From Flavobacteriaceae bacterium LSUCC0859 (lineage in GTDB: Bacteria; Bacteroidota; Bacteroidia; Flavobacteriales; Flavobacteriaceae), in assembly GCA_022239325.1 (NCBI GenBank), contig JAKOGP010000003.1:62001-126000 (forward strand): a stretch of 64,000 bases of DNA. The letters run 5' to 3'. The translations under genes were made by a program, and so were the position numbers. The notes under the pieces were generated by a model, which saw only the letters and a list, made by a program, of their open reading frames with translations, searched no databases and had not been told where the DNA came from. Shown here piece after piece: positions 1 through 64,000 of this stretch. Positions within the stretch are counted from its first letter, which is position 1. Every line of letters starts with the position of its first letter.

Positions 1-324
1 GACACCACTGCCATGAGAGCGTTAACTTCTTCTTCCATATTGCAGCAAACTATAATTCCAGCTTCCGACGACAAAGATGAACAAGTTGTTGTGGTTTCAT
101 TTGATCAATTTTTAGAACGAATAGCGACAATGAGTCCGGGAAGTTTTAAAGAAGAGATACTATCTTATAATTACAGAAGCGCAACTGGGATGGTTCATTC
201 CTTTACGCCTTATCGTTTTTTCTTCCAGGGAGAACTAAGTCATTCTGGTGTTAATTCCTTCTTGTTGGTTCGGGTAAATGGGGCTTGGAAAATAGCACAC
301 ATTATAGATACTCGGATTAAATAA
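1..324 (+). CDS. NTF2-like / putative lumazine-binding family protein, C-terminal part
   Basis: The frame is open to the left edge of the window, so this is the C-terminal 107 residues of a longer gene; the first ATG at 13 is probably internal. The pattern of a Phe/Tyr-rich beta strand (YRFFFQGELSH), then a strand with FLLVRVNGAWKIAHIIDT, is typical of the last two strands of small NTF2-like (SnoaL / putative lumazine-binding) proteins, which usually have 120-160 residues. The biochemical role of this family is mostly unknown. The stop lies 14 bases before the convergent end of the serine dehydratase gene. Family call is moderate, function unknown. Confidence 0.55.
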   Translation, partial: DTTAMRALTSSSILQQTIIPASDDKDEQVVVVSFDQFLERIATMSPGSFKEEILSYNYRSATGMVHSFTPYRFFFQGELSHSGVNSFLLVRVNGAWKIAHIIDTRIK

Positions 325-338
325 ACCATTAAAAACAG

Positions 339-1763
339 TTAACAATCACTGAGAAAAACACCAACAGCCAAGCCACCAATAGAAGTTTCTTTGTATTTGC
401 TACTCATGTCTTTGGCCGTCTCCCACATAGTCTGAACTACTTTGTCTAGTGAAATTTTAGCATTTTCAGGTACGGAATTTAGCGCTAATTCCGCTGCATT
501 AATGGCCTTTATGGCTCCCATGGAGTTTCTTTCAATACAAGGGATTTGAACCAAACCTCCAATAGGGTCGCAGGTCATACCCAGATGGTGTTCCATGGCA
601 ATTTCAGCAGCCATGAGTACCTGAGCAGGGTTTCCTCCTAATAGCTCCGTAAGTGCTGCAGCTGCCATAGCTGCAGAAACTCCGATTTCTGCTTGGCAGC
701 CTCCCATGGCAGCAGAAATAGTGGCTCCTTTTTTAAAAATACTGCCTATTTCGCCGGCCACTAATAAGAATTTTTTAATCTCTTCAAATCCAGCCTGGTG
801 ATTTTCAATAACCAGATAGTACATAAGTACGGCTGGAATAACACCAGCACTACCATTAGTTGGCGCTGTAACTACTCTGCCTAAAGAGGCATTTACCTCG
901 TTCACACTAAGAGCAAAGCAGCTTACCCATTTTAATATCTCTCTAAATTTAACCTCCGTCTTTCTAATCTCTCTAATCCATTCTTGAGGGTCATTATAAG
1001 CGGCAGTACCTAGTAGCTTGCTGTGAATGTCAAAAGCCCTTCTTCGTACTGACAGGCCTCCTGGAAGAAAACCCTCCGTATGACAGCCGTCGTACATGCA
1101 CTCTAACATGGTGTTCCAAACGGCTTGTATCTCTGCGTCTATTTCTGCGTCTGTTCTGAGCGATCGTTCATTTTCTAACACTAGTTCAGAGATACTTTTT
1201 CCTAAAGACTTACAATAGCCCAATAGCGTTTCCCCTTTTTCTACAGGGTAGGGGAAGTTGTTAAATTGTTCTGCCTTTTCCTCTGCGTTATCCAAACTTT
1301 CTTTGACCACGAAACCACCTCCTATAGAGTAAAATGTAGCTTTAAACAGCTGATTATCATTCGTGTGGGCCAGAAATTCCATGCCGTTGGCATGAAAAGG
1401 TAAAAACTCTTTTTTAAAGACTAGGTCTTCTGCAGGATGAAAACAAATGGGGTAGGAACCAGAGAGTAAAAGAGATTGATTTGCCTTTATGGCAGCTACC
1501 GCTGCCTGAATTTCCTCTGTAGGAATCGTTACTGGATCGTAGCCAGAGAGACCTAACATAAGGGCGTAGTCCGTGGCATGGCCTTTTCCAGTAAGAGAGA
1601 GTGAACCATATATGTGTACCTGGACCTTGGAAATTTGTGAGAGTGATATTTGCTGGGACAGTTCAGAGAGCCACCTCTCTGCAGCACGCCAAGGGCCCAA
1701 GGTGTGAGAACTTGAAGGTCCTATCCCAATTTTTAACATATCAAATACGCTAATACACTCCAT
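339..1763 (-). CDS. sdaA: L-serine ammonia-lyase (iron-sulfur L-serine dehydratase, single chain)
   Basis: Deaminates L-serine to pyruvate and ammonia in the cytoplasm with a [4Fe-4S] cluster. At 474 residues it matches the single-chain type (E. coli SdaA is 454). The N-terminal domain starts with [20 protein letters not shown], the family's opening. Three cysteines, C356 (GGCQAE), C398 (TCDPIGG) and C409 (QIPCIERN), have spacings of 42 and 11, the same as the cluster ligands known for the Legionella enzyme. The start is an ATG. It is divergent from dnaK with about 220 bases between. A TATATTTG box on the minus strand (1833-1840) could be its -7 element. Serine made by serC/serA at the other end of the window would be a substrate. 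Confidence 0.95.
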
Positions 1764-1860
1764 ACTTATGTTTTAATTTGTGCTGCTGCATAATGAAATA
1801 ATTAAACCGCAAACCACACATACCAGGCCGTACAAATATAAAAGAAGATATAGATTTTTA

Positions 1861-1945
1861 ATGACATTTTTATTGTTTTGCGACACTGCAAAAACTGCCA
1901 GCTTGTCATACTTTTAAGGATGGCATAATCATTGAAATATGTTTG
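1861..1945 (+). promoter_or_regulatory. Sigma-54-like promoter and palindromic elements upstream of dnaK
   Basis: TGGCA at 1921-1925, six bases, then TTGAA at 1932-1936 matches the -24/-12 sigma-54 consensus (TGGCAC-N5-TTGCA) with correct spacing and one mismatch in the -12 GC. Directly upstream lie TGCCA (1896-1900) and TGTCA (1904-1908), an imperfect dyad with a 3-base spacer, and ATGACA (1861-1866) which is the inverse complement of TGTCAT (1904-1909). A TATGTTTG box (1938-1945) also fits the ordinary Bacteroidota -7 motif, so two overlapping promoters are possible. Function is inferred from motifs only. Confidence 0.45.
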
Positions 1946-1984
1946 TGGATTTTAAAACGATTGCAAACAAATAAATATCATATC

Positions 1985-3892
1985 ATGAGTAAAATTATCG
2001 GAATAGATTTAGGAACAACCAACTCTTGTGTTTCCGTGATGGAAGGTAACGAGCCGGTGGTAATTCCAAATGCTGAAGGTAAGAGAACTACACCTTCTGT
2101 AATTGCCTTTGTAGAAGGTGGAGAGATTAAGGTAGGTGACCCAGCTAAAAGACAGGCGGTTACCAATCCTCATAAAACCATCTATTCTATTAAGAGATTT
2201 ATGGGAAACAAATTCTCTGAATCTAGTAAAGAAGCAGAGCGTGTGCCTTACAAGGTCCTTAAAGGAGACAATGACACTCCAAGAGTAGATATTGACGGCC
2301 GCTTATACACTCCACAAGAATTGTCTGCGATGATCCTTCAGAAAATGAAGAAGACTGCGGAAGACTATCTGGGTCAAACGGTAACTAGAGCCGTTGTAAC
2401 AGTTCCTGCATATTTTAATGACGCCCAAAGACAGGCCACCAAAGAAGCTGGAGAAATTGCAGGTTTAACCGTAGAGCGTATTATTAACGAGCCTACAGCA
2501 GCTTCATTGGCATACGGCTTGGATAAAAAAGACGTGGAGCAAAAAATAGTTGTTTTTGATTTTGGAGGAGGAACACATGATGTTTCTATTCTTGAATTGG
2601 GTGATGGTGTATTTGAGGTATTGGCTACAGATGGAGACACCCATTTAGGAGGAGATGACGTAGACCAGAAAATCATAGACTGGATGGCAGAGGAGTTTAA
2701 ATCTGAGGAAGACATAGACCTTAGAAAAGACGCCATGGCCTTACAGCGTTTGAGAGAGGCAGCTGAAAAAGCTAAAATAGAGTTGTCATCTTCTGCACAG
2801 ACAGAGATTAACTTACCTTATGTGACGGCTACTGCTTCTGGGCCAAAGCACTTGGTGAGAACTTTAACCAAAGCTAAGTTTGACCAACTTATTGCAGATT
2901 TAGTAAAGAGAACCATTGCTCCATGTGAGTCTGCTTTGAAATCTGCAGGTCTTTCTAAGAGTGATATAGACGAGATTATTTTGGTAGGTGGTTCTACAAG
3001 AATTCCAGCCGTTCAAGACGCGGTAGAGGCCTTCTTTGGTAAAAAACCTTCTAAAGGAGTGAATCCAGATGAGGTAGTAGCCGTTGGTGCTGCTATTCAA
3101 GGTGGGGTGCTTACTGGAGATGTTAAAGATGTATTGTTATTAGACGTGACACCATTGTCTCTTGGAATTGAAACTATGGGAGGAGTTATGACTAAACTCA
3201 TAGAATCTAACACCACCATTCCAACCAAGAAGTCACAAGTATTTTCTACGGCAGCAGACAACCAGCCCTCTGTAGAAATTCACGTACTTCAGGGAGAGCG
3301 TCCTATGGCAACAGACAATAAAACTATTGGAAGATTCCATTTAGACGGTATTCCACCAGCACAAAGAGGTACACCACAAATTGAGGTAACCTTTGACATA
3401 GACGCGAATGGTATTATTAAAGTTTCTGCTACAGATAAAGCGACTAATAAAACTCAAGACATTAGAATTGAGGCTTCTTCTGGATTAACAGAAGAAGAAA
3501 TCAAGAAAATGAAGGCAGAGGCAGAAGCCAATGCAGAGTCTGACAAGGCAGCTAAAGAAACAGCAGACAAGCTCAATGAGGCAGACAGTATGATCTTCCA
3601 GACTGAAAAGCAATTGACTGAGTTTGGAGACAAGCTTTCTGAGGACAAAAAAGCACCTATAGAAACTGCTTTAGAAGCTCTTAAAAAGGCTTTTGAGTCT
3701 AAGGACTTAGCACAGATAACACCTGCTTTAGAGCAAATTAATGAAGCTTGGAAGGCAGCTTCTGAAGAGATGTACAAGGCTCAAGCAGAAGCTGGAGGCG
3801 CAGACGCTGGTGCTGCTGGTGCCCAAGGCGCAAATGCAGAAGCTCCAGAAGCGGACAATGTGGAAGATGTAGATTTTGAAGAAGTGAAATAA
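1985..3892 (+). CDS. dnaK: Molecular chaperone DnaK (Hsp70)
   Basis: ATP-dependent Hsp70 chaperone that works with DnaJ and GrpE in protein folding and heat-shock recovery. The ATG at 1985 opens with [20 protein letters not shown], the phosphate-1 motif of the Hsp70 ATPase; the longer frame starts at a TTG at 1943 and is not needed. With this start it has 635 residues (E. coli DnaK has 638). [13 protein letters not shown] (phosphate 2), [13 protein letters not shown], the [14 protein letters not shown] linker, the substrate-binding domain and the usual EDVDFEEVK-type tail are all present. An Ala/Gly-rich stretch precedes the tail. It is monocistronic here: neither dnaJ nor grpE is adjacent, and a strong terminator follows. 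Confidence 0.98.
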
Positions 3893-3912
3893 TTTTTCAA
3901 ATAATAGATTTT

Positions 3913-3944
3913 AAAAGGGCAGCCCGTGGGCTGCCTTTTTTTTG
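3913..3944 (+). terminator. Rho-independent terminator of dnaK
   Basis: The inverted repeat GGCAGCC / GGCTGCC (3918-3924 and 3929-3935) with a four-base loop is followed by a run of eight T. It sits 20 bases after the dnaK stop. Confidence 0.9.
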
Positions 3945-3967
3945 TTTTATTCTTATACCTTTGAGTT

Positions 3968-4876
3968 ATGGTAAAAAAATCATTTGTTTTTGCATTCTTT
4001 TTTTTGCTTGTAGCCATGCAATTTCTAAATGCTCAGCAGTTTAATGTACTGAAACGTTCCGATTTTGATTTAAAAGGGCCTGTTAAAAAATGCGTGGTAT
4101 TTACCAAGTATGGACAAGAGCAGTACGTTTTTAATGAGAGTGGTTTTCTACTATCTGCTGCTACTATTTTTAGTAAAGAGGACTCAGAGACCGTGTTTTA
4201 CAAATACCAACAGGACACCCTGATAGAGAAAAGGGTAGAGGTGTACACCAATGGTCGTTTGGACAAAAACAGTTCAATAGCGAGTTTTTACACTTATGAT
4301 ACCATTCCAACTACCAAAATAAAAGAGCGTGTCATGAATTATGATCGGGTGTTTTTAGATCAATTTGAGTATAAATACGACACTATTGGACGGCTTTCTC
4401 AAGAGATTCGAACCAATACAGAGGGGCGTTATCAAATAGATGTTAGCTACCAATGGGACACTATTCAAGGGATTAGAAATGTGAGCTATTTCAGTGATAG
4501 TATTCCGATAAAAAAAATAGATAGTTTTTTTAAAGGGCCACAACGCACAATTTATAAAGTGGTGAGTACACAGTTTGCAGAAGGTCTTGAAAAAAACCAA
4601 AAAGTTGAATTTTTTAACAGCAAAAAACAGCTTTTAGAGTCTCAAGATTTTTATTTTGTTGTTCAAGACAGCCTCAGGGTACCCTCGCTTAAATGGTCAG
4701 AAACTTTTCTGTACAATCCCATTGGGAATCCTATTTCACAAATCATTAAAAAGGGGGTGACTTCACAAAGTAAAAAAATGCTGTATCAATTAGATGGGAG
4801 TCCTTATAAAAATTGGATTAAAAAAATTATAACACCAGACAACACCTACACTACTAGGCGTATTATTTATTTTTAA
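3968..4876 (+). CDS. Secreted protein of unknown function with YD-like repeats
   Basis: 302 residues starting at an ATG after the dnaK terminator. A signal peptide is clear (KK, hydrophobic stretch, FLNAQ), so it is exported. The mature part is built of short beta-type units with recurring patterns such as Y-x-Y-D-T-I-G-R-L, Y-x-W-D-T-I and F-Y-N-P-I-G-N, which resemble the YD repeats of RHS-type proteins but are too degenerate and few to be an RHS toxin. Many Bacteroidota encode similar secreted or surface proteins without known role. Its 3' end overlaps the convergent acetyltransferase gene by 14 bases. I cannot assign a function. Confidence 0.7.
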   Translation: MVKKSFVFAFFFLLVAMQFLNAQQFNVLKRSDFDLKGPVKKCVVFTKYGQEQYVFNESGFLLSAATIFSKEDSETVFYKYQQDTLIEKRVEVYTNGRLDKNSSIASFYTYDTIPTTKIKERVMNYDRVFLDQFEYKYDTIGRLSQEIRTNTEGRYQIDVSYQWDTIQGIRNVSYFSDSIPIKKIDSFFKGPQRTIYKVVSTQFAEGLEKNQKVEFFNSKKQLLESQDFYFVVQDSLRVPSLKWSETFLYNPIGNPISQIIKKGVTSQSKKMLYQLDGSPYKNWIKKIITPDNTYTTRRIIYF

Positions 4877-5414
4877 AAAAACCTTCCCGGAATAAGGCAT
4901 AACAACAGGTATCTCTTAATCTTCCCCCTTTTACGTACACATCTTTTTTAAGAATACCTTCTAAGGTCGCACCTAATTTTTCTACCGCTTTTCTCGATCT
5001 TGTATTTAAAGCGTCTACTCTAAATACAATTTTTCGCATGTTCATGGGTCCAAAGGCCTCAGAGATCATGAGTTGTTTTAGTGATGTGTTAAGTCCTGTT
5101 CCTTGACTTTTTGGAGCAATCCAAGTCCATCCTATGTGAAGAAGACGGTTCTTGTGATCTATATATCCAAATCGGGTACTCCCCACATAGACTTTATTTT
5201 TTTTGTCATATATGGCAAAAGGAATGGCTTCTTCTTTTTGGTGCTCTGCAATAGCATGTTGTATGTAGGACTCTAGTTTGTCTTTACTGCTTAAGTCATT
5301 AGGGCTAAATGCAAATACATCTATATGTTGTACCACCTCCCAGAGAGACTCTAAATGACTGGGACTTAGCAATTCTAATCTTAGCCATGAATTTTCTAAA
5401 TAAGCGAGATTCAT
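4863..5414 (-). CDS. GNAT family N-acetyltransferase (RimJ/RimL type)
   Basis: Predicted cytoplasmic acetyl-CoA-dependent N-acyltransferase of the RimJ/RimL subgroup. The core motifs are GSTRFGYIDHKNRLLHIGWTWI (beta strands 3-4), then the acetyl-CoA loop KSQGTGLN, then the C-terminal strand KIVFRVDALNTRSRKAVEKLGA, typical for this subgroup. I place the start at the ATG 5412-5414 (183 residues); the longer frame begins at a TTG at 5432. The substrate cannot be inferred. It is convergent with the preceding gene, overlapping it by 14 bases, and divergent from the menaquinone cluster. Confidence 0.85.
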   Translation of the reverse strand: MNLAYLENSWLRLELLSPSHLESLWEVVQHIDVFAFSPNDLSSKDKLESYIQHAIAEHQKEEAIPFAIYDKKNKVYVGSTRFGYIDHKNRLLHIGWTWIAPKSQGTGLNTSLKQLMISEAFGPMNMRKIVFRVDALNTRSRKAVEKLGATLEGILKKDVYVKGGRLRDTCCYALFREGFFKNK

Positions 5415-5442
5415 AAATGGGTTTATAATCAAAGATAACTTA

Positions 5443-5474
5443 TTGTGATGGTCTTTTTATTATGTGTAATTTTA
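5443..5474 (+). promoter_or_regulatory. Candidate promoter of the menaquinone cluster
   Basis: TTG (5443-5445), 21 bases, then TAATTTTA (5467-5474), which matches seven of eight bases of the Bacteroidota -7 consensus TAnnTTTG. The ATG of the thioesterase lies 10 bases downstream, so the leader would be very short. Confidence 0.4.
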
Positions 5475-5484
5475 CTAAAAAAAA

Positions 5485-5901
5485 ATGAACAAAGAAGCCA
5501 TTCTCAAAGCTTGTAACGAACGTTGTCCGAACACACTTATGGAAACCCTTGAAATTTCCTATGTAGACGTTGGAGCAGATTTTTTAACAGCTAAAATGCC
5601 AGTAACTCCAAAAGTGCATCAGCCAGATGGCGTATTACATGGTGGCGCCATGGTGGCTTTAGCTGAAAGTGTTGGGTCTGCTGCTTCTTTTCTTTTTTTA
5701 GACGCTAAAAATTACAAGGTACGCGGGATAGAAATTGCAGCAAATCATGTAAAAAGTATTAAAAGTGGGTATGTGTACGCTAAGGCTACAGTCCTTCATA
5801 AGGGCAGAACTACCCAACTTTGGGATATTAAAATTACCGATGAAGCTGGCCACTTAATTTCTGTAAATAAGCTCACCACCATTGTGCTTCCAAGAGATTA
5901 A
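5485..5901 (+). CDS. menI: Hotdog-fold thioesterase, likely 1,4-dihydroxy-2-naphthoyl-CoA hydrolase
   Basis: A 138-residue single hotdog domain of the PaaI/EntH/YdiI type. It shows the characteristic HQPDGVLHGGAMVALAES segment, with HGG at 52-54 and the likely catalytic Glu at 61. The place at the head of the men cluster, five bases before menF, suggests that it removes CoA from 1,4-dihydroxy-2-naphthoyl-CoA, the step between MenB and MenA. The family is also used for other aryl or acyl CoA esters, so the exact substrate is inferred from the neighbours. Start is an ATG. Confidence 0.85.
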   Translation: MNKEAILKACNERCPNTLMETLEISYVDVGADFLTAKMPVTPKVHQPDGVLHGGAMVALAESVGSAASFLFLDAKNYKVRGIEIAANHVKSIKSGYVYAKATVLHKGRTTQLWDIKITDEAGHLISVNKLTTIVLPRD

Positions 5902-5906
5902 ATGCC

Positions 5907-7016
5907 ATGAGGAGTACCTACCAAGAAATTTGCAAGCAAATAGATCTTTTGAGAGCAAAGGGACTACCTTTTGTAGTTTTTAGATCGCCTGCCTCTATGA
6001 AAGTTACACTCTTGTGGCAAGAGAATACAACACTGCATACTTTTGATGCTGAAAAATCCAATGGATTTGTTTTTGCGCCTTTTTTACACAATCGGCCTGC
6101 CTATGTTATTCCGAATTCTCACAGCATGGAATATATAATGGGAACTGCTGCCCTTGATATAGAAGTCGCCTCAAATATATCATCTTCTGAAACAACTCCT
6201 AGACCTCATAAGGATATTCAGCATGCTACAAAAAAGCACCAATCATTAGTTGCAGCAGCCATTAAAAAAATTAAAGTTTCTGAATTTGAAAAGGTGGTCT
6301 TGGCCAGAAAAGAATCTATTTCTTTTGATTTGGACCCTATGCAAACCCTTAGTAAATTGTTAGTGAGGTATGAGACTGCTTTTTGTTATTGGTTTTTTCA
6401 TCCCGAGTTGGGGAGCTGGCAGGGTGCCACTCCGGAATTGCTTTTAAAACTAGACTCTAGTTCTCTACAAACCGTCTCCCTAGCTGGGACTAGAAAATAT
6501 GACCCCTTTAGATCTGTAGAATGGTCGGAAAAAGAGTACCATGAGCAGCGCTTAGTTACGGATCAGATGCTCTCTAGATTGCAAGGCCTAGGTTTATCAC
6601 CAGTGGCTAGTGAAACCTTCAATGCCAGAGCTGGAAATCTTTGGCACCTTAAAACAAATATAGAAACGTACATCACAGCTCATGTTCCTTTGTTGTCTCT
6701 AATTGAAGCGCTTCACCCTTCCGCTGCCATATGTGGATTACCCAGAGAAAAAGCACTGGAATTTATTGAGGAAAATGAAGGTTTTGATAGACAATTTTAC
6801 GCTGGTTATTTGGGAATGATAAACCATAGGGCATCGGCCGAAGGCCAAAAAAACACAGAAGCGGAACTGTATGTGAATTTGAGATGTATGTCTATAGAGG
6901 GCACTGTAGCAAATGTTTTTATAGGCTCTGGAATAACCACAGATTCTAATCCGCTAAAAGAGTGGGAAGAAACGGTTCACAAGGCACAAACCATGACACA
7001 GGTTTTAATGGGCTAA
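5907..7016 (+). CDS. menF: Isochorismate synthase (menaquinone-specific)
   Basis: Converts chorismate to isochorismate, the first committed step of menaquinone synthesis. It is a member of the chorismate-binding MST family: GATPELLLKL, SLAGTRKYDP, EKEYHEQRLVTDQM, HPSAAICGLPREKA and FDRQFYAGYLG follow in order over residues 170-300, and the C-terminus has FIGSGITTDSNPLKEWEET. The 369 residues are shorter than E. coli MenF (431), as usual for Bacteroidota, because the N-terminal part is compact. The gene follows menI by five bases and was probably co-transcribed. EntC-like siderophore synthases look similar, but the men neighbours settle the role. Confidence 0.93.
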   Translation: MRSTYQEICKQIDLLRAKGLPFVVFRSPASMKVTLLWQENTTLHTFDAEKSNGFVFAPFLHNRPAYVIPNSHSMEYIMGTAALDIEVASNISSSETTPRPHKDIQHATKKHQSLVAAAIKKIKVSEFEKVVLARKESISFDLDPMQTLSKLLVRYETAFCYWFFHPELGSWQGATPELLLKLDSSSLQTVSLAGTRKYDPFRSVEWSEKEYHEQRLVTDQMLSRLQGLGLSPVASETFNARAGNLWHLKTNIETYITAHVPLLSLIEALHPSAAICGLPREKALEFIEENEGFDRQFYAGYLGMINHRASAEGQKNTEAELYVNLRCMSIEGTVANVFIGSGITTDSNPLKEWEETVHKAQTMTQVLMG

Positions 7017-7029
7017 TTTGTGAATTTTA

Positions 7030-7061
7030 TTCGTTTATCAATTTTTTAGCACCTATTTTTG
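7030..7061 (+). promoter_or_regulatory. Candidate promoter directly before menD
   Basis: TATTTTTG (7054-7061) is a perfect TAnnTTTG -7 box; TTCG at 7030-7033, 20 bases upstream, is a weak -33 element. The ATG of menD is only six bases after the box, so a transcript from here would be leaderless or almost so. Confidence 0.4.
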
Positions 7062-7067
7062 TTGGTG

Positions 7068-8837
7068 ATGAAATACTCCAATATTCCTTTGGCTCAACTC
7101 ACGGTTTCTGCCTGTAAATTTTACGGGATTAGGCGTATTGTTATTTCCCCGGGCTCTAGAAATGCCCCCCTTACTTTAAGCTTTTTAGCCGATCCTTATT
7201 TTGAGTGTTACAGTGTGGTAGACGAGCGAGCTGCTGCTTTTTTTGGCATGGGACTTTCCCAACAAGATCAAAATCCGGTGGCTTTGGTCTGTACCTCTGG
7301 GAGTGCTTTACTAAACTATTATCCAGCTATTTCTGAGGCTTACTATTCTCAAATTCCTTTGGTGGTGATCTCTGCAGACAGACCTTCTTACCTCATAGAT
7401 AAAGGATATGGTCAGACGATTAGACAAGAGGATGTTTTTGAAAAACATATTGCTTTCTCTGCTCATTTAATGCAAGACGCATCTCATGCTTCGCAGGCCT
7501 ATTTAAACTATATGCCTAAAGAGTTAATAGCTTCTCAAGAGCAAGTAGAGGCTCATAATACGGCTACCTTATCAGAGGCTTTTCAGAGCCTTTTAGCTAG
7601 TGGAAGACCCATACATTTAAATGTTCCATTGGAAGAACCACTCTATGGAACTATAAATTTTACATCTGCGTCCTGGCAATTTAAAGCTGTTTTAAAAACC
7701 TCCTTATACCAAGTTAAAATATCCTACAAGGAGGCCTGGAATAAGGCTGAAAAAATAATGGTGATCCTTGGGGTTTGTCCGGATAAGGGTGCAAATGCTA
7801 TTTCTCAAGAAACCATAAAATTTTTGGCAGCTGACTCCAGGGTTTTGGTACTCACAGAAACGACTTCTAATGTGCACCACCCAAGCTTTATAGACAGTAT
7901 AGATAATTTGATGGCTCCTATAGAGTCTACAGATGCTCTGCAAACGGTGTATGAGGGGTTAAAGCCAGACTTGTTAGTGAGTGTGGGAGGGGCTGTGGTA
8001 TCTAAAAAAATTAAAGGATTTCTCAATTGTCAGCGTCCTACGCTTCACATACAGCTAGGGAATACCCTAGTGAAGAATCCATTTTTTACTGATTTTCACG
8101 CTTTACCTATTTCTGCAAATGATTTTTTTAGTCAAATGCCGGCCTCTGACACTGTAACACCTATAGGTGCTACCTATAAAAGCAAGCATATATTATTTAA
8201 AAATATATACAAGAAACAGCTCTTAGAATATTGTACATCTGCTCCTTTTTCTGATTTTACAGCTTTTCATGCAGTTTTAAAATCTCTACCTAATCCCGCT
8301 CAGTTGCAACTGGCTAACAGTGCTACCATAAGATATGCTCAATTATTTTCGGTAGCCCCTCGAATTTCTGTGTTTTGTAATAGAGGTACCTCTGGGATAG
8401 ATGGGAGTATTTCTACTGCCATTGGCGCTGCAGTTTCTTCCGATACACAAACGATATGCATCACGGGAGATCTGAGTTTTTTCTACGACAGCAACGCCCT
8501 TTGGAATGATTGTATTCCCAATAATTTTCGAATAATTGTAGTGAATAATCAGGGTGGAGGTATTTTTAGGGTGTTACCTGGAAAATCAGACTCAGAGAAT
8601 TTTAGCCGTTATTTTGAGACGGTACACACTTTGAACGCCTCTCATTTATGTGCCATGCACGGTTTAACTTACCATAGGGCAGATAATTCTCAAAGTTTGG
8701 CAGACGCTTTAAGCTCTTTTTATGAACCCTCCCCGGCCCCTCAACTGTTAGAAATTTTCACTCCTAGGACTACGAATGATGAGGTGTTAAAAGAATTTTT
8801 TAATAGCCTTAGCGTCTTATATAAAACCGCTTTATAA
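7068..8837 (+). CDS. menD: SEPHCHC synthase (2-oxoglutarate decarboxylase / menaquinone)
   Basis: Thiamine-diphosphate enzyme that joins 2-oxoglutarate to isochorismate, the second menaquinone step. I choose the ATG at 7068 (KYSNIPLAQ, 589 residues) and not the TTG at 7059. The N-terminal domain has VISPGSRNAPL and VDERAAAFFGMG; the C-terminal domain has the ThDP-binding pattern CITGDLSFFYDSNALWN ending in VVNNQGGGIF. Length is near that of E. coli MenD (556). About 50 bases separate it from menF. The gene normally acting after MenD, menH, is not seen here. Confidence 0.95.
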   Translation: MKYSNIPLAQLTVSACKFYGIRRIVISPGSRNAPLTLSFLADPYFECYSVVDERAAAFFGMGLSQQDQNPVALVCTSGSALLNYYPAISEAYYSQIPLVVISADRPSYLIDKGYGQTIRQEDVFEKHIAFSAHLMQDASHASQAYLNYMPKELIASQEQVEAHNTATLSEAFQSLLASGRPIHLNVPLEEPLYGTINFTSASWQFKAVLKTSLYQVKISYKEAWNKAEKIMVILGVCPDKGANAISQETIKFLAADSRVLVLTETTSNVHHPSFIDSIDNLMAPIESTDALQTVYEGLKPDLLVSVGGAVVSKKIKGFLNCQRPTLHIQLGNTLVKNPFFTDFHALPISANDFFSQMPASDTVTPIGATYKSKHILFKNIYKKQLLEYCTSAPFSDFTAFHAVLKSLPNPAQLQLANSATIRYAQLFSVAPRISVFCNRGTSGIDGSISTAIGAAVSSDTQTICITGDLSFFYDSNALWNDCIPNNFRIIVVNNQGGGIFRVLPGKSDSENFSRYFETVHTLNASHLCAMHGLTYHRADNSQSLADALSSFYEPSPAPQLLEIFTPRTTNDEVLKEFFNSLSVLYKTAL

Positions 8838-8918
8838 GGGCATTTACAGCGTTTAAGTGCTATTTATTCCTTTGTTAATAAATACCGCTTTATCTAGCAA
8901 TTCTCTCTATAATAGCTG

Positions 8919-8926
8919 TATTTTTG
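8919..8926 (+). promoter_or_regulatory. -7 promoter box before cvfB
   Basis: TATTTTTG, a perfect match to TAnnTTTG, lies 15 bases before the cvfB ATG in a 104-base gap. No convincing -33 TTG partner at 19-21 bases was found. Confidence 0.3.
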
Positions 8927-8941
8927 TGTTTTAATTAAGTT

Positions 8942-9778
8942 ATGATTGTACTTGGTAAATTTAACACCTTAGAAATTTTAAGAGATACCTCTGTGGGTTT
9001 GTTTTTAGGAGATGGAGATGGTACAGATATCCTACTACCAAACAAATATGTTCCTGAGCAGTGGGAGATTGGAGATAAACTATCCGTATTTTGTTATTTA
9101 GATCATGAAGAAAGACCCGTGGCTACCAATATTGAACCCTACGTTCAAAGAGATTGTTTTGCCCTACTTCGCGTAGTAGAAGTAAATGCTATAGGAGCTT
9201 TTTTAGATTGGGGTTTAGAAAAACACTTGTTGGTACCCTTCAAGGAGCAGCGATCAAAAATGCAAGAAGGTCAGTCCTATGTTGTTTATTGCTATTTGGA
9301 TGAGCTTACTTTTAGATTGGTTGGTTCTAATAAATTAGATAAGTTTTTAGACAACAGTAATGCTGCTTTTGAAGCGGGAGATAGAGTAGAGGCATTGGTT
9401 ACCCGTAAATCAGACTTGGGTTGGGATGTTATTGTAAATAATCAATTCAAGGGGATGGTATATGAAAATGAGGTCTTTAAGCAGATTGCTGTTGGAGACC
9501 GAATGACTGCCTATGTAAAGCAACAACGAGAGGACCACAAACTAGATATTAGTTTACAAGCCCTGGGTGTAGCAGTTTTAGAGCCTTCAGCCAAACAGAT
9601 ACTGACTTTATTAGAGGCTCATAAAGGATTTTTACCCCTCCACGATAAATCGGATCCTCAGGAGATTAAAGCCTATTTGGAGATGAGTAAAAAGGTGTTT
9701 AAAAAAGCCATTGGAACACTTTATAAAAATAGAGAGATTAGGATAAGCACTGATGGTATTTATTTAAACCAAAAGTAA
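8942..9778 (+). CDS. cvfB: CvfB-like RNA-binding protein with S1-type domains
   Basis: 278 residues of the CvfB/YitL family: tandem OB-fold S1-like domains followed by a winged-helix tail. The opening GKFNTLEILRDTSVGLFLGDGDGTDILLPNKYVPE and the second unit CFALLRVVEVNAIGAFLDWGLEKHLLVPFKEQ are characteristic. A third S1-like unit (DRVEALVTRKSDLGWDVIVNNQFKGMVYENEVF) precedes the tail. CvfB of Staphylococcus influences virulence gene expression and binds RNA, but the molecular role is not settled. It is often found inside flavobacterial menaquinone clusters; why is unknown. Four bases separate it from menA, so they are probably co-transcribed. Confidence 0.88.
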   Translation: MIVLGKFNTLEILRDTSVGLFLGDGDGTDILLPNKYVPEQWEIGDKLSVFCYLDHEERPVATNIEPYVQRDCFALLRVVEVNAIGAFLDWGLEKHLLVPFKEQRSKMQEGQSYVVYCYLDELTFRLVGSNKLDKFLDNSNAAFEAGDRVEALVTRKSDLGWDVIVNNQFKGMVYENEVFKQIAVGDRMTAYVKQQREDHKLDISLQALGVAVLEPSAKQILTLLEAHKGFLPLHDKSDPQEIKAYLEMSKKVFKKAIGTLYKNREIRISTDGIYLNQK

Positions 9779-9782
9779 TTGT

Positions 9783-10703
9783 ATGCAGCAGTCTCCTAGC
9801 AAACTTAATATTTGGCTACAAACAGCCAGACTCAGGACCTTACCCTTATCTTTTTCTGGTATTATTTCTGGAGCAGCTTTGGCCCAGTGGAATGAGACCT
9901 TTGATTTTTTTATTTTTTCAATGTGCCTTTGGTGCACACTTCTTTTTCAAGTGATCTCTAACTTTGCTAACGACTATGGCGATGGTGTTAAAGGCACAGA
10001 TAATGAAAATCGGATTGGCCCCAAAAGAGCGATTCAATCTGGTTTATTGAGTGCCTTGTCTCTCAAAAAGGCTATTATTTTATTGTCTATTTTGGCCTTT
10101 GTCTCTGTTATTATCTTGTTAGTTTATGTATTTGGTTGGCATCAGTGGCCATTATTTGTTTTGTTTTTATTTCTTGGAGCTTTTAGTATCTGGGCAGCCA
10201 TTAGGTATACTGTAGGCGATAAAGCATATGGATACCAAGGCTTAGGAGATGTTTTTGTTTTTATTTTCTTTGGGGTTCTTGGTGTAGTTGGAGCCGCCTT
10301 TTTATTTACGCTTCAGGTTCATGCCCTTTATTTTTTACCTGCTCTAGTGATAGGTTGTTTGAGTGTTGCTGTACTCAATTTAAACAATATGAGAGATCAC
10401 AAGAATGATCAAAATTTTGCCAAAAACACCTTGGTGGTCAGATATGGGTATGCCTGGGCAAAAAAGTACCAGCTCTGCCTAGTATTATTGGCCATAACTG
10501 CTTCTGCGCTTTTGTCTTTTTTTACGTATCAGTCTTGGATTCAATGCCTTCCACTATTAGTATTTGTATTTTTAATAGTACATCTCAAAACAGTTTTTTC
10601 CGTCCCCGATCCTAAAAAATTAGATCCAGAGTTAAAAAAAGTAGCTATCCTAACTTTCTTATGGGCTGTTTTATTTATGATTAGTTCTATTAATTTGTTG
10701 TAA
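9783..10703 (+). CDS. menA: 1,4-dihydroxy-2-naphthoate polyprenyltransferase
   Basis: Integral membrane UbiA-family prenyltransferase that attaches the isoprenoid side chain to 1,4-dihydroxy-2-naphthoate to give demethylmenaquinone. The two aspartate-rich motifs that bind Mg and the prenyl diphosphate are visible: NDYGDGVKGTD (about residue 60) and NNMRDHKND (about residue 200). Between and after them lie eight or nine hydrophobic membrane segments. The 306 residues agree with the family. The opening WLQTARLRTLPLSFSGIISGAALA is typical of MenA. The ATG follows the cvfB stop by four bases. Confidence 0.95.
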   Translation: MQQSPSKLNIWLQTARLRTLPLSFSGIISGAALAQWNETFDFFIFSMCLWCTLLFQVISNFANDYGDGVKGTDNENRIGPKRAIQSGLLSALSLKKAIILLSILAFVSVIILLVYVFGWHQWPLFVLFLFLGAFSIWAAIRYTVGDKAYGYQGLGDVFVFIFFGVLGVVGAAFLFTLQVHALYFLPALVIGCLSVAVLNLNNMRDHKNDQNFAKNTLVVRYGYAWAKKYQLCLVLLAITASALLSFFTYQSWIQCLPLLVFVFLIVHLKTVFSVPDPKKLDPELKKVAILTFLWAVLFMISSINLL

Positions 10704-10724
10704 ATTGGAAGCATAAGTTAATAT

Positions 10725-11483
10725 ATGCAGCCTCTTTCGCCCATTCATATACTAGTAGTAGAAGATAATATAGTAGTATCTGATAGCATTAAACGAATGC
10801 TTTCTACTTTAACTTATGAGTTAACAGAAGTTGTGATAGACTTCGAGTCTGCTGTGGTTGCCTTAGCCACAAAACCCATAGACCTAGTTTTAATAGACAT
10901 TGTTTTAGCCACTGATAAAACAGGTATAGATTTGGGGTCACATATTAGATCTACCTATGACATACCATTCATTTTTATAACTTCTAATTCCGATAAAGTT
11001 ACAGTCTCTGAGGCCAAGTTAGTTAAACCCAATGGATATTTAGTGAAGCCTTTTCAAAAGCAAGATCTTTTTACAGCAATTGAAATTGCGCTTTTTAATT
11101 TTCAAGATCACGAGAGTAGGAATGAATTAAAAGCCTCTAAAACAGTTTATAAAAAACTTCCAGAGGGAATTTTAACCGATAGTATATTTATTAAAAAACA
11201 ACATATATACCATAGAATTGCCTTTAATGATATACAGTATATAAAATCGGATAATGTGTACCTTGAGGTGTACACTACTACCCAATGTTTTTTAGTGAGA
11301 TCTACTCTTAAGGACTATTTAAATAAATTACCGCCTCAAACATTTCATAGGGCTCATAAGTCTTATATTGTAAATATCAATCACATAGAGGCCCTAAATA
11401 CAAGGGATGTTGTAGTGGCAGAAAAAACCATTCCAATTTCAAAAGACTTTAAGGATTATTTAATCCGTTCTATGAACAGCTAA
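10725..11483 (+). CDS. LytTR-type response regulator
   Basis: A two-component regulator with a receiver domain (residues 6-125) and a C-terminal LytTR DNA-binding domain (about 150-250). In the receiver, E13-D14 is the acidic pair, D58 (VLIDIVL) the phospho-acceptor, T86 the switch residue and K108 (LVKPF) the conserved lysine. The LytTR part shows IQYIKSDNVYLEVYT and FHRAHKSYIVNINHIEAL. No sensor kinase gene is next to it, so the partner lies elsewhere. It sits between menA and menC with gaps of 21 and 39 bases and may be carried in the same transcript. Whether it regulates menaquinone genes is unknown. Confidence 0.92.
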   Translation: MQPLSPIHILVVEDNIVVSDSIKRMLSTLTYELTEVVIDFESAVVALATKPIDLVLIDIVLATDKTGIDLGSHIRSTYDIPFIFITSNSDKVTVSEAKLVKPNGYLVKPFQKQDLFTAIEIALFNFQDHESRNELKASKTVYKKLPEGILTDSIFIKKQHIYHRIAFNDIQYIKSDNVYLEVYTTTQCFLVRSTLKDYLNKLPPQTFHRAHKSYIVNINHIEALNTRDVVVAEKTIPISKDFKDYLIRSMNS

Positions 11484-11522
11484 AGTCTATTTTTAATTCT
11501 CTTTTCTTTATTTTTATACGCT

Positions 11523-12581
11523 ATGGAGATCAAAGCAACTTTTGCCCCTTACGAACTCAATTTTAAGCAAGCCAGTGGAACCTCTCGAGGGATTTTAAAT
11601 TCAAAAACTTCTTATTTTATAAAGCTTAAAACATCCAATTCAGTAGGTTTTGGGGAGTGTGGTTTACTTAAAGGTTTGAGCTATGACAACCTAGATGAGT
11701 ATGAGGCCAAGCTACAATGGGTTTGTGATCACATTGAATTGGGTGTAGACGCCCTCTGGGAATTGCTAACGGAATTTCCAAGTATACAGTTTGGTGTAGA
11801 ACAGGCTTTTTTATCTTTGAATTCTAGCGAACCTTTTTTGCTTTTTCCCTCAGCTTTTACAAAAGGGGAAGATAAAATATGTATGAATGGATTGGTTTGG
11901 ATGGGATCTGAAGAATTCATGAGACAGCAGATAGATCGCGTTTTAGAAGGCGGTTTTAATTGTGTGAAAATGAAAATAGGGGCTATAGAGTGGGAAAAAG
12001 AATTGCACTTACTCCAAACTCTTAGAAAGAGATATGACAAGAGTACTCTAGAAATAAGGGTAGACGCCAACGGCGCTTTTAATCTAAAATCTGCCCAAAA
12101 AGTACTGGAGCAACTTGCTGTACTTGGAGTGCACTCTATTGAACAACCGATAGGAGCGGACTTCCAAGAAGATTTAGCACTTTTGTGTTCGCAAACTCCG
12201 GTGGCTATTGCCTTAGATGAATCTTTAATTCCATGTATTTCTGCGGAACAAAAAAGCCAACTGTTAGATTTTGTTAAGCCCCAATATATTATATTAAAGC
12301 CTAGTTTTATAGGAGGTTTTAGAGGGAGTGATTATTGGATTTCACTGGCAGAGGACCGAGGTATTGGTTGGTGGGCTACTTCTGCTTTAGAGAGTAATGT
12401 GGGTTTAAATGCCATTTCCCAATGGGTCTATACCAAAGGGAATAATATGCCTCAGGGCCTGGGTACCGGAAGCCTTTATACTAATAATATTTCGTCTCCT
12501 CTATATGTTAAAAATGGCGCCATTGCTTATGAACCAAATCTAGCATGGGACCTTCAAAAAATAGATTCTTTATGTATGTAA
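11523..12581 (+). CDS. menC: o-Succinylbenzoate synthase
   Basis: Enolase-superfamily dehydratase that forms o-succinylbenzoate from SHCHC. The catalytic set is visible in order: KMKIG (acid/base Lys), VDANGAF (metal Asp), SIEQPI (metal Glu), ALDESL (metal Asp) and ILKPSFIGG (second Lys), then SALESNVGLNAI. The 352 residues are normal. The start is the ATG at 11523, and a TATTTTTA stretch lies just upstream. The 3' end overlaps the start of the CPBP protease gene, which suggests translational coupling. Confidence 0.95.
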   Translation: MEIKATFAPYELNFKQASGTSRGILNSKTSYFIKLKTSNSVGFGECGLLKGLSYDNLDEYEAKLQWVCDHIELGVDALWELLTEFPSIQFGVEQAFLSLNSSEPFLLFPSAFTKGEDKICMNGLVWMGSEEFMRQQIDRVLEGGFNCVKMKIGAIEWEKELHLLQTLRKRYDKSTLEIRVDANGAFNLKSAQKVLEQLAVLGVHSIEQPIGADFQEDLALLCSQTPVAIALDESLIPCISAEQKSQLLDFVKPQYIILKPSFIGGFRGSDYWISLAEDRGIGWWATSALESNVGLNAISQWVYTKGNNMPQGLGTGSLYTNNISSPLYVKNGAIAYEPNLAWDLQKIDSLCM

Positions 12582-13465
12582 ATCAAGCTTTTAAGGGACA
12601 ATTGGGATTTTGGAAATACCTTCCCATACCCCTTGCGTTTTTTGGAATGATGGCCCTTAGTTTTGTGGTCATTAAAACCATGAATATAGATGTAACAGCA
12701 CTCATGCAAGAGGCTGTGGCAGAAAAGGGATCGACCACTTTTTTGTTGGAAAACCTGCTTCAGTTTGCCTTAGGCTTATTCATGTTATTGGCTTGGGTAA
12801 AATGGGTGCATAGACAATCTATTGTGAGCCTTACTACCTCTAGACCCACCATAGACTGGTCTAGGGTTTTTCATTCCTTTTTTATATGGGGTAGTCTAGT
12901 GGTGGCAATTACCGTTTTGGGGTATTACTTAAGTCCGGAAAACTACCAATGGAACTTCCAATGGGAGGCTTTTCTGAAGTTGGCTGTAGTGGCTATTTTA
13001 TTAATTCCATTGCAAACTAGTTTTGAAGAATATTTATTTCGAGGGTATATGATGCAGGGACTGGGTGCTTATTTCAAATCTAATGCCATTCCATTTTTTA
13101 CGACCTCTATTTTGTTTGGACTCATGCACATTGGAAATCCCGAAGTGGAAACCTTGGGCTATGGCATATTGGTATATTACATTGGAACTGGTTTTTTCTT
13201 GGGGGCTCTTACCTTATTAGATGAGGGTTTAGAGTTGGCTCTGGGCTTTCACGGAGCCAATAATTTGGTGGCCGCTCTTTTAATTACTTCTAATTGGACA
13301 GCTTTTCAAACAGATTCTATCTTACTAGATATTGCTGCGCCAAGCTTTGATTACACTATTTTCTTAAGCTTGCTGTTGTTTTATCCATTGCTGTTGGTGT
13401 ATTTTTCTAGAAAATACCAGTGGCGAGATATTAAAAAAAGATTATTAGGCAAGCTTGTTGAATAG
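12572..13465 (+). CDS. CPBP family intramembrane glutamic protease
   Basis: Polytopic membrane protein of the CPBP (Abi/CAAX-like) family. The family motifs are present: EEYLFRGY (EExxxR, about residue 165), FGLMHIGN (FxxxH) and a later HGANN. There are about eight hydrophobic segments. I place the start at the ATG 12572, giving 297 residues and a 10-base overlap with menC; an upstream ATG at 12545 would add nine polar residues and a 37-base overlap. CPBP proteins include prenyl-protein proteases and bacteriocin immunity factors. Its role between menC and menE, a common position in this family of bacteria, is unknown. Confidence 0.88.
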   Translation: MYVNQAFKGQLGFWKYLPIPLAFFGMMALSFVVIKTMNIDVTALMQEAVAEKGSTTFLLENLLQFALGLFMLLAWVKWVHRQSIVSLTTSRPTIDWSRVFHSFFIWGSLVVAITVLGYYLSPENYQWNFQWEAFLKLAVVAILLIPLQTSFEEYLFRGYMMQGLGAYFKSNAIPFFTTSILFGLMHIGNPEVETLGYGILVYYIGTGFFLGALTLLDEGLELALGFHGANNLVAALLITSNWTAFQTDSILLDIAAPSFDYTIFLSLLLFYPLLLVYFSRKYQWRDIKKRLLGKLVE

Positions 13466-13466
13466 G

Positions 13467-14558
13467 ATGGAACATTTTGACTCTTTTGTGCACCCCTCAT
13501 TTTCAATATCGGGAAGACCTCACAACAGAGAGTCGCTAAAAAAATATGCTTTAAGCCTTTTGGATTCCCATGAGTCCTGGCAGCAACTTATTGGACAATT
13601 TTTTAGGGATTGGTTAGATCCTAGCCCTCATATACTAATTAAGACTTCAGGAACTACTAAAGAGAGTAGGGGTTTTAAGATGAAAAAGGAGGCACTGGTA
13701 GCCCACGCTCAAATGTCCTGTGATTTTTTTAAACTCCAGCCAAAAGATAGGATTGCACATGTCTTGTCTTCTGATTTTATAGCAGGAAAGATGATATTGG
13801 TTAGGGCCCTTACAAGGGGATTGGATTTATGGTGTTTTAAACCCTCAAAGTCACCCTTAGATGGAGTGGAAGTCTACTTTGATTGGGTGTCTATGGTTCC
13901 TATGCAGCTGGCCCATAGTTTGCCAGCTATGGCTAAAATTAAAAATTTACTCATTGGAGGGGCTCCTATGAGTGAGCAGTTAAAGTCACATGCTTTAACT
14001 GCTGCAACAAGTAGCGGATGTGAAATTTTTGTGAGTTTTGGGATGTCTGAAACTCTGAGTCATATTGCTATAGCTAAATTAGAGCAAAACAAAGCAGTTG
14101 TGTTTAAGACTTTGCCTGGAATTTCTATCTCCATAAATTCCGAGAGCTGTCTTCACATAGAGGCTCCTTATTTGAGTGAGCTAGTGAAAACCTCAGATGT
14201 AGTGGAGTTGGTGGGGACCAATGCATTTAAGTGGTTGGGTAGGTCAGACTATCTCATAAATTCTGGTGGCGTTAAACTACACCCAGAAATTATAGAAAGA
14301 GAATTTTCTTTACATTTTAAGGAATCTTTCTTTTTTTGTGGTATTCCAGATTCCTTACTTGGAGAAAAGCTTTGTCTGGTAGTCTTAGACCAACACAAAG
14401 AGTTAGCACAAGAGCAGCTTAAAAACATTAGGTTTAGTATTCCTTATTACAAGCCCAAATCTATATTGGCAATACCCGATTTTGCGATCACGAGTTCGGG
14501 CAAAATAAAAAGAAAACAAAGCCTCATGGCGGGCTATGAGGAATATTCTTTATCTTGA
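13467..14558 (+). CDS. menE: o-Succinylbenzoate-CoA ligase (short form)
   Basis: AMP-forming ligase of the ANL superfamily that activates o-succinylbenzoate with CoA before MenB. The motifs are ILIKTSGTTKESRGFKM (ATP loop), SFGMSETLSHIA, WLGRSDYLINSGGVKLHP (hinge) and the C-terminal SGKIKRKQ with the adenylation lysine. At 363 residues it is the short form usual in Bacteroidota, lacking about 100 N-terminal residues compared with E. coli MenE (451). The ATG at 13467 lies one base after the CPBP stop; a TTG at 13455 opens the longer frame and was not used. Confidence 0.92.
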   Translation: MEHFDSFVHPSFSISGRPHNRESLKKYALSLLDSHESWQQLIGQFFRDWLDPSPHILIKTSGTTKESRGFKMKKEALVAHAQMSCDFFKLQPKDRIAHVLSSDFIAGKMILVRALTRGLDLWCFKPSKSPLDGVEVYFDWVSMVPMQLAHSLPAMAKIKNLLIGGAPMSEQLKSHALTAATSSGCEIFVSFGMSETLSHIAIAKLEQNKAVVFKTLPGISISINSESCLHIEAPYLSELVKTSDVVELVGTNAFKWLGRSDYLINSGGVKLHPEIIEREFSLHFKESFFFCGIPDSLLGEKLCLVVLDQHKELAQEQLKNIRFSIPYYKPKSILAIPDFAITSSGKIKRKQSLMAGYEEYSLS

Positions 14559-14575
14559 AACCTCAATATATTACC

Positions 14576-15925
14576 ATGATGAAAAAAATCACTTTATTAT
14601 TATTAGTTTGTTTGGTTCACACCGTTAAAGCACAAAATATTCTATCTGTTAGAGATCAGGCTAAACTTATAGATGAAATTTTAGAGGAGCGATTTAATGT
14701 TTTATTGCCAAAGCTCATGGACGCCTCAGAAATAGATATGTGGATTGTTATTTCTAGGGAGTACAACGAAGACCCTGTGATTAGAACTATGTTGCCTGCC
14801 ACTTGGCTAAACGCCAGAAGAAGAACCATTTTAGTTTTTTTTAGGGACCGAACGAAGAATACCATTGAAAAACTTGCTGTGGCTAGATACAATGTGGGAA
14901 AAAGCATTAAAAGTGCTTGGGATAAAGAGAAAAACCCAGACCAATGGGCTAGGCTGGTAGAAATAATAAAGGAGAGAAATCCCTCTAAAATTGGACTTAA
15001 CTTTTCTAAAGATCACAATATTGCAGACGGAATTGTCAAAACAGATTATGAGGAGTTTTTAGAAAGGCTTCCGAGACCATATTCTTCTAAGGTGGTTTCT
15101 GCAGAACCATTAGCAGTGAGTTGGATAGAGACTAGAACACCACGTGAAATGGTTATTTATAATCAATTGGTATCTATTACCCACAACATTATTGCAGAAG
15201 CTTTTTCAGAAAAACAGATTACTCCAGGAGTGACAACAACTACAGATGTAGAGTGGTTTATGCGTCAAAAAGTGAGTGATTTAGGATTGGCTACCTGGTT
15301 CCATCCTACCGTAGACATCCAAAGATCTCAAGAGGCCTTAGTGTCTCATTTATATTCATTTTCTGGAAGGCCAGAAGAAGAGGTTATTATGCCAGGAGAT
15401 CTATTGCATTGTGACTTTGGTATTAGTTATTTGAGGTTAAATACTGACTGTCAAGAGTTGGCCTATGTATTAAAACCAGAAGAAACAGAAGCACCTGATT
15501 TTCTCCGGGCTGCTTTTAAAACTGGAAATCAAGTACAAGACTATCTAACAGACCAAATGATTGTAGGAAGGGTAGGGAATGATATATTAAAAGATGCGTT
15601 ACAGCAAGCTAAAGCGGCCGGTTTAAGACCTGCTATTTACACCCATCCATTAGGTTTATATGGTCACTCCGCTGGAACTACCATAGGCATGTGGGACGCC
15701 CAAGAGGGCGTAGATAAGGCAGACGGTAATGCCTACCCTTTACACCCCAATACCGTGTACGCGATAGAATTAAACAATACCATATATATCCCAGAGTGGA
15801 AAAGAGATATTAGAATTATGTTTGAAGAAGCTGGTTTTGTTGGGGAGCAAGGCTTTAGATATGTAAATGGAAGGCAAAAAGAACTTCTGCTCATACCTAG
15901 GCCAAAGCCTCATCAAGGGAACTAA
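14576..15925 (+). CDS. Secreted M24-family aminopeptidase (Xaa-Pro type)
   Basis: Dinuclear metal peptidase of the pita-bread fold with an N-terminal creatinase-like domain. The metal ligands can be seen as HCDFGISY and LNTDC (Asp pair), YTHPLGLYGHSAG (His), YAIELN and MFEEAG (Glu pair). A signal peptide (MMKKITLLLLVCLVHTVKAQ) predicts export, unlike cytoplasmic PepP. I use the first of two tandem ATGs (14576) to give 449 residues; the TTG at 14555 overlapping menE was rejected because it would spoil the signal peptide. It follows menE by 17 bases and may be the last gene of the operon. Confidence 0.88.
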   Translation: MMKKITLLLLVCLVHTVKAQNILSVRDQAKLIDEILEERFNVLLPKLMDASEIDMWIVISREYNEDPVIRTMLPATWLNARRRTILVFFRDRTKNTIEKLAVARYNVGKSIKSAWDKEKNPDQWARLVEIIKERNPSKIGLNFSKDHNIADGIVKTDYEEFLERLPRPYSSKVVSAEPLAVSWIETRTPREMVIYNQLVSITHNIIAEAFSEKQITPGVTTTTDVEWFMRQKVSDLGLATWFHPTVDIQRSQEALVSHLYSFSGRPEEEVIMPGDLLHCDFGISYLRLNTDCQELAYVLKPEETEAPDFLRAAFKTGNQVQDYLTDQMIVGRVGNDILKDALQQAKAAGLRPAIYTHPLGLYGHSAGTTIGMWDAQEGVDKADGNAYPLHPNTVYAIELNNTIYIPEWKRDIRIMFEEAGFVGEQGFRYVNGRQKELLLIPRPKPHQGN

Positions 15926-15932
15926 TGGGTCA

Positions 15933-17561
15933 TTAAACTTGTAATACCCCCATATTAAAGGCTTCCTTTATTGGGGCATGATTGGCTGCTTCTATACCCA
16001 GAGAAATCCACTTTCTAGTGTCAGATGGATCTATGATAGCGTCTGTCCAAAGCCTGGCAGCAGCGTAATAAGGAGATATTTGTTTGTTATAACGGTCTTG
16101 AATGTCTTTTAGTAATTCTGCTTCCTTTTCTGCTGATATCTGCTCCTTATTTTTTTTGAGTTTGGCCTTTTCAATTTGAAGCAATACCTGAGAAGCAGCA
16201 TTACCACTCATTACCGCTAAGTTGGCACTTGGCCAAGCAACAATAAGTCTTGGGTCGTAGGCTTTACCGCACATGGCATAGTTTCCAGCGCCATAACTGT
16301 TCCCTATAATAACGGTAAATTTAGGAACCACAGAATTACTTACTGCATTCACCATTTTTGCGCCATCTTTTATAATACCTCCGTGTTCACTTTTACTTCC
16401 AACCATAAAACCACTCACATCTTGTAAGAACACAAGAGGAATTTTTTTTTGGTTACAATTAGCGATAAATCTAGTGGCTTTGTCAGCAGCATCTGAGTAG
16501 ATAACCCCACCCATCTGCATTTCACCCTTGGCATTCTTTACTACTGTTCTTTGATTGGCTACAATGCCTACAGCCCAACCCTCTATTCTGGCATAGCCTG
16601 TTAGGATGGTTTTGCCATATCCCTCTTTGTATGGCTCAAATTCAGAATGGTCTACCAAGCCTTTAATTATCTCTAACATGTCATAGGGCTCTGTCCTAGA
16701 CGTTGGAAATTCTGATAAAACTTCTAACATACTCTTCCTTGGAGTTTTTGGAGCAAGCCTACTAAATCCTGCCTGAGGTCTAGCACCTAGTTTATCTATT
16801 AAATTTTTAATTTTATCTAGGGCGTCTTTATCATCTTTGGCTTTGTAGTCTGTAACACCACTAATTTCAGAGTGTGTGGTAGCTCCCCCTAAGGTTTCGT
16901 TGTCTATGGTCTCCCCAATGGCAGCTTTAACTAAATAGCTTCCTGCTAAAAAAATACTTGCTGTTTTGTCTACAATAATAGCTTCATCGCTCATGATAGG
17001 TAGGTAGGCCCCTCCTGCAACACAGCTTCCCATAATGGCAGAAATTTGAGGAATGCCCATACTGCTCATTTTAGCATTGTTTCTAAAGATTCTACCAAAG
17101 TGTTCTTTATCTGGGAATATACTGTCTTGCATGGGTAAATAGACCCCAGCAGAGTCTACTAAGTAAACGATAGGCAGGTTATTCTCCATCGCAATTTCCT
17201 GGGCTCTGAGGTTCTTTTTTGCGGTCATAGGAAACCAGGCTCCTGCTTTAACTGTTGCGTCGTTTGCCACAACTACGCATTGCCTTCCTTTTATAAACCC
17301 AATAACCACTACTACTCCAGCACTGGGGCAGCCACCTTCTGCTTCATACATATCCATAGCAGTTAAGGCACCAATCTCTATATACTCAGACTTTTCGTCT
17401 AATAAGTAGGCAATTCTCTCTCTAGCCGTCATTTTGCCTTTGGCTTTTTCTTTTGCTAATTTATCACTGCCACCGCCTAATGAAATCTTTTGTAATGTAT
17501 TTTCAAGAGATTTAATGTGTTCTTGGTGCACATTTAAATTGGTTTTAGCCTTGGAAGTCAT
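15933..17561 (-). CDS. Acyl-CoA carboxylase, carboxyltransferase (beta) subunit
   Basis: Biotin-dependent carboxyltransferase of 542 residues, which transfers CO2 from biotin to an acyl-CoA. Both crotonase-like halves are present: KMTARERIAYLLD, AGVVVVIGFIKGRQCVVVAND, GSCVAGGAYLPIMSDEAI in the N-half and FLQDVSGFMVG, IGNSYGAGNYAMCGKAYDPR in the C-half. The LGGATTHSEISGVTDY segment and length fit the methylcrotonyl/propionyl-CoA carboxylase group. The substrate cannot be fixed because no biotin carboxylase/carrier subunit gene is next to it. It is convergent with the M24 peptidase gene. Confidence 0.9.
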   Translation of the reverse strand: MTSKAKTNLNVHQEHIKSLENTLQKISLGGGSDKLAKEKAKGKMTARERIAYLLDEKSEYIEIGALTAMDMYEAEGGCPSAGVVVVIGFIKGRQCVVVANDATVKAGAWFPMTAKKNLRAQEIAMENNLPIVYLVDSAGVYLPMQDSIFPDKEHFGRIFRNNAKMSSMGIPQISAIMGSCVAGGAYLPIMSDEAIIVDKTASIFLAGSYLVKAAIGETIDNETLGGATTHSEISGVTDYKAKDDKDALDKIKNLIDKLGARPQAGFSRLAPKTPRKSMLEVLSEFPTSRTEPYDMLEIIKGLVDHSEFEPYKEGYGKTILTGYARIEGWAVGIVANQRTVVKNAKGEMQMGGVIYSDAADKATRFIANCNQKKIPLVFLQDVSGFMVGSKSEHGGIIKDGAKMVNAVSNSVVPKFTVIIGNSYGAGNYAMCGKAYDPRLIVAWPSANLAVMSGNAASQVLLQIEKAKLKKNKEQISAEKEAELLKDIQDRYNKQISPYYAAARLWTDAIIDPSDTRKWISLGIEAANHAPIKEAFNMGVLQV

Positions 17562-17612
17562 AGCGTTATTTTTTATCGTTTAGCAGTTATAAAGATACAT
17601 TCTAATATTGAT

Positions 17613-17620
17613 TAACTTTG
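17613..17620 (+). promoter_or_regulatory. -7 promoter box of the Gfo/Idh/MocA gene
   Basis: TAACTTTG fits TAnnTTTG exactly and lies 40 bases before the ATG in the divergent gap. No good -33 element was found at the usual distance. Confidence 0.3.
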
Positions 17621-17660
17621 TGAAACTACAAACTTAGTCACAAATTTAAATACAATAATT

Positions 17661-18626
17661 ATGACCCAATGGGGAATTATAGGTTTGGGAAATATAGCCC
17701 ATCATTTTGTGAAAGACCTGGCTTTGGTAGCTGAAGCCAAGTTGTATGGAGTGGCTTCTAGATCTGAAGAAAAAGCAAGAGACTTTGCAGTAGAGCATGG
17801 CGCTCAAGCCTACTTTGGAAGTTATGAAGCGTTGCTGGAAGACCCAGAGGTAAAGGTAGTTTATATAGCAACACCACACACGAGTCATCACAAATGGAGT
17901 ATGGCCGCTATCCGAGCAGGTAAACATGTGCTATGTGAAAAACCATTAGGAATGAATCTGGCGGAAGTACTTGAAATGACCCAATTTGCCCAAGAAAATA
18001 ATGTTTTTTTAATGGAGGCTCTATGGACAAGATTTAATCCAAGCATACAAGAAATTGTTGCAAAAATTAAACAAAATCAAATAGGAAAAATACAATATTT
18101 ACAAGCAGATTTTGGTTTTTATGCCATGGATAGAGATCCTTTGAGTAGGGTGTTAAATCCTTTATTGGGAGGTGGCTCCTTATTAGATATAGGAATTTAT
18201 CCTATTTTTTTATCCTATCTCCTATTGGGAATGCCTAAAAACATCCTGGCCTCTGCTACTTATTCCCCCCAAGGTACCGAACTCCAAACCGCTATGATTT
18301 TTGAATACGAAAAAGCAAAGGCAGTTCTGTATAGTGGTTTTACCTCTAAATCTTCCATGGTGGCGCAAATAAGTGGGAGCGAGGGTCTGATATCTATAGA
18401 ATCCAGGTGGCATGAAACCCAGGGCTATCAGTTAGAAAAAGAAGGGGAGGTTCAATCTTTTTCAAAACCTACCACTGGGAGGGGTTATGCTCATGAGATT
18501 CATGCGGTTCATGAGGCCTTAAACACAGGGCAGTTAGAGCAGCCCCAATGGACCCATAAAAATAGCTGTGATTTGGTCCGTTTGTTGGATCAGGTACAAA
18601 AAATCACAAAGACGCCTTTACATTAA
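17661..18626 (+). CDS. Gfo/Idh/MocA family NAD(P)-dependent oxidoreductase
   Basis: 321-residue oxidoreductase with an N-terminal Rossmann fold (WGIIGLGNIAHHFVKDL, the GxGxxA nucleotide loop) and the family's CEKPLGMNLAEVLEM motif near residue 93, where the Lys is catalytic. LLGGGSLLDIGIYPI (about 170) is the conserved substrate-domain GGGxxxDxGxY pattern, common in trans-dihydrodiol dehydrogenase-like members. The substrate, probably a sugar or cyclic polyol, cannot be deduced. It is divergent from the carboxylase gene. Confidence 0.9.
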   Translation: MTQWGIIGLGNIAHHFVKDLALVAEAKLYGVASRSEEKARDFAVEHGAQAYFGSYEALLEDPEVKVVYIATPHTSHHKWSMAAIRAGKHVLCEKPLGMNLAEVLEMTQFAQENNVFLMEALWTRFNPSIQEIVAKIKQNQIGKIQYLQADFGFYAMDRDPLSRVLNPLLGGGSLLDIGIYPIFLSYLLLGMPKNILASATYSPQGTELQTAMIFEYEKAKAVLYSGFTSKSSMVAQISGSEGLISIESRWHETQGYQLEKEGEVQSFSKPTTGRGYAHEIHAVHEALNTGQLEQPQWTHKNSCDLVRLLDQVQKITKTPLH

Positions 18627-18680
18627 GTTAACATATCCCTTATTTTTACGATATTTGAACCTTCTTAAAAAAGCACTATA

Positions 18681-18857
18681 ATGAATAAAAATACAGTATT
18701 GTCCTGGGCCACTTTTATCATGATTTTTATGGGTTTTTTACTCATAGGCCTCGGCGTTTTTAGATATGACGAAATAGCCGGATGGGGTTTTTCCGCAGTG
18801 GGCATTGGTTTCTTTGCTAACGCCTGGGTGTTTAACGCTTTAAAAGGGCGTGTTTAA
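18681..18857 (+). CDS. CAL67264-family small membrane protein
   Basis: A 58-residue gene with ATG at 18681 and TAA at 18857. The protein starts MNKNTVLSWATFIMIFMGF and has two hydrophobic segments around a conserved middle RYDEIAGWGFSAVGIGF, ending WVFNALKGRV. I recognise it as the CAL67264 family of flavobacterial membrane proteins. It sits 29 bases before ettA, so the two are probably one transcript. Its function is not known; a ribosome- or membrane-linked role with EttA is only a guess from position. Confidence 0.85.
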   Translation: MNKNTVLSWATFIMIFMGFLLIGLGVFRYDEIAGWGFSAVGIGFFANAWVFNALKGRV

Positions 18858-18886
18858 ATAAGTTTAACTCAAATTCATAAGTATTT

Positions 18887-20578
18887 ATGTCTGACGATAA
18901 AAAAGTAATTTTTTCCATGTCTGGGGTCACAAAGACTTACAAAACAGCCAATACCCCAGTTTTAAAAAACATATATCTCAGTTTTTTCTACGGCGCAAAG
19001 ATTGGGATCTTAGGTCTTAACGGTTCCGGGAAGTCTACCCTGCTTAAAATTATAGCAGGGGTCGACAAAAATTTTCAGGGAGATGTGGTGTTTTCACCTG
19101 GTTACAAAGTAGGTTATCTGGAGCAGGAACCTCAATTAGACCCTGAAAAAACTGTGTTAGAGGTGGTCAAAGAAGGGGTGGCAGAGACAGTGGCACTTCT
19201 AGATGAATACAACAAAATAAATGATATGTTTGGTCTGCCAGAGGTGTATGAAGACGCAGATAAAATGCAGAAATTGATGGACAAGCAGGCCCTATTGCAA
19301 GATCAAATAGACGCCAGCAACGCATGGGAGTTAGACACGAAACTTAACATAGCCATGGACGCACTGAGGACTCCAGACGCAGACAAAAAGATAGGGGTAT
19401 TGTCTGGAGGAGAAAGACGAAGGGTAGCCCTTTGTAGACTTTTACTTCAGGAACCTGAAATTTTATTACTAGATGAGCCTACCAACCACCTAGACGCAGA
19501 GTCTGTTCATTGGTTAGAGCACCATTTAGCTGCTTATAAAGGAACAGTGATAGCTGTAACTCACGACCGTTATTTTTTGGATAATGTGGCAGGTTGGATT
19601 TTAGAATTAGATAGAGGAGAAGGTATTCCATGGAAAGGAAATTACTCCAGCTGGTTAGATCAAAAATCTAAGCGTATGGCCCAGGAGAGTAAGACAGCCT
19701 CCAAGAGGCAGAAAACACTTGAACGGGAGCTTGAATGGGTTAGACAAGGCGCAAAAGGCAGGCAGACCAAACAGAAAGCCAGGTTAAATAACTACGATAA
19801 ATTACTAAGCCAAGACCAAAAGCAAATGGATGAAAAGTTAGAAATTTTCATTCCCAATGGTCCTAGACTTGGAACCAATGTATTAGAGGCCCAAGACATT
19901 AGTAAGGGCTATGATGACAAACTTTTATATGAGTCTTTAAACTTTAAACTACCGCAGGCAGGAATTGTAGGAATTATTGGTCCTAATGGTGCTGGAAAGA
20001 CTACCATTTTTAGAATGATTATGGGAGAGGAAACTCCAGATAAAGGTAGCTTTACTGTTGGAGAAACTGCCAAGATTGCCTACGTAGACCAGAGTCACAG
20101 TAATATAGACCCAGACAAGAGTATTTGGGAAAACTTTTCCGATGGTCAGGAACTTATTTTAATGGGAGAAAAGCAGGTGAATTCAAGGGCATATCTCAGT
20201 CGTTTTAATTTTTCTGGATCTGAGCAAAACAAAAAAGTAAGCATGCTTTCTGGAGGAGAACGAAACAGGTTGCATTTAGCTATGACACTAAAAGAAGAAG
20301 GCAATGTTTTGTTGTTAGATGAACCTACTAATGACCTGGATGTAAATACATTAAGGGCTTTGGAAGAAGGTCTAGAAAACTTTGCAGGCTGTGCCGTAGT
20401 GATCTCTCACGACCGCTGGTTCTTAGATAGAATTTGCACCCACATTTTAGCCTTTGAAGGAGATTCACAGGTATATTTCTTTGAAGGTTCCTTCTCAGAT
20501 TACGAGGAGAATAAAAAGAAAAGACTTGGTGGAGACCTCATGCCAAAGAGAATCAAATACAAGAAGTTGGTTAGATAG
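18887..20578 (+). CDS. ettA: Energy-dependent translational throttle protein EttA (ABC-F)
   Basis: Cytoplasmic ABC-F ATPase without membrane domains, which binds the ribosomal E site and couples translation to the ATP/ADP ratio. Two ABC cassettes are visible: Walker A GLNGSGKST (about 45) and GPNGAGKTT (about 370), signatures LSGGERRRV and LSGGERNRL, Walker B LLLDEPTNHLD and LLLDEPTNDLD. The linker between them is rich in Lys/Arg/Gln as in EttA. The 563 residues match E. coli EttA (555). The start is the ATG at 18887. A strong terminator follows. Confidence 0.96.
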   Translation: MSDDKKVIFSMSGVTKTYKTANTPVLKNIYLSFFYGAKIGILGLNGSGKSTLLKIIAGVDKNFQGDVVFSPGYKVGYLEQEPQLDPEKTVLEVVKEGVAETVALLDEYNKINDMFGLPEVYEDADKMQKLMDKQALLQDQIDASNAWELDTKLNIAMDALRTPDADKKIGVLSGGERRRVALCRLLLQEPEILLLDEPTNHLDAESVHWLEHHLAAYKGTVIAVTHDRYFLDNVAGWILELDRGEGIPWKGNYSSWLDQKSKRMAQESKTASKRQKTLERELEWVRQGAKGRQTKQKARLNNYDKLLSQDQKQMDEKLEIFIPNGPRLGTNVLEAQDISKGYDDKLLYESLNFKLPQAGIVGIIGPNGAGKTTIFRMIMGEETPDKGSFTVGETAKIAYVDQSHSNIDPDKSIWENFSDGQELILMGEKQVNSRAYLSRFNFSGSEQNKKVSMLSGGERNRLHLAMTLKEEGNVLLLDEPTNDLDVNTLRALEEGLENFAGCAVVISHDRWFLDRICTHILAFEGDSQVYFFEGSFSDYEENKKKRLGGDLMPKRIKYKKLVR

Positions 20579-20590
20579 ATTATATTACTT

Positions 20591-20629
20591 CAATAAAAAA
20601 AGCCTGCATATTGCAGGCTTTTTTTATTG
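20591..20629. terminator. Bidirectional terminator between ettA and the MBL-fold gene
   Basis: Near-perfect inverted repeat CAATAAAAAAAGCCTGCA / TGCAGGCTTTTTTTATTG with a three-base loop. The A-run on one side and T-run on the other allow termination of both the ettA transcript and the convergent minus-strand transcript. Confidence 0.9.
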
Positions 20630-20641
20630 AACCCTGTAAAC

Positions 20642-21379
20642 TTAATAGCTATCTCTAGGGTACCAATCTAATTGTATAATTTGAATCTCTGAATTTGCAT
20701 TTTTCACAATAGACCTAAAAAGCGTCACATCACTCACATTGGGTTTACCCCTGTAATGGTAAGGGTAAACAGCTTTGGGAGCAAACTCTAAAACGGCAGA
20801 GGCTGCTGCAGTTTCCCTCATAGTATACGGGAGATTCATACAGACAAAAGCCACATCTATTTGTTGTAGGGCCCTCATTTCAGGAATGTCCTCTGTGTCT
20901 CCTGAGAAGTACAGTTTTTTCCCCAACCATTCAATTACATATCCATTACCACGTCCTTTTGGATGAAAGTCCAGTGCTTCTTCACGAAGGTTATACATAG
21001 GAATAGCAGTAATATCAATATCTAAAATCCTTGTTGTGTCCCCATTATGGAGGACTAAAGTTTTATCTAAAAGCGCTGGAGTCATTTTGTCTGCAACCGC
21101 CTGTGGAGCTATGATTTTTGTGTGCTCTCCCATAATAGCACCAAGTGTTTTGGGACTAAAATGATCCCAATGAATATCTGTTATTAAGATAAGGTCTGGT
21201 TTGTGATAGTTTTCATACCAAGAAGCTTCCCCAACAGGGTCTACAAATAAGGTTTTGTTTTGGGCCGTTAGCACGGCCGATGCGTGCTCAATAGGCATTA
21301 TTTGTATTTCTTGAGCCAGAGTAAGATTGAAAAAGCACAGGAAAAAAAACAAGGCTGTAAAACGTGTAAGTGTCTTCAT
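20642..21379 (-). CDS. Exported metallo-beta-lactamase-fold hydrolase (UlaG-like)
   Basis: 245 residues with a clear signal peptide (FFFLCFFNLTLAQ), so periplasmic or secreted. The fold motifs are IEHASAVLTAQNKTLFVDPVG, then the metal loop ITDIHWDHFSPKTL, then YFSGDTEDIPEM and a C-terminal YPYHYRG. In the metal loop the first His of HxHxDH is Asp (D-I-H-W-D-H), a variant seen in the UlaG-like group. Substrate unknown. The acetyltransferase gene lies five bases upstream on the same strand, so they may be co-transcribed. Confidence 0.85.
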   Translation of the reverse strand: MKTLTRFTALFFFLCFFNLTLAQEIQIMPIEHASAVLTAQNKTLFVDPVGEASWYENYHKPDLILITDIHWDHFSPKTLGAIMGEHTKIIAPQAVADKMTPALLDKTLVLHNGDTTRILDIDITAIPMYNLREEALDFHPKGRGNGYVIEWLGKKLYFSGDTEDIPEMRALQQIDVAFVCMNLPYTMRETAAASAVLEFAPKAVYPYHYRGKPNVSDVTLFRSIVKNANSEIQIIQLDWYPRDSY

Positions 21380-21384
21380 AGGAT

Positions 21385-21864
21385 TTAATTAAAAATAATT
21401 TCCATTTTTATGTCGCAGCGTTCATAAGGTACACCATCTTCTACAGGAATTTCTACAAATCCCTTTTTTCTATAAATATAAATGGCATTTTCTAACTTTC
21501 TGCTAGAGTATAACACCAATTTTCCCCACTGTTTACTTTTTGCGAAGTCGATTGCAAAATCTAACAATTGCTGACCAAATTTTCTGCCTTGGAACTTGGG
21601 GTCTACCGCCATCTTACTGAGTTCAAAATCTCCATTTGCCAGAGGAATTAAGGCAAAGCAACCAATTATTTTATCTTCAAGAGCACCCATGAAAATAAAA
21701 CCACCTTTATTGAGAATGGCAGTATTTACGTCAGAAAGCACTTTTTCATCTATAGGCTCTACCTTAAAATAGGTATCTAACCACCTTAAATTTAAGGATT
21801 TAAATACCGAAGCATGGGTGTGAGAAAAAGGAATGATTTGAAGTTTTTTGGTGCTAATTTCCAT
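21385..21864 (-). CDS. GNAT family N-acetyltransferase
   Basis: 159-residue single-domain acetyltransferase. The acetyl-CoA binding segment FELSKMAVDPKFQGRKFGQQLL contains the Q/RxxGxG/A-type loop (QGRKFG), and a C-terminal LVLYSSRKLENAIYIYRKKGF supplies the usual last helix and strand. Substrate unknown. The ATG at 21862-21864 is the only good start. It precedes the MBL-fold hydrolase by five bases. Confidence 0.88.
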   Translation of the reverse strand: MEISTKKLQIIPFSHTHASVFKSLNLRWLDTYFKVEPIDEKVLSDVNTAILNKGGFIFMGALEDKIIGCFALIPLANGDFELSKMAVDPKFQGRKFGQQLLDFAIDFAKSKQWGKLVLYSSRKLENAIYIYRKKGFVEIPVEDGVPYERCDIKMEIIFN

Positions 21865-21968
21865 GGTAGACTGCTTTGAAAAAGAATGATATTAAAAATA
21901 TACAAAATTAAAATCCAAAAATGGATTTGCTGCGTATATAGAAGACAAAAATCAATTTAACTATTATT

Positions 21969-22847
21969 ATGTCAAATCCAGAAAACAATTTAAAAAGAAT
22001 TACTATTGCCTTAGGAGTGCTATTTGCTGCTACCCTAATTTTATCTATCACGCTATTTATAGATAAGAAAAATACAGAAGAAGCACTTACAGAAGAGAAA
22101 GCTTTAGTTATTGAAGACTTAAACAACCTAAAAGCAGATTACGACAATGTAAAAACTGAAAATGCGGCTGTGAACAGCGCTTTGGCTGCTGCTAAATCTG
22201 AAATTTCTGCTTTTATAGACTCTGTAGCTGTATTAAATGCAGATATTGCTAGTCTTAGAAAGTACAGAAACCAGGTGTACAGATTAAGAAAAGAGCGTAC
22301 TTCTTTATTAGAGCAGGTAGCTTTACTTACAGAAAACAACGCAAAATTAACAGAGGAGCGTAATAAAACTTTTGAAGCTCTAGAAGCTCAAACTGCAGAG
22401 AACCAAACTTTAGTGGCTCAAAACACGAAGTTAGCAGACGCTGTAGAAAGGGGATCTGCTTTAATTTTAGAATCTTTTACGGTTCAGGCAGTTAAAGAGA
22501 GAAACTCTGGCAAATTTGTAGACACTAAAAGAGCTAGAAGAGCAGACGCTTTCAAAGTGTGCTATACCATTGCAGAAAATGTATTGACAGAAGCTGGTGA
22601 CACCAATTTCTACATTGAAGTATTAGACCCACAAGGAGCTGTTTTAGGAGACGCTCAAACGGCTTCTGCAGAAGGTGGTGCTACATTAAACTACAGTAAA
22701 GCTACTACATTCTTGTATGAAAATGCTTCTTTAGATGTATGTGATTACGTGAGTGCTGCTTCAGATTTCCCTAAAGGAAACTATATGGTAAATGTATACG
22801 ATAACAACTTGAGATTATTAGGAACCTCTACTTTTACTTTAAAGTAA
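21969..22847 (+). CDS. Coiled-coil membrane-anchored protein of unknown function
   Basis: 292 residues. A single hydrophobic segment lies at about 12-30 (ITIALGVLFAATLILSITLFI), followed by a long Ala/Glu/Lys-rich coiled coil (about 35-165) and a C-terminal beta-rich domain (YTIAENVLTEAGDTNFYIEVLDPQGAVLGD ... GNYMVNVYDNNLRLLGTSTFTL). The topology suggests an inner-membrane protein with the coiled coil and the globular domain in the periplasm. Homologues in this family of bacteria are sometimes labelled as chromosome-partitioning proteins, but nothing in the sequence (no ATPase motif) supports that. A terminator follows. Confidence 0.75.
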   Translation: MSNPENNLKRITIALGVLFAATLILSITLFIDKKNTEEALTEEKALVIEDLNNLKADYDNVKTENAAVNSALAAAKSEISAFIDSVAVLNADIASLRKYRNQVYRLRKERTSLLEQVALLTENNAKLTEERNKTFEALEAQTAENQTLVAQNTKLADAVERGSALILESFTVQAVKERNSGKFVDTKRARRADAFKVCYTIAENVLTEAGDTNFYIEVLDPQGAVLGDAQTASAEGGATLNYSKATTFLYENASLDVCDYVSAASDFPKGNYMVNVYDNNLRLLGTSTFTLK

Positions 22848-22866
22848 TTTTCTAATGATACCCTAT

Positions 22867-22898
22867 AAAAAGGCCCGCTGAAAGCGGGCCTTTTTTTT
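22867..22898 (+). terminator. Rho-independent terminator
   Basis: AGGCCCGCT (22871-22879), a three-base loop, AGCGGGCCT (22883-22891) and then a run of T. The A-run on the left would let it also stop fumC transcription from the opposite side. Confidence 0.9.
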
Positions 22899-22915
22899 AT
22901 GCATGTAGTATAGCC

Positions 22916-24310
22916 TTACAGGCTGCCAACCATATCTTCTGGTTTTACCCAATCGTCGTAATCTTCTGCACTCACATAGCCTAAATTAATAGCTTCTTCC
23001 TTTAATGTAGTGCCATTTGCGTGCGCTGTATTGGCAATCTCTGCGGCTTTATAATAACCAATTTTAGTGTTCAGCGCAGTCACTAACATCAGAGAATTGT
23101 TGAGCAATTTTTCAATTACTGGATAATTGGGCTCAATGCCAGCTGCACAGTGGTCATTGAAAGACACACAGGCATCGCCCAGTAACTGGGCAGAAGACAA
23201 TATATTAGCCGCCATAAGGGGTTTAAATACATTGAGTTCGTAATGTCCTTGAGTACCTCCAATGGTAATTGCTACGTCGTTGCCCATGACTTGAGCACAA
23301 ACCATAGTAAGGGCTTCTGCTTGGGTTGGATTTACTTTTCCTGGCATGATAGAACTGCCGGGCTCGTTAGCAGGAATGATAATTTCTCCAATTCCGGAGC
23401 GTGGTCCAGAAGCCAAAAGTCTAATGTCATTGGCAATTTTGTTGAGGGATACCGCTAGTTGTTTTAGGGCTCCATGACTCTCCACAATGGCGTCATGCGC
23501 TGCCAAAGCTTCAAATTTATTTTCTGCAGTAATAAAAGGCATACTGGTAAAAGAAGCCATGTACTTGGCCACCAATACGTCATAGCCCTTGGGGGTATTT
23601 AAACCGGTACCTACAGCGGTGCCTCCCAAGGCCATCTCAGACAAATGCGGAAGGGTGTTTTTAAGCGCCTTTAACCCGTGATTAAGTTGTGATACATAGC
23701 CTGAAAATTCCTGACCTAAGGTGAGAGGCGTAGCGTCCATGAGATGGGTTCTACCAATTTTAACTACCTCTTTAAATTCTTTGGACTTTTTATCTAAGGT
23801 ATCTCTTAGTTTCTCAATACCAGGAATGGTTACCTCTACTATTTTTTTATAAGCAGCTATGTGCATACCCGTTGGAAAGGTGTCATTAGAAGACTGAGAT
23901 TTATTGACGTCGTCATTGGGTTGGATGGTTTTTTCCCCTTCTCCAATAACTTTTCCAGCCATTTCATGTGCTCTGTTGGCTATGACCTCATTGACGTTCA
24001 TGTTACTTTGTGTACCAGAGCCGGTTTGCCAGATAACCAAAGGAAATTGGCTGTCGTGTTTACCTTCCAGAATTTCATCACAAACTGCGGCAATAAGATC
24101 TCTTTTTTCTTTGGATAGAACTCCTAAATCGCAGTTGGCATAGGCTGCAGCTTTTTTGAGTACGGCAAAACCATACACCACATCTAAAGGCATAGAGGCT
24201 GCAGGGCCAATTTTGAAGTTATTTCTGGATCTTTCTGTTTGGGCACCCCAGTACTTGTCTGCAGGAACTTCTACATTTCCCATGGTGTCTTTTTCTATTC
24301 TAAAGCTCAT
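22916..24310 (-). CDS. fumC: Fumarate hydratase class II
   Basis: Cytoplasmic TCA-cycle enzyme that interconverts fumarate and L-malate. The 464 residues match E. coli FumC (467). The superfamily signature [13 protein letters not shown] is present with its catalytic serine, as are [34 protein letters not shown] and [19 protein letters not shown]. The opening [26 protein letters not shown] is standard. The start is an ATG. Confidence 0.97.
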
Positions 24311-24396
24311 AGTGTGATAAATAAGTTTCTTAAGATTTTATATACAAAACAAAGGTACGTTACCGACTCCTTTTTTGCCATATTTTTTCATTCAGA

Positions 24397-24429
24397 TTTG
24401 CTAGTTTTATAAATTCTGACTTATCTTTG
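24397..24429 (+). promoter_or_regulatory. Consensus promoter of the small membrane protein gene at 24450
   Basis: TTTG (24397-24400), exactly 21 bases, TATCTTTG (24422-24429): both elements match the Bacteroidota primary sigma consensus TTTG-N19-21-TAnnTTTG perfectly. The start codon lies about 20 bases downstream. Confidence 0.65.
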
Positions 24430-24449
24430 CAGGTGTAAAAATGTATCTT

Positions 24450-24620
24450 ATGTTCGAATTTGACCAATACCTTGGATTTATAGCCTTTTTAACCATTTTA
24501 ACTATTGGTTTTTGGCTCATGATATTTTTATTGACTTTCGTGATCCCTTATTGGTTAGGAGGTTCTTTGCTAGAGTTTCTCAAGGAAAAAAGAGATGCTA
24601 AGAAAAACAAAACAAGCTAA
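24450..24620 (+). CDS. Small membrane protein of unknown function (56 residues)
   Basis: The frame runs MFEFDQYLGFIAFLTILTIG ... and has one or two hydrophobic segments (GFIAFLTILTIGFWLMIFLLTFVIPYW split by short turns) followed by a basic tail EFLKEKRDAKKNKTS. An in-frame ATG at 24441 would add three residues. It is flanked by a consensus promoter and a strong terminator, which makes it a convincing stand-alone gene. I do not recognise a named family. A membrane-associated helper or stress peptide is possible but not supported by anything specific. Confidence 0.7.
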   Translation: MFEFDQYLGFIAFLTILTIGFWLMIFLLTFVIPYWLGGSLLEFLKEKRDAKKNKTS

Positions 24621-24640
24621 AAGCTATTTGCATATCATTT

Positions 24641-24668
24641 AAAAAGCACCCCATGGGGTGCTTTTTTT
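24641..24668 (+). terminator. Rho-independent terminator after the small membrane protein gene
   Basis: AGCACCCC / GGGGTGCT around a two-base centre, flanked by an A-run and followed by seven T. It is nearly symmetrical and could act on both strands. Confidence 0.9.
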
Positions 24669-24732
24669 ATACATCTCTTAGATCTAGTTTGTTCGTCCTA
24701 AAGTTTTTATAATGAAGGTGTTTTTAAATTTA

Positions 24733-25212
24733 CTAGGACTTATTTTTTTTACGTTTCTTCTTTTTCTTCTCTTTTTTAGGTTTTTTAAATCCCTCTTCTT
24801 GCAGCGCCACAAAGGCTAGGTATTTTTCCTCTGGCAAACCATTTTTCAGAGCCTCCTCTTGTTCTTTTTGAATTTTTTCAACTGCAGTTTTAATTTTGTC
24901 TTGGTCTAATTTTAATAGCTGTAATTCAATGCTCTTTTGAACTGAATTTATTAAAATGGTTCTGACAACAGCCTCTTCAAAAACAGTTAGTCCAATTGCT
25001 TCTTTGAGCGCAGGCATTTGTTGGTCTACAATCTGTTCTGCAGTTAAATTTTCAGGTTTTTCCTGTCTCATTGGCTCCTGAGGCGCAAGTGATTGTCTTC
25101 TGCCTGTATATGGGTTTCTCCCCATACCGCGCCCCATACCAAATTGCGCGTAGGCGTCTGCACACATGGTCATGAGCATAAGGAGAAAAATGGGTTGTAA
25201 AATTTTTTTCAT
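24733..25212 (-). CDS. Exported Lys-rich protein of unknown function
   Basis: 159 residues with a signal peptide (KKILQPIFLLMLMTMCADAYAQ). The mature start is Gly/Met/Arg-rich (FGMGRGMGRNPYTGRRQ), a helical middle follows (AEQIVDQQMPALKEAIGLTVFEEAVVRTILINSVQKS), and the end is a strongly basic tail of Lys and Arg. The helical part has some likeness to Spy/CpxP-type periplasmic proteins, but no LTxxQ motif is seen, so the likeness is weak. It lies downstream of prfB on the same strand, 82 bases away. Function unknown. Confidence 0.65.
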   Translation of the reverse strand: MKKILQPIFLLMLMTMCADAYAQFGMGRGMGRNPYTGRRQSLAPQEPMRQEKPENLTAEQIVDQQMPALKEAIGLTVFEEAVVRTILINSVQKSIELQLLKLDQDKIKTAVEKIQKEQEEALKNGLPEEKYLAFVALQEEGFKKPKKEKKKKKRKKNKS

Positions 25213-25294
25213 AATTAAATTTTAAAATCTAGTATCTCAGTGAGAAATCCATTACAAATATAAGAAGTAAAAGACGCAATAGTATACCATAGCA

Positions 25295-26396
25295 CTAGTC
25301 TTCTGATTCTTTTTGTCCCATAAGCATGAGATAGCTTTTTAAAAATGGATCTATTTGTCCGTCTAAAACACCGTCTACATCTGCAGTTTCTACACCAGTA
25401 CGAACATCTTTTACAAGTTTATATGGGTGTAACACATAGTTTCTAATTTGAGAGCCCCATTCAATTTTCATTTTGGAAGACTCTATTTCAGACCTGGCCT
25501 CTTGTCTTTTCCTGAGTTCTATCTCATAGAGTTGCGATTTTAGAAGTTTCATGGCATTTTCACGATTGTCTAATTGAGACCTGGTCTCTGAATTGTGAAT
25601 AATAATACCCGTAGGGTGGTGGGTAAGTATTGCTTTGGTTTCTACCTTGTTTACATTCTGACCTCCAGCCCCCCCAGAGCGTGCAAAAGCCCAGGAAATA
25701 TCTGCAGGGTTAATCACAATTTCTATGGAGTCATCTATTAATGGGTACACATAAACTGAGGCAAATGATGTATGCCGTTTGGCATTGCTGTCAAAGGGAG
25801 AAATACGCACCAGCCTGTGTACCCCATTTTCCCCTTTGAGCCAACCAAAAGCAAAATCTCCCTCTATGCCTAAGGTCACTGTTTTAACACCTGCTACGTC
25901 CCCCTCTTGATAATTGAGCTCTTTAATTTTAAACCCAGCCTTTTGGCTCCACATCATGTACATACGCATGAGCATAGCTGCCCAATCACAACTTTCAGTA
26001 CCTCCTGCACCCGCTGTAATTTGAAGTACGGCAGAGAGGTTATCTCCCTCCTCAGAAAGCATATTTTTAAACTCTAGATCTTCCAAAAGCGCTAAAGTCT
26101 TTTCGTATTGCAAACTAACTTCCTGTTCGCTAACTGCTTCCTCTGCAAAGAAATCCATCAGCACTTCTAAATCTTCTATGTTGGCTTTGGCTTGCTCATA
26201 GCCTTGCACCCAGATTTTTATAGATTGAATAAATTTCATCTGCTGCTGGGCTTTTTGAGGGTCGTCCCAAAAATCAGGAGCCAGGGTTTTTTCCTCCTGG
26301 TTTTCTATTTCGATGCGTTTGGCATCTATGTCAAAGATACCTCCTTAACGCACCAAGGCGTTCTAAAAGACCTTTGAATTGATCTGTTGTAAGCAT
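25295..26396 (-). CDS. prfB: Peptide chain release factor 2, with programmed +1 frameshift
   Basis: RF2 ends translation at UGA and UAA. The gene is in two frames. It begins at the ATG 26394-26396, reads 21 codons to CTT (26334-26336), and meets an in-frame TGA (26331-26333). A +1 shift at CTT-TGA-C continues with GAC (26330-26332) as D-I-D-A-K and runs to 25295. The product has 366 residues (E. coli RF2 has 365). GGQ lies in [16 protein letters not shown], and the stop-codon reading tripeptide SPF is in [11 protein letters not shown]. This is the normal autoregulated RF2 arrangement, not a pseudogene. Confidence 0.97.
26330..26345 (-). promoter_or_regulatory. RF2 programmed frameshift site
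   Basis: On the minus strand the order is AGG AGG TAT CTT TGA C: an internal Shine-Dalgarno-like AGGAGG three bases before the slippery CTT, then the UGA stop in a poor context. This is the layout known from most bacterial prfB genes. It is also a rare case where SD pairing is used in a group whose ordinary start sites mostly lack SD sequences. Confidence 0.95.
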
Positions 26397-26411
26397 ATGT
26401 GTAGTTTTTAG

Positions 26412-26445
26412 CAAAAATAAGATTTAGCCTTGGTTGTACCATCAA
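26412..26445 (-). promoter_or_regulatory. Candidate prfB promoter
   Basis: On the minus strand, TTG (26443-26445), 23 bases, then TATTTTTG (26412-26419). The -7 box is perfect; the spacing is at the upper limit. The prfB ATG follows 15 bases later. Confidence 0.4.
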
Positions 26446-26528
26446 TTTTAGTAAATTTAGTTTTCAGTTAATTACAGGACCTTATAGGATCTGTAATTAC
26501 TTTTTAATAACCAACTAAAACCAAGCTC

Positions 26529-28928
26529 ATGCGTATATTTTGGACTTTATTATTAGGCTTTTGTAGCTCTCTTTGTTTTGCCCAATTAAACCTCAGTCAA
26601 ACTCAATTTCAAAAATTCGAGGGATTTTTTAATTTTCATTATGACAGCTCCAATGATAAAATATATATGGAAGTGTCAGACTTAGAGAAAGAATTTTTAT
26701 ATATCAGTTCTCTTAGTAGTGGTGTTGGTAGCAATGACATAGGTTTAGACCGCGGCCAATTGGGAGGAGAGCGGGTGGTTTATTTTAAAAAAATGGGCAA
26801 TAAGCTTTTGCTTATTCAACCTAATTTAGAGTACAGGGCTTTAACGGAAAATGCTTTGGAGAAAGAATCTGTGAAACAGGCTTTTGCGTCTTCGGTATTA
26901 TTTGGTTTTCCTATTGAAACTACACAAAAAGGAAACTACGTCATAGATCTCACGCCTTTTCTCATGCAGGATACCCATGGAGTCTCGAGCCGCCTAAAAC
27001 AGTCTAATCAAGGGGCTTACAGCATAGACAAGACCAAAAGCGCGGTAAATTTAGATCGCACCAGGGCTTTTCCTAAAAATATTGAATTGGATATTATGCT
27101 TACCTTCAGTGGTCAGGCCAAGGGGAGGTACATTAGGTCTGTTACTCCAACACCAGACTTAGTTACTGTAGCGCAGCACCATTCCTTTGTAGCCTTGCCA
27201 GAACTTGATTTTGAAAAGAGAGCCTATGATCCACGTTCTGGTGCCTATGCTTTTTCTTATATGGATTACGCCACACCAGTGTCTAGCCCTATTGTAAAAA
27301 GATTTGTAGCCCGTCACAGATTAGAAAAGAAAGATCCAAATGCAGCTGTTAGTGAGGCTGTGGAACCCATTATTTATTATTTAGACAACGGTACTCCAGA
27401 ACCTGTTAGATCTGCTTTATTGGAAGGTGGAAGGTGGTGGAACCAAGCTTTTGAAGCCATTGGCTACAAGGATGCCTTCCAAGTGAAAATTCTTCCTGAA
27501 GACGCAGACCCATTAGATATTCGTTATAATGTGATCCAATGGATACACCGCTCTACCAGAGGGTGGAGCTATGGAAGCAATGTGTCGGACCCCAGAACAG
27601 GTGAAATTCTAAAAGGTCATGTAAGCTTAGGTAGTTTGAGAATTAGACAGGACTTCCTCATAGCACAGGCCTTAACAAATGCCCCTTTTGCAGAAAGCGA
27701 CACCAATCACAAAGCTATGTTAGACATGGCAGTAGCTAGAATTAGACAACTTTCTGCTCATGAGATAGGACATACGCTTGGTTTTATGCACAATTTTGCA
27801 GCCAGCACCAACAATAAGGCCTCTGTAATGGATTATCCACATCCTCAATTTGAAGTAGTCGGAGATCAAATTTTGTATGACAAGGCCTATGAAACAGGAA
27901 TAGGGGACTGGGATAAGGTGAGTGTTGCGTACTCGTATTCAGATTTTCCAGACTCAGTCACCAATACCTCTCAGGCTTTGGAAGATATTTTAGAAGCAGC
28001 CACTAAAAAAGGACTTAGATATCTTTCAGATTCAGATGCCAGACCCCCAGGAAGTGCCAGTGTGTACGCCCACCTTTGGGACAATGGAACAACAGCTGCA
28101 CAAGGGCTTAGAGATGTTTTGGCAGTAAGGGCACAGGCCATTAAAAATTTTGGTTTGGACAATATCAGAAAAGGGGAGCCACTGTCTGTTTTAGAAGATG
28201 TTTTTGCACCCTTATATTTCTTTCACCGTTACCAAACAGAGGCTGCTGCCAAAGTGATTGGTGGTATAGATTACAGCTATCAGGTAAAAGGAAGTAGTCA
28301 GTCTCCTGTGACTGCTGTTGCTGCTACCCAGCAAAGGCAAGCCTTACAAGAGGTTTTGAAAACATTAGACGCCGCTCATATGGCTATCCCTGCAGATAAA
28401 TTATCTCTTTTCCCACCTAGATCTCCTGCTTATGGAAGGAGTAGGGAGTCTTTTAACGGCAAAACAGGAGTTGCTTTTGACCCCTTAGCGGCACCAGAAA
28501 CTTCTGCAGATATATCGCTTGGTTTTTTGTTCCATCCGCAACGTGTCTCCAGATTAGTGCAACAAAAATCTTTAGATTCAAAACAATTTGGGCTAGAAGA
28601 TCTTTTGTCTGAGGTATGGGAAGCTACTATAGAAAAAAATCACAAAGACAGTTACCTGCAAACGGTTCAAAACAACATAAATTTTAGAGTTTTTACCCAC
28701 CTTTTAAACTTATTAAGCCAAGAGGAGGTACACCCAGAAGTTACAGCTATTGGTTATCATTTTATGAGAGAAAAAATGAATGCCATACCAGCCTCTAAGG
28801 CAGATATTATAGAAAAAGAAATGTATAGAAGGTGGCAGTCTTTTGAGAAAAACCCTGATGGCTTTAAAGTCATTTCTAGCCCTCAAATTCCAGATGGTTC
28901 CCCCATTGGTATGAACTGCTCATTTTAA
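26529..28928 (+). CDS. Exported zinc metalloprotease (DUF5117/DUF4953-type)
   Basis: 799 residues with a signal peptide ([13 protein letters not shown]). The zinc site [14 protein letters not shown] (HExxHxxGxxH, near residue 415) marks a metzincin-like protease; a Met follows in [15 protein letters not shown]. The N-terminal part ([35 protein letters not shown]-like) and the middle [22 protein letters not shown] are typical of the large zinc-dependent metalloproteases with DUF5118/DUF5117 and DUF4953 domains common in Bacteroidota. It would act outside the cytoplasm. Threonine aldolase follows after six bases, so the two may be co-transcribed. Confidence 0.88.
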   Translation: [799 protein letters not shown]

Positions 28929-28934
28929 TTAAAT

Positions 28935-29957
28935 ATGGAAATTAACCTAATAAGCGATACGATTACCAAGCCCACTCCAGGCATGTTAGACGCTATGTTT
29001 TCTACTGCTGTAGGAGATGACGTTTTCAAAGAAGACCCCACTGTAAATGAACTAGAGGAGCAAACAGCAGCTCTTTTTGGACAAGAGGCGGCTTTGTTCT
29101 TTCCTTCGGGTACCATGGCAAATCAAACTGCCATAAAAGTACATACCCAGCCAGGAGAACAGTTAATTTGTGATCACTACGCCCACATTTTTAATTATGA
29201 AGGCGGCGGCGTGAGTTTTAATTCTGGCGTGTCTTGTAAACTTATAGAAGGGGAGCGAGGGAGAATTACTGCGGCTCAGGTTGCAGCCGCCATAAACCCA
29301 CCAGATTTTTATCACAGTCCTTTAAACACATTGGTTTGTTTAGAGAATACTACCAACAAGGGGGGAGGAGCTGTTTGGGATTTTGAGCAAATGAAAGCCA
29401 TTAAACAGCTTTGTGAAACCCATAACCTTAATTTTCATTTAGACGGTGCTAGGCTTTGGAACGCCCTAGCTGTTACAGGAGAAGATCCCATCCTATATGG
29501 TCAATTGTTTGACAGCATTAGCGTTTGTTTTTCAAAGGGTCTGGGTTGTCCGGTTGGATCTGTATTAGTGGGCTCCAAAGACTTCATAAACAAAGCACTG
29601 AGAGTAAGAAAGGTGTTTGGAGGTGGTATGCGTCAGGCAGGATATTTGGCTGCAGCTGGAATATACGCTTTAGCCCATCATAGAGAGAGGTTGTCTGAAG
29701 ATCACAGGAAAGCAGCGGAGATTGCAAGCCTATTAAAAACAAAAGAGTTTATAGCTCATGTAGCACCGGTAGACACCAATATTATCATTTTTGAATTAGA
29801 TGAAACCAGGTGCACCCAAGAGGTTTTTATGCAAAAAATGCAGGAGCATCAAGTTCGATTAATTTCTATGGGTGGCGGAAAGCTCAGACTGGTGACTCAT
29901 ATGGATTACACCCAGCAGATGCATGAGAGATTTTTAGACATATTAGATCGTTTATAA
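28935..29957 (+). CDS. ltaE: Low-specificity threonine aldolase
   Basis: PLP-dependent fold-type I enzyme that cleaves L-threonine or L-allo-threonine to glycine and acetaldehyde. NLISDTITKPTPGMLDAM opens the protein, ALFFPSGTMANQTAIKVH follows, HLDGARLWNA carries the PLP-binding Asp, and VCFSKGLGCPVGSVLVGS has the Schiff-base Lys. VFGGGMRQAGYLAAAGIYAL completes the picture. The 340 residues fit the family (E. coli LtaE 333). The ATG is six bases after the metalloprotease stop. Confidence 0.94.
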   Translation: MEINLISDTITKPTPGMLDAMFSTAVGDDVFKEDPTVNELEEQTAALFGQEAALFFPSGTMANQTAIKVHTQPGEQLICDHYAHIFNYEGGGVSFNSGVSCKLIEGERGRITAAQVAAAINPPDFYHSPLNTLVCLENTTNKGGGAVWDFEQMKAIKQLCETHNLNFHLDGARLWNALAVTGEDPILYGQLFDSISVCFSKGLGCPVGSVLVGSKDFINKALRVRKVFGGGMRQAGYLAAAGIYALAHHRERLSEDHRKAAEIASLLKTKEFIAHVAPVDTNIIIFELDETRCTQEVFMQKMQEHQVRLISMGGGKLRLVTHMDYTQQMHERFLDILDRL

Positions 29958-29971
29958 GGGAAGAAATACGC

Positions 29972-29979
29972 TATTTTTG
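29972..29979 (+). promoter_or_regulatory. -7 promoter box before the oligopeptidase gene
   Basis: TATTTTTG, a perfect TAnnTTTG, 18 bases before the ATG. No clear -33 element. Confidence 0.3.
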
Positions 29980-29997
29980 CCCCACTAAAACAAGCCC

Positions 29998-32061
29998 ATG
30001 CAAGAGAAGCAACAAGCCCCAATAGCTTTAAAAAAAGCCCATACACTCCACCATCTTAATCACAAACGTCAAGATCCCTACTTCTGGATGAACCAAAGAG
30101 ACTCCCCTGAGGTTTTGGAGTATTTGGAAGCAGAAAATAGATATTATGAGTCTCAAACTGCTCACACCAAAGCATTTGAAAGTCAGCTTTTTGAAGAGAT
30201 GAAAGCTAGAATAAAGGAAGACGACAGCTCTGTTCCTTATAAACACAACGGCTATTGGTATATCACCAAATTTGAATTGGGTAAAGAGTATCCTATATAT
30301 ACCAGGAGAAAAGAAAGTCTAGAAACCCCAGAAGAACTGCTGTTTGATTGTAATATAATGGCGCAAGGTCATGATTACTTTAATCTAGGCGGCTTTTCAG
30401 TAAGTCCTGACAACAGATATTGTGTATTCTCTACAGATAAGGTGTCTAGAAGACAGTACGTTTTACAGATCAAAAATTTACAGACGGGAGAGATTTTACA
30501 AGATCATATAGAAAATACCACAGGAAGCGCTAGCTGGGCTGCAGACAGTCATACTTTTTTTTACACCCTTAAAAACCCCACCACACTTAGGTCAGAAGCT
30601 ATTTTTAGACACGAATTGGGCCAGCAGGGTCCAGATACAGAAATTTATAAGGAGACAGATGAAACCTTTAATACCTATGTATTTAAGACCAAGAGTAAAA
30701 AGTATATAGTTATAGGGTCTTCTAGCACTCTGACCACAGAATATCAGATATTCCCAGCAGACACCCCCTTTGCAAGCCCAAAAATATTCAGTAAAAGAGA
30801 GCGTGGTTTGGAGTATGATTTGAACCATTACGAAGACCATTTTTATATTCTAACTAATAAGGACGGGGCTACTAATTTTAAGGTAATGCGAGCTCATGAG
30901 ACAAGTACCGAACAGTCTCATTGGGAGGAGTTTATACCCCATAGACCTGAAGTATTAGTAGAAGATATTTCTATTTTTAAAGATTTTTATGTGCTCAGCG
31001 AGAGAAGCCATGGGCTTACTCGTATTTTTATACAGCCTTGGGACGCAAAAAATGGGGGGCATTACCTTCCTTTTAACAGTGAGACATACACCGCTTATGT
31101 GGGTACTAATCCGGAGTTTGACACCCATTTATTGCGCTTTGGATACAATTCACTGAGCACCCCTGCTTCTGTATACGACTATGATGTTCAAACCAGAGAG
31201 AAAATACTTTTAAAGCAACAAGAAGTACTGGATCCTAGTTTTAACGAAAGGGACTATATCTCAAAACGTATTTGGGCCACCGCAGAAGACGGTATTCAGG
31301 TGCCCATTTCATTGGTCTATCACAAAGACACTCCTATAGACGGAAGTAGCCCTTTATTGCAGTATGGATATGGATCTTATGGGCATACCTCAGATCCTTA
31401 TTTTTCTACAGTGAGACTCAGCTTGCTCCAAAGAGGATTTGTATATGCTATTGCTCACATAAGAGGGGGTGAATATCTGGGGAGACCCTGGTATGACTCT
31501 GGAAAATTATTAGAGAAGAGAAATACTTTCACAGATTTTATAGCCTGCTCTAAGCATTTAATAGCTCAGGGTTACGCCGCTAAAGATGGTTTGTTCGCCT
31601 ATGGCGGATCGGCCGGAGGCCTACTTATGGGTGCTGTAATGAATATGGCTCCTGAGCTGTATAAAGGAGTCATAGCCAGTGTGCCTTTTGTAGACGTAGT
31701 GACCACCATGTTAGATGAATCTATCCCGCTTACCACCGGGGAATACGACGAATGGGGCAACCCCAATGAAAAAGAGTTTTACGAGTATATGCTCTCTTAC
31801 TCCCCCTATGACAATGTGGTAGCGCAAGATTATCCCAACACCTTAGTAATTACGGGTTATCACGACTCTCAGGTTCAATATTGGGAGCCTGCCAAATGGG
31901 TGGCCAAATTGAGAGATCTCAAAACAGACAACAATCGCCTTTTATTTTACACCAATATGGAAGCGGGTCACTCTGGGGCCTCTGGCCGATTTGAATCTCT
32001 TAAAGAAATAGCTAAAGAATACGCTTTTATCATTGATTTGTCTGACAAAAGTCTGGAATAA
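29998..32061 (+). CDS. ptrB: Oligopeptidase B-type prolyl oligopeptidase (S9A)
   Basis: Serine peptidase of 687 residues (E. coli PtrB 686), without a signal peptide, so cytoplasmic. The N-terminal part ([33 protein letters not shown]) and seven-bladed propeller are followed by the alpha/beta-hydrolase domain. The nucleophile is in [15 protein letters not shown], the Asp in [15 protein letters not shown] and the His in [13 protein letters not shown]. Family members cut short peptides after basic residues. [28 protein letters not shown] is the conserved active-site lid region. Confidence 0.93.
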
Positions 32062-32071
32062 AAAAAATGAT

Positions 32072-32079
32072 TAAATTTG
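32072..32079 (+). promoter_or_regulatory. -7 promoter box before the cysteine-synthase-like gene
   Basis: TAAATTTG, perfect for TAnnTTTG, 38 bases before the chosen ATG. It supports the ATG at 32118 as the start and not the ATG at 32067, which would lie upstream of the transcript. Confidence 0.35.
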
Positions 32080-32117
32080 TAAGGATTTTTTGTCAAATCT
32101 TCAACCAAAGAACCTAT

Positions 32118-33167
32118 ATGCAAAAAAAGATACATGCCAAGGAGAGCGTCCTGCCTTTAATTGGAAAGACTCCGCTTGTACAACTTCACAAAACTGTTTC
32201 TGGATTTGACGGTGATTTTTATGCCAAATTAGAGGCCTTTAACCCTGGCCACTCTGCAAAAGATAGAATTGCCCTTCACATTATAGAAATTGCAGAAGAG
32301 CAAGGCTTAATAAGCCCTGGAAATACCATTGTAGAGACTACCTCTGGAAATACAGGTTTTAGTGTGGCTATGGTAAGCGCTATTAAAGGGTATAAATGTA
32401 TCCTAGCAGTGAGTTCTAAGGCGTCTCCAGATAAAATAGATATGCTTAGAGCTATGGGCGCAGAGGTACATGTATGCCCAGCCCACGTGAGTGCAGACGA
32501 CCCCCGTTCTTATTACGAGGTGGCTAAAAGTATCCATGCAAAGACACCTAATTCCATATACATCAATCAATATTTTAACAGCCTTAATACAGAGGCGCAT
32601 TACCGAAGTACAGGTCCTGAGATTTGGGAAGACACCCAGGGTACCATTACCCATTTAGTAGCCTGTAGCGGAACTGGAGGGACTATTTCTGGAACGGCTC
32701 AGTATCTAAAAGAGCAAAACCCAAACATTCAAGTGATTGGGATAGACGCTTTTGGGTCTATTTTAAAGGGGTACCACGAGACGGGCCAAATTAATAAAGA
32801 CGACATTTTCCCATACAGAATAGAGGGTTTGGGTAAAAATCTGGTGCCAACTGCTACAGATTTTAAGGCCATAGACCGCTTTGTGAAGGTGAGAGACGAC
32901 GACGCCGCACATATGGCGCGTTTTATTTCTAAAACGGAGGGCATTTTTGCAGGTTACACCTCTGGTGCTGCCCTTCAGGGGGTAAAACAACTTCAAGAAG
33001 AAGGGGTCTTTAACCAAGATTCTAAAGTAGTAGTTATTTTTCCAGACCACGGATCTAAATACATGAGTAAAATTTACTCTGACGAGTGGATGGCCGCTCA
33101 GGGGTTTTTAGAGGCCTCTGCTGTCTCAAACAGCAAGTCTACAACCACCCTTAATTCAATAAAATAA
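32118..33167 (+). CDS. Cysteine-synthase-like PLP enzyme, possible cysteate synthase
   Basis: Fold-type II PLP enzyme of the cysteine synthase / cystathionine beta-synthase family. [19 protein letters not shown] with the PLP Lys at 48, TSGNTG at 75-80 and [15 protein letters not shown] (phosphate loop) are all clear. The 349 residues exceed CysK (about 320), with a C-terminal extension. I start at the ATG 32118 after a -7 box; the ATG at 32067 would add 17 poorly fitting residues. The alpha-oxoamine synthase gene follows after 50 bases. In Bacteroidota such a pair fits sulfonolipid synthesis: this enzyme could make L-cysteate, the next condense it with a fatty acid. An ordinary cysteine or cystathionine synthase remains possible. 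Confidence 0.85.
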
Positions 33168-33189
33168 AAAATATTAAGCCAAAAAAAAC

Positions 33190-33197
33190 TATTTTTG
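33190..33197 (+). promoter_or_regulatory. -7 promoter box before the alpha-oxoamine synthase gene
   Basis: TATTTTTG, perfect for TAnnTTTG, 20 bases before the ATG at 33218. It suggests that the gene can be transcribed apart from its upstream neighbour. Confidence 0.35.
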
Positions 33198-33217
33198 CGC
33201 TTTAGAAAAAAACGAAT

Positions 33218-34477
33218 ATGAAAGATCTTTTTGAAAGAATCATTGCCAATAAAGGGCCCTTAGGTAAGTGGGCTTCACATGCTGAGGGTTACTTTGTGTT
33301 TCCTAAACTAGAAGGGGAAATTTCCAATAGAATGTCCTTCAAAGGACAAAAGGTAATTACCTGGAGCATTAACGATTACTTAGGATTAGCGAATTTGCCG
33401 GAAATAAAGGCGGTAGACGGAGCGGCGGCACTGGAGCACGGAGCGGCTTATCCTATGGGGGCTAGAATGATGAGTGGGCACACAGATTTTCACGAGCAAT
33501 TAGAAAATGAGCTTGCAGATTTTGTGCAAAAGGAGTCTGCCTACTTACTAAATTTTGGATATCAAGGTATTATGTCTACCATAGACGCTTTGGTGTCTAA
33601 GGATGACATTATTGTTTACGACGTAGACGCCCATGCCTGTATTATTGACGGGGTGCGTTTGCATATGGGGAAGCGCTTTACATTTAAGCACAATGATATT
33701 GACAGTTTAGAAAAAAACCTGGAGCGCGCCACTAAAATGGCAGAGCAAACCGGAGGAGGTATTTTAGTGATCTCGGAAGGGGTATTTGGTATGCGTGGAG
33801 AGCAGGGGAAACTCAAAGAAATTGTGGCGCTTAAAGAAAAATTTAATTTTAGACTGCTTGTAGACGACGCACATGGTTTTGGTACCCTTGGAAAAACAGG
33901 AGCTGGAGCAGGAGAGGAGCAGGGGGTTCAAGCAGACATTGATGTGTACTTTGCTACTTTTGCTAAATCTATGGCTGGCATAGGTGCCTTTATAGCTGCA
34001 GACAAAGAAATTATAGATTATCTGAAGTACAACCTTAGATCTCAGATGTTTGCCAAGTCTTTACCTATGATCTATGTAAAGGGCGCGCTTAAGCGTTTAG
34101 ACATGCTTAGAACACAGCCAGAACTCAAAGAAAATTTATGGCGTAATGTAAACGCGCTACAATCTGGTCTTAAGGCTCAAGGTTTTGATATTGGAACCAC
34201 TAGTAGTTGTGTAACTCCTGTATACTTAAATGGTAGCATTCCTGAGGCCATGGCCTTAGTGAAAGATCTTAGAGAAAATCACGGTATTTTCTGCTCTATT
34301 GTGGTATATCCGGTTATTCCAAAGGGACTCATTCTTTTAAGATTAATACCTACGGCTACCCATACCCAAGAAGACATAGACCTTACCCTCAAAGCATTCT
34401 CTGCCATTAGAGAGCGTTTAGAGAACGGGACATATAAAAGACTCTCTGCAGCTGTTACTGCTGCTATGGGAGAGTAA
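33218..34477 (+). CDS. Alpha-oxoamine synthase, likely cysteate fatty-acyltransferase
   Basis: PLP-dependent enzyme of 419 residues in the family of serine palmitoyltransferase, 8-amino-7-oxononanoate synthase and 2-amino-3-ketobutyrate CoA ligase. The motifs are WSINDYLGL, GAARMMSGH-like GARMMSGHTDFHEQLE, H139 stacking on PLP, D216/H219 in VDDAHGFG, and the PLP Lys at 250 in ATFAKSMAGIGAF. KDLFERIIANKGPLGKWAS opens the protein. Flavobacterium johnsoniae needs an enzyme of this family (Fjoh_2419) to make capnine from cysteate and a fatty acid. The cysteine-synthase-like neighbour supports that role here. KBL-type threonine breakdown or sphingolipid synthesis are alternatives. A terminator follows. 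Confidence 0.87.
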   Translation: MKDLFERIIANKGPLGKWASHAEGYFVFPKLEGEISNRMSFKGQKVITWSINDYLGLANLPEIKAVDGAAALEHGAAYPMGARMMSGHTDFHEQLENELADFVQKESAYLLNFGYQGIMSTIDALVSKDDIIVYDVDAHACIIDGVRLHMGKRFTFKHNDIDSLEKNLERATKMAEQTGGGILVISEGVFGMRGEQGKLKEIVALKEKFNFRLLVDDAHGFGTLGKTGAGAGEEQGVQADIDVYFATFAKSMAGIGAFIAADKEIIDYLKYNLRSQMFAKSLPMIYVKGALKRLDMLRTQPELKENLWRNVNALQSGLKAQGFDIGTTSSCVTPVYLNGSIPEAMALVKDLRENHGIFCSIVVYPVIPKGLILLRLIPTATHTQEDIDLTLKAFSAIRERLENGTYKRLSAAVTAAMGE

Positions 34478-34496
34478 TGTATGCAAAAGCCATTTG

Positions 34497-34530
34497 AAAA
34501 GCCGGATCTCACAGAGATCCGGCTTTTTTT
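34497..34530. terminator. Bidirectional terminator between convergent genes
   Basis: GCCGGATCTC (34501-34510), loop ACA, GAGATCCGGC (34514-34523), A-run before and seven T after. It separates the alpha-oxoamine synthase gene from the convergent GNAT-type gene. Confidence 0.9.
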
Positions 34531-34559
34531 GTCCCCACTTTTAGGTAGGCTCTTGTAAA

Positions 34560-35678
34560 TTAAAGGGCTTTTTTATACGTTCTTCTACGTTTGTAAATTT
34601 TTGGATCAAAGGCACGCCAGAGCTTTTGAATGGCTGTGTTTTCCTCTAATTCAGGAGTTCTAATACAGTTCTCCACGCCTTTTTCGTTAAAGGTAATCCA
34701 GCATTCGTGAAATAAAATGGCAGTAAGGCCTTTGTTTTGGTATTTAGGGTGTACCCCTATGAGATAAAAAATCATGTCTTTGCTTTCTTTTCTAGCTTTA
34801 AGCAAGTGAAAAATACCAAAGGGGAAGAGCTTGCCTTTTGCCTTTTGCAATGCTTTTGAGAAGGAGGGCATCACAATAGAAAAGGCCACCAATTGGTCCT
34901 TCTCATCTAGAACAAACTTGATAAACTCTGGATTGATAAAACTTAGATAGCGCTTGGTAAAAAACTTCTTTTGAACATCTGTAATGGGCACAAAGGAAGA
35001 CAGACTGGCATAGCTCTCATTAAACAAATCAAACATTTGATTTGCATAGGGAAGAATATCCTTAGTTTTTGTAAAGTTAAGCGCTTTTAGTTTGTAGCGC
35101 CTTTTAATGAGGTCCTGTGCCTTATTAAATAAAGCAGGGTCTATATTGCTAAAAGGAAATTTGTTTTCTAAATATTCCTTCTCTTTTACAAAACCGTGGG
35201 TTTCAAAGTGAGAAGCGTAATAGGGGTGGTTATACCAGGTAATCATAGTGCCAATATGGTCAAACCCCTCAATGAGACAGCCAACCTTATCCAGGTTTGA
35301 AAAGCCCACAGGCCCTTCCATGAATTCCAAATCGTTGGCTTTTCCTATTTCAGAAACTTTGTCTAAAAGGGCTTTAGAAACCTGAAGATCATCTGTAAAA
35401 TCCATCCATCCAAATCGCATTTTTTTGAGCTGCTGCTCCTGTACTTCAATGTGATTGATCATAGCAGCCACTCTACCAACGATTTTTCCATCTTTGTAGG
35501 CTAAGAAAAACTGAGCTTGGGCAGTTTTAAAAACTGGATTTACACTGGGGTCAAACACCTCCATCTCATCTTTAATAATTGGAGGTACCCAGTAAGGATT
35601 GTCTTTATAAAGTGAAAAAGGAAAGCACACAAAGTCTTTGATCTCTTTTTTTGAAATGGCTTCTTTTATCTGAATCAT
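34560..35678 (-). CDS. YghO-like GNAT-fold acyltransferase
   Basis: 372-residue protein with the opening typical of large YghO-like GNAT proteins: FVCFPFSLYKDNPYWVPPIIKDEMEVFDPSVNPVF, followed by AQFFLAYKDGKIVGRVAAMINH (first GNAT strands) and a second GNAT-like region near 300 (FYLIGVHPKYQNKGLTAILFHE, with the acyl-CoA loop QNKGLT). Some proteins of this broad type act as N-acyltransferases in bacterial ceramide synthesis. Placed opposite the cysteate acyltransferase candidate, it could N-acylate capnine to the sulfonolipid; this is inference. Its ATG overlaps the stop of the upstream barrel gene by ATGA, so they are translationally coupled. Confidence 0.75.
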   Translation of the reverse strand: MIQIKEAISKKEIKDFVCFPFSLYKDNPYWVPPIIKDEMEVFDPSVNPVFKTAQAQFFLAYKDGKIVGRVAAMINHIEVQEQQLKKMRFGWMDFTDDLQVSKALLDKVSEIGKANDLEFMEGPVGFSNLDKVGCLIEGFDHIGTMITWYNHPYYASHFETHGFVKEKEYLENKFPFSNIDPALFNKAQDLIKRRYKLKALNFTKTKDILPYANQMFDLFNESYASLSSFVPITDVQKKFFTKRYLSFINPEFIKFVLDEKDQLVAFSIVMPSFSKALQKAKGKLFPFGIFHLLKARKESKDMIFYLIGVHPKYQNKGLTAILFHECWITFNEKGVENCIRTPELEENTAIQKLWRAFDPKIYKRRRTYKKAL

Positions 35679-36574
35679 CTTTTTATTTTATGGTTATCTA
35701 TTCTAAAGGAGAAACCCATACCTACAAATCTTTTTTTTGGCGCCTCCTTAAAATTCAAACCCCCAAATAGATCAAATTGTATATTTCTTTTTAGTAAATA
35801 TGCGCCTCCAGTTCTTAGAACTTGCTCATTGTAATCTCCTTGTTTATAGTACTGTCCCTCTACAAATAGACTCCATTTTGGTTTAAGGTTATGCGATAGA
35901 GAGGCTATGAAATTTGTATCAGCTAAACTTTTATTCCCTATGTGATCATAAACTACGTTAATAGTCGTGACCCATTTAGATGTAATGTGATTTTGTAAAA
36001 TCAACATAGCTCTTGGAGATATACTTGGATAGTTTACCATAAAAGGGCTAGAGGAAATAGCTAGATTAGTACCTGCATATATTGCTATAGCAGGAATAAG
36101 ATTGCGCCAACTGAATTTGTTATTAGCATTCCAGCTGTACACATTTATGGGTTTATTATTTCTCTTTTCTGGGTCATAAACTAAGTATTTTACACCAATT
36201 CTATTAAGATAAATTCCAGTATCTACTCCTACTTTTTGTCCAGGGACAGGACTTGTACTAGAGTCTAATGTATACATTACATCATATACAAATTCTAAAT
36301 TTTCTTTGATTAACCCAATTCTAATACTTAGAAGGCCATTATTTAGAAGGCTTTCAGAGGAAAGTGAGTCTACAGTTACTCTATCTACATAAAAGCGACC
36401 TTCTGCCTGGTAGATCCCAGTGCCTACTGAATATGCTCCCATTGTGTTACCAGGACTGTTGGAGTTTATGATATCTGTGTATTGTCCCTTTACCTCATGT
36501 ACCTGAAAAAGAAAAATAAACAGTGTCCAAGTGAATAAATTAAAACATGACTTAGGGACCGATTTTAGAAGCAT
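35675..36574 (-). CDS. Predicted outer-membrane beta-barrel protein (transporter-like)
   Basis: 299 residues with a signal peptide (FNLFTWTLFIFLFQVHEVKGQ). The rest consists of alternating amphipathic strands ending in an aromatic-rich, Phe/Arg-terminated strand (KKRFVGMGFSFRI), as in outer-membrane barrels. NSPGNTMGAYSVGTGIYQAEGRFYV near the mature start resembles the MetA/phenol-degradation type of putative outer-membrane transporters (PF13557). Function unknown. It overlaps the acyltransferase gene by four bases and is divergent from the DUF4834 gene, only 76 bases apart. Confidence 0.72.
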   Translation of the reverse strand: MLLKSVPKSCFNLFTWTLFIFLFQVHEVKGQYTDIINSNSPGNTMGAYSVGTGIYQAEGRFYVDRVTVDSLSSESLLNNGLLSIRIGLIKENLEFVYDVMYTLDSSTSPVPGQKVGVDTGIYLNRIGVKYLVYDPEKRNNKPINVYSWNANNKFSWRNLIPAIAIYAGTNLAISSSPFMVNYPSISPRAMLILQNHITSKWVTTINVVYDHIGNKSLADTNFIASLSHNLKPKWSLFVEGQYYKQGDYNEQVLRTGGAYLLKRNIQFDLFGGLNFKEAPKKRFVGMGFSFRIDNHKIKR

Positions 36575-36623
36575 TTTAAGATTATTTTAATTCTTCTGAA
36601 CGGGCTTCCTAGAAGAAGAATTG

Positions 36624-36631
36624 TATTTTTG
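36624..36631 (+). promoter_or_regulatory. -7 promoter box of the YfhO / glycan operon
   Basis: TATTTTTG, perfect for TAnnTTTG, 19 bases before the ATG at 36651. It also argues against the TTG start at 36621, which lies inside the box. Confidence 0.35.
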
Positions 36632-36650
36632 GATAAATTTAATAAAGTTA

Positions 36651-36905
36651 ATGGGTTTTTTAAGTACACTTCTATACATACTACTAGGTTTTTATGCACT
36701 CAAGTTTTTGTTGCGACTTTTTGCCCCTAAAATCATGGCTTTTGCCTTAAAAATGCTTCAAAAAAAAATGAGTGATTCTTTTCCTAACGCTAGCAATTTC
36801 AATGCATATGGCAATCGATCTACAACTACTGCAGATAAAAAAACTACGGTTTCTAAAAAGAAAGACCCTGTAGGAGAGTACATAGATTTCGAAGAAATTG
36901 AATAA
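36651..36905 (+). CDS. DUF4834 family membrane protein
   Basis: 84-residue protein with one N-terminal membrane segment (FLSTLLYILLGFYALKFLLRLFAP) and a polar tail ending DPVGEYIDFEEIE, characteristic of the DUF4834 family of Bacteroidota. The ATG at 36651 follows a -7 box; the longer frame starts at a TTG. The next gene starts 22 bases after this stop. Function unknown; the regular link with a YfhO protein hints at a cell-envelope role. Confidence 0.83.
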   Translation: MGFLSTLLYILLGFYALKFLLRLFAPKIMAFALKMLQKKMSDSFPNASNFNAYGNRSTTTADKKTTVSKKKDPVGEYIDFEEIE

Positions 36906-36927
36906 CTTACCTTATATTGGTATTCTT

Positions 36928-39372
36928 ATGAAAATATTTCCAAGAATGGTCAAACAGACCCTTGTGCTAAGCTTCTTTGCACTAGTTGCGCTCGTTTATT
37001 TTTATCCTGTTTTGCAAAATAAACAAATTGAACAATCTGACATTGTTCAATATACCGGTATGGCTAAAGAGCAAAACGACTTTAGAGCAGAAACCAATTC
37101 TGAGCCCTATTGGACTAACGGCGCTTTTGGTGGCATGCCTACCTATCAATTGGGCGCTCAGTTCCCGCATAATTACATAAAAAAACTAGACAGGCTCATT
37201 CGTTTTCTTCCCAGGCCTGCAGATTATTTGTTTTTGTATTTTATTGGCTTTTATATTCTGCTATGCAGCCTTAAGCTAGATTATAAAATAGCTATTATTG
37301 GAGCCCTGGCCTATGGGTTGTCTACTTACTTTATTATCATTCTTGGAGTGGGTCACAATGCCAAAGCCCATGCGCTTGGCTATATGCCCATAGTGCTTGC
37401 CGGGATTATTTGGGTATTTGACAAAAAATACCTGCTCGGTTTTTTGGTTACCGCCCTTGGAATGGCATTAGAAATAGTAGCCAATCACGTGCAAATGACT
37501 TATTACTTTATGTTTTTGGTGCTAATTTTAGGGGCGGTATATGGCGTCTATGCTTTGAGAGAGAAAACTTTTATCTCCTTTGTTAAGGGGGTAGGTATTT
37601 TGTTAGTTGCAGTTATTTTGGGTATGGCCACCAATGCCACCATGTTGCTCTCTACCAAGGAATATGCCTCCTGGAGTACCAGAGGTCCAAGCGAGCTTAG
37701 CATACAGCCAGACGGAAGCCCCAAAGAACAATTAAGCGGATTAGATTCTGATTACATTACCCATTATTCCTACGGCCCATTAGAGTCCTTCAATTTGTTA
37801 GTGCCTAGGTTAAGTGGCGGATCTATTAGTGAGGCTATTGGAGAAGGGGCTACCTACGATTTTTTAACCTCTCAGGGGGTTCCTCACAACCAGGCCTTAG
37901 AGTTTTCAAATCAGTTGCCACTGTATTGGGGCCCTCAGCCTCCCACCTCAGGCCCCGCCTATTTAGGTGCCATTATTTTAGCCCTGTGTTTCTTGGGCTT
38001 TTTGAGCTACAAGGAAAAAATAAAGTGGGTTTTTCTACTCACAGCCATCTTTACATTAATGCTGTCCTGGGGTAAATTTTTCATGCCACTCACCACATTC
38101 ATGATAGACTATTTTCCATTGTACGATAAATTTAGAGCCGTTTCTTCCATTCAGGTTATGGTAGCCTTTTCTGTTATGGCTATGGCCGCATTGGGCTTAT
38201 CTGCGTGGCTAAAGTCTTCTGAGGCTTTTCGCCTTAAAACCATAAAAACAACCGCATTGTTTTTTGGAGGACTTTTAAGCTTACTCTATTTAATTAGTTT
38301 TATTTTAGAGTATTCCGGCCAATCAGACGCTTCCTTTGCTGCTGCCTATGGAGACGCATTTGTAGACGCCCTAAAATTGGATAGGGCTCGCGTATACAAG
38401 TCTGATGTTCTCAGATCTCTGGGTCTGATAGCCCTTTTGTTAGGCTTATTTTGGTGGGCTGTAAAAAAATCTTGGAGTTCTACCAGAGTCTTATTAGGAG
38501 TTGGTTTACTTGTACTTCTAGATTTATTTCCCGTAGCTAAGAGATATGTTAACTCTGGAGATTTTGTAACTTCAAAACAAGTGCAGCAACCTTTTGTTGC
38601 TTCTGCTATTGACAAAGAGATTTTAAAAGACACTACCTACTTCAGGGTATATGACATGGCAGAAGGTGTGAATGGAGCAAGAACCTCTTATTTTCACCAA
38701 TCGTTAGGAGGCTATCACGCTGCCAAACCTGCCACGCTCAACAACTTATTTGATTTTCATGTTTACCAAAGTAATTTAGAGGTTTTACATATGTTCAATG
38801 TAAAATACGTAATTCAGCAGGATGAAAATGGGAGTCCCACCCTAGCTATAAATCCCCGAGCAAATGGTCCTGCCTGGTTTGTGTCTAGTTTGGTTGGAGT
38901 ACCAGACCCAGATAGTTGGATTCTAGGGCTTCATAACTTAGACACTAAGAATACAGCTAGTGTTCTATTGCCTACGCTTAAAAATGAACTTCAAACTTCA
39001 TACGAAGTAGAAAAAACCGCAAGTATAAGTTTGGTGTTTCACGCTCCAAACAAGCTGGTGTATAGGTCTTCAAATGCCAATACCGGTTTTGCAGTTTTTT
39101 CTGAGATGTATTACAAACATGGCTGGCAGGCTAAGGTAGACGGCACAGACACTCCTATTTACAGAGTAGACTACACCCTTAGAGGATTAGAGCTTCCTGC
39201 TGGAGATCATGAAATAATTTTTGAATTTAAACCAGATGTTGTGAAGTACGGGAGCCAAATATCTCTGGCAGCTTCCTCTGTTTTATTTTTAATTATAGGC
39301 CTATTTCTAGGCCGATGCATGATAAGTACATCCTATTTTAATAAGCTTTTCAATGGAAAGAGATCCTCTTAA
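36928..39372 (+). CDS. YfhO family membrane protein
   Basis: 814-residue polytopic membrane protein with about 12 or more hydrophobic helices and a large extracytoplasmic C-terminal part. SDIVQYTGMAKEQNDFRAETNSEPYWTNGAFGGMPTYQ is the conserved first-loop region of YfhO proteins. The Gram-positive homologue is needed for lipoteichoic acid glycosylation, and the fold is related to GT-C glycosyltransferases, so a role in moving sugar from a lipid donor outside the membrane is likely. The ATG at 36928 is used; the longer frame starts at a TTG inside the DUF4834 gene. The stop overlaps the glycosyltransferase gene by 20 bases. Confidence 0.9.
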   Translation: MKIFPRMVKQTLVLSFFALVALVYFYPVLQNKQIEQSDIVQYTGMAKEQNDFRAETNSEPYWTNGAFGGMPTYQLGAQFPHNYIKKLDRLIRFLPRPADYLFLYFIGFYILLCSLKLDYKIAIIGALAYGLSTYFIIILGVGHNAKAHALGYMPIVLAGIIWVFDKKYLLGFLVTALGMALEIVANHVQMTYYFMFLVLILGAVYGVYALREKTFISFVKGVGILLVAVILGMATNATMLLSTKEYASWSTRGPSELSIQPDGSPKEQLSGLDSDYITHYSYGPLESFNLLVPRLSGGSISEAIGEGATYDFLTSQGVPHNQALEFSNQLPLYWGPQPPTSGPAYLGAIILALCFLGFLSYKEKIKWVFLLTAIFTLMLSWGKFFMPLTTFMIDYFPLYDKFRAVSSIQVMVAFSVMAMAALGLSAWLKSSEAFRLKTIKTTALFFGGLLSLLYLISFILEYSGQSDASFAAAYGDAFVDALKLDRARVYKSDVLRSLGLIALLLGLFWWAVKKSWSSTRVLLGVGLLVLLDLFPVAKRYVNSGDFVTSKQVQQPFVASAIDKEILKDTTYFRVYDMAEGVNGARTSYFHQSLGGYHAAKPATLNNLFDFHVYQSNLEVLHMFNVKYVIQQDENGSPTLAINPRANGPAWFVSSLVGVPDPDSWILGLHNLDTKNTASVLLPTLKNELQTSYEVEKTASISLVFHAPNKLVYRSSNANTGFAVFSEMYYKHGWQAKVDGTDTPIYRVDYTLRGLELPAGDHEIIFEFKPDVVKYGSQISLAASSVLFLIIGLFLGRCMISTSYFNKLFNGKRSS

Positions 39373-40690
39373 TCAGACTCTTTCGACTCACAAAAAAGTC
39401 TTAATCGTCACCTATTATTGGCCACCAGCAGGAGGCCCAGGAGTACAGCGTTGGCTTAAATTTGTAAAGTATTTACCAGAGTTTGGGATATCTCCAGTGG
39501 TATGTATCCCGAAAGGGGCAATATATCCCATGGAAGACTCTAGTTTATGCTCTGAAGGGGAAGGGGTACACCTTATCAATTCTCCCATTTCTGAGCCTTC
39601 AAGATGGATTTCATGGTTGTTTAAAAAACAAACCAGCCAGCTTAGAAAGGGGATGATTAATGAAAAAAATCCTAGTGTGATAGAAAAATTTCTGCGAGCA
39701 ATTCGCGGTAATTTTTTTGTGCCAGACGCCAGGATTGGTTGGGTAAAACCCACCACTGCACTATTAAAGGAACATATTCAGGCCCATGGAATAGAAACTG
39801 TCATAACCACTGGCCCTCCTCATTCTGTTCATCTTATTGGGATGGCGCTAAAAAAAGAGCTAGATATTTGTTGGATGGCAGATTTTAGAGATCCTTGGAC
39901 CTCCATTGGTTACCACCAATCTTTATTTATGAGTGCTTTTGTTAAAAAAAAGCACAAAAAGCTAGAACGTCATGTACTGGGTACTGCAGATCATATTATT
40001 ACAACTAGCCATACCACAGCCAAAGAATTTGGGTTGCTTACAGACCAACCTATACATGTGATAACTAACGGTTTTGAGCCGCTAGTAGAAAAACCGAAAG
40101 CCCAATTAGATATAGAGCAGCATATGAAAGGCTTTTCCATACTTCATATTGGGTCTCTTCTCTCTAAGAGGAACCCTGAAATTTTATGGAAATCTTTGTC
40201 AGAGCTCACTCAGGAGCACAGCAGTTTCAAAAGAGAGTTTTCCCTTCACTTTGTGGGGGAAGTGAGTGAACAAGTAAAGGCGCGATTGTCTTTCTATGGT
40301 TTAGAAAAATTTACAGTATATCACGGATATATGGGCCATAGCACTGTGAGAATTTTTCAAAAACTTGGTCGCTTACTTTTACTCTTAGAGGTAAATTCCA
40401 AGCAGCACAGAGGTATTATTCCAGGTAAATTATTTGAGTATTTAGCAAGCGAAAACCCTATCATTGCTATTGGACCGCAGCAATGGGAGGCCGGTAGTAT
40501 TATAAAGGAAACTCAGGCTGGTAATGTATTTACATATGAAGACAAAAAGGCTATAAAATCCTATATTATGGATAAATTTAGCGACTATTTTACGGGAGAA
40601 AATTCTGTAAAATCTACTGGTATTGAAAGATTTCACAGAAAAGCACTCACCGCCAAACTATCTAAAATTATACATGGGACTGGTAATTAG
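39353..40690 (+). CDS. Glycosyltransferase (GT4-like)
   Basis: 445-residue GT-B-fold glycosyltransferase without membrane segments. The N-terminal domain opens KVLIVTYYWPPAGGPGVQRWLKFVKYLPE, the usual donor-site start for GT4 proteins of Bacteroidota; the C-terminal domain has ILHIGSLLSKRNPEILWK and EYLASENPIIAIGP where the sugar nucleotide binds. Acceptor and donor are unknown. It overlaps both neighbours (YfhO by 20 bases, flippase by 17 bases), which points to coupled translation in one surface-glycan operon. Confidence 0.87.
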   Translation: MERDPLNQTLSTHKKVLIVTYYWPPAGGPGVQRWLKFVKYLPEFGISPVVCIPKGAIYPMEDSSLCSEGEGVHLINSPISEPSRWISWLFKKQTSQLRKGMINEKNPSVIEKFLRAIRGNFFVPDARIGWVKPTTALLKEHIQAHGIETVITTGPPHSVHLIGMALKKELDICWMADFRDPWTSIGYHQSLFMSAFVKKKHKKLERHVLGTADHIITTSHTTAKEFGLLTDQPIHVITNGFEPLVEKPKAQLDIEQHMKGFSILHIGSLLSKRNPEILWKSLSELTQEHSSFKREFSLHFVGEVSEQVKARLSFYGLEKFTVYHGYMGHSTVRIFQKLGRLLLLLEVNSKQHRGIIPGKLFEYLASENPIIAIGPQQWEAGSIIKETQAGNVFTYEDKKAIKSYIMDKFSDYFTGENSVKSTGIERFHRKALTAKLSKIIHGTGN

Positions 40691-42140
40691 ACAATCTTTT
40701 TTTAACACCTTAAGCACCTATATTGGGTTTGGGTTGGGTGCCATAAATACCCTGGTACTCTACACGCGTATTTTACCAGTAGACCAATATGGTTTGCTCT
40801 CTCTCATGCTGTCTGCAGCTAGCATACTCATGCCCATTTTTATTTTTGGTTTGCCTAATACCCTTATTAAATTTTACACTTCTGCTATGACCCCCAGAGA
40901 GGCTGGGTATTTGCAGGGGTTTTCATTATGGTTTCCCTTATTATTGATACTTCCGGTGGCTGTGGGTTTGTATTTTTTTGAGTATCAGATTAGTGCGTCA
41001 CTCACTCAAAAAAATGCTTTTGTTGCACCATATCTTTGGCACATTCTACTTATTGGCGTGGCTATGGCCTACTTTGAAATAGCTTATGCACAAGCCAAAG
41101 TAGCCTTGCAATCAGTTTGGGGAAATTTTTTAAAAGAAGTGAGTCACCGTTTATTCATTAGTGTTTTACTACTACTTTTATACGCTAAGTACATAGATCT
41201 ATCCTTCTTTTTTACGTCTCTGGTAGGCGCTCACATACTGCGTGCATTGCTCATGCATGGGTATGTACTATGGAACTGTAATTTTAATTATTATTGGGGA
41301 ATACCTTCTGCCTATAAGACCTACTTGCAATACAGTGTGTATATGTTTTTGGGTGGGACTGCTGCTGTAATCATTCTAGAGATAGATAAACTAATGATAT
41401 ATTCTTTTGTTAACATAGAACAGGTAGCTTTTTATACCGTAGCCGTTTTCATGGCCACTATTGTAGGTGTTCCTGCGCGTTCTATGTATCAGATTACAGC
41501 TCCGATAACGGCCAGACTTTTACAGGAGAATGACACCTCTGCTTTAAAAAAATTATACAAAGAGAGTTCTTTAAATTTAGGCATGGTAGCGGGGGGTGTC
41601 CTTTTGCTGCTATTGATAAATTTAGATCAAATTTACAATTTCATACCTCAGGCTTATGGAGGTACTTTTCTATTGGTGTTACTCATTGGACTCTCTAAAT
41701 TCTATGACGCCCTTTTAGGGAATAACAATGCCATACTTTTTAATTCTCCTTATTATAAAAAAATATTGAGTTTTGGTTTACTTCTGGCCGGGATTACCAT
41801 TGTATTGAATTATCTATTTATTCCATCTTTGGGTATAGAGGGGGCAGCATTGGCCTCTTTTTTATCCTTAAGTGTTTACAACAGCGTGAAGTTATGGTAT
41901 GTATGGAAAAAGTATGACAGCCAGCCCTTTAGTTGGAATACTTTCAAATTATTAATGCTTCTCCTAAGCCTGTATTTGGTGTCTTATTTTTTACCCAATT
42001 TTGAGAACTCCTACCTCAGTATTGCCTTTGACACTCTTTCTGTAGGGATTATTTATGTGGCTATTTTGTATTGGAGTGGGATTTCTCAGGCTTTCAATGC
42101 CCTTGTAGGTAGAAGCCTTAAAAAGTGGCTCCACCGCTAA
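40674..42140 (+). CDS. Polysaccharide flippase (MOP superfamily, Wzx-like)
   Basis: 488 residues with about 14 hydrophobic segments of the lipid-linked oligosaccharide flippase type. It opens with VIRQSFFNTLSTYIGFGLGAINTLVLYTRIL and has LSLMLSAASILMPIFIFGLPNTLIKFY, normal for this family in Bacteroidota. It would move lipid-linked glycans across the inner membrane. I use the ATG at 40674, inside the end of the glycosyltransferase gene; the longer frame starts at a TTG. Its stop codon touches the stop of convergent uvrA with no base between. Confidence 0.87.
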   Translation: MGLVIRQSFFNTLSTYIGFGLGAINTLVLYTRILPVDQYGLLSLMLSAASILMPIFIFGLPNTLIKFYTSAMTPREAGYLQGFSLWFPLLLILPVAVGLYFFEYQISASLTQKNAFVAPYLWHILLIGVAMAYFEIAYAQAKVALQSVWGNFLKEVSHRLFISVLLLLLYAKYIDLSFFFTSLVGAHILRALLMHGYVLWNCNFNYYWGIPSAYKTYLQYSVYMFLGGTAAVIILEIDKLMIYSFVNIEQVAFYTVAVFMATIVGVPARSMYQITAPITARLLQENDTSALKKLYKESSLNLGMVAGGVLLLLLINLDQIYNFIPQAYGGTFLLVLLIGLSKFYDALLGNNNAILFNSPYYKKILSFGLLLAGITIVLNYLFIPSLGIEGAALASFLSLSVYNSVKLWYVWKKYDSQPFSWNTFKLLMLLLSLYLVSYFLPNFENSYLSIAFDTLSVGIIYVAILYWSGISQAFNALVGRSLKKWLHR

Positions 42141-44954
42141 TTACAATTTTTCTTTAAGGTAGCTAGCCGTCACAGAATTCTTATCTTTTACTATAACTTC
42201 TGGGGGGCCTTGGGCAATGACTTGCCCACCATGGACCCCACCTCCCGGTCCTAAATCTATAATGTGGTCTGCACATTTAATCAAATCTATATTGTGCTCT
42301 ATAACTACCATGGAATGCCCTTTGTCTAAAAGGGCATTAAAGGCCCCTAGTAACTTATTAATATCATGAAAATGAAGCCCAGTAGTGGGTTCGTCAAAAA
42401 TAAAGAGCGTTTTATCTTTGGTATTTCCCTTTACAAGAAAAGAAGCTAATTTTATACGCTGCGCCTCGCCTCCAGATAGAGTAGAAGAGGATTGTCCCAG
42501 ACTCACATACCCCAAACCAACGTCGTCTAAGGCTTTAATTTTTTGGCATAATTTTTTGTCTCCGTGACTACTAAAAAACTCTAGGGCTTGTGAGACAGTT
42601 AGTTCGAGAACATCATGGATAGATTTACCAAAGTATTTTACCTCCAGGACCTCTTTTTTAAAGCGTTTGCCTTCACAGGCATCGCACATCAGGTGCACGT
42701 CTGCCATGAACTGCATTTCTACGGTAATCTCTCCTTCTCCCTTACATTTCTCACAGCGTCCTCCGTCTACATTAAATGAAAAATGTTTGGGTTGGAACCC
42801 CCTGAGTTTGGAGAGGGCTTCTTTGGCAAAAATAGCCCTAATGTCATCATAAGCCTTGAGGTAGGTTACTGGATTGGATCTGGAGGAGCGGCCAATTGGA
42901 TTTTGATCGATAAACTCTACAAATTTTAAATTTTTATGTTGCACCTCATAACTACTATGCTGCCCAATTTTTAGACCAAATCCTCCTAAAGATTTTTGAA
43001 CCATAGGATATAATAGTTCTTTTATAAGGGTAGATTTTCCGGAACCAGAAACACCTGTCACAATACTTAACATTCCCAAAGGAATAGTTACATCTATATT
43101 TTTTAGGTTATTGGCTCTTGCTCCTTTAATTTTTACATATTGCTCAGAACCTCTTCTTTTTTTTGGTACTGGTATTTCTAAATTTCCATTGAGGTATTGT
43201 GCTGTGAGCGTTTGCGTTTTTAGAATCTCAGTAAGCGTTCCTTCTGCCACCAATTGCCCTCCGTGAATTCCTGCTTCTGGACCAATATCATAAACCCGGT
43301 CTGCGGCTTTCATAATGTCTTCATCGTGCTCCACCACGATAACCGTGTTGCCTAGATCTTTTAGTGCTTTTAACACACCAATAAGGTTTTCAGTATCCTT
43401 GGGATGTAAGCCAATACTAGGTTCATCTAAAATGTACATGGACCCCACCAGACTACTGCCCAAAGAAGTGGCCAGATTAATACGCTGGCTTTCTCCTCCA
43501 GATAGGCTATTTGATTTTCTATTTAAACTTAAGTAGCTTAAACCTACTTGCTCTAAAAAGCGAAGCCTATTATTGATTTCTATAAGAATTCTCTTAGCTA
43601 TGTCTCGCTCGTGGGTTGTGAGTTTAAGGTCTTTAAAAAATTGAGCCAAAGTGTCTATGGGCATAGCGACTAATTCACCTATATTTTTTCCTCCTACCTG
43701 AACATAAAAAGCTTCCTCTTTGAGTCTGGCTCCCATGCAACTATTACAGATAGTCTTTCCTCTGTATCTGGAAAGCATGACTCTGTTTTGAATCTTGTAA
43801 CTCTTTTCTTCCAGGAGATTAAAAAAGGCATGTATGCCCTTGAAGGCTTTTTTTTCATTCCAAACTATATCCTGTTGTTTTTCAGTGAGCTCAAACCATG
43901 GTTTGTGAATGGGTATGTCTAGATCTGTCGCTTTGGCTATAAGCTTGTCTTTGTATTGGCTCATACTTTCTCCCTTCCAAGGAGCAATCGCACTTTCATA
44001 GATGGAAAGACCTGTATTAGGTATCACTAGTTCTGGATCTATTCCCATTATATCTCCATAGCCTTCACATACGGAACAGGCACCATATGGATTGTTAAAG
44101 CTAAATAAATGCGGAGAAGGTTGTGCAAATTCCATACCGTCTAAGGCAAATAAGTTGCTGAATTCCATGATTTTATTGCTGCTTAAATCTCGGATATAAC
44201 AAACGCCTTTGCCCTCAAAAAAAGCTGCTTCTACAGCTGCAGAAAGTCTATTGAAAAAATCTTCATCTGAGGCAGTGACAATTCTATCTATGACCAAATT
44301 AAAAGTAGATGGCAAATCACTTAACTCTTCTGTAATTCTTTGCACACTACCATTAACTTCAATTCTAGCGAAACCTTGCTTGGAAAATAGTTGTACAAGT
44401 TTTAAAGGGTCTTTTTCTTTAGGAACTTTTATTGGGGCTAATAATAGAAGTTTGGTCTTTTCCTCAAACTGCTTCACATAATCTATCACATCTTTTACCA
44501 GATGTTTTTTTACTTCTTTTCCGCTAATTGGAGACACAGTTCTTCCAATTCGAGCAAAAAGTAACTTTAAGTAGTCATATATTTCTGTAGCAGTACCAAC
44601 AGTAGATCTTGGATTACTTGTATTTACCTTTTGCTCAATGGCTATAGCTGGTGCAATTCCCTTAATGTAGTCTACTTTGGGTTTATCTAATTTTCCTAAA
44701 AATTGTCTGGCGTAAGCAGAAAGACTTTCTACATAGCGCCTTTGTCCTTCTGCATATAGGGTGTCAAAGGCAAGTGAAGATTTTCCAGAACCAGAAAGAC
44801 CTGTGATGACTATAAACTTATTTCTAGGAAGTACTACATCTATGTTTTTAAGGTTGTGAAGCTTAGCGCCTTTAATAATAATATGTTTTTTAGGATCTAT
44901 CTTAGTTAGGTCCTTAGTAGTCAGTGGGAGTGTGCTCATAGGGGAGAGGTCCAT
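42141..44954 (-). CDS. uvrA: Excinuclease ABC subunit A
   Basis: DNA-damage sensor of nucleotide excision repair, an ABC-type ATPase dimer that loads UvrB. Both ATP sites are visible: GLSGSGKSS (about 45) and GVSGSGKST (about 635), with two signatures [13 protein letters not shown] and [13 protein letters not shown]. Zinc modules occur as CSVCEGYG ... CNSCMGARL and CEKCKGEGE ... CDACEGKRF. The 937 residues fit (E. coli 940). I choose the ATG at 44954; the longer frame starts at a TTG, and an ATG at 44939 (STLPLTTKD) is another option. No UvrB or UvrC gene is close. Confidence 0.97.
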
Positions 44955-45155
44955 TCTTTTTTTAGGCAATTGATATGCAATTCTCTTTGAGATTTGGTAC
45001 TAAAGGTAAGGTCTTTAAAGTAAATTTTTAATATATTTGAGTTCATATTTATAAATTATAGCCTATAGTATACGAATACTTTTAACCATCATTAGCATTT
45101 TTAAAGGCACCTAGTTTAGGTAGCCTGTAATGTTTTATGTTTTAATCGTAATCGT

Positions 45156-45740
45156 ATGGAAACTACTACAAAGCGCTATCCCTCACAAGCCCAATCGTCT
45201 CATTTAACGGAGTTTTCCCTGAGTAACCTCATTGAGAGGCATCAATCTCAGATTTACAGATTTATTTACACTAAAGTGAAAGACAAGGATTTGGCTTTAG
45301 ACTTGGCTCAAGACACTTTTTTTAAAGTGATTAAGAGTATAAATGCAGGTAGGTATCAGGAAGAGGGTAAATTTTTATCATGGGCCATGAGAATTGCTCA
45401 TAACTTAGTTATAGATCACTACAGGAAATTAAAACGCATGCCCATGCAGCACGAAAAGGCGGAGTATTCTATTTTTGCTTTTATGTCTGATAATGAATAT
45501 ACCAAAGAAGAAAAAATGATTCAAGATCATATATATAATCACCTTCACAGCTTAGTTAAGGAGTTGCCAGAAGATCAATTGGAAGTAGTTCATCTTAGAA
45601 TTTTCAAGGAACTGAGTTTTAAAGAAATTTCAGAACAAACAGGGGTGAGTATTAACACAGCGCTAGGAAGAATGCGATATGCACTAATTAATATTAGAAA
45701 GGAAGCCGCTGCACGCCGCATAGATTTATTAGCGAGTTAG
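45156..45740 (+). CDS. RNA polymerase sigma factor (sigma-70 family, ECF-type)
   Basis: 194 residues with sigma region 2 (LIERHQSQIYRFIYTKVKDKDLALDLAQDTFFKVI ... FLSWAMRIAHNLVIDHYRK) and region 4 (LPEDQLEVVHLRIFKELSFKEISEQTGVSINTALGRMRYALINIRK). No region 3 or region 1 is present, so it is of ECF type. No anti-sigma gene is next to it, unlike most ECF factors. The C-terminal EAAARRIDLLAS is repeated just after the stop codon in a partial duplication. Target genes are unknown. The start is an ATG. Confidence 0.93.
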   Translation: METTTKRYPSQAQSSHLTEFSLSNLIERHQSQIYRFIYTKVKDKDLALDLAQDTFFKVIKSINAGRYQEEGKFLSWAMRIAHNLVIDHYRKLKRMPMQHEKAEYSIFAFMSDNEYTKEEKMIQDHIYNHLHSLVKELPEDQLEVVHLRIFKELSFKEISEQTGVSINTALGRMRYALINIRKEAAARRIDLLAS

Positions 45741-45830
45741 TTTAGTTGCTATATTCATTTTATAAAAGGAAGCCGCTGCACACCTCATAGACTTATTAGC
45801 GAGTTAGTTTTGTTGCTATATTTATTTTAT
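45698..45830 (+). repeat. Tandem duplication of the 3' end of the sigma factor gene
   Basis: 45698-45763 (last 43 bases of the sigma gene with stop, plus 23 bases after it) and 45765-45830 are direct repeats with a period of 67 bases. By eye they match at 61 of 66 positions. The second copy still reads E-A-A-A-H-L-I-D-L-L-A-S-stop in frame, but it lies behind the first stop and is not translated as part of the sigma factor. Confidence 0.9.
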
Positions 45831-45900
45831 TAGCTACATTTTTAAAATATCTTGTATTTCTTTGTGTGACTACAAATTAGAATTGTGTACTGCGGTTTTC

Positions 45901-46542
45901 TTATTTGTTTTTCAAAATGGACTTTCTCCCGATTGTCCTTGTGATAATATCTTTATCTATATTCCATCCTCTAGCCGGAGAATATTCTCTTCCATACCAT
46001 ATGATTTGTAAATGTAAGTCATTCCAAAGCGCTTTGGGAAACAAACGTTTGGCGTCTTTTTCTGTTTGTACCACATTTTTGCCGTTAGAAAGGCCCCAAC
46101 GGTACATGAGACGGTGTATATGAGTGTCTACCGGAAAGGCGGGAATACCAAAAGCCTGAGACACCACCACAGAGGCTGTTTTATGCCCTACAGCCGGAAA
46201 CTTCTCCAATGCCTCTAGATCTTTTGGTACTTCTCCATTGTGCTCCTCTATAAGCATTTTAGACAAACCCCAAATGCCCTTAGACTTCATTGGAGACAAG
46301 CCTACAGGCTTAATAATGTCTCGAATCTCTTCTATACTCAATGTAACCATATCATAGGGATTGTCTGCTTTTGCAAAAAGGAGTGGGGTGATTTGGTTCA
46401 CTCTGACATCGGTACTTTGAGCAGATAAAAGCACTGCTATAAGTAAGGTATAGGGATCTTTATGATCTAAAGGTATAGGGATTTCAGGATAAAGATTTTG
46501 TAAAGTACTAATAACAAAAGCTACCTTTTCTGATTTGGTCAT
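45901..46542 (-). CDS. nth: Endonuclease III homologue without the iron-sulfur cluster
   Basis: DNA glycosylase/AP lyase for oxidised pyrimidines in base excision repair. The helix-hairpin-helix EKFPAVGHKTASVV carries the catalytic Lys at 121 (E. coli K120), and FPVDTHIHR the catalytic Asp at 139 (E. coli D138). In the place of the usual C-x6-C-x2-C-x5-C cluster the protein has REYSPARGWNIDKDIITRTI, and there is no cysteine at all in the 213 residues. The start is the ATG at 46542. It is divergent from bcp. Catalytic residues are intact, so it is probably active. Confidence 0.92.
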   Translation of the reverse strand: MTKSEKVAFVISTLQNLYPEIPIPLDHKDPYTLLIAVLLSAQSTDVRVNQITPLLFAKADNPYDMVTLSIEEIRDIIKPVGLSPMKSKGIWGLSKMLIEEHNGEVPKDLEALEKFPAVGHKTASVVVSQAFGIPAFPVDTHIHRLMYRWGLSNGKNVVQTEKDAKRLFPKALWNDLHLQIIWYGREYSPARGWNIDKDIITRTIGRKSILKNK

Positions 46543-46615
46543 TTTTAATTAATTTTAAAAAAATTATAGATTACTTAAAGATATAAAGTCTTTGGAGTGC
46601 AAAAAAATATTTGCT

Positions 46616-47068
46616 ATGAATACACTTAAAGTAGGGGACAAGGTTCCAGTTTTCCATGTCGTAGATGAGTCAGGTAATTCCTTTGACATGTCAAAGTACG
46701 CCAACAAAAAATTAGTAGTTTTCTTTTATCCAAAAGCCAATACACCTGGGTGTACCGCAGAGGCTTGTGATTTGAGAGACCACTATCAGGAATTGTTAGA
46801 CAAAGGTTTTGAAATTGTGGGTGTAAGCGCAGACAACACCAACAAGCAAACTAAATTTAAAGAGAAATACAACTTTCCATTTCCGCTTTTGGCAGACACT
46901 GAAAAGGAAGTTCTACATGCCTTTGGTGTTTGGGGCCCAAAAAAGTTTATGGGTAGGGAATATGACGGTATTCACAGAATGACTTTTGTAGTAGAAAATG
47001 GAATAGTCACAAGGGTGATAGACAAGGTAAAGACAAAGGCACATGCAGTTCAGATCTTAGAGGCTTAA
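46616..47068 (+). CDS. bcp: Thioredoxin-dependent thiol peroxidase (Bcp/PrxQ)
   Basis: 150-residue peroxiredoxin that reduces hydrogen peroxide and organic hydroperoxides. VVFFYPKANTPGCTAEACDLRD contains the peroxidatic Cys at 46 and the resolving Cys at 51, the C-x4-C pair of the Bcp/PrxQ class. The ATG at 46616 gives NTLKVGDKVPVFHV; the longer frame begins with a TTG. A strong terminator follows. It is divergent from the nth gene, so DNA-repair and peroxide-defence genes sit back to back, with no shared operator visible. Confidence 0.95.
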   Translation: MNTLKVGDKVPVFHVVDESGNSFDMSKYANKKLVVFFYPKANTPGCTAEACDLRDHYQELLDKGFEIVGVSADNTNKQTKFKEKYNFPFPLLADTEKEVLHAFGVWGPKKFMGREYDGIHRMTFVVENGIVTRVIDKVKTKAHAVQILEA

Positions 47069-47087
47069 GGAATTCTTTGTTAGATGT

Positions 47088-47118
47088 AAAAAGAGCGGCT
47101 CATGAGCCGCTCTTTTAA
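47088..47118 (+). terminator. Rho-independent terminator of bcp
   Basis: AAAAGAGCGGCTCA / TGAGCCGCTCTTTT, a near-perfect dyad ending in four T, about 20 bases after the stop. Confidence 0.85.
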
Positions 47119-47180
47119 TACATTTATGTCCTATTTAGAAGTGTCTTAAAAGGGGTAAGGCTACATGAACATGCAAACAT

Positions 47181-47235
47181 TTATACTTTGTGTGTTATAA
47201 ACTTTGTGTGTTATAAACTTTGTGTGTTATAAACA
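47181..47235. repeat. 16-base tandem repeat
   Basis: The unit TTATAAACTTTGTGTG occurs twice in full (47195-47210, 47211-47226), preceded by a 14-base version lacking two A and followed by a partial copy that diverges after TTATAAAC. It lies in the gap between bcp and the convergent gene at 47253. Confidence 0.9.
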
Positions 47236-47252
47236 TGTAAACTTTTTATCTT

Positions 47253-48704
47253 TTATACTTTTAAACTTTCTTCCTTTCTTTGAAATAGCAGTTTCTTTTT
47301 AATGATTTCTGCAATTCCTTTAGGGAGTTCTTCTTCCCAACCTGGCGTGTTACTACTAATTTTTTCAAGTACCTTTCTTGAGAATATGTCTAAAACTTCT
47401 GGGTCGTAATCAATAATGTCCATGACCTTTCCATTATACTTAAAGAATTTGTAAAGTTCTTTCATTCTCGGGTGTACTTTTACAGAATTTGAGGTCATAA
47501 TCTGACCTGTTTTCTGATCTTTCATGGGGTACAAATAAACTTTCAGATCTTTAAAAAACAGCTTACCAAAAGCTTCTAAAATACCCCCGCTCAAATGTCT
47601 ATAGTATTTTTCGTCAAAAATATCTACCAGATTATTTACGCCCATAGTAAGCCCAATTTTAGCCTTGGTGTAGTTGTTAAAGTACTCTACTAGTTTGTAA
47701 TACTCTTGGAATTTGGAGATAAGTACCGTGTGTCCCAAAGAGCAAAGTAACTCTGCTCTATCCATGAAGTCTTGCTCATCTATTTCTCCAGAGGCTTTTA
47801 GATTGGCTAAGGTGATCTCAAAAATGACAATGGTGTTGTCTGGATCTACAGTTTGCTCTGTTCTAAATATATCATAGGATTTTTGAAACATATCTAGATT
47901 TACCTTAGTAACTGGTCTAAAACTTCCCCTTAAGGCTAGAATGTTCTTCTTGTAAAGTACTGCAGCAGGCAATAAGTTGTTTCCATCTGGTCCAAACATC
48001 ACAGCGTCTGTCATGTTGTTTTTAATGAGTTGTAAGCTCATCAGTCTATTGTCTACATCCTTAAAGTTGGGTCCTGAGAAATTAATCATATCTATTTCCA
48101 GAATGTCTTTCTCAATATGGTCGTATAAATACTGAAGCAGTTTTTTTGGTTTGTCGTATTTGTAGAAAGCCCCGTATATTAAATTTACCCCCAAGGTTCC
48201 TAAGGTCTCTTGCTGAAGTCTGGCTTCATTTTGCTTAAAGCGTACATGAAGTATAATTTCATCTAACTCAGTTTGATTAGGGTCTAGCTGATACTTAATT
48301 CCAACCCAGCCATGGCCTTTAAATTTTTTGGCAAAATCTATAGTAGCCACGGTATTGGCATAGGAGAAAAACAACTTATCTGGATGGGTTTTTCTACTAA
48401 TTCGCTCTTCCATAAGTTTAATCTCATGAGAGAGCATTTTTTGTAGTCTCGGTTGGGTCACATAGCGTCCGTCGTCTTCTACACCATAGATAGCGTCACT
48501 AAAGTCTTTGTCATAGGCACTCATAGCTTTTGCTATGGTTCCAGAAGCCCCACCTGCTCTAAAAAATTGCCTTGCAGTCTCTTGTCCTGCTCCAATTTCA
48601 GAGAAGGTACCATAGATGTCTGGATTGAGATTTATTCTAAGCGTTTTTGCTTTTATGGACGGAATATTTTCAAAACCAGATTCCTTTTTTAAAACAGATG
48701 CCAT
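47253..48704 (-). CDS. Large conserved cytoplasmic protein of unknown function
   Basis: 483 residues from the ATG at 48704 (the longer frame starts at a TTG). There is no signal peptide and no long hydrophobic segment, so it is soluble. Recognisable conserved-looking blocks are TFSEIGAGQETARQFFRAGGASGTIAKAMSAYDKDFSDA near the N-terminus, DMINFSGPNFKDVDNRLMSLQLI, TDAVMFGPDGNNLLPAAVLYKKNILALRGSFRPVT and IGLTMGVNNLVDIFDEKYY. Homologues in this bacterial family carry an automatic label as nicotinate-nucleotide adenylyltransferase, but I see no HxGH or ISSTxxR-type nucleotidyltransferase motif, so I do not adopt it. A -7 box (TAACTTTG on the minus strand, 48725-48732) precedes the gene. Function unknown. 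Confidence 0.75.
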   Translation of the reverse strand: MASVLKKESGFENIPSIKAKTLRINLNPDIYGTFSEIGAGQETARQFFRAGGASGTIAKAMSAYDKDFSDAIYGVEDDGRYVTQPRLQKMLSHEIKLMEERISRKTHPDKLFFSYANTVATIDFAKKFKGHGWVGIKYQLDPNQTELDEIILHVRFKQNEARLQQETLGTLGVNLIYGAFYKYDKPKKLLQYLYDHIEKDILEIDMINFSGPNFKDVDNRLMSLQLIKNNMTDAVMFGPDGNNLLPAAVLYKKNILALRGSFRPVTKVNLDMFQKSYDIFRTEQTVDPDNTIVIFEITLANLKASGEIDEQDFMDRAELLCSLGHTVLISKFQEYYKLVEYFNNYTKAKIGLTMGVNNLVDIFDEKYYRHLSGGILEAFGKLFFKDLKVYLYPMKDQKTGQIMTSNSVKVHPRMKELYKFFKYNGKVMDIIDYDPEVLDIFSRKVLEKISSNTPGWEEELPKGIAEIIKKKLLFQRKEESLKV

Positions 48705-48785
48705 GCTCAAAGTTTATTTTGAAACAAAGTTAAAAAGATTGTGGGAGCTATTCCCCATTTAAATCATAAATTTGAATTAAAATAG

Positions 48786-49559
48786 ATGCTTTTGACTGTT
48801 GAATTTTTAGGTACAGGAACCTCGCAAGGCATACCCGTAATTGGGAGTGAACACCCGGTCTGTCTTAGCGATAATCCCAAAGACAAAAGATTGCGTGTTT
48901 CCGTGCTCTTGTCATGGGATACCTACCACGTTTTAATAGATTGTGGGCCAGATTTTAGAGCGCAAATGCTCAGGACTAATCCCTCCAGTTTAGACGCTAT
49001 TTTGTTTACTCATGAACATGCAGATCACACCGCAGGCATAGACGACATTAGGCCATTTTTTTTCAAGCAGGGTGCCATTCCTGTATATGCTCATAAAAGA
49101 GTCCTCAAAGCATTAAAGAAACGTTTTGATTATATTTTTAAGTCTCATGATAAATATCCAGGAGCACCATCTGTTGACATTCACAGGGTAAAAAAGAACC
49201 AATCTTTTGATGTTTGTGGTAAAAAAATCACACCAATTAATGCAGCACACAACAGGCTTCAGGTTTTTGGTTACAGAATAGATCAGTTTGCTTATTTAAC
49301 AGACGTGAAATCTATGAAAACTTCCCAAATGAAAAAATTAGAGGGATTAGATGTTTTAGTAGTTAACGCCCTGAGGCAAGAACCGCATCACAGTCACTTT
49401 AATTTGGACGAGGCTATTTCTTTTGCTGAGCAAATAGGGGCTAAACAAACCTTTTTCACACATATAAGCCACCATCTTGGTTTTCATGAACAGGTAAATA
49501 AAGGATTACCTGAAGGAATTTATTTGGCTTATGATGGTTTGAGACTGGAGTTGTATTGA
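48786..49559 (+). CDS. PhnP-like metallo-beta-lactamase-fold phosphodiesterase
   Basis: 257-residue cytoplasmic hydrolase of the MBL fold. It begins VEFLGTGTSQGIPVIGSEHPVC, the glycine-rich start of PhnP-like proteins, and has the metal motif FTHEHADHTAGIDD (HxHxDH) near residue 77 and later VNALRQEPHHSHFNLDEAI and FTHISHHLGF with further His ligands. PhnP hydrolyses cyclic phosphodiesters; the natural substrate here is unknown. A TAAATTTG box (48767-48774) lies 11 bases before the ATG. Confidence 0.87.
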   Translation: MLLTVEFLGTGTSQGIPVIGSEHPVCLSDNPKDKRLRVSVLLSWDTYHVLIDCGPDFRAQMLRTNPSSLDAILFTHEHADHTAGIDDIRPFFFKQGAIPVYAHKRVLKALKKRFDYIFKSHDKYPGAPSVDIHRVKKNQSFDVCGKKITPINAAHNRLQVFGYRIDQFAYLTDVKSMKTSQMKKLEGLDVLVVNALRQEPHHSHFNLDEAISFAEQIGAKQTFFTHISHHLGFHEQVNKGLPEGIYLAYDGLRLELY

Positions 49560-49597
49560 CCGTTTTTTGTGCGCTTCAAACTTTAAATTTTAATATT

Positions 49598-49825
49598 ATG
49601 AAATCTAGAATCTTTATGTACCTCTTTATATTTACAGCCTTAATAGCACTGTACCAATTTAAGAGCGCTTCTAATTACGTGACCAATACTCAGAATGCCT
49701 TACAAAAATATCAAGATAGAGAGGGAGATTTAGAAAAGTTGCAGCAGGAATATAAAAAACTAGAAGAAAAGCATCAGCGCATGCTAGACTCTTTAAGCCA
49801 GCTCAATAGATCTGAAAAGTTCTGA
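49598..49825 (+). CDS. Small membrane-anchored coiled-coil protein
   Basis: 75 residues from the ATG at 49598 (the longer frame starts at a TTG inside the preceding gene). An N-terminal membrane helix (RIFMYLFIFTALIALYQF) is followed by a charged coiled coil rich in Gln, Glu, Lys and Leu (YQDREGDLEKLQQEYKKLEEKHQRMLDSLSQL). It resembles FtsL/FtsB-like topology, but is not close enough for a call. Its last 52 bases overlap the end of the convergent esterase gene. Function unknown. Confidence 0.65.
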   Translation: MKSRIFMYLFIFTALIALYQFKSASNYVTNTQNALQKYQDREGDLEKLQQEYKKLEEKHQRMLDSLSQLNRSEKF

Positions 49826-50433
49826 GGAGAAACTCCATGACCCATAGGGTAAGTTTTAAAGGTGTTTTCAATTTTCAAAACGCTTAAAAGGTCTGGTGTT
49901 TTTTTTGCCCAATCGTAGGGAACAACCATGTCTTGACTCCCGTGAGAAGCAAAAACCTTAAGATTGTTGTAAGCCTGTGAAGAGGTAGCTACCTCATATA
50001 AATCTTCGTTTAGGTACCCACTTAGACAAATTAGATTTTTATAGGCGCCAGCATAATGAAGGCCTAGAGCAAAACTTAAAATACTTCCCTGACTAAATCC
50101 CAACAAGCTAATTTGATCCTTATCTAATTGATAGTGCTCGCAAGCCGCAGTGATAAATTCATGGAGTAAATCTCTGGAAGCTTTGGCCTGTTCTAGGTCT
50201 GACCACTTTCCTTTTTCAGCATCAAAATTAATGGCATACCAGGCATTTCCATATGGTTGCATGGCATATGGAGCTCTTACAGAAATCACAAAATATTCTT
50301 GAGGTAGGGCTTCTGCAAAGGGAAAAAGATCATTTTCATCGCTGCCATAGCCGTGAATTAAAAAAATGGGTTTTGGATGTTCAAGCCCATCTATTGCAGG
50401 TCTTGTAATATGATGTAAACTTTCTATGCCCAT
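49774..50433 (-). CDS. Alpha/beta-hydrolase esterase (phospholipase/carboxylesterase family)
   Basis: 219-residue hydrolase. The nucleophile elbow is LLGFSQGSILSFALG (Ser about residue 115), the Asp lies in SHGSQDMVVPYD and the His in YPMGHGVSPQNF. FLIHGYGSDENDLFPFAEALP is the oxyanion region. Bacterial members of this family are carboxylesterases or lysophospholipase-like. The start codon touches the stop of the DUF4870-like gene with no gap, so it is in one operon with that gene and with the dihydroorotase-like gene. Its 3' end overlaps a plus-strand gene by 52 bases. Confidence 0.88.
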   Translation of the reverse strand: MGIESLHHITRPAIDGLEHPKPIFLIHGYGSDENDLFPFAEALPQEYFVISVRAPYAMQPYGNAWYAINFDAEKGKWSDLEQAKASRDLLHEFITAACEHYQLDKDQISLLGFSQGSILSFALGLHYAGAYKNLICLSGYLNEDLYEVATSSQAYNNLKVFASHGSQDMVVPYDWAKKTPDLLSVLKIENTFKTYPMGHGVSPQNFSDLLSWLKESSMR

Positions 50434-50763
50434 TTATCTTATAAATTTAAACCAGGCTTGAAAATAAGTTCCAAGGATTGGAACTTTGTTTTGAGTGCCT
50501 TGTATGGCACTCCAAAACCCAAAACCCCAGAGTAGCATATACATGAGATACAAACCTCCAAAAGCAAATTCGTGAAACCATTGGCTTATAAACAAGGCAA
50601 AAGCATGGAAAAGAAGGTGAATACCAAAAGCTTGACGTACATGAAATCTCGAAAAATCAGTGGGTTTGTTGTTGTGCATGCTCATGGCAATAATGGCTCC
50701 AACTATGGTGAAATATCCAATAACTGCCACTTTCTGGCCAGCTTTATTCAAATCTTTACTCAT
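50434..50763 (-). CDS. Small polytopic membrane protein (DUF4870-like)
   Basis: 109 residues with three hydrophobic segments (VIGYFTIVGAIIAMSM, HLLFHAFALFISQ and GLYLMYMLLWGFGFWSAI). RFHVRQAFGIHLL resembles the R-F-H-x-x-Q-A motif of DUF4870-like proteins. Function unknown. It abuts the genes on both sides without a base in between (50433/50434 and 50763/50764), so the three genes are surely one transcript. Confidence 0.75.
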   Translation of the reverse strand: MSKDLNKAGQKVAVIGYFTIVGAIIAMSMHNNKPTDFSRFHVRQAFGIHLLFHAFALFISQWFHEFAFGGLYLMYMLLWGFGFWSAIQGTQNKVPILGTYFQAWFKFIR

Positions 50764-52020
50764 TTATGCAAGGGTCATGTGGTTGTGATGAATACTACCA
50801 AAAGCCTTTCCTTGAAGGTTGCTGTCTAGATAAAGACTGTTTTTAGAGCTGGAGTATATATCCTCTAGTTTCTGAGAATAGCTCACCTTTGGTTTAAACA
50901 AGCTCAAATGAGCTGTTGCACCTTCTGTTAGTTGCGGTGCAATAATACCAAATCGCTGGTGTCCGCGGCTTAGAATGGCTACTGCTTTTTCTATTCCAAA
51001 TAGGCTGTTTAGAACTCCAAAGGCTGCTTCTAATCCAATGGAACCATAACTGGCCTGTTCAAAAGATACTTTTTTGTGTTCTATGTCTAAGGGGTTATGG
51101 TCTGTTGTTACAAAATCTATAACTCCCTCTAACAATGCTTTTTGCAGGGCTTTTTGATCTTTTTTTGTGCGAAGGGGCGGTGAAAGTTTGGCGTGGGTGT
51201 CAAAATTTTCTAAGGCTTCTTCATTGGCCCATAAGTGATGTAATGCTACAGAGCAGCTCACATCTAGCCCCTCTTTTTTAGCCGCTTTAATCCATGCTAT
51301 GCTCTCTAAAGAAGAGATAGTGGGTATGTGTAATTTTCCTCCAGTATATCTGAGGATATGTAAGTCTCTTTGTATTTGTAGGTGCTCAGATAAACTGGGA
51401 TTTCCCTTGAGTCCTAGGCTAGTTGCTACTACGCCCTCATGTGCCACTCCATTTTTTGAAAGGCTGGGAGTTTCAGGAAAGCTGTATACTAAGCCATCAA
51501 AAGACTGGGTGTATTGAAGTGCAATTTTTAATAGATTTGGATTTTCTATAGCCTGTTTATAATCATAAAAGCCAACGGCTCCCTGAGATGTCATGTCATA
51601 TAATTCTGCTAGATCTATTCCCTGAGCGCCTTTTGTAAGTGTACCTAATGGATACACACTGGCAAGGGCTTTTCTAGTTTTATTTTTAATATGGCCTATG
51701 GCATTTTGATTGTCGGGAACTGGATCTGTATTGGTATTTAGCACCAGGTGAGTAAATCCAGATTTTGCGGCTGTTAGAACTCCATTGTTTAGGGTTTCTC
51801 TAGACTCATAACCTGGCTCCCCAAAACTTACCCCGCTGTCTAACCAGCCAGCAGAGACATACAAGCCTTCCTCTTCTATAATTTTTGTTGCCTTAGCATC
51901 TGTGATTTGAGTCCCAATTTTATCAATAATTCCCTCTTTAATGGAAATATCTACTTGTTTAAGATGAAATTTAGGTTGAGAGGGATCTACGAGTGTGGCT
52001 GCTTTGATTAGTATATTCAT
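50764..52020 (-). CDS. Dihydroorotase-like amidohydrolase lacking key metal ligands
   Basis: 418 residues in the class I dihydroorotase/amidohydrolase family: LYVSAGWLDSGVSFGEPGYESRETL, CSVALHHLW (a metal-site His pair) and FVTTDHNPLDIEHK (active-site Asp). But the D-x-H-x-H-x-R motif that binds the first metal reads D61-S-G-V-S-F-G, so both His and the Arg are missing. The protein may be a non-catalytic PyrX-like partner of aspartate carbamoyltransferase, or may have changed function. A catalytic dihydroorotase would then lie elsewhere. It heads the operon with the DUF4870-like and esterase genes. Confidence 0.82.
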   Translation of the reverse strand: MNILIKAATLVDPSQPKFHLKQVDISIKEGIIDKIGTQITDAKATKIIEEEGLYVSAGWLDSGVSFGEPGYESRETLNNGVLTAAKSGFTHLVLNTNTDPVPDNQNAIGHIKNKTRKALASVYPLGTLTKGAQGIDLAELYDMTSQGAVGFYDYKQAIENPNLLKIALQYTQSFDGLVYSFPETPSLSKNGVAHEGVVATSLGLKGNPSLSEHLQIQRDLHILRYTGGKLHIPTISSLESIAWIKAAKKEGLDVSCSVALHHLWANEEALENFDTHAKLSPPLRTKKDQKALQKALLEGVIDFVTTDHNPLDIEHKKVSFEQASYGSIGLEAAFGVLNSLFGIEKAVAILSRGHQRFGIIAPQLTEGATAHLSLFKPKVSYSQKLEDIYSSSKNSLYLDSNLQGKAFGSIHHNHMTLA

Positions 52021-52120
52021 AGGTGCAGTTTATAGATGATGCACAGTACATGCAATGCAAAAATAGGAAACCATTTACAATTGTAGGGTTTGTTTTTTAT
52101 AATTGTTGGAAGCTGCTGTG

Positions 52121-52804
52121 TTATTTACTGGATAGAGCTTGTTCTATTGCCCTTAAGATTATGGGTTTCATTAGGCCGTACCCCTTTTTGTTGGGGTGCA
52201 CTCCGTCATTGCCCAAATCTTCCTTGAGACCTTTTTTATCATTGACCATCGCAGAAAAATAATCTGCATAGGTATAGCCTTTTTGTACACAAAGCACCTT
52301 TAGTTTGTCATTGAGATGTATGATTTTTTGAGCAGGTTCTAATCCCGGTTTCCATGGATAGTCCCAAACGGGCAAGACGGAACAAATGACTACTTTAATT
52401 CCTGCCGCCTCTGCAAGAGTGGCCATGCTTTCTATATGTCCAAAGATTTCATGTACTGTAGTAGGACCTGTATTGCCAGCTATATCGTTAGTTCCAGCTA
52501 ATATTACCACAACTTTCGGATGTAAGTCTATCACATCTTGTTTGAATCGCAGCAGCATTTGGGGTGTCGTTTGCCCACTAATCCCTCTATTTACATATCC
52601 AGGAGTACTAAAAAAAATGGCATCGGCCGCAGGCCAAGCTTCCGTAATGGAGTTACCCATAAAGACTACTTTAACCGGGACTCTACTAGATATAATTGCG
52701 GCATTATCTGTTTGAAAACGAGCTACATTGGCCCATTCTTGAGCCTGAGTTAGGGCGCTAACTGCAAAGAGTAACAGCGAGTAATAGAGCGTTCTACAGC
52801 CCAT
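52121..52804 (-). CDS. Exported SGNH/GDSL-family hydrolase
   Basis: 227 residues with a signal peptide (LYYSLLLFAVSALTQAQ). The four SGNH blocks are present: FMGNSITEAW (Ser 52), RGISGQTTPQ (Gly), ILAGTNDIAGN (Asn) and GNDGVHPNKKGY (Asp/His). GDSL enzymes of this group often act on acyl or acetyl esters of carbohydrates, but the substrate is unknown. Its ATG shares one base with the stop of the S10 peptidase gene (TAATG), so translation is coupled. Confidence 0.9.
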   Translation of the reverse strand: MGCRTLYYSLLLFAVSALTQAQEWANVARFQTDNAAIISSRVPVKVVFMGNSITEAWPAADAIFFSTPGYVNRGISGQTTPQMLLRFKQDVIDLHPKVVVILAGTNDIAGNTGPTTVHEIFGHIESMATLAEAAGIKVVICSVLPVWDYPWKPGLEPAQKIIHLNDKLKVLCVQKGYTYADYFSAMVNDKKGLKEDLGNDGVHPNKKGYGLMKPIILRAIEQALSSK

Positions 52805-54300
52805 TAGTCATTGGTGTATTTGGCCGCTTGTTTTCCTGGGAGGCTCATTTTGATAAAGTCTCGGATGTCGTTGTTGGCATTTTTCAAGTCTTCTCTTCTC
52901 AAATACATCATATGACCACTTTCATAGCCTTTAAAACTTAGTCTATCTTTCATAACGCCAGATGGGTCCAATTGCCACATATTGTATTTGGCATTGAAGT
53001 AGGTGGTGGCACCGTCAAAATAACCCGATTGGGTCATAACGTGTAAATAAGGGTTTTGAGCCATGGCCTGTCTTAAGTTTTCGCCAGTATTATCCCCACT
53101 TCTGTCCCAAGGGCGTACCGGTCCGAACATATTGTACTTAATATCTGTTTTAAAGTTTAACTCTTCTTGTAGATAATAGTTAATAGCTGGTGTAAAGGAA
53201 TGCAGCCAAGAGGTAAGTTCAGAGTTGTAATCTGGTCGCTCTCCGGCTCTTTTTCTGTCTATTCCAAGGTATCTAGAGTCTAGTCTGCCCACAGTATAGC
53301 CTTCTTCTCTGAGTAATTCCTTCCAAAAATAGGGATAGGGTACCTCCAAGTTGTGGGAAAGAAAAACTTGGGCGTCTACTCCAGAATATTCACTCATTTT
53401 TTGAGCTACAGCTTGTTTTTTGTCCGCTTCCAAAAAGCCACCCATTACCATGGCAGGTAGCAATTCGTTAATGGTGTATTTCTCTACCTCTTCAAGGACT
53501 TCTACTAATGGTTTTTGCTGGAGTCTAGCTCCTAATTTTTTCTGATACCAAGCAGCAGCCGCAAAATATGGAAGTCTGTTGGCTACCTCTACTGGTCCTT
53601 CTCTGTTTATACCCAGTTCTGTGGGAGACACTAAAATTACTCCGTTTAAGTACATCCACTGGTTATTTTGTAAGGCTAGAGCCAATCCAGATACCCGAGT
53701 GGTTCCATAACTCTCTCCAATAAGATATTTTGGGGAAGACCAACGGTTGTTTCTAGTTACAAAGGTATTAAGCCATTCTGCCAAGTAGGCAATGTCTGCG
53801 TTTACTCCAAAGAATTTACTTCTGTCTACTTCTTTTCCAGCCGCAGGAATGGTTCTTGAATAACCTGTATTTACGGGGTTTACATAAACAATATCTGCAA
53901 CATCTAAAATAGAGTAGGGGTTGTTACTTACACCATATGGCTGAACGGGAAAGCCCTCTGTGTCTATGTTTAGGACTCTGGGGCCTGTGTAAGCTAGATG
54001 CATCCAAACGGAACCCGAACCCGGTCCTCCATTAAAAGAGATTACTAAAGGCCTACTGGCTCTGTTAGATATGTTATCTCTGGTGTAATAGGTGTAATGC
54101 AAACTGGCTATGGGGTCTCCCATCTCATCCCAAACAGGCTGGGTTCCTGTAGTTGCAGTATAACTAATAGTTTCCTTACTTTCGGTAATGAGCTTGTGTT
54201 TGCTACTCACTGCACTTTCTACAGGAAGGGTTCTTGATTGTGCAAAAATCACTTGGCTCCCTAAGATGAGGGCCATAAATAGGGGAAGTTTTAATTTCAT
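52804..54300 (-). CDS. Exported S10-family serine carboxypeptidase-like protein
   Basis: 498 residues from the ATG at 54300, which opens a clear signal peptide (KLKLPLFMALILGSQVIFAQ); a GTG at 54375 opens the longer frame and would mask it. S10 motifs are visible: LVISFNGGPGSGSVWMHLA (NGGPG), VYVNPVNTGYS, YLIGESYGTTRVSGLA (nucleophile), and a C-terminal YESGHMMYLRREDL (His). Members remove C-terminal residues from peptides at acid pH in eukaryotes; bacterial roles are little known. SGNH hydrolase follows with overlapping stop and start. Confidence 0.88.
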   Translation of the reverse strand: MKLKLPLFMALILGSQVIFAQSRTLPVESAVSSKHKLITESKETISYTATTGTQPVWDEMGDPIASLHYTYYTRDNISNRASRPLVISFNGGPGSGSVWMHLAYTGPRVLNIDTEGFPVQPYGVSNNPYSILDVADIVYVNPVNTGYSRTIPAAGKEVDRSKFFGVNADIAYLAEWLNTFVTRNNRWSSPKYLIGESYGTTRVSGLALALQNNQWMYLNGVILVSPTELGINREGPVEVANRLPYFAAAAWYQKKLGARLQQKPLVEVLEEVEKYTINELLPAMVMGGFLEADKKQAVAQKMSEYSGVDAQVFLSHNLEVPYPYFWKELLREEGYTVGRLDSRYLGIDRKRAGERPDYNSELTSWLHSFTPAINYYLQEELNFKTDIKYNMFGPVRPWDRSGDNTGENLRQAMAQNPYLHVMTQSGYFDGATTYFNAKYNMWQLDPSGVMKDRLSFKGYESGHMMYLRREDLKNANNDIRDFIKMSLPGKQAAKYTND

Positions 54301-54355
54301 ATGGTTGGTTTTAATTCTTCTAAAATAAGAAAAAAATCCAAGAGTAAAAAAGGGT

Positions 54356-55120
54356 CTAAAAGCCTTCAAATACACCTAGTCCAAAGAGTGCAAAGTCATA
54401 TTTTACTGGATCTTTAGGATCTAGTTTACGCAGCGAAGCATCTAATTCTCCCAAGGCTTTGGCGTCATTTTGTTTCCTTTTAATAAGTCCCAGCTTTCTT
54501 GCTACATTTCCAGAATGTACATCTAAAGGGCAAGAGAGCAGGGCAGGGGATACACTTTTCCAGATGCCTAAATCTACTCCCATGGGGTCTTGTCTGCAAT
54601 TCCATCTAAGCCACATATTAATTCTCTTGGCAGCAGATCCTTTTGAAGGATCGCTAATGTGTTTTGTGGTTCTGGGGGGGTGTGGAAGTTCAAAAAATAT
54701 TTTTTTAAAAGCTGCTATGGCAGGTTGGGTACTGTTTTTGCTTAAGTTTTTAGCAAAAAGGACTTCCAGACCACTGTGATTTTTATATATGTTCTGAAGA
54801 CTTTTGATAAAATATTGCAGGTCTACTCCATTAAAGGTTCTGTGAACAAAGCTCTCCAGTGATTTGAGATCTTTATTTTGGTGATGTAAGATAAACTCAT
54901 AGGGACTTTGGTCCATCATTTCCATGAGTTTGTGGGCATTAGTAAGAATACTTTTCCTGTTGCCCCAAGAAATGGTAGCAGTTAAAAAACCGGAAATCTC
55001 CTGATCTTCCTTACTTTGAAACCTATGTGGAATTTGTACGGGGTCTGTTTCAATGAAATCCTTTCCATTGTATTGTAAGACCTTTTCATTGAGAAAATCC
55101 CTAAGTTCTGATTGTTTCAT
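54356..55120 (-). CDS. TIGR02757 family protein (DUF2400)
   Basis: 254-residue protein of the TIGR02757/DUF2400 family: [41 protein letters not shown] near the start, then [59 protein letters not shown]. The conserved helix-hairpin-helix-like half recalls base-excision glycosylases, but function is unproven. Its ATG overlaps the stop of the ABC ATPase gene by ATGA. Confidence 0.9.
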
Positions 55121-55782
55121 AAGGTCTGTTGAATGCGACCGTCTACCATAGTCAGTTTTCGGTCTGCCATATTGGCTAGACTTTCGTTGTGGGTAACAAG
55201 CACAAAGGTTTGATTAAAACGATCTCTAAGACTAAAGAATAATTGGTGTAAATGAGTGGCACTTTCGGAGTCTAGGTTGCCGCTAGGCTCGTCTGCAAGG
55301 ATAACGGAAGGTTTATTTATGAGTGCTCTAGCTACTGCAACCCTTTGTTGCTCCCCTCCAGAAAGCGCATCTGGTTTGTGATTTGCCCTGTCTGTAAGAC
55401 CTAATATTTCCAGAAGTTCCAAAGCTTCTTTTTGAGCCTTATCTTTAGGTACTTTATTAATGTAAGCAGGAATACAAATATTTTCTAAGGCTGTAAACTC
55501 AGGTAGTAATTGGTGAAATTGAAAGATAAAACCAATTTCTTTATTTCTAAAGTTGGCTAAATCTTTTGCGCTTAGTCCTTGAACTTCTCGACCATCAATT
55601 TTAATTACGGCTTCTTTATTTGTAGGAGATTCTAGGGTGCCTAATATTTGTAATAAGGTTGTTTTTCCAGCTCCAGAAGCCCCTACAATAGACACAATCT
55701 CCCCTTTTTTAATGTGCAAACTCACGCCTTTTAAAACCTCTAGGTCTCCAAATTTCTTATGAATGTCTTTAATTTCTATCAT
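55117..55782 (-). CDS. ABC transporter ATP-binding protein (LolD-like)
   Basis: 221-residue ATPase with Walker [10 protein letters not shown] (about 33-41), signature [13 protein letters not shown] (about 140), Walker [13 protein letters not shown] and the H-loop VTHNESLA. The [11 protein letters not shown] and SGGEQQR blocks are typical of the LolD/MacB class, which couples to FtsX-like permeases for lipoprotein release or export. No permease gene is in the window. It is the first gene of a run with TIGR02757, S10 peptidase and SGNH hydrolase. Confidence 0.9.
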
Positions 55783-55857
55783 GGAATACTACAATGCTTT
55801 TAGTGAAGTAAAGATAGGGATTCCATTTTCGTCCTAATAAGTTGTTTTAATATTTAC

Positions 55858-55865
55858 TACTTTTG
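55858..55865 (+). promoter_or_regulatory. -7 promoter box just before the sterol-desaturase-family gene
   Basis: TACTTTTG, perfect for TAnnTTTG, ends seven bases before the ATG. A TTG at 55842-55844 is too close (13 bases) for a normal -33 element. Confidence 0.3.
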
Positions 55866-55872
55866 TGAAGCT

Positions 55873-56757
55873 ATGGAATTACTAAACATATTATGGACTT
55901 CTTTTACAGGGAGTTTGCATTGGTTTTACAGAGGAATTGTTTTTGACCTGCCTTGGCACGAAAACTACTTTTGGGGACTCACCTTCATATCTCTTCTGGT
56001 CTGGGGGCTTGAGATTCTATTCCCTTGGAGAAAAAACCAAGCCGTTTTTAGAAAGGACTTTTTCTTAGACGCTTTCTATATGTACTTCAATTTTTTCCTA
56101 TTTGCTGCTATTATTAGTGGCTTTTACAAATTAGCGGGAATGGGATTTGCTTCCTTTGGTATTCAAATGGATAGCTTTTCCATTATAAATATTAGCACTT
56201 GGCACCCCCTTGTAGCCTTAGTTGTATTTTTTGTGGTTCTAGACTTTGTACAGTGGGTGACTCATATTTTTTTACATAAATTTCCACTGCTGTGGCGTTT
56301 TCACCAGCTGCACCACTCGGTAAAAGAAATGGGTTTTGCGGCTCATTTACGCTACCATTGGATGGAGAATATTTTATACAAACCATTGAAAACAATTGCT
56401 ATTATGTTGTTGGGTGGCTTTGAGCCCAATCAGGCATTTGTGGTTCATTTTATAGCCATAGGGATAGGGCATTTAAACCATGCCAATATAGGTTTAGATT
56501 GGGGTCCATTAAAATACGTACTCAACAATCCGGTGATGCATTTATACCATCACGCCAAAGACGTACCACAGGGAAAGGCAGGGGTTAATTATGGTATTAG
56601 CCTAAGCCTTTGGGATTATCTTTTTAGAACGGCTTATGTACCAAAAAAAAATCCCCATCTCACCCTAGGGTTCCATGGGGATGAACATTTCCCAAAAGAC
56701 TTTTTAAACCAAAACTTAAGTGGTTTTAAAAGTAAGTTTACTCCACAACAACGTTAA
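55873..56757 (+). CDS. Sterol desaturase / fatty acid hydroxylase superfamily protein
   Basis: 294-residue membrane enzyme with four or five hydrophobic segments and the histidine boxes of this di-iron superfamily: HIFLHKFPLLWRFHQLHHS (HxxxH and HQLHH, about 130-150), a later HLNHANI and HLYHHAKD. Members hydroxylate or desaturate lipids, sterols or carotenoids; the substrate here is unknown. The bacterial family is close to the alkylglycerol monooxygenase type. The gene overlaps the lipoprotein gene on the other strand by 20 bases. Confidence 0.88.
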   Translation: MELLNILWTSFTGSLHWFYRGIVFDLPWHENYFWGLTFISLLVWGLEILFPWRKNQAVFRKDFFLDAFYMYFNFFLFAAIISGFYKLAGMGFASFGIQMDSFSIINISTWHPLVALVVFFVVLDFVQWVTHIFLHKFPLLWRFHQLHHSVKEMGFAAHLRYHWMENILYKPLKTIAIMLLGGFEPNQAFVVHFIAIGIGHLNHANIGLDWGPLKYVLNNPVMHLYHHAKDVPQGKAGVNYGISLSLWDYLFRTAYVPKKNPHLTLGFHGDEHFPKDFLNQNLSGFKSKFTPQQR

Positions 56758-57286
56758 ACAAGACTTCTACATCTGTCTCTCCTCCTGCATCTAAAATACC
56801 TGCATTTGGTTTTTTAGGTTCATGTCTTAGGGTGAAACCCAATGTAGCATTTCCTGCATCGTTGGTAGTTAAATTAAACGTCAGTCCCAAAGGATTGCTA
56901 TTGCTATCTGTATCAGTGGCTATCACACTGCTTATTCCACCACTAAAGGTATAGAATACTTGGTGTTCGTCTGCCTCTTCTGCTACTTCTTCAGTAATTT
57001 CCTCTGCTGGAGACTCTGCTTCATTTAGAAAGCGTATGCTTCCTGTGTAGGTTTTGTTGGAACCTAAATTTCCTTGTACGTTAACTACTGGTGGGTTTGG
57101 ACCATCACCATCTAGGTCTACAGAACTCATACTTACTGTTTCATTACCTGAGGTAAGCGTAACACGAACTGAAGTGATTACCTCTTCTTCGTTAATCATT
57201 TCCGGACGGTCATTGTCTTCACTACAAGACTGTAAACCAAAAACTAATAAGGATAAGACGAATAGGTTTTTTGTGATTTTTTTCAT
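56738..57286 (-). CDS. Lipoprotein of unknown function, linked to the TonB receptor
   Basis: 182 residues with a lipobox (FGLQSC, Cys at about residue 21). The mature N-terminus is acidic (SEDNDRPEMINEEE), so outer-membrane sorting is likely. The rest is beta-rich (VRVTLTSGNETVSMSSVDLDGDGPNPPVVNVQG ... VFYTFSGGISSVIATDTDSN) with an acidic insert. Proteins like this are often found beside TonB receptors of this kind, 20 bases downstream here. A ligand-binding partner role is inferred from position. Confidence 0.72.
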   Translation of the reverse strand: MKKITKNLFVLSLLVFGLQSCSEDNDRPEMINEEEVITSVRVTLTSGNETVSMSSVDLDGDGPNPPVVNVQGNLGSNKTYTGSIRFLNEAESPAEEITEEVAEEADEHQVFYTFSGGISSVIATDTDSNSNPLGLTFNLTTNDAGNATLGFTLRHEPKKPNAGILDAGGETDVEVLFNVVVE

Positions 57287-57306
57287 AACGAATGTATTTA
57301 ATAATA

Positions 57307-59688
57307 TTAAAAATTAATTTGTAATTGTAATTGTATATTTCTACCCAACTCATTCGAGAAATAACGAAGTCTATTGAGATAGTTTTGGTATGCTAAATTG
57401 GTAAGGTTGTCTGCACTTAACCTTAATTTGTATTGGGAGTTACCGCTTTTGGGAAATTGGTATTCCACCACTGACGAGAGTAAAAAGAACCCATTTGGTG
57501 CCCTATTAATCTCTAGTGTTTGGTTGCTTTGAGTGCTTGGATTGTAAATGGTTAAATTATCTGGCACTTCATTTTGTTTAAAATGGTACTGTCCTGTTAC
57601 TTGGAATGAGAGCCCTGGAAGCTTGTCAAACGATTTTTCCAGCTCATGATGCGTGTTTACTGGAGGGATGTTGGGAAAAGCTGTATTTCTTTTTAGGTCC
57701 AATGCTTTAACTACAGACCATCCGTTAGTCATTTGAATCCCTTTAGAAAAATATTCGGTCCATTTAAAATCTACTCCAGTAAAGCGTGCGTTGGTCTGCT
57801 GGTATTCCCAAACAGGAAAAGCACCCCTAATTGTATATTCTACCCCAGTGGGGATTAGGGCCATATAGTCAGAAATAAGATTTAAATAAGGGGCCAGCCA
57901 TACAGATCGTTTATCAGTCAAATACTGGTACTGAAAGCCCAACTTTGTAGCTTTTTCCTTTTGCATTCTCAGGGATCCTAACTCAATTCTAGCTGCCGAA
58001 TGATGCAAACCTTCACTAAAAAGCTCTGCAGGATTTGGTGCTCTTTCTATGTATTGCACATTTGTGTGAAATTTGTGCTCCTTTTTGTTGTAATGTAAGC
58101 TTAAGGCCGCAGAAATGGTTTGAAAGTTTAATTTTGGGGCTGTTAAAATCTGAAAATCAAATTCTTCCACTACGAAAGAAGAGAAATCTTCAATGTAATC
58201 CAATGCTTCCCAACGAGAACTTTTATAGTATTTGTCTGCATTTATTCGAATGTTATGCGTTCTAATAGTAGCCTCTAAAGACAAAGCATTAGACAGCGTT
58301 TTGGACCCATAAACAAATGCACCCATGTTCAGACTGTTGTAATCTGGAATAAGTCTTTTAACTCCTGTGGCAGGATTTGGATAGTGCAACTGATAATCTG
58401 TGCTCCATCCAAATTCTACTAGTTTGTCATTTGTAGTATCTAATTTTAGCAGGGATTGGAATCCGTGCGTAGTGAGTTGCAAATCTACACCAGGTAGTTT
58501 ATTTCTATCTCCAAGTCTAATGTCAAACTCTTTTCTTCTGTTCCTTTGATAATCGTATTGAAAGGTCCATTTGCCAAAAGATGGAATGTGATAGTATGTA
58601 GAGATTTTTGCTAAAAAATGCGACACATCTTGTCTGGGATTTTCTATCTCATAATTAAACGCACCATAATCGCTTGTTACATTACCATTAATTTGATTAA
58701 TTAAATCTTGGATATTCCCAATATGGGCATTTCTAAGAATACCATTATTGGCTTTGAAAAATGAAAAATAAACATCTATACCTTTATTTGCCTTATGCCA
58801 ACCCAATGGGATAGATAGGTTGGTCTGTTCTAGCCCTGTATTCATTAAATACCCTTGAGAATTTAAGTTATTCCCCGATTTTTTAAAGGCAAATTGAAGT
58901 CCATAAAAAGCGCCATTTTCAAAATCCTTATCTAGTTTGTAACTGCCCAGTACCCCTTTTCCATTAGTTTGTCCTGCCCATATAAATTCATGACGCTGTT
59001 TATTGGCAAATACAGGTTTTCTAGGATCTAGCACAATCACACCACCAACTGCGTCAGAACCGTATTTTAAAGCTTTGGCCCCAACTGCCAATGAAACTCC
59101 CTCTATACTGCTAGTGGCAATGTTAGGAGCATGTTCCTCACCCCACTCCATATCTTGCATTCTCACCCCTTGATTATGCGTAATGACCCTAGAGCCAAGC
59201 ATTCCTTGAATGAGAGGTTTTGCTATGCTATTCCCAGTTTTTAGGGTACTCACTCCTTGAATTTGTGAAAGTGCTTCTGCAAAATTCTGAGCTGCACTAT
59301 TGTCTAGTACAGCTGCATTCAGACTTTGCTCAGAGGGTGTAGACTCCCGTTTTTTTACTAAAGCAACTTCATTTAACTCCTCTACGTGATGTTCTAAATA
59401 GAAGGTTTTTTCTAAGTTGTTATCCATCTGTAAAGTTATGAACTGTGTCCCGCAGTTTAAGTGAGAGACTTCTAATTCATAAAAACCCTCACAAAGTCCT
59501 TGCAATACAAAAACACCCTCAGAGTTTGATAGGACTTGTTTTTTGGTTCCGAAAATACTTATGATAGCGCCTTCAAGGGGCTTTTTGTCATGTTGGTCTA
59601 TAACTTTTCCACGAAGGGAAAGGTGGCAGTCTTGTGAATAAACGGATTCAAACACAAGAAAGACCATGAATAGTAAACGATATTTCAT
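57307..59688 (-). CDS. TonB-dependent receptor
   Basis: 793-residue outer-membrane receptor. It has a signal peptide (LLFMVFLVFESVYSQ), a carboxypeptidase-regulatory-like domain (LRGKVIDQHDKKPLEGAIISIFGTKKQVLSNSEGVFVLQGLCEGFYELEV), a plug (about 110-220) with VLDNSAAQNFAEALSQIQGVSTLKTGNSIAKP and GSDAVGGVIVLDP, and a 22-strand-type barrel ending in a Phe (LQLQINF). The plug has GEEHAPNI, a pattern with the His position of ZnuD-like zinc receptors. The ligand is unproven; the small Cys-motif protein upstream supports a metal. It would depend on TonB-ExbBD. Confidence 0.9.
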   Translation of the reverse strand: MKYRLLFMVFLVFESVYSQDCHLSLRGKVIDQHDKKPLEGAIISIFGTKKQVLSNSEGVFVLQGLCEGFYELEVSHLNCGTQFITLQMDNNLEKTFYLEHHVEELNEVALVKKRESTPSEQSLNAAVLDNSAAQNFAEALSQIQGVSTLKTGNSIAKPLIQGMLGSRVITHNQGVRMQDMEWGEEHAPNIATSSIEGVSLAVGAKALKYGSDAVGGVIVLDPRKPVFANKQRHEFIWAGQTNGKGVLGSYKLDKDFENGAFYGLQFAFKKSGNNLNSQGYLMNTGLEQTNLSIPLGWHKANKGIDVYFSFFKANNGILRNAHIGNIQDLINQINGNVTSDYGAFNYEIENPRQDVSHFLAKISTYYHIPSFGKWTFQYDYQRNRRKEFDIRLGDRNKLPGVDLQLTTHGFQSLLKLDTTNDKLVEFGWSTDYQLHYPNPATGVKRLIPDYNSLNMGAFVYGSKTLSNALSLEATIRTHNIRINADKYYKSSRWEALDYIEDFSSFVVEEFDFQILTAPKLNFQTISAALSLHYNKKEHKFHTNVQYIERAPNPAELFSEGLHHSAARIELGSLRMQKEKATKLGFQYQYLTDKRSVWLAPYLNLISDYMALIPTGVEYTIRGAFPVWEYQQTNARFTGVDFKWTEYFSKGIQMTNGWSVVKALDLKRNTAFPNIPPVNTHHELEKSFDKLPGLSFQVTGQYHFKQNEVPDNLTIYNPSTQSNQTLEINRAPNGFFLLSSVVEYQFPKSGNSQYKLRLSADNLTNLAYQNYLNRLRYFSNELGRNIQLQLQINF

Positions 59689-59741
59689 GAAATCTAATTC
59701 AAATTACAACTCACTCCTGTAGAGTGCTTTAATCTTTGGAA

Positions 59742-60038
59742 TTAGCTACTAAGAGGCGGAGGCCTACACCAAAGCTGGTTGTAAAAAGAACGTTTAAATA
59801 AAGGAAGATAAGCCATCATAGGTGAAACCTTAGTGACTATAATGGCAGTATGGTTTGTTAATACCTCCGTATGAGAGGTAAGTAGTAAAGGTGCTTGGAG
59901 TTGTTGTATCTCACAAGTGTAACAATGATCGGTAGTGTCTACTTCATTATTGAGGTGTTCATAGGCGTGTAATGCGCTGCTTTTTAACAAAAAAAAGAAC
60001 ACAAACAGTAGTCCGTAAAACCCTCGTCTAGAATACAT
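59742..60038 (-). CDS. Small exported protein with HCYTC motif
   Basis: 98 residues with an N-terminal signal sequence (YGLLFVFFFLLKSSALHA). The mature part has DTTDHCYTCEIQQ, a C-x2-C motif preceded by His and Asp, and several further His (TSHTEVLTNHT). It ends WCRPPPLSS. This resembles the short secreted proteins with HCxxC and a C-terminal R-x-P-P that lie upstream of metal-linked TonB receptors (DUF2946-like), though the likeness is weak. It is 53 bases upstream of the TonB receptor on the same strand. A periplasmic metal-binding role is inferred. Confidence 0.6.
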   Translation of the reverse strand: MYSRRGFYGLLFVFFFLLKSSALHAYEHLNNEVDTTDHCYTCEIQQLQAPLLLTSHTEVLTNHTAIIVTKVSPMMAYLPLFKRSFYNQLWCRPPPLSS

Positions 60039-60092
60039 GACTCAAATATATGGATTTAGATATAAGAGACAAGCTAAAAAAAGTGTTAAAAT

Positions 60093-60425
60093 CTATTTAA
60101 ACAAAAAACCCAATCCCATTCTTTTGAGCATTTTTTTCTCAAAATTCCAGAAAAAAGAAAACTGACCAAACAGCCATCCAAAACAAACCAAGAGTATTTG
60201 ATATATGGGAAAGATCACTAAAATTCTAAGGATCCAATAGGTGGTTAAGGCATACCAAGCTGCCTCAAAATCTTCCTTATGTAAACCAATAAAATCTAAT
60301 ACAGGTCTGGCAAGTTTTACAGAACTACTTCCTGTAAGGGCAAAGACAATTAAAATAAGCACAACGGATAAGTTAGAGCTTATGCCCCAACGTTGCTTTA
60401 GACGATCAAAAAAAGAAGATTTCAT
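60093..60425 (-). CDS. DUF6787 family membrane protein
   Basis: 110 residues with two or three hydrophobic segments (NLSVVLILIVFALTGSSSV, WILRILVIFPIYQILLVCFGWLFGQ) and RPVLDFIGLHKED between them. RLKQRWGISSN is its polar start and FWNFEKKMLKRMG its tail, typical of the DUF6787 family that regularly follows serA in this family of bacteria. Its ATG directly abuts the serA stop. Function unknown. Confidence 0.8.
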   Translation of the reverse strand: MKSSFFDRLKQRWGISSNLSVVLILIVFALTGSSSVKLARPVLDFIGLHKEDFEAAWYALTTYWILRILVIFPIYQILLVCFGWLFGQFSFFWNFEKKMLKRMGLGFLFK

Positions 60426-61376
60426 TTATGCGTAAATTTCTGTGATTTGGGCCGCCAAAGACAGGCCAATTTTTTCTTGTGCCTCTAAGGTAGAAGCTCC
60501 AATATGTGGGCTTAGGGAGATATTTGGATGCATGAGAATTTGTATTTCTGGTTTGGGTTCAGATTCAAAAACATCCAATCCTGCAAAAGCAACTTTTTTG
60601 TTGTTTAAATACTCTATTAAAGCCACCTCATCTATAGCGTTTCCTCTGGCTGTATTAATAATACCTACACCGTCTTTCATGATTTCAAAGGCGGCCTTAT
60701 CTAAACAGTAGGTGTCTTGCGAGGGAATGTGTAGGCTTATAAAGTCTGACGATTGTAACACCGTCTCTTTAGTTTGCTGGGTCAGTTCAATGTGGTGTTC
60801 ACTGCCGTTAAAAAAGCGAATAGAGATTTGTGCATTTTCTACCTCTGGGTCGTGATAGACTACTTTCATTCCCATTCCCAATGCTATTTTAGCGGTTTCC
60901 TGCCCTATATTGCCAAATCCAAAAATTCCTAAGGTTTTTTCGCGCAGCTCTAGACCGGTAGCATACGATTTTTTAAGATCCTTAAAATGGGTGTCGCCCT
61001 CCAAGGGCATATTTCTATTGGCGTCGTATAAAAACCTAGCCCCACCAATGAGGTGGGCAAACACCAATTCTGCTACCGCCACGGAAGAAGCTTTAGGGGT
61101 ATTAATGACCTTAATATTTTTAGCGGTCGCATAGGCTACATCTATATTGTCTAAACCAATACCCCCACGTCCAATTATTTTTAATCCAGGACAGGCGTCA
61201 ATAAGTGTTTTGTTTACTTGGGTATTGGAACGAACCAATAAGATTTCAATTTGGTTTTTGTTTATGTAATTGGCTAATTGACCCTGTGACACGGTAGTCT
61301 GATCTACTGTAAAACCTCGGTCTTGTAAGGCCTGGACACCACTTGGGTGCAAGCCGTCATTTGCTAATATTTTCAT
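60426..61376 (-). CDS. serA: D-3-phosphoglycerate dehydrogenase-type D-2-hydroxyacid dehydrogenase
   Basis: 316 residues, no ACT domain, the short form of SerA. It oxidises 3-phosphoglycerate to 3-phosphohydroxypyruvate at the start of serine synthesis. The NAD loop is GIFGFGNIGQETAKIALGMG (about 150); the catalytic Arg is in INTARGNAIDE, the Glu in DVFESEPKP and the His in LSPHIGASTLEAQ. Position one base after serC supports the role. Short D-2-hydroxyacid dehydrogenases may be promiscuous, so the call leans on the serC neighbour. Confidence 0.9.
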   Translation of the reverse strand: MKILANDGLHPSGVQALQDRGFTVDQTTVSQGQLANYINKNQIEILLVRSNTQVNKTLIDACPGLKIIGRGGIGLDNIDVAYATAKNIKVINTPKASSVAVAELVFAHLIGGARFLYDANRNMPLEGDTHFKDLKKSYATGLELREKTLGIFGFGNIGQETAKIALGMGMKVVYHDPEVENAQISIRFFNGSEHHIELTQQTKETVLQSSDFISLHIPSQDTYCLDKAAFEIMKDGVGIINTARGNAIDEVALIEYLNNKKVAFAGLDVFESEPKPEIQILMHPNISLSPHIGASTLEAQEKIGLSLAAQITEIYA

Positions 61377-61377
61377 G

Positions 61378-62442
61378 CTATGCTTTTCGTTCTAAATCAC
61401 TCATAATGTCTACCAAAACCCCCACACTTTCCAGAGATAGAGCGTTATACATAGAAGCCCTATAGCCTCCCACCGAGCGGTGGCCATTTAAGCCGTTAAT
61501 CCCTCCTTCTTTGAGCATGTCATTAAAGCGAGTTTCCAAGACAGGATCACTTAAATTAAAGGTCGCATTCATATAGGAACGGTCTTCCTTGTTAGCATAT
61601 CCAATAAATAAGGGGTTGAGATCTATTTCAGAGTAAATTAATCTGGCTTTTTTTCTGTTTATTTTCTCTATCGCCGCAATTCCTCCTAGATCTTTGAGCC
61701 ATTGCATGGTAAGCATAGAGACATAGACTGGAAATACAGCTGGGGTATTAAACATACTCTCTTTTTCTATATGAAGCTGATAATTGAGCATAGAGGGAAT
61801 ATGTCTTTCCACCTTACCGAGAATAGACTCCTTTACAACTACTAAAGTAGTGCCAGCAGGACCCATATTTTTTTGAGCACCTGCATAGATTAAATCAAAT
61901 TTCGAGAAGTCTGTATTACGGGAGAAAATATCAGAACTCATATCACAAACAAGAGGCACAGAAACTTCTGGAAATTGCTGATATTGAGTTCCGTATATAG
62001 TATTATTTGAAGTAATATGCAAATAATCAACGTCAGAGGGGATGTTTAAATTTTTAGGAATATATTTAAAGGCATCGTCCTTAGAAGACCCAGCAATGAC
62101 AACCTCTCCAAAGGCTTTGGCCTCCTTAATGGCCTTGTCGCTCCAGGTACCCGTATTTACATAGGCCGCTTTTTTGTTTAACAGGTTGTATGCCACCATT
62201 AGAAATTCCAAACTAGCCCCTCCATGTAAAAACAAAGCTTTGTAGCCCTTGCCTTCCAATCCTAATAGAGAAAGTGCCAAGCCTTGTGCTTGTTCCATGA
62301 CGGCCACGAAATCCTTAGATCTATGAGAAATCTCTATCAGGGATAGACCAGAATCATTAAAATTTAAAATGGCTTCTGAGGCTTTTTGTAAGACCTCATG
62401 AGGTAAAATACATGGGCCAGCACTAAAGTTGTGTTTTTTCAT
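61378..62442 (-). CDS. serC: Phosphoserine aminotransferase
   Basis: 354 residues. It converts 3-phosphohydroxypyruvate and glutamate to phosphoserine in serine synthesis and also serves pyridoxine synthesis in some bacteria. HNFSAGPCILPHEVLQKASEAI opens the protein, FLHGGASLEFLMV and VNTGTWSDKAIKEAK follow, the PLP Lys is in YAGAQKNMGPAGTTLVVV (about residue 200), and NGHRSVGGYRASMYN is near the C-terminus. The gene directly precedes serA on the same strand. Confidence 0.95.
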   Translation of the reverse strand: MKKHNFSAGPCILPHEVLQKASEAILNFNDSGLSLIEISHRSKDFVAVMEQAQGLALSLLGLEGKGYKALFLHGGASLEFLMVAYNLLNKKAAYVNTGTWSDKAIKEAKAFGEVVIAGSSKDDAFKYIPKNLNIPSDVDYLHITSNNTIYGTQYQQFPEVSVPLVCDMSSDIFSRNTDFSKFDLIYAGAQKNMGPAGTTLVVVKESILGKVERHIPSMLNYQLHIEKESMFNTPAVFPVYVSMLTMQWLKDLGGIAAIEKINRKKARLIYSEIDLNPLFIGYANKEDRSYMNATFNLSDPVLETRFNDMLKEGGINGLNGHRSVGGYRASMYNALSLESVGVLVDIMSDLERKA

Positions 62443-62514
62443 AAATCTAAGGCATTTAATCGCGTTGCAAAGGTTGTGTATTTAATCTAAAAGCAGAGAT
62501 AGATTTAATAATTT

Positions 62515-63561
62515 TTATAAAGATTGAATGAATTTAATAGTGTCTACACCGTCTGCATAATCCGTAAGACTTGGTTTTTGAGTACTCCCAAATGGAATAG
62601 CTTCTTTTATGTGGGTGCTTCCCACAATGCATTGAATAGATTCTGAGCGCTCAGATAAATGAGATGCTAAACTGTCTACATCTTGGTAATATTCGTAAAA
62701 CAGACTTCCAATAGGGGAGCTCAAGCTGGTGTCTTCTTTAAGTATGAGAAATCCGTTATCCAAAATCTGGTAAAGACTCATGAGATAAACCGCCTTGTTA
62801 TAGTCGTAATTGTTGCTGTATTTTTCATAACTAATGATGTCTTTGAAAGAATACAAAGCCTTAAAAAGAAGGTCAAAATCATAATCTTTAGGCACATAGA
62901 TTTTAGACACCGATCTGCAGCCTAAGCCGTAATATCTAAAAATATCTTCGCCCAAAGCACTCAGTTCTTCCGTGCTCTCCTGACCTGTTAGAATAGCCAC
63001 GGAGTTTCTGTTTTTTCTAATGATGTGTGGTTTGTGTCCAAAATAATGCTCAAAATAACGGGCTGAATTGTCGCTTCCTGTTGCGATAAGACCGTCGTAA
63101 TCTCCCTTATAAGCGTCTACTATTTGTATTTCAGAAGCACTAGAAGGCGCCTGCTGATTTAAAAAGAGTATGACCCACTTCATTAGACTTAGATCATTCG
63201 AGGCTGCTTTAATGACCAGTTTACTTCCAGTTAGATAGGCAGACAAAAAATCATGTAAACCTACCAGTGGAATATTGCCGGCCATGATAATAAAAACGCA
63301 AGCTTGCTTGGTAGTTTTTGGATACCCCTCCAGCCATTTTTTTAACTCCTGCTCCTGGAGTAAACTGCCCCATTGGTTTATGGCGTATAGCACATTTTCT
63401 CTAGTAAACCAGCCATTCTTATGTCCTGCCAAAACAATGGCTTCTTCCAGGTTTTTAAAGCGTTCTGAAAAGCTAGTGTTTTCCCCATCCAAGCTTGCAA
63501 ATTCTCTCCACAGGGTTCCTAAAGACTCCACCGCCTTAAATCTGTCTTCATATACACTCAT
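62515..63561 (-). CDS. LuxC-like acyl-CoA reductase family protein
   Basis: 348 residues of the acyl-CoA reductase (LuxC, PF05893) family within the aldehyde dehydrogenase superfamily. Recognisable parts are CVFIMAGNIPLVGLHDFLSAYLTGSKLVIKAASNDLSL, QIVDAYKGDYDGLIATGSDNSARYFEHYFG, and GLGCRSVSKIYVPKDYDFDLL with the likely catalytic Cys (about residue 207). LuxC reduces activated fatty acids to aldehydes for luciferase; most family members are in non-luminous bacteria and their role is unknown. Divergent from the ferredoxin gene, 78 bases apart, and 72 bases upstream of serC. Confidence 0.83.
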   Translation of the reverse strand: MSVYEDRFKAVESLGTLWREFASLDGENTSFSERFKNLEEAIVLAGHKNGWFTRENVLYAINQWGSLLQEQELKKWLEGYPKTTKQACVFIIMAGNIPLVGLHDFLSAYLTGSKLVIKAASNDLSLMKWVILFLNQQAPSSASEIQIVDAYKGDYDGLIATGSDNSARYFEHYFGHKPHIIRKNRNSVAILTGQESTEELSALGEDIFRYYGLGCRSVSKIYVPKDYDFDLLFKALYSFKDIISYEKYSNNYDYNKAVYLMSLYQILDNGFLILKEDTSLSSPIGSLFYEYYQDVDSLASHLSERSESIQCIVGSTHIKEAIPFGSTQKPSLTDYADGVDTIKFIQSL

Positions 63562-63565
63562 AATA

Positions 63566-63990
<425 letters not shown>

Positions 63991-64000
63991 GATACTTTAA

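Follow-up and report, generated by a model that had tools for sequence, protein, structure and literature searches.

A probable non-catalytic dihydroorotase homologue as structural partner of aspartate transcarbamoylase in Flavobacteriaceae, encoded away from pyrB

Flavobacteriaceae bacterium LSUCC0859 encodes a dihydroorotase (DHO) homologue that, judged by its sequence and by analogy with characterised systems, is probably catalytically dead and a structural subunit of PyrB, the aspartate transcarbamoylase. The gene lies in the window, that is, the whole stretch of 64,000 nucleotides that was analysed (Table 1). With good confidence, its product may be read as the non-catalytic PyrB partner of a class A2 aspartate transcarbamoylase, PyrX-like and unlinked from pyrB. 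Dimers of this pseudo-DHO would bridge PyrB trimers and hold them, as the active DHO does in Aquifex and PyrX in Pseudomonas; such bridging would keep PyrB assembled and active, and DHO catalysis would fall to another enzyme, a member of the PRK09236 family. The new evidence presented here is the coupling of pseudo-DHO presence to the type of PyrB.

Table 1. Features discussed in the text (positions in the window unless a locus is named; G, L, f and C numbers denote genomes, loci, families and contigs)
Feature	Position	Strand	Basis or remark
Pseudo-dihydroorotase (proposed non-catalytic PyrB partner), 418 aa	50764..52020	-	ORF, DHO models, structure, alignment
Degenerate metal motif D61-S-G63-V-S65-F-G67 replacing D-x-H-x-H-x-R	51820..51840	-	Counted from start codon at 52020
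Tyr154, position of Aquifex DHO metal ligand Asp153	51559..51561	-	Alignment; numbering as in PMC3880350
Phe181, position of beta-site His180	51478..51480	-	Alignment; numbering as in PMC3880350
Thr234, position of beta-site His232	51319..51321	-	Alignment; numbering as in PMC3880350
HHLW, residues 261-264, present; not a metal ligand	51229..51240	-	
DHNP, residues 307-310; Asp307 the sole metal ligand kept	51091..51102	-	Alignment
Leu311, position of last His of DHAPH	51088..51090	-	Alignment
109-aa protein, hydrophobic by eye, abuts pseudo-DHO gene	50434..50763	-	Conserved neighbour in Flavobacteriaceae
Carboxylesterase/phospholipase (Abhydrolase_2), abuts 109-aa gene	49774..50433	-	Conserved neighbour in Flavobacteriaceae
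PRK09236 dihydroorotase	L002 1453-2817	+	NCBIfam
PRK09236 dihydroorotase	L003 1192-2529	-	NCBIfam

Several NCBIfam models spanned the protein, among them PRK07627 (E = 1.5e-82) and TIGR00857 (E = 1.5e-73), each below its cut-off: PRK07627, the best match, reached 277.9 of 442 bits, and TIGR00857 248.1 of 279.05. The best 25 of its 34 NCBIfam matches all stayed below their cut-offs, and Pfam by itself gave just a sub-threshold match to Amidohydro_1. The best family matches are named dihydroorotase, and a relative in Rufibacter is annotated likewise. The nearest solved structures were type-I DHOs (PDB 3mpg, E = 1.1e-51). An AlphaFold model made with 26 sequences had a mean pLDDT of 93.2, and its best structural matches, 4bjh, 3d6n, 2z00 and 4yiw, were ties, with Z scores from 54.8 to 54.2 (4bjh_A at 54.8, other type-I DHOs within 1). 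The protein is a full-length type-I DHO homologue.

The first-pass annotation had seen D-S-G-V-S-F-G where dihydroorotases have D-x-H-x-H-x-R, and this was confirmed. By alignment to an intact relative, the Aquifex residues His61, His63, Asp153, His180 and His232 correspond to Gly63, Ser65, Tyr154, Phe181 and Thr234 of the window protein, and Asp305 is conserved as Asp307, which leaves one of six metal ligands. The substrate Arg of HxHxR is replaced by Gly67, and the last His of DHAPH by Leu311. HHLW and DHNP, which had been taken for surviving parts of the active site, are present as written; as active-site parts, they supply only Asp307 as a metal ligand. The protein does not show the set of features of a catalytic PyrC, namely D-x-H-x-H-x-R, the Asp/Lys bridge, the two beta-site His and DHAPH. 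For Aquifex DHO, His61, His63 and Asp153 are reported as the working alpha site, and changing the beta-site residues His180 and His232 to Ala as having little effect (PMC3880350).

Loss of the metal motif is common to the relatives of the window protein. An alignment of 153 proteins comprised the window protein, 60 order relatives drawn from the 88 other order genomes with a match, 12 degenerate class members drawn from the 44 genomes that have a match and belong to the class but not to the family, and 80 named relatives from Flavobacteriaceae and close kin, some of which may overlap with the other sets. Both His of HxH were kept in 0 of the 153 (0/80 named, 0/60 order and 0/12 degenerate class). 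None of the six ligands was left in 7 proteins, one in 125 and two in 9; some relatives retained a partial site, with three ligands in 10/153 and four in 2/153. The catalytic site was lost in all but one class member examined: G209 (L189), the thirteenth class locus examined and left out of the 153-protein count, has an intact active site. Sixty-five positions were invariant in 38 intact relatives; 30 of these are still in place in 85% or more of the 42 degenerate proteins examined, whereas 11 survive in 20% or fewer and count as lost. Among the 11 are the second HxH His, the Arg, the two His of the beta site and the final DHAPH His. The first HxH His is still present in 11/42 and Asp153 in 15/42. 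Since the replacement residues vary among relatives, no alternative site is conserved.

The assembly (2.17 Mb, 12 contigs, 99.76% complete) carries pyrB on contig C4 and the pseudo-DHO gene on C6; the two are unlinked, in agreement with the annotation, which had noted that the gene is not next to pyrB. PyrB has 308 aa, and its gene directly follows an ORF that looks, by eye, like PyrR. It is 52% identical to the PyrB adjoining PyrX in Sinorhizobium (S. meliloti), and 35-36% to those of Klebsiella, Aeromonas and Proteus. The search for a second, intact pyrC, which the annotation had proposed, yielded L002 (454 aa) and L003 (445 aa), two more proteins resembling DHO, with 48% mutual identity. 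Scoring 592.8 and 711.9 bits, they pass the PRK09236 cut-off of 535. Both read D-x-Q-x-H-x-R, in which Gln stands for the first HxH His, the other ligand His being conserved, and neither can be called an HxH pyrC. The structure nearest to L003 is the Porphyromonas gingivalis DHO 2gwn (E = 3.3e-165). The Lys region KLFLGSST of L003 reads SDDGLYM in L002. PRK09236 proteins are about 23-26% identical to the window protein. With two other DHO-family genes present, the window gene is not the only dihydroorotase in the genome, and a PRK09236 protein is probably its working DHO. From their sequences, L002 and L003 may differ in metal centre or substrate.

Co-occurrence was examined in an order sample of 146 genomes and a phylum sample of 392, of which 108 belong to the window's class by kinship labels. 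In the order sample, PyrB was found in 112 genomes, the pseudo-DHO in 89 and both in 85; the 30 genomes with neither include small f15 genomes. No pseudo-DHO was found in any of the 25 order genomes of family f4, all 25 of which have PyrB. Two further genomes, G032 and G073 (220 and 260 contigs), have a vertical PyrB and no pseudo-DHO match. Four of the 89 genomes with a pseudo-DHO gave no PyrB, a second PyrB search being also negative (G010, G014, G059, G135). Among them, G010 is assembled in two contigs at 99% completeness and has the pseudo-DHO and a PRK09236-like DHO; its missing PyrB may be an assembly gap or a real exception. PyrI was found in 0 of the 146 order genomes.

Compared by identity with the PyrB of the window genome, 32 other members of the order came first (75.3-89.9%), then two of the class (69.9-70.5%) and a set of 32 made up of G209 and 31 from outside the class (45.9-62.6%). 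Below these were the 9 of 25 f4 PyrBs examined (38.7-43.7%) and eight PyrI-linked PyrBs (32.6-37.0%). In an 84-row PyrB tree, the pseudo-DHO type (35 rows, 2 of them, G032 and G073, from genomes without a pseudo-DHO match), the f4 type (9 rows) and the PyrI type (8 rows) each occupied one side of a branch, with 100/100 support. Going by these sequences, the nine f4 PyrBs examined are foreign and not a vertical copy.

In the phylum sample of 392 genomes, the DHO/pseudo-DHO family was matched in 360, PyrB in 384 and PRK09236 in 109. For the 108 class genomes, these were 92 with a family match, 105 with PRK09236 and 91 with both; for the 284 outside the class, 268 with a family match and 4 with PRK09236 (G223, G442, G230, G241), G223 and G442 having an intact DHO besides. 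The 16 class genomes without a family match were eight of f4, five of f24, one of f25, and G293 and G467 of f22. PyrI was present in all six f24 and f25 genomes, all without pseudo-DHO; a search of 14 class genomes that do have a DHO or pseudo-DHO match found it in none. Beyond the class, PyrI occurs in G320 and G469 together with a DHO-family match and two PyrBs. All 14 f4, f24 and f25 class genomes without pseudo-DHO have kept a PRK09236 DHO. Since the f4 and PyrI genomes keep PRK09236, the pseudo-DHO follows PyrB and not DHO activity.

Within the class sample, PRK09236 was missing only in f22. In that family, G209 has an intact DHO adjoining a distant PyrB (47% identical to that of the window genome) and no PRK09236; in G293 and G467, no PyrB and no DHO of either kind passed the thresholds applied. 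These two PyrB-less genomes, of the same genus as G209, might be accounted for by a pathway step carried on a plasmid. Two Hymenobacter species carry an intact pyrB-DHO pair on a plasmid (L336, L337), and its DHO is very close to that of G209 in the tree. In three lineages, then, absence of the pseudo-DHO goes with another PyrB type or, in two genomes, with no PyrB. Because presence and absence track phylogeny, the PyrB replacements amount to only about three independent events. Linkage between pyrB and the pseudo-DHO gene was considered for three f8 genomes and rejected: the genes are 2-3 kb apart and divergent in two, and on separate contigs in the third.

Outside the class, at least 24 tandem pyrB-DHO pairs were found, and intact relatives are often encoded immediately downstream of pyrB. 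HxH was intact in 13/13 of those outside f26 for which the motif was read (L167, L168, L179, L193-L201, L223). Among 30 genomes chosen for family spread, PyrB lay within 1.5 kb of the DHO in five (L167, L168, L179, L189, L192), some of the 30 loci ending at contig ends; nine other regions had been chosen for pyrB adjacency. Of the 41 loci from outside the class in the DHO tree, 37 have HxH, the exceptions being one in f45 (G230, with a weak PRK09236 match of 456.6 bits, below cut-off) and three in f26 (G146, G151, G156). In 3/3 f26 genomes (L192, L227, L230), the degenerate DHO gene overlaps pyrB by 4 nt, as in the S. meliloti record, where pyrB and its DHO-like neighbour also share 4 nt, and each of the three genomes has a separate, unusual H-x-H DHO-like protein elsewhere. 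The f26 pair looks like a further PyrX-like case.

The annotation had placed the gene at the head of an operon with a membrane protein and an esterase. The trio does abut and is conserved, a homologue of the 109-aa protein lying downstream on the same strand in 80/80 named relatives and an esterase homologue in 79/80; the 109-aa protein, the putative membrane protein, looks hydrophobic by eye. As to the heading position, the pseudo-DHO gene is preceded on its strand, at a distance of 100 nt, by a GDSL-lipase gene, of which a homologue is found near the pseudo-DHO gene in 17/80 named relatives. In the 27 family loci (L007-L033), each of the two downstream homologues was near the pseudo-DHO in 26. 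BLASTP found neither in 33 order loci from other families (L034, L035 and 31 further order loci fetched with longer flanks). The 109-aa protein had no Pfam or NCBIfam match at E 0.001, and we know of no pyrimidine role for it or for the esterase. The 80 named loci, with flanks of up to 4 kb, some shortened by contig ends, contained no PyrB. A gene of the metallo-beta-lactamase fold (window 48786-49559, + strand) is convergent to the trio, and a homologue is near the pseudo-DHO in 69/80 named relatives. In Rufibacter tibetensis (L338), a class-type pseudo-DHO lies on a 12.5-kb plasmid, flanked by a hypothetical gene on one side and two DUF4199 genes on the other.

Precedents for the proposed role come from Pseudomonas, Sinorhizobium and Aquifex. 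P. aeruginosa PyrB alone is reported to be monomeric and inactive, and to form a dodecamer with its pseudo-DHO (pDHO), which Pseudomonas PyrB needs for trimerisation; in Aquifex, DHO bridges PyrB trimers (PMC7053772). In S. meliloti, disruption of the DHO-like gene adjoining pyrB is reported to cause pyrimidine auxotrophy, and its authors propose PyrX (PMC5929573); from its place next to pyrB, we infer that the DHO-like gene of our S. meliloti record is the smc01361 of that paper. Like PyrX or PyrC' (the pDHO of Pseudomonas, proposed in Sinorhizobium), the window protein is a full-length DHO homologue without zinc ligands, it has a separate DHO in its genome and a similar PyrB, and by analogy PyrB would be expected to need it. 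Thus DHO homology, absence of zinc and substrate residues, a separate DHO, and a PyrB of the DHO-partnered type without PyrI are all found here. On the same analogy, the window protein would bind PyrB physically, form a dodecamer with it and have no DHO activity of its own. Unlike PyrX, for which such adjacency is usual though not a defining trait, the window gene does not adjoin pyrB, and the other DHO of its genome is of the Q-x-H PRK09236 family. The Aquifex aeolicus DHO-ATC reactor complex (class A1; 3d6n, 4bjh) has the same fold (Z 54.5-54.8), although this match to an ATCase-bound DHO is tied with those to DHOs crystallised alone; the Aquifex DHO is catalytic (through His61, His63 and Asp153, PMC3880350), whereas the window protein has lost these ligands. 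PRK09236 proteins of the P. gingivalis 2gwn type have the amidohydrolase fold in common with it and, unlike it, keep D-x-Q-x-H-x-R. Among the matches listed for the open-licence literature, none described a pseudo-DHO in Bacteroidota.

Other explanations of the gene can be weighed against this evidence. With its catalytic residues gone, it could be a decaying pseudogene, an explanation to which we attach next to no weight: the 27 family loci form 351 pairs, of which 174 were usable, and the closest 15 gave a dN/dS of 0.039-0.089, thus below 0.1; no internal stop was found in the 89 pseudo-DHO matches of the order sample. Judged by these sequences, the gene is under purifying selection and not decaying. 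An apparent 1245-aa fusion in one genome proved to be an ORF running into an N stretch, and was trimmed. It is very improbable that the protein is an active DHO independent of the zinc site. Loss of HxH alone is no proof of inactivity, since activity is reported for a Zur-regulated Pseudomonas PyrC paralogue in which the zinc ligands are not conserved (PMC2770081, citing Brichta 2004); in the window protein, however, the substrate Arg and the final DHAPH His have been lost too, the replacements vary among relatives, two other DHO-family genes are at hand, and the gene is absent with other PyrB types although PRK09236 stays. Nor was a zinc-regulated cluster noticed by eye among the neighbouring window ORFs of 46-58 kb.

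A function unrelated to PyrB, for instance together with the abutting 109-aa protein and esterase, is unlikely, if the least so of these alternatives. Conservation of the trio in 79-80 of the 80 named Flavobacteriaceae loci and the four genomes with a pseudo-DHO and no PyrB found would fit such a function, but the trio partners were undetected in the 33 order loci while the pseudo-DHO persists through the class, and its absence matches other PyrB types. The pseudo-DHO might also pair with, or regulate, the active PRK09236 enzyme and not PyrB, given that both families occur in 91/108 class genomes; this we consider highly unlikely, as the 14 f4, f24 and f25 genomes without pseudo-DHO all keep PRK09236. 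A structural role beside PyrB remains our preferred reading.

The number of origins of such proteins was addressed with trees enlarged by intact DHOs of other phyla and by five PyrX-like proteins of Alphaproteobacteria, S. meliloti among them, taken from plasmid records. The degenerate proteins of the class occupied one side of a branch throughout, with support of 99 in a quick 84-row tree, 97/99 in the unmasked tree and 100/98 in the masked one. In the unmasked run, which held a Methylobacterium row in the wrong frame that was dropped afterwards, the five PyrX-like proteins grouped with the class proteins and f26 (92/95). When 110 active-site columns were masked, they no longer grouped with the class proteins. 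A single origin, modelled by forcing the 24 pseudo rows into one clade, was rejected after masking (p-AU 0.0157), in an AU test that left f45 out, was run after the unmasked tree had been seen, and has long branches in play, Pseudomonas PyrX being absent from the trees. Since common ancestry with alphaproteobacterial PyrX is rejected under masking, the class pseudo-DHO probably arose independently of it, and at least two origins of pseudo-DHOs are probable from these trees. The annotation's likening of the protein to PyrX therefore holds for the pseudo-DHO reading and the likely function; as regards lineage, the window protein, unlike alphaproteobacterial PyrX, falls in another clade once masked.

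A fuller history can be offered tentatively, and we regard it as possible but somewhat doubtful. A dead aspartate transcarbamoylase subunit would have arisen a second time, independently of proteobacterial PyrX, at the base of the class of the Flavobacteriaceae: the DHO of an ancestral pyrB-DHO pair would have lost catalysis after takeover by a Q-x-H DHO, become unlinked from pyrB, and now serve as an assembly gate whose separate operon (with membrane protein and esterase in Flavobacteriaceae) could set the amount of active PyrB.

Should the independent origin be borne out, PyrB would have acquired dead-DHO scaffolds at least twice, and the old question of the dead subunit's purpose could be tested by comparison. 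In these bacteria, a gene named dihydroorotase probably belongs to the second enzyme of the pyrimidine pathway and does not encode the third, and the PRK09236 DHO family seems to do the work although its HxH motif is incomplete. Deletion or expression of 'pyrB' or 'pyrC' in Flavobacteriaceae would be misread without knowledge of the pseudo-DHO.
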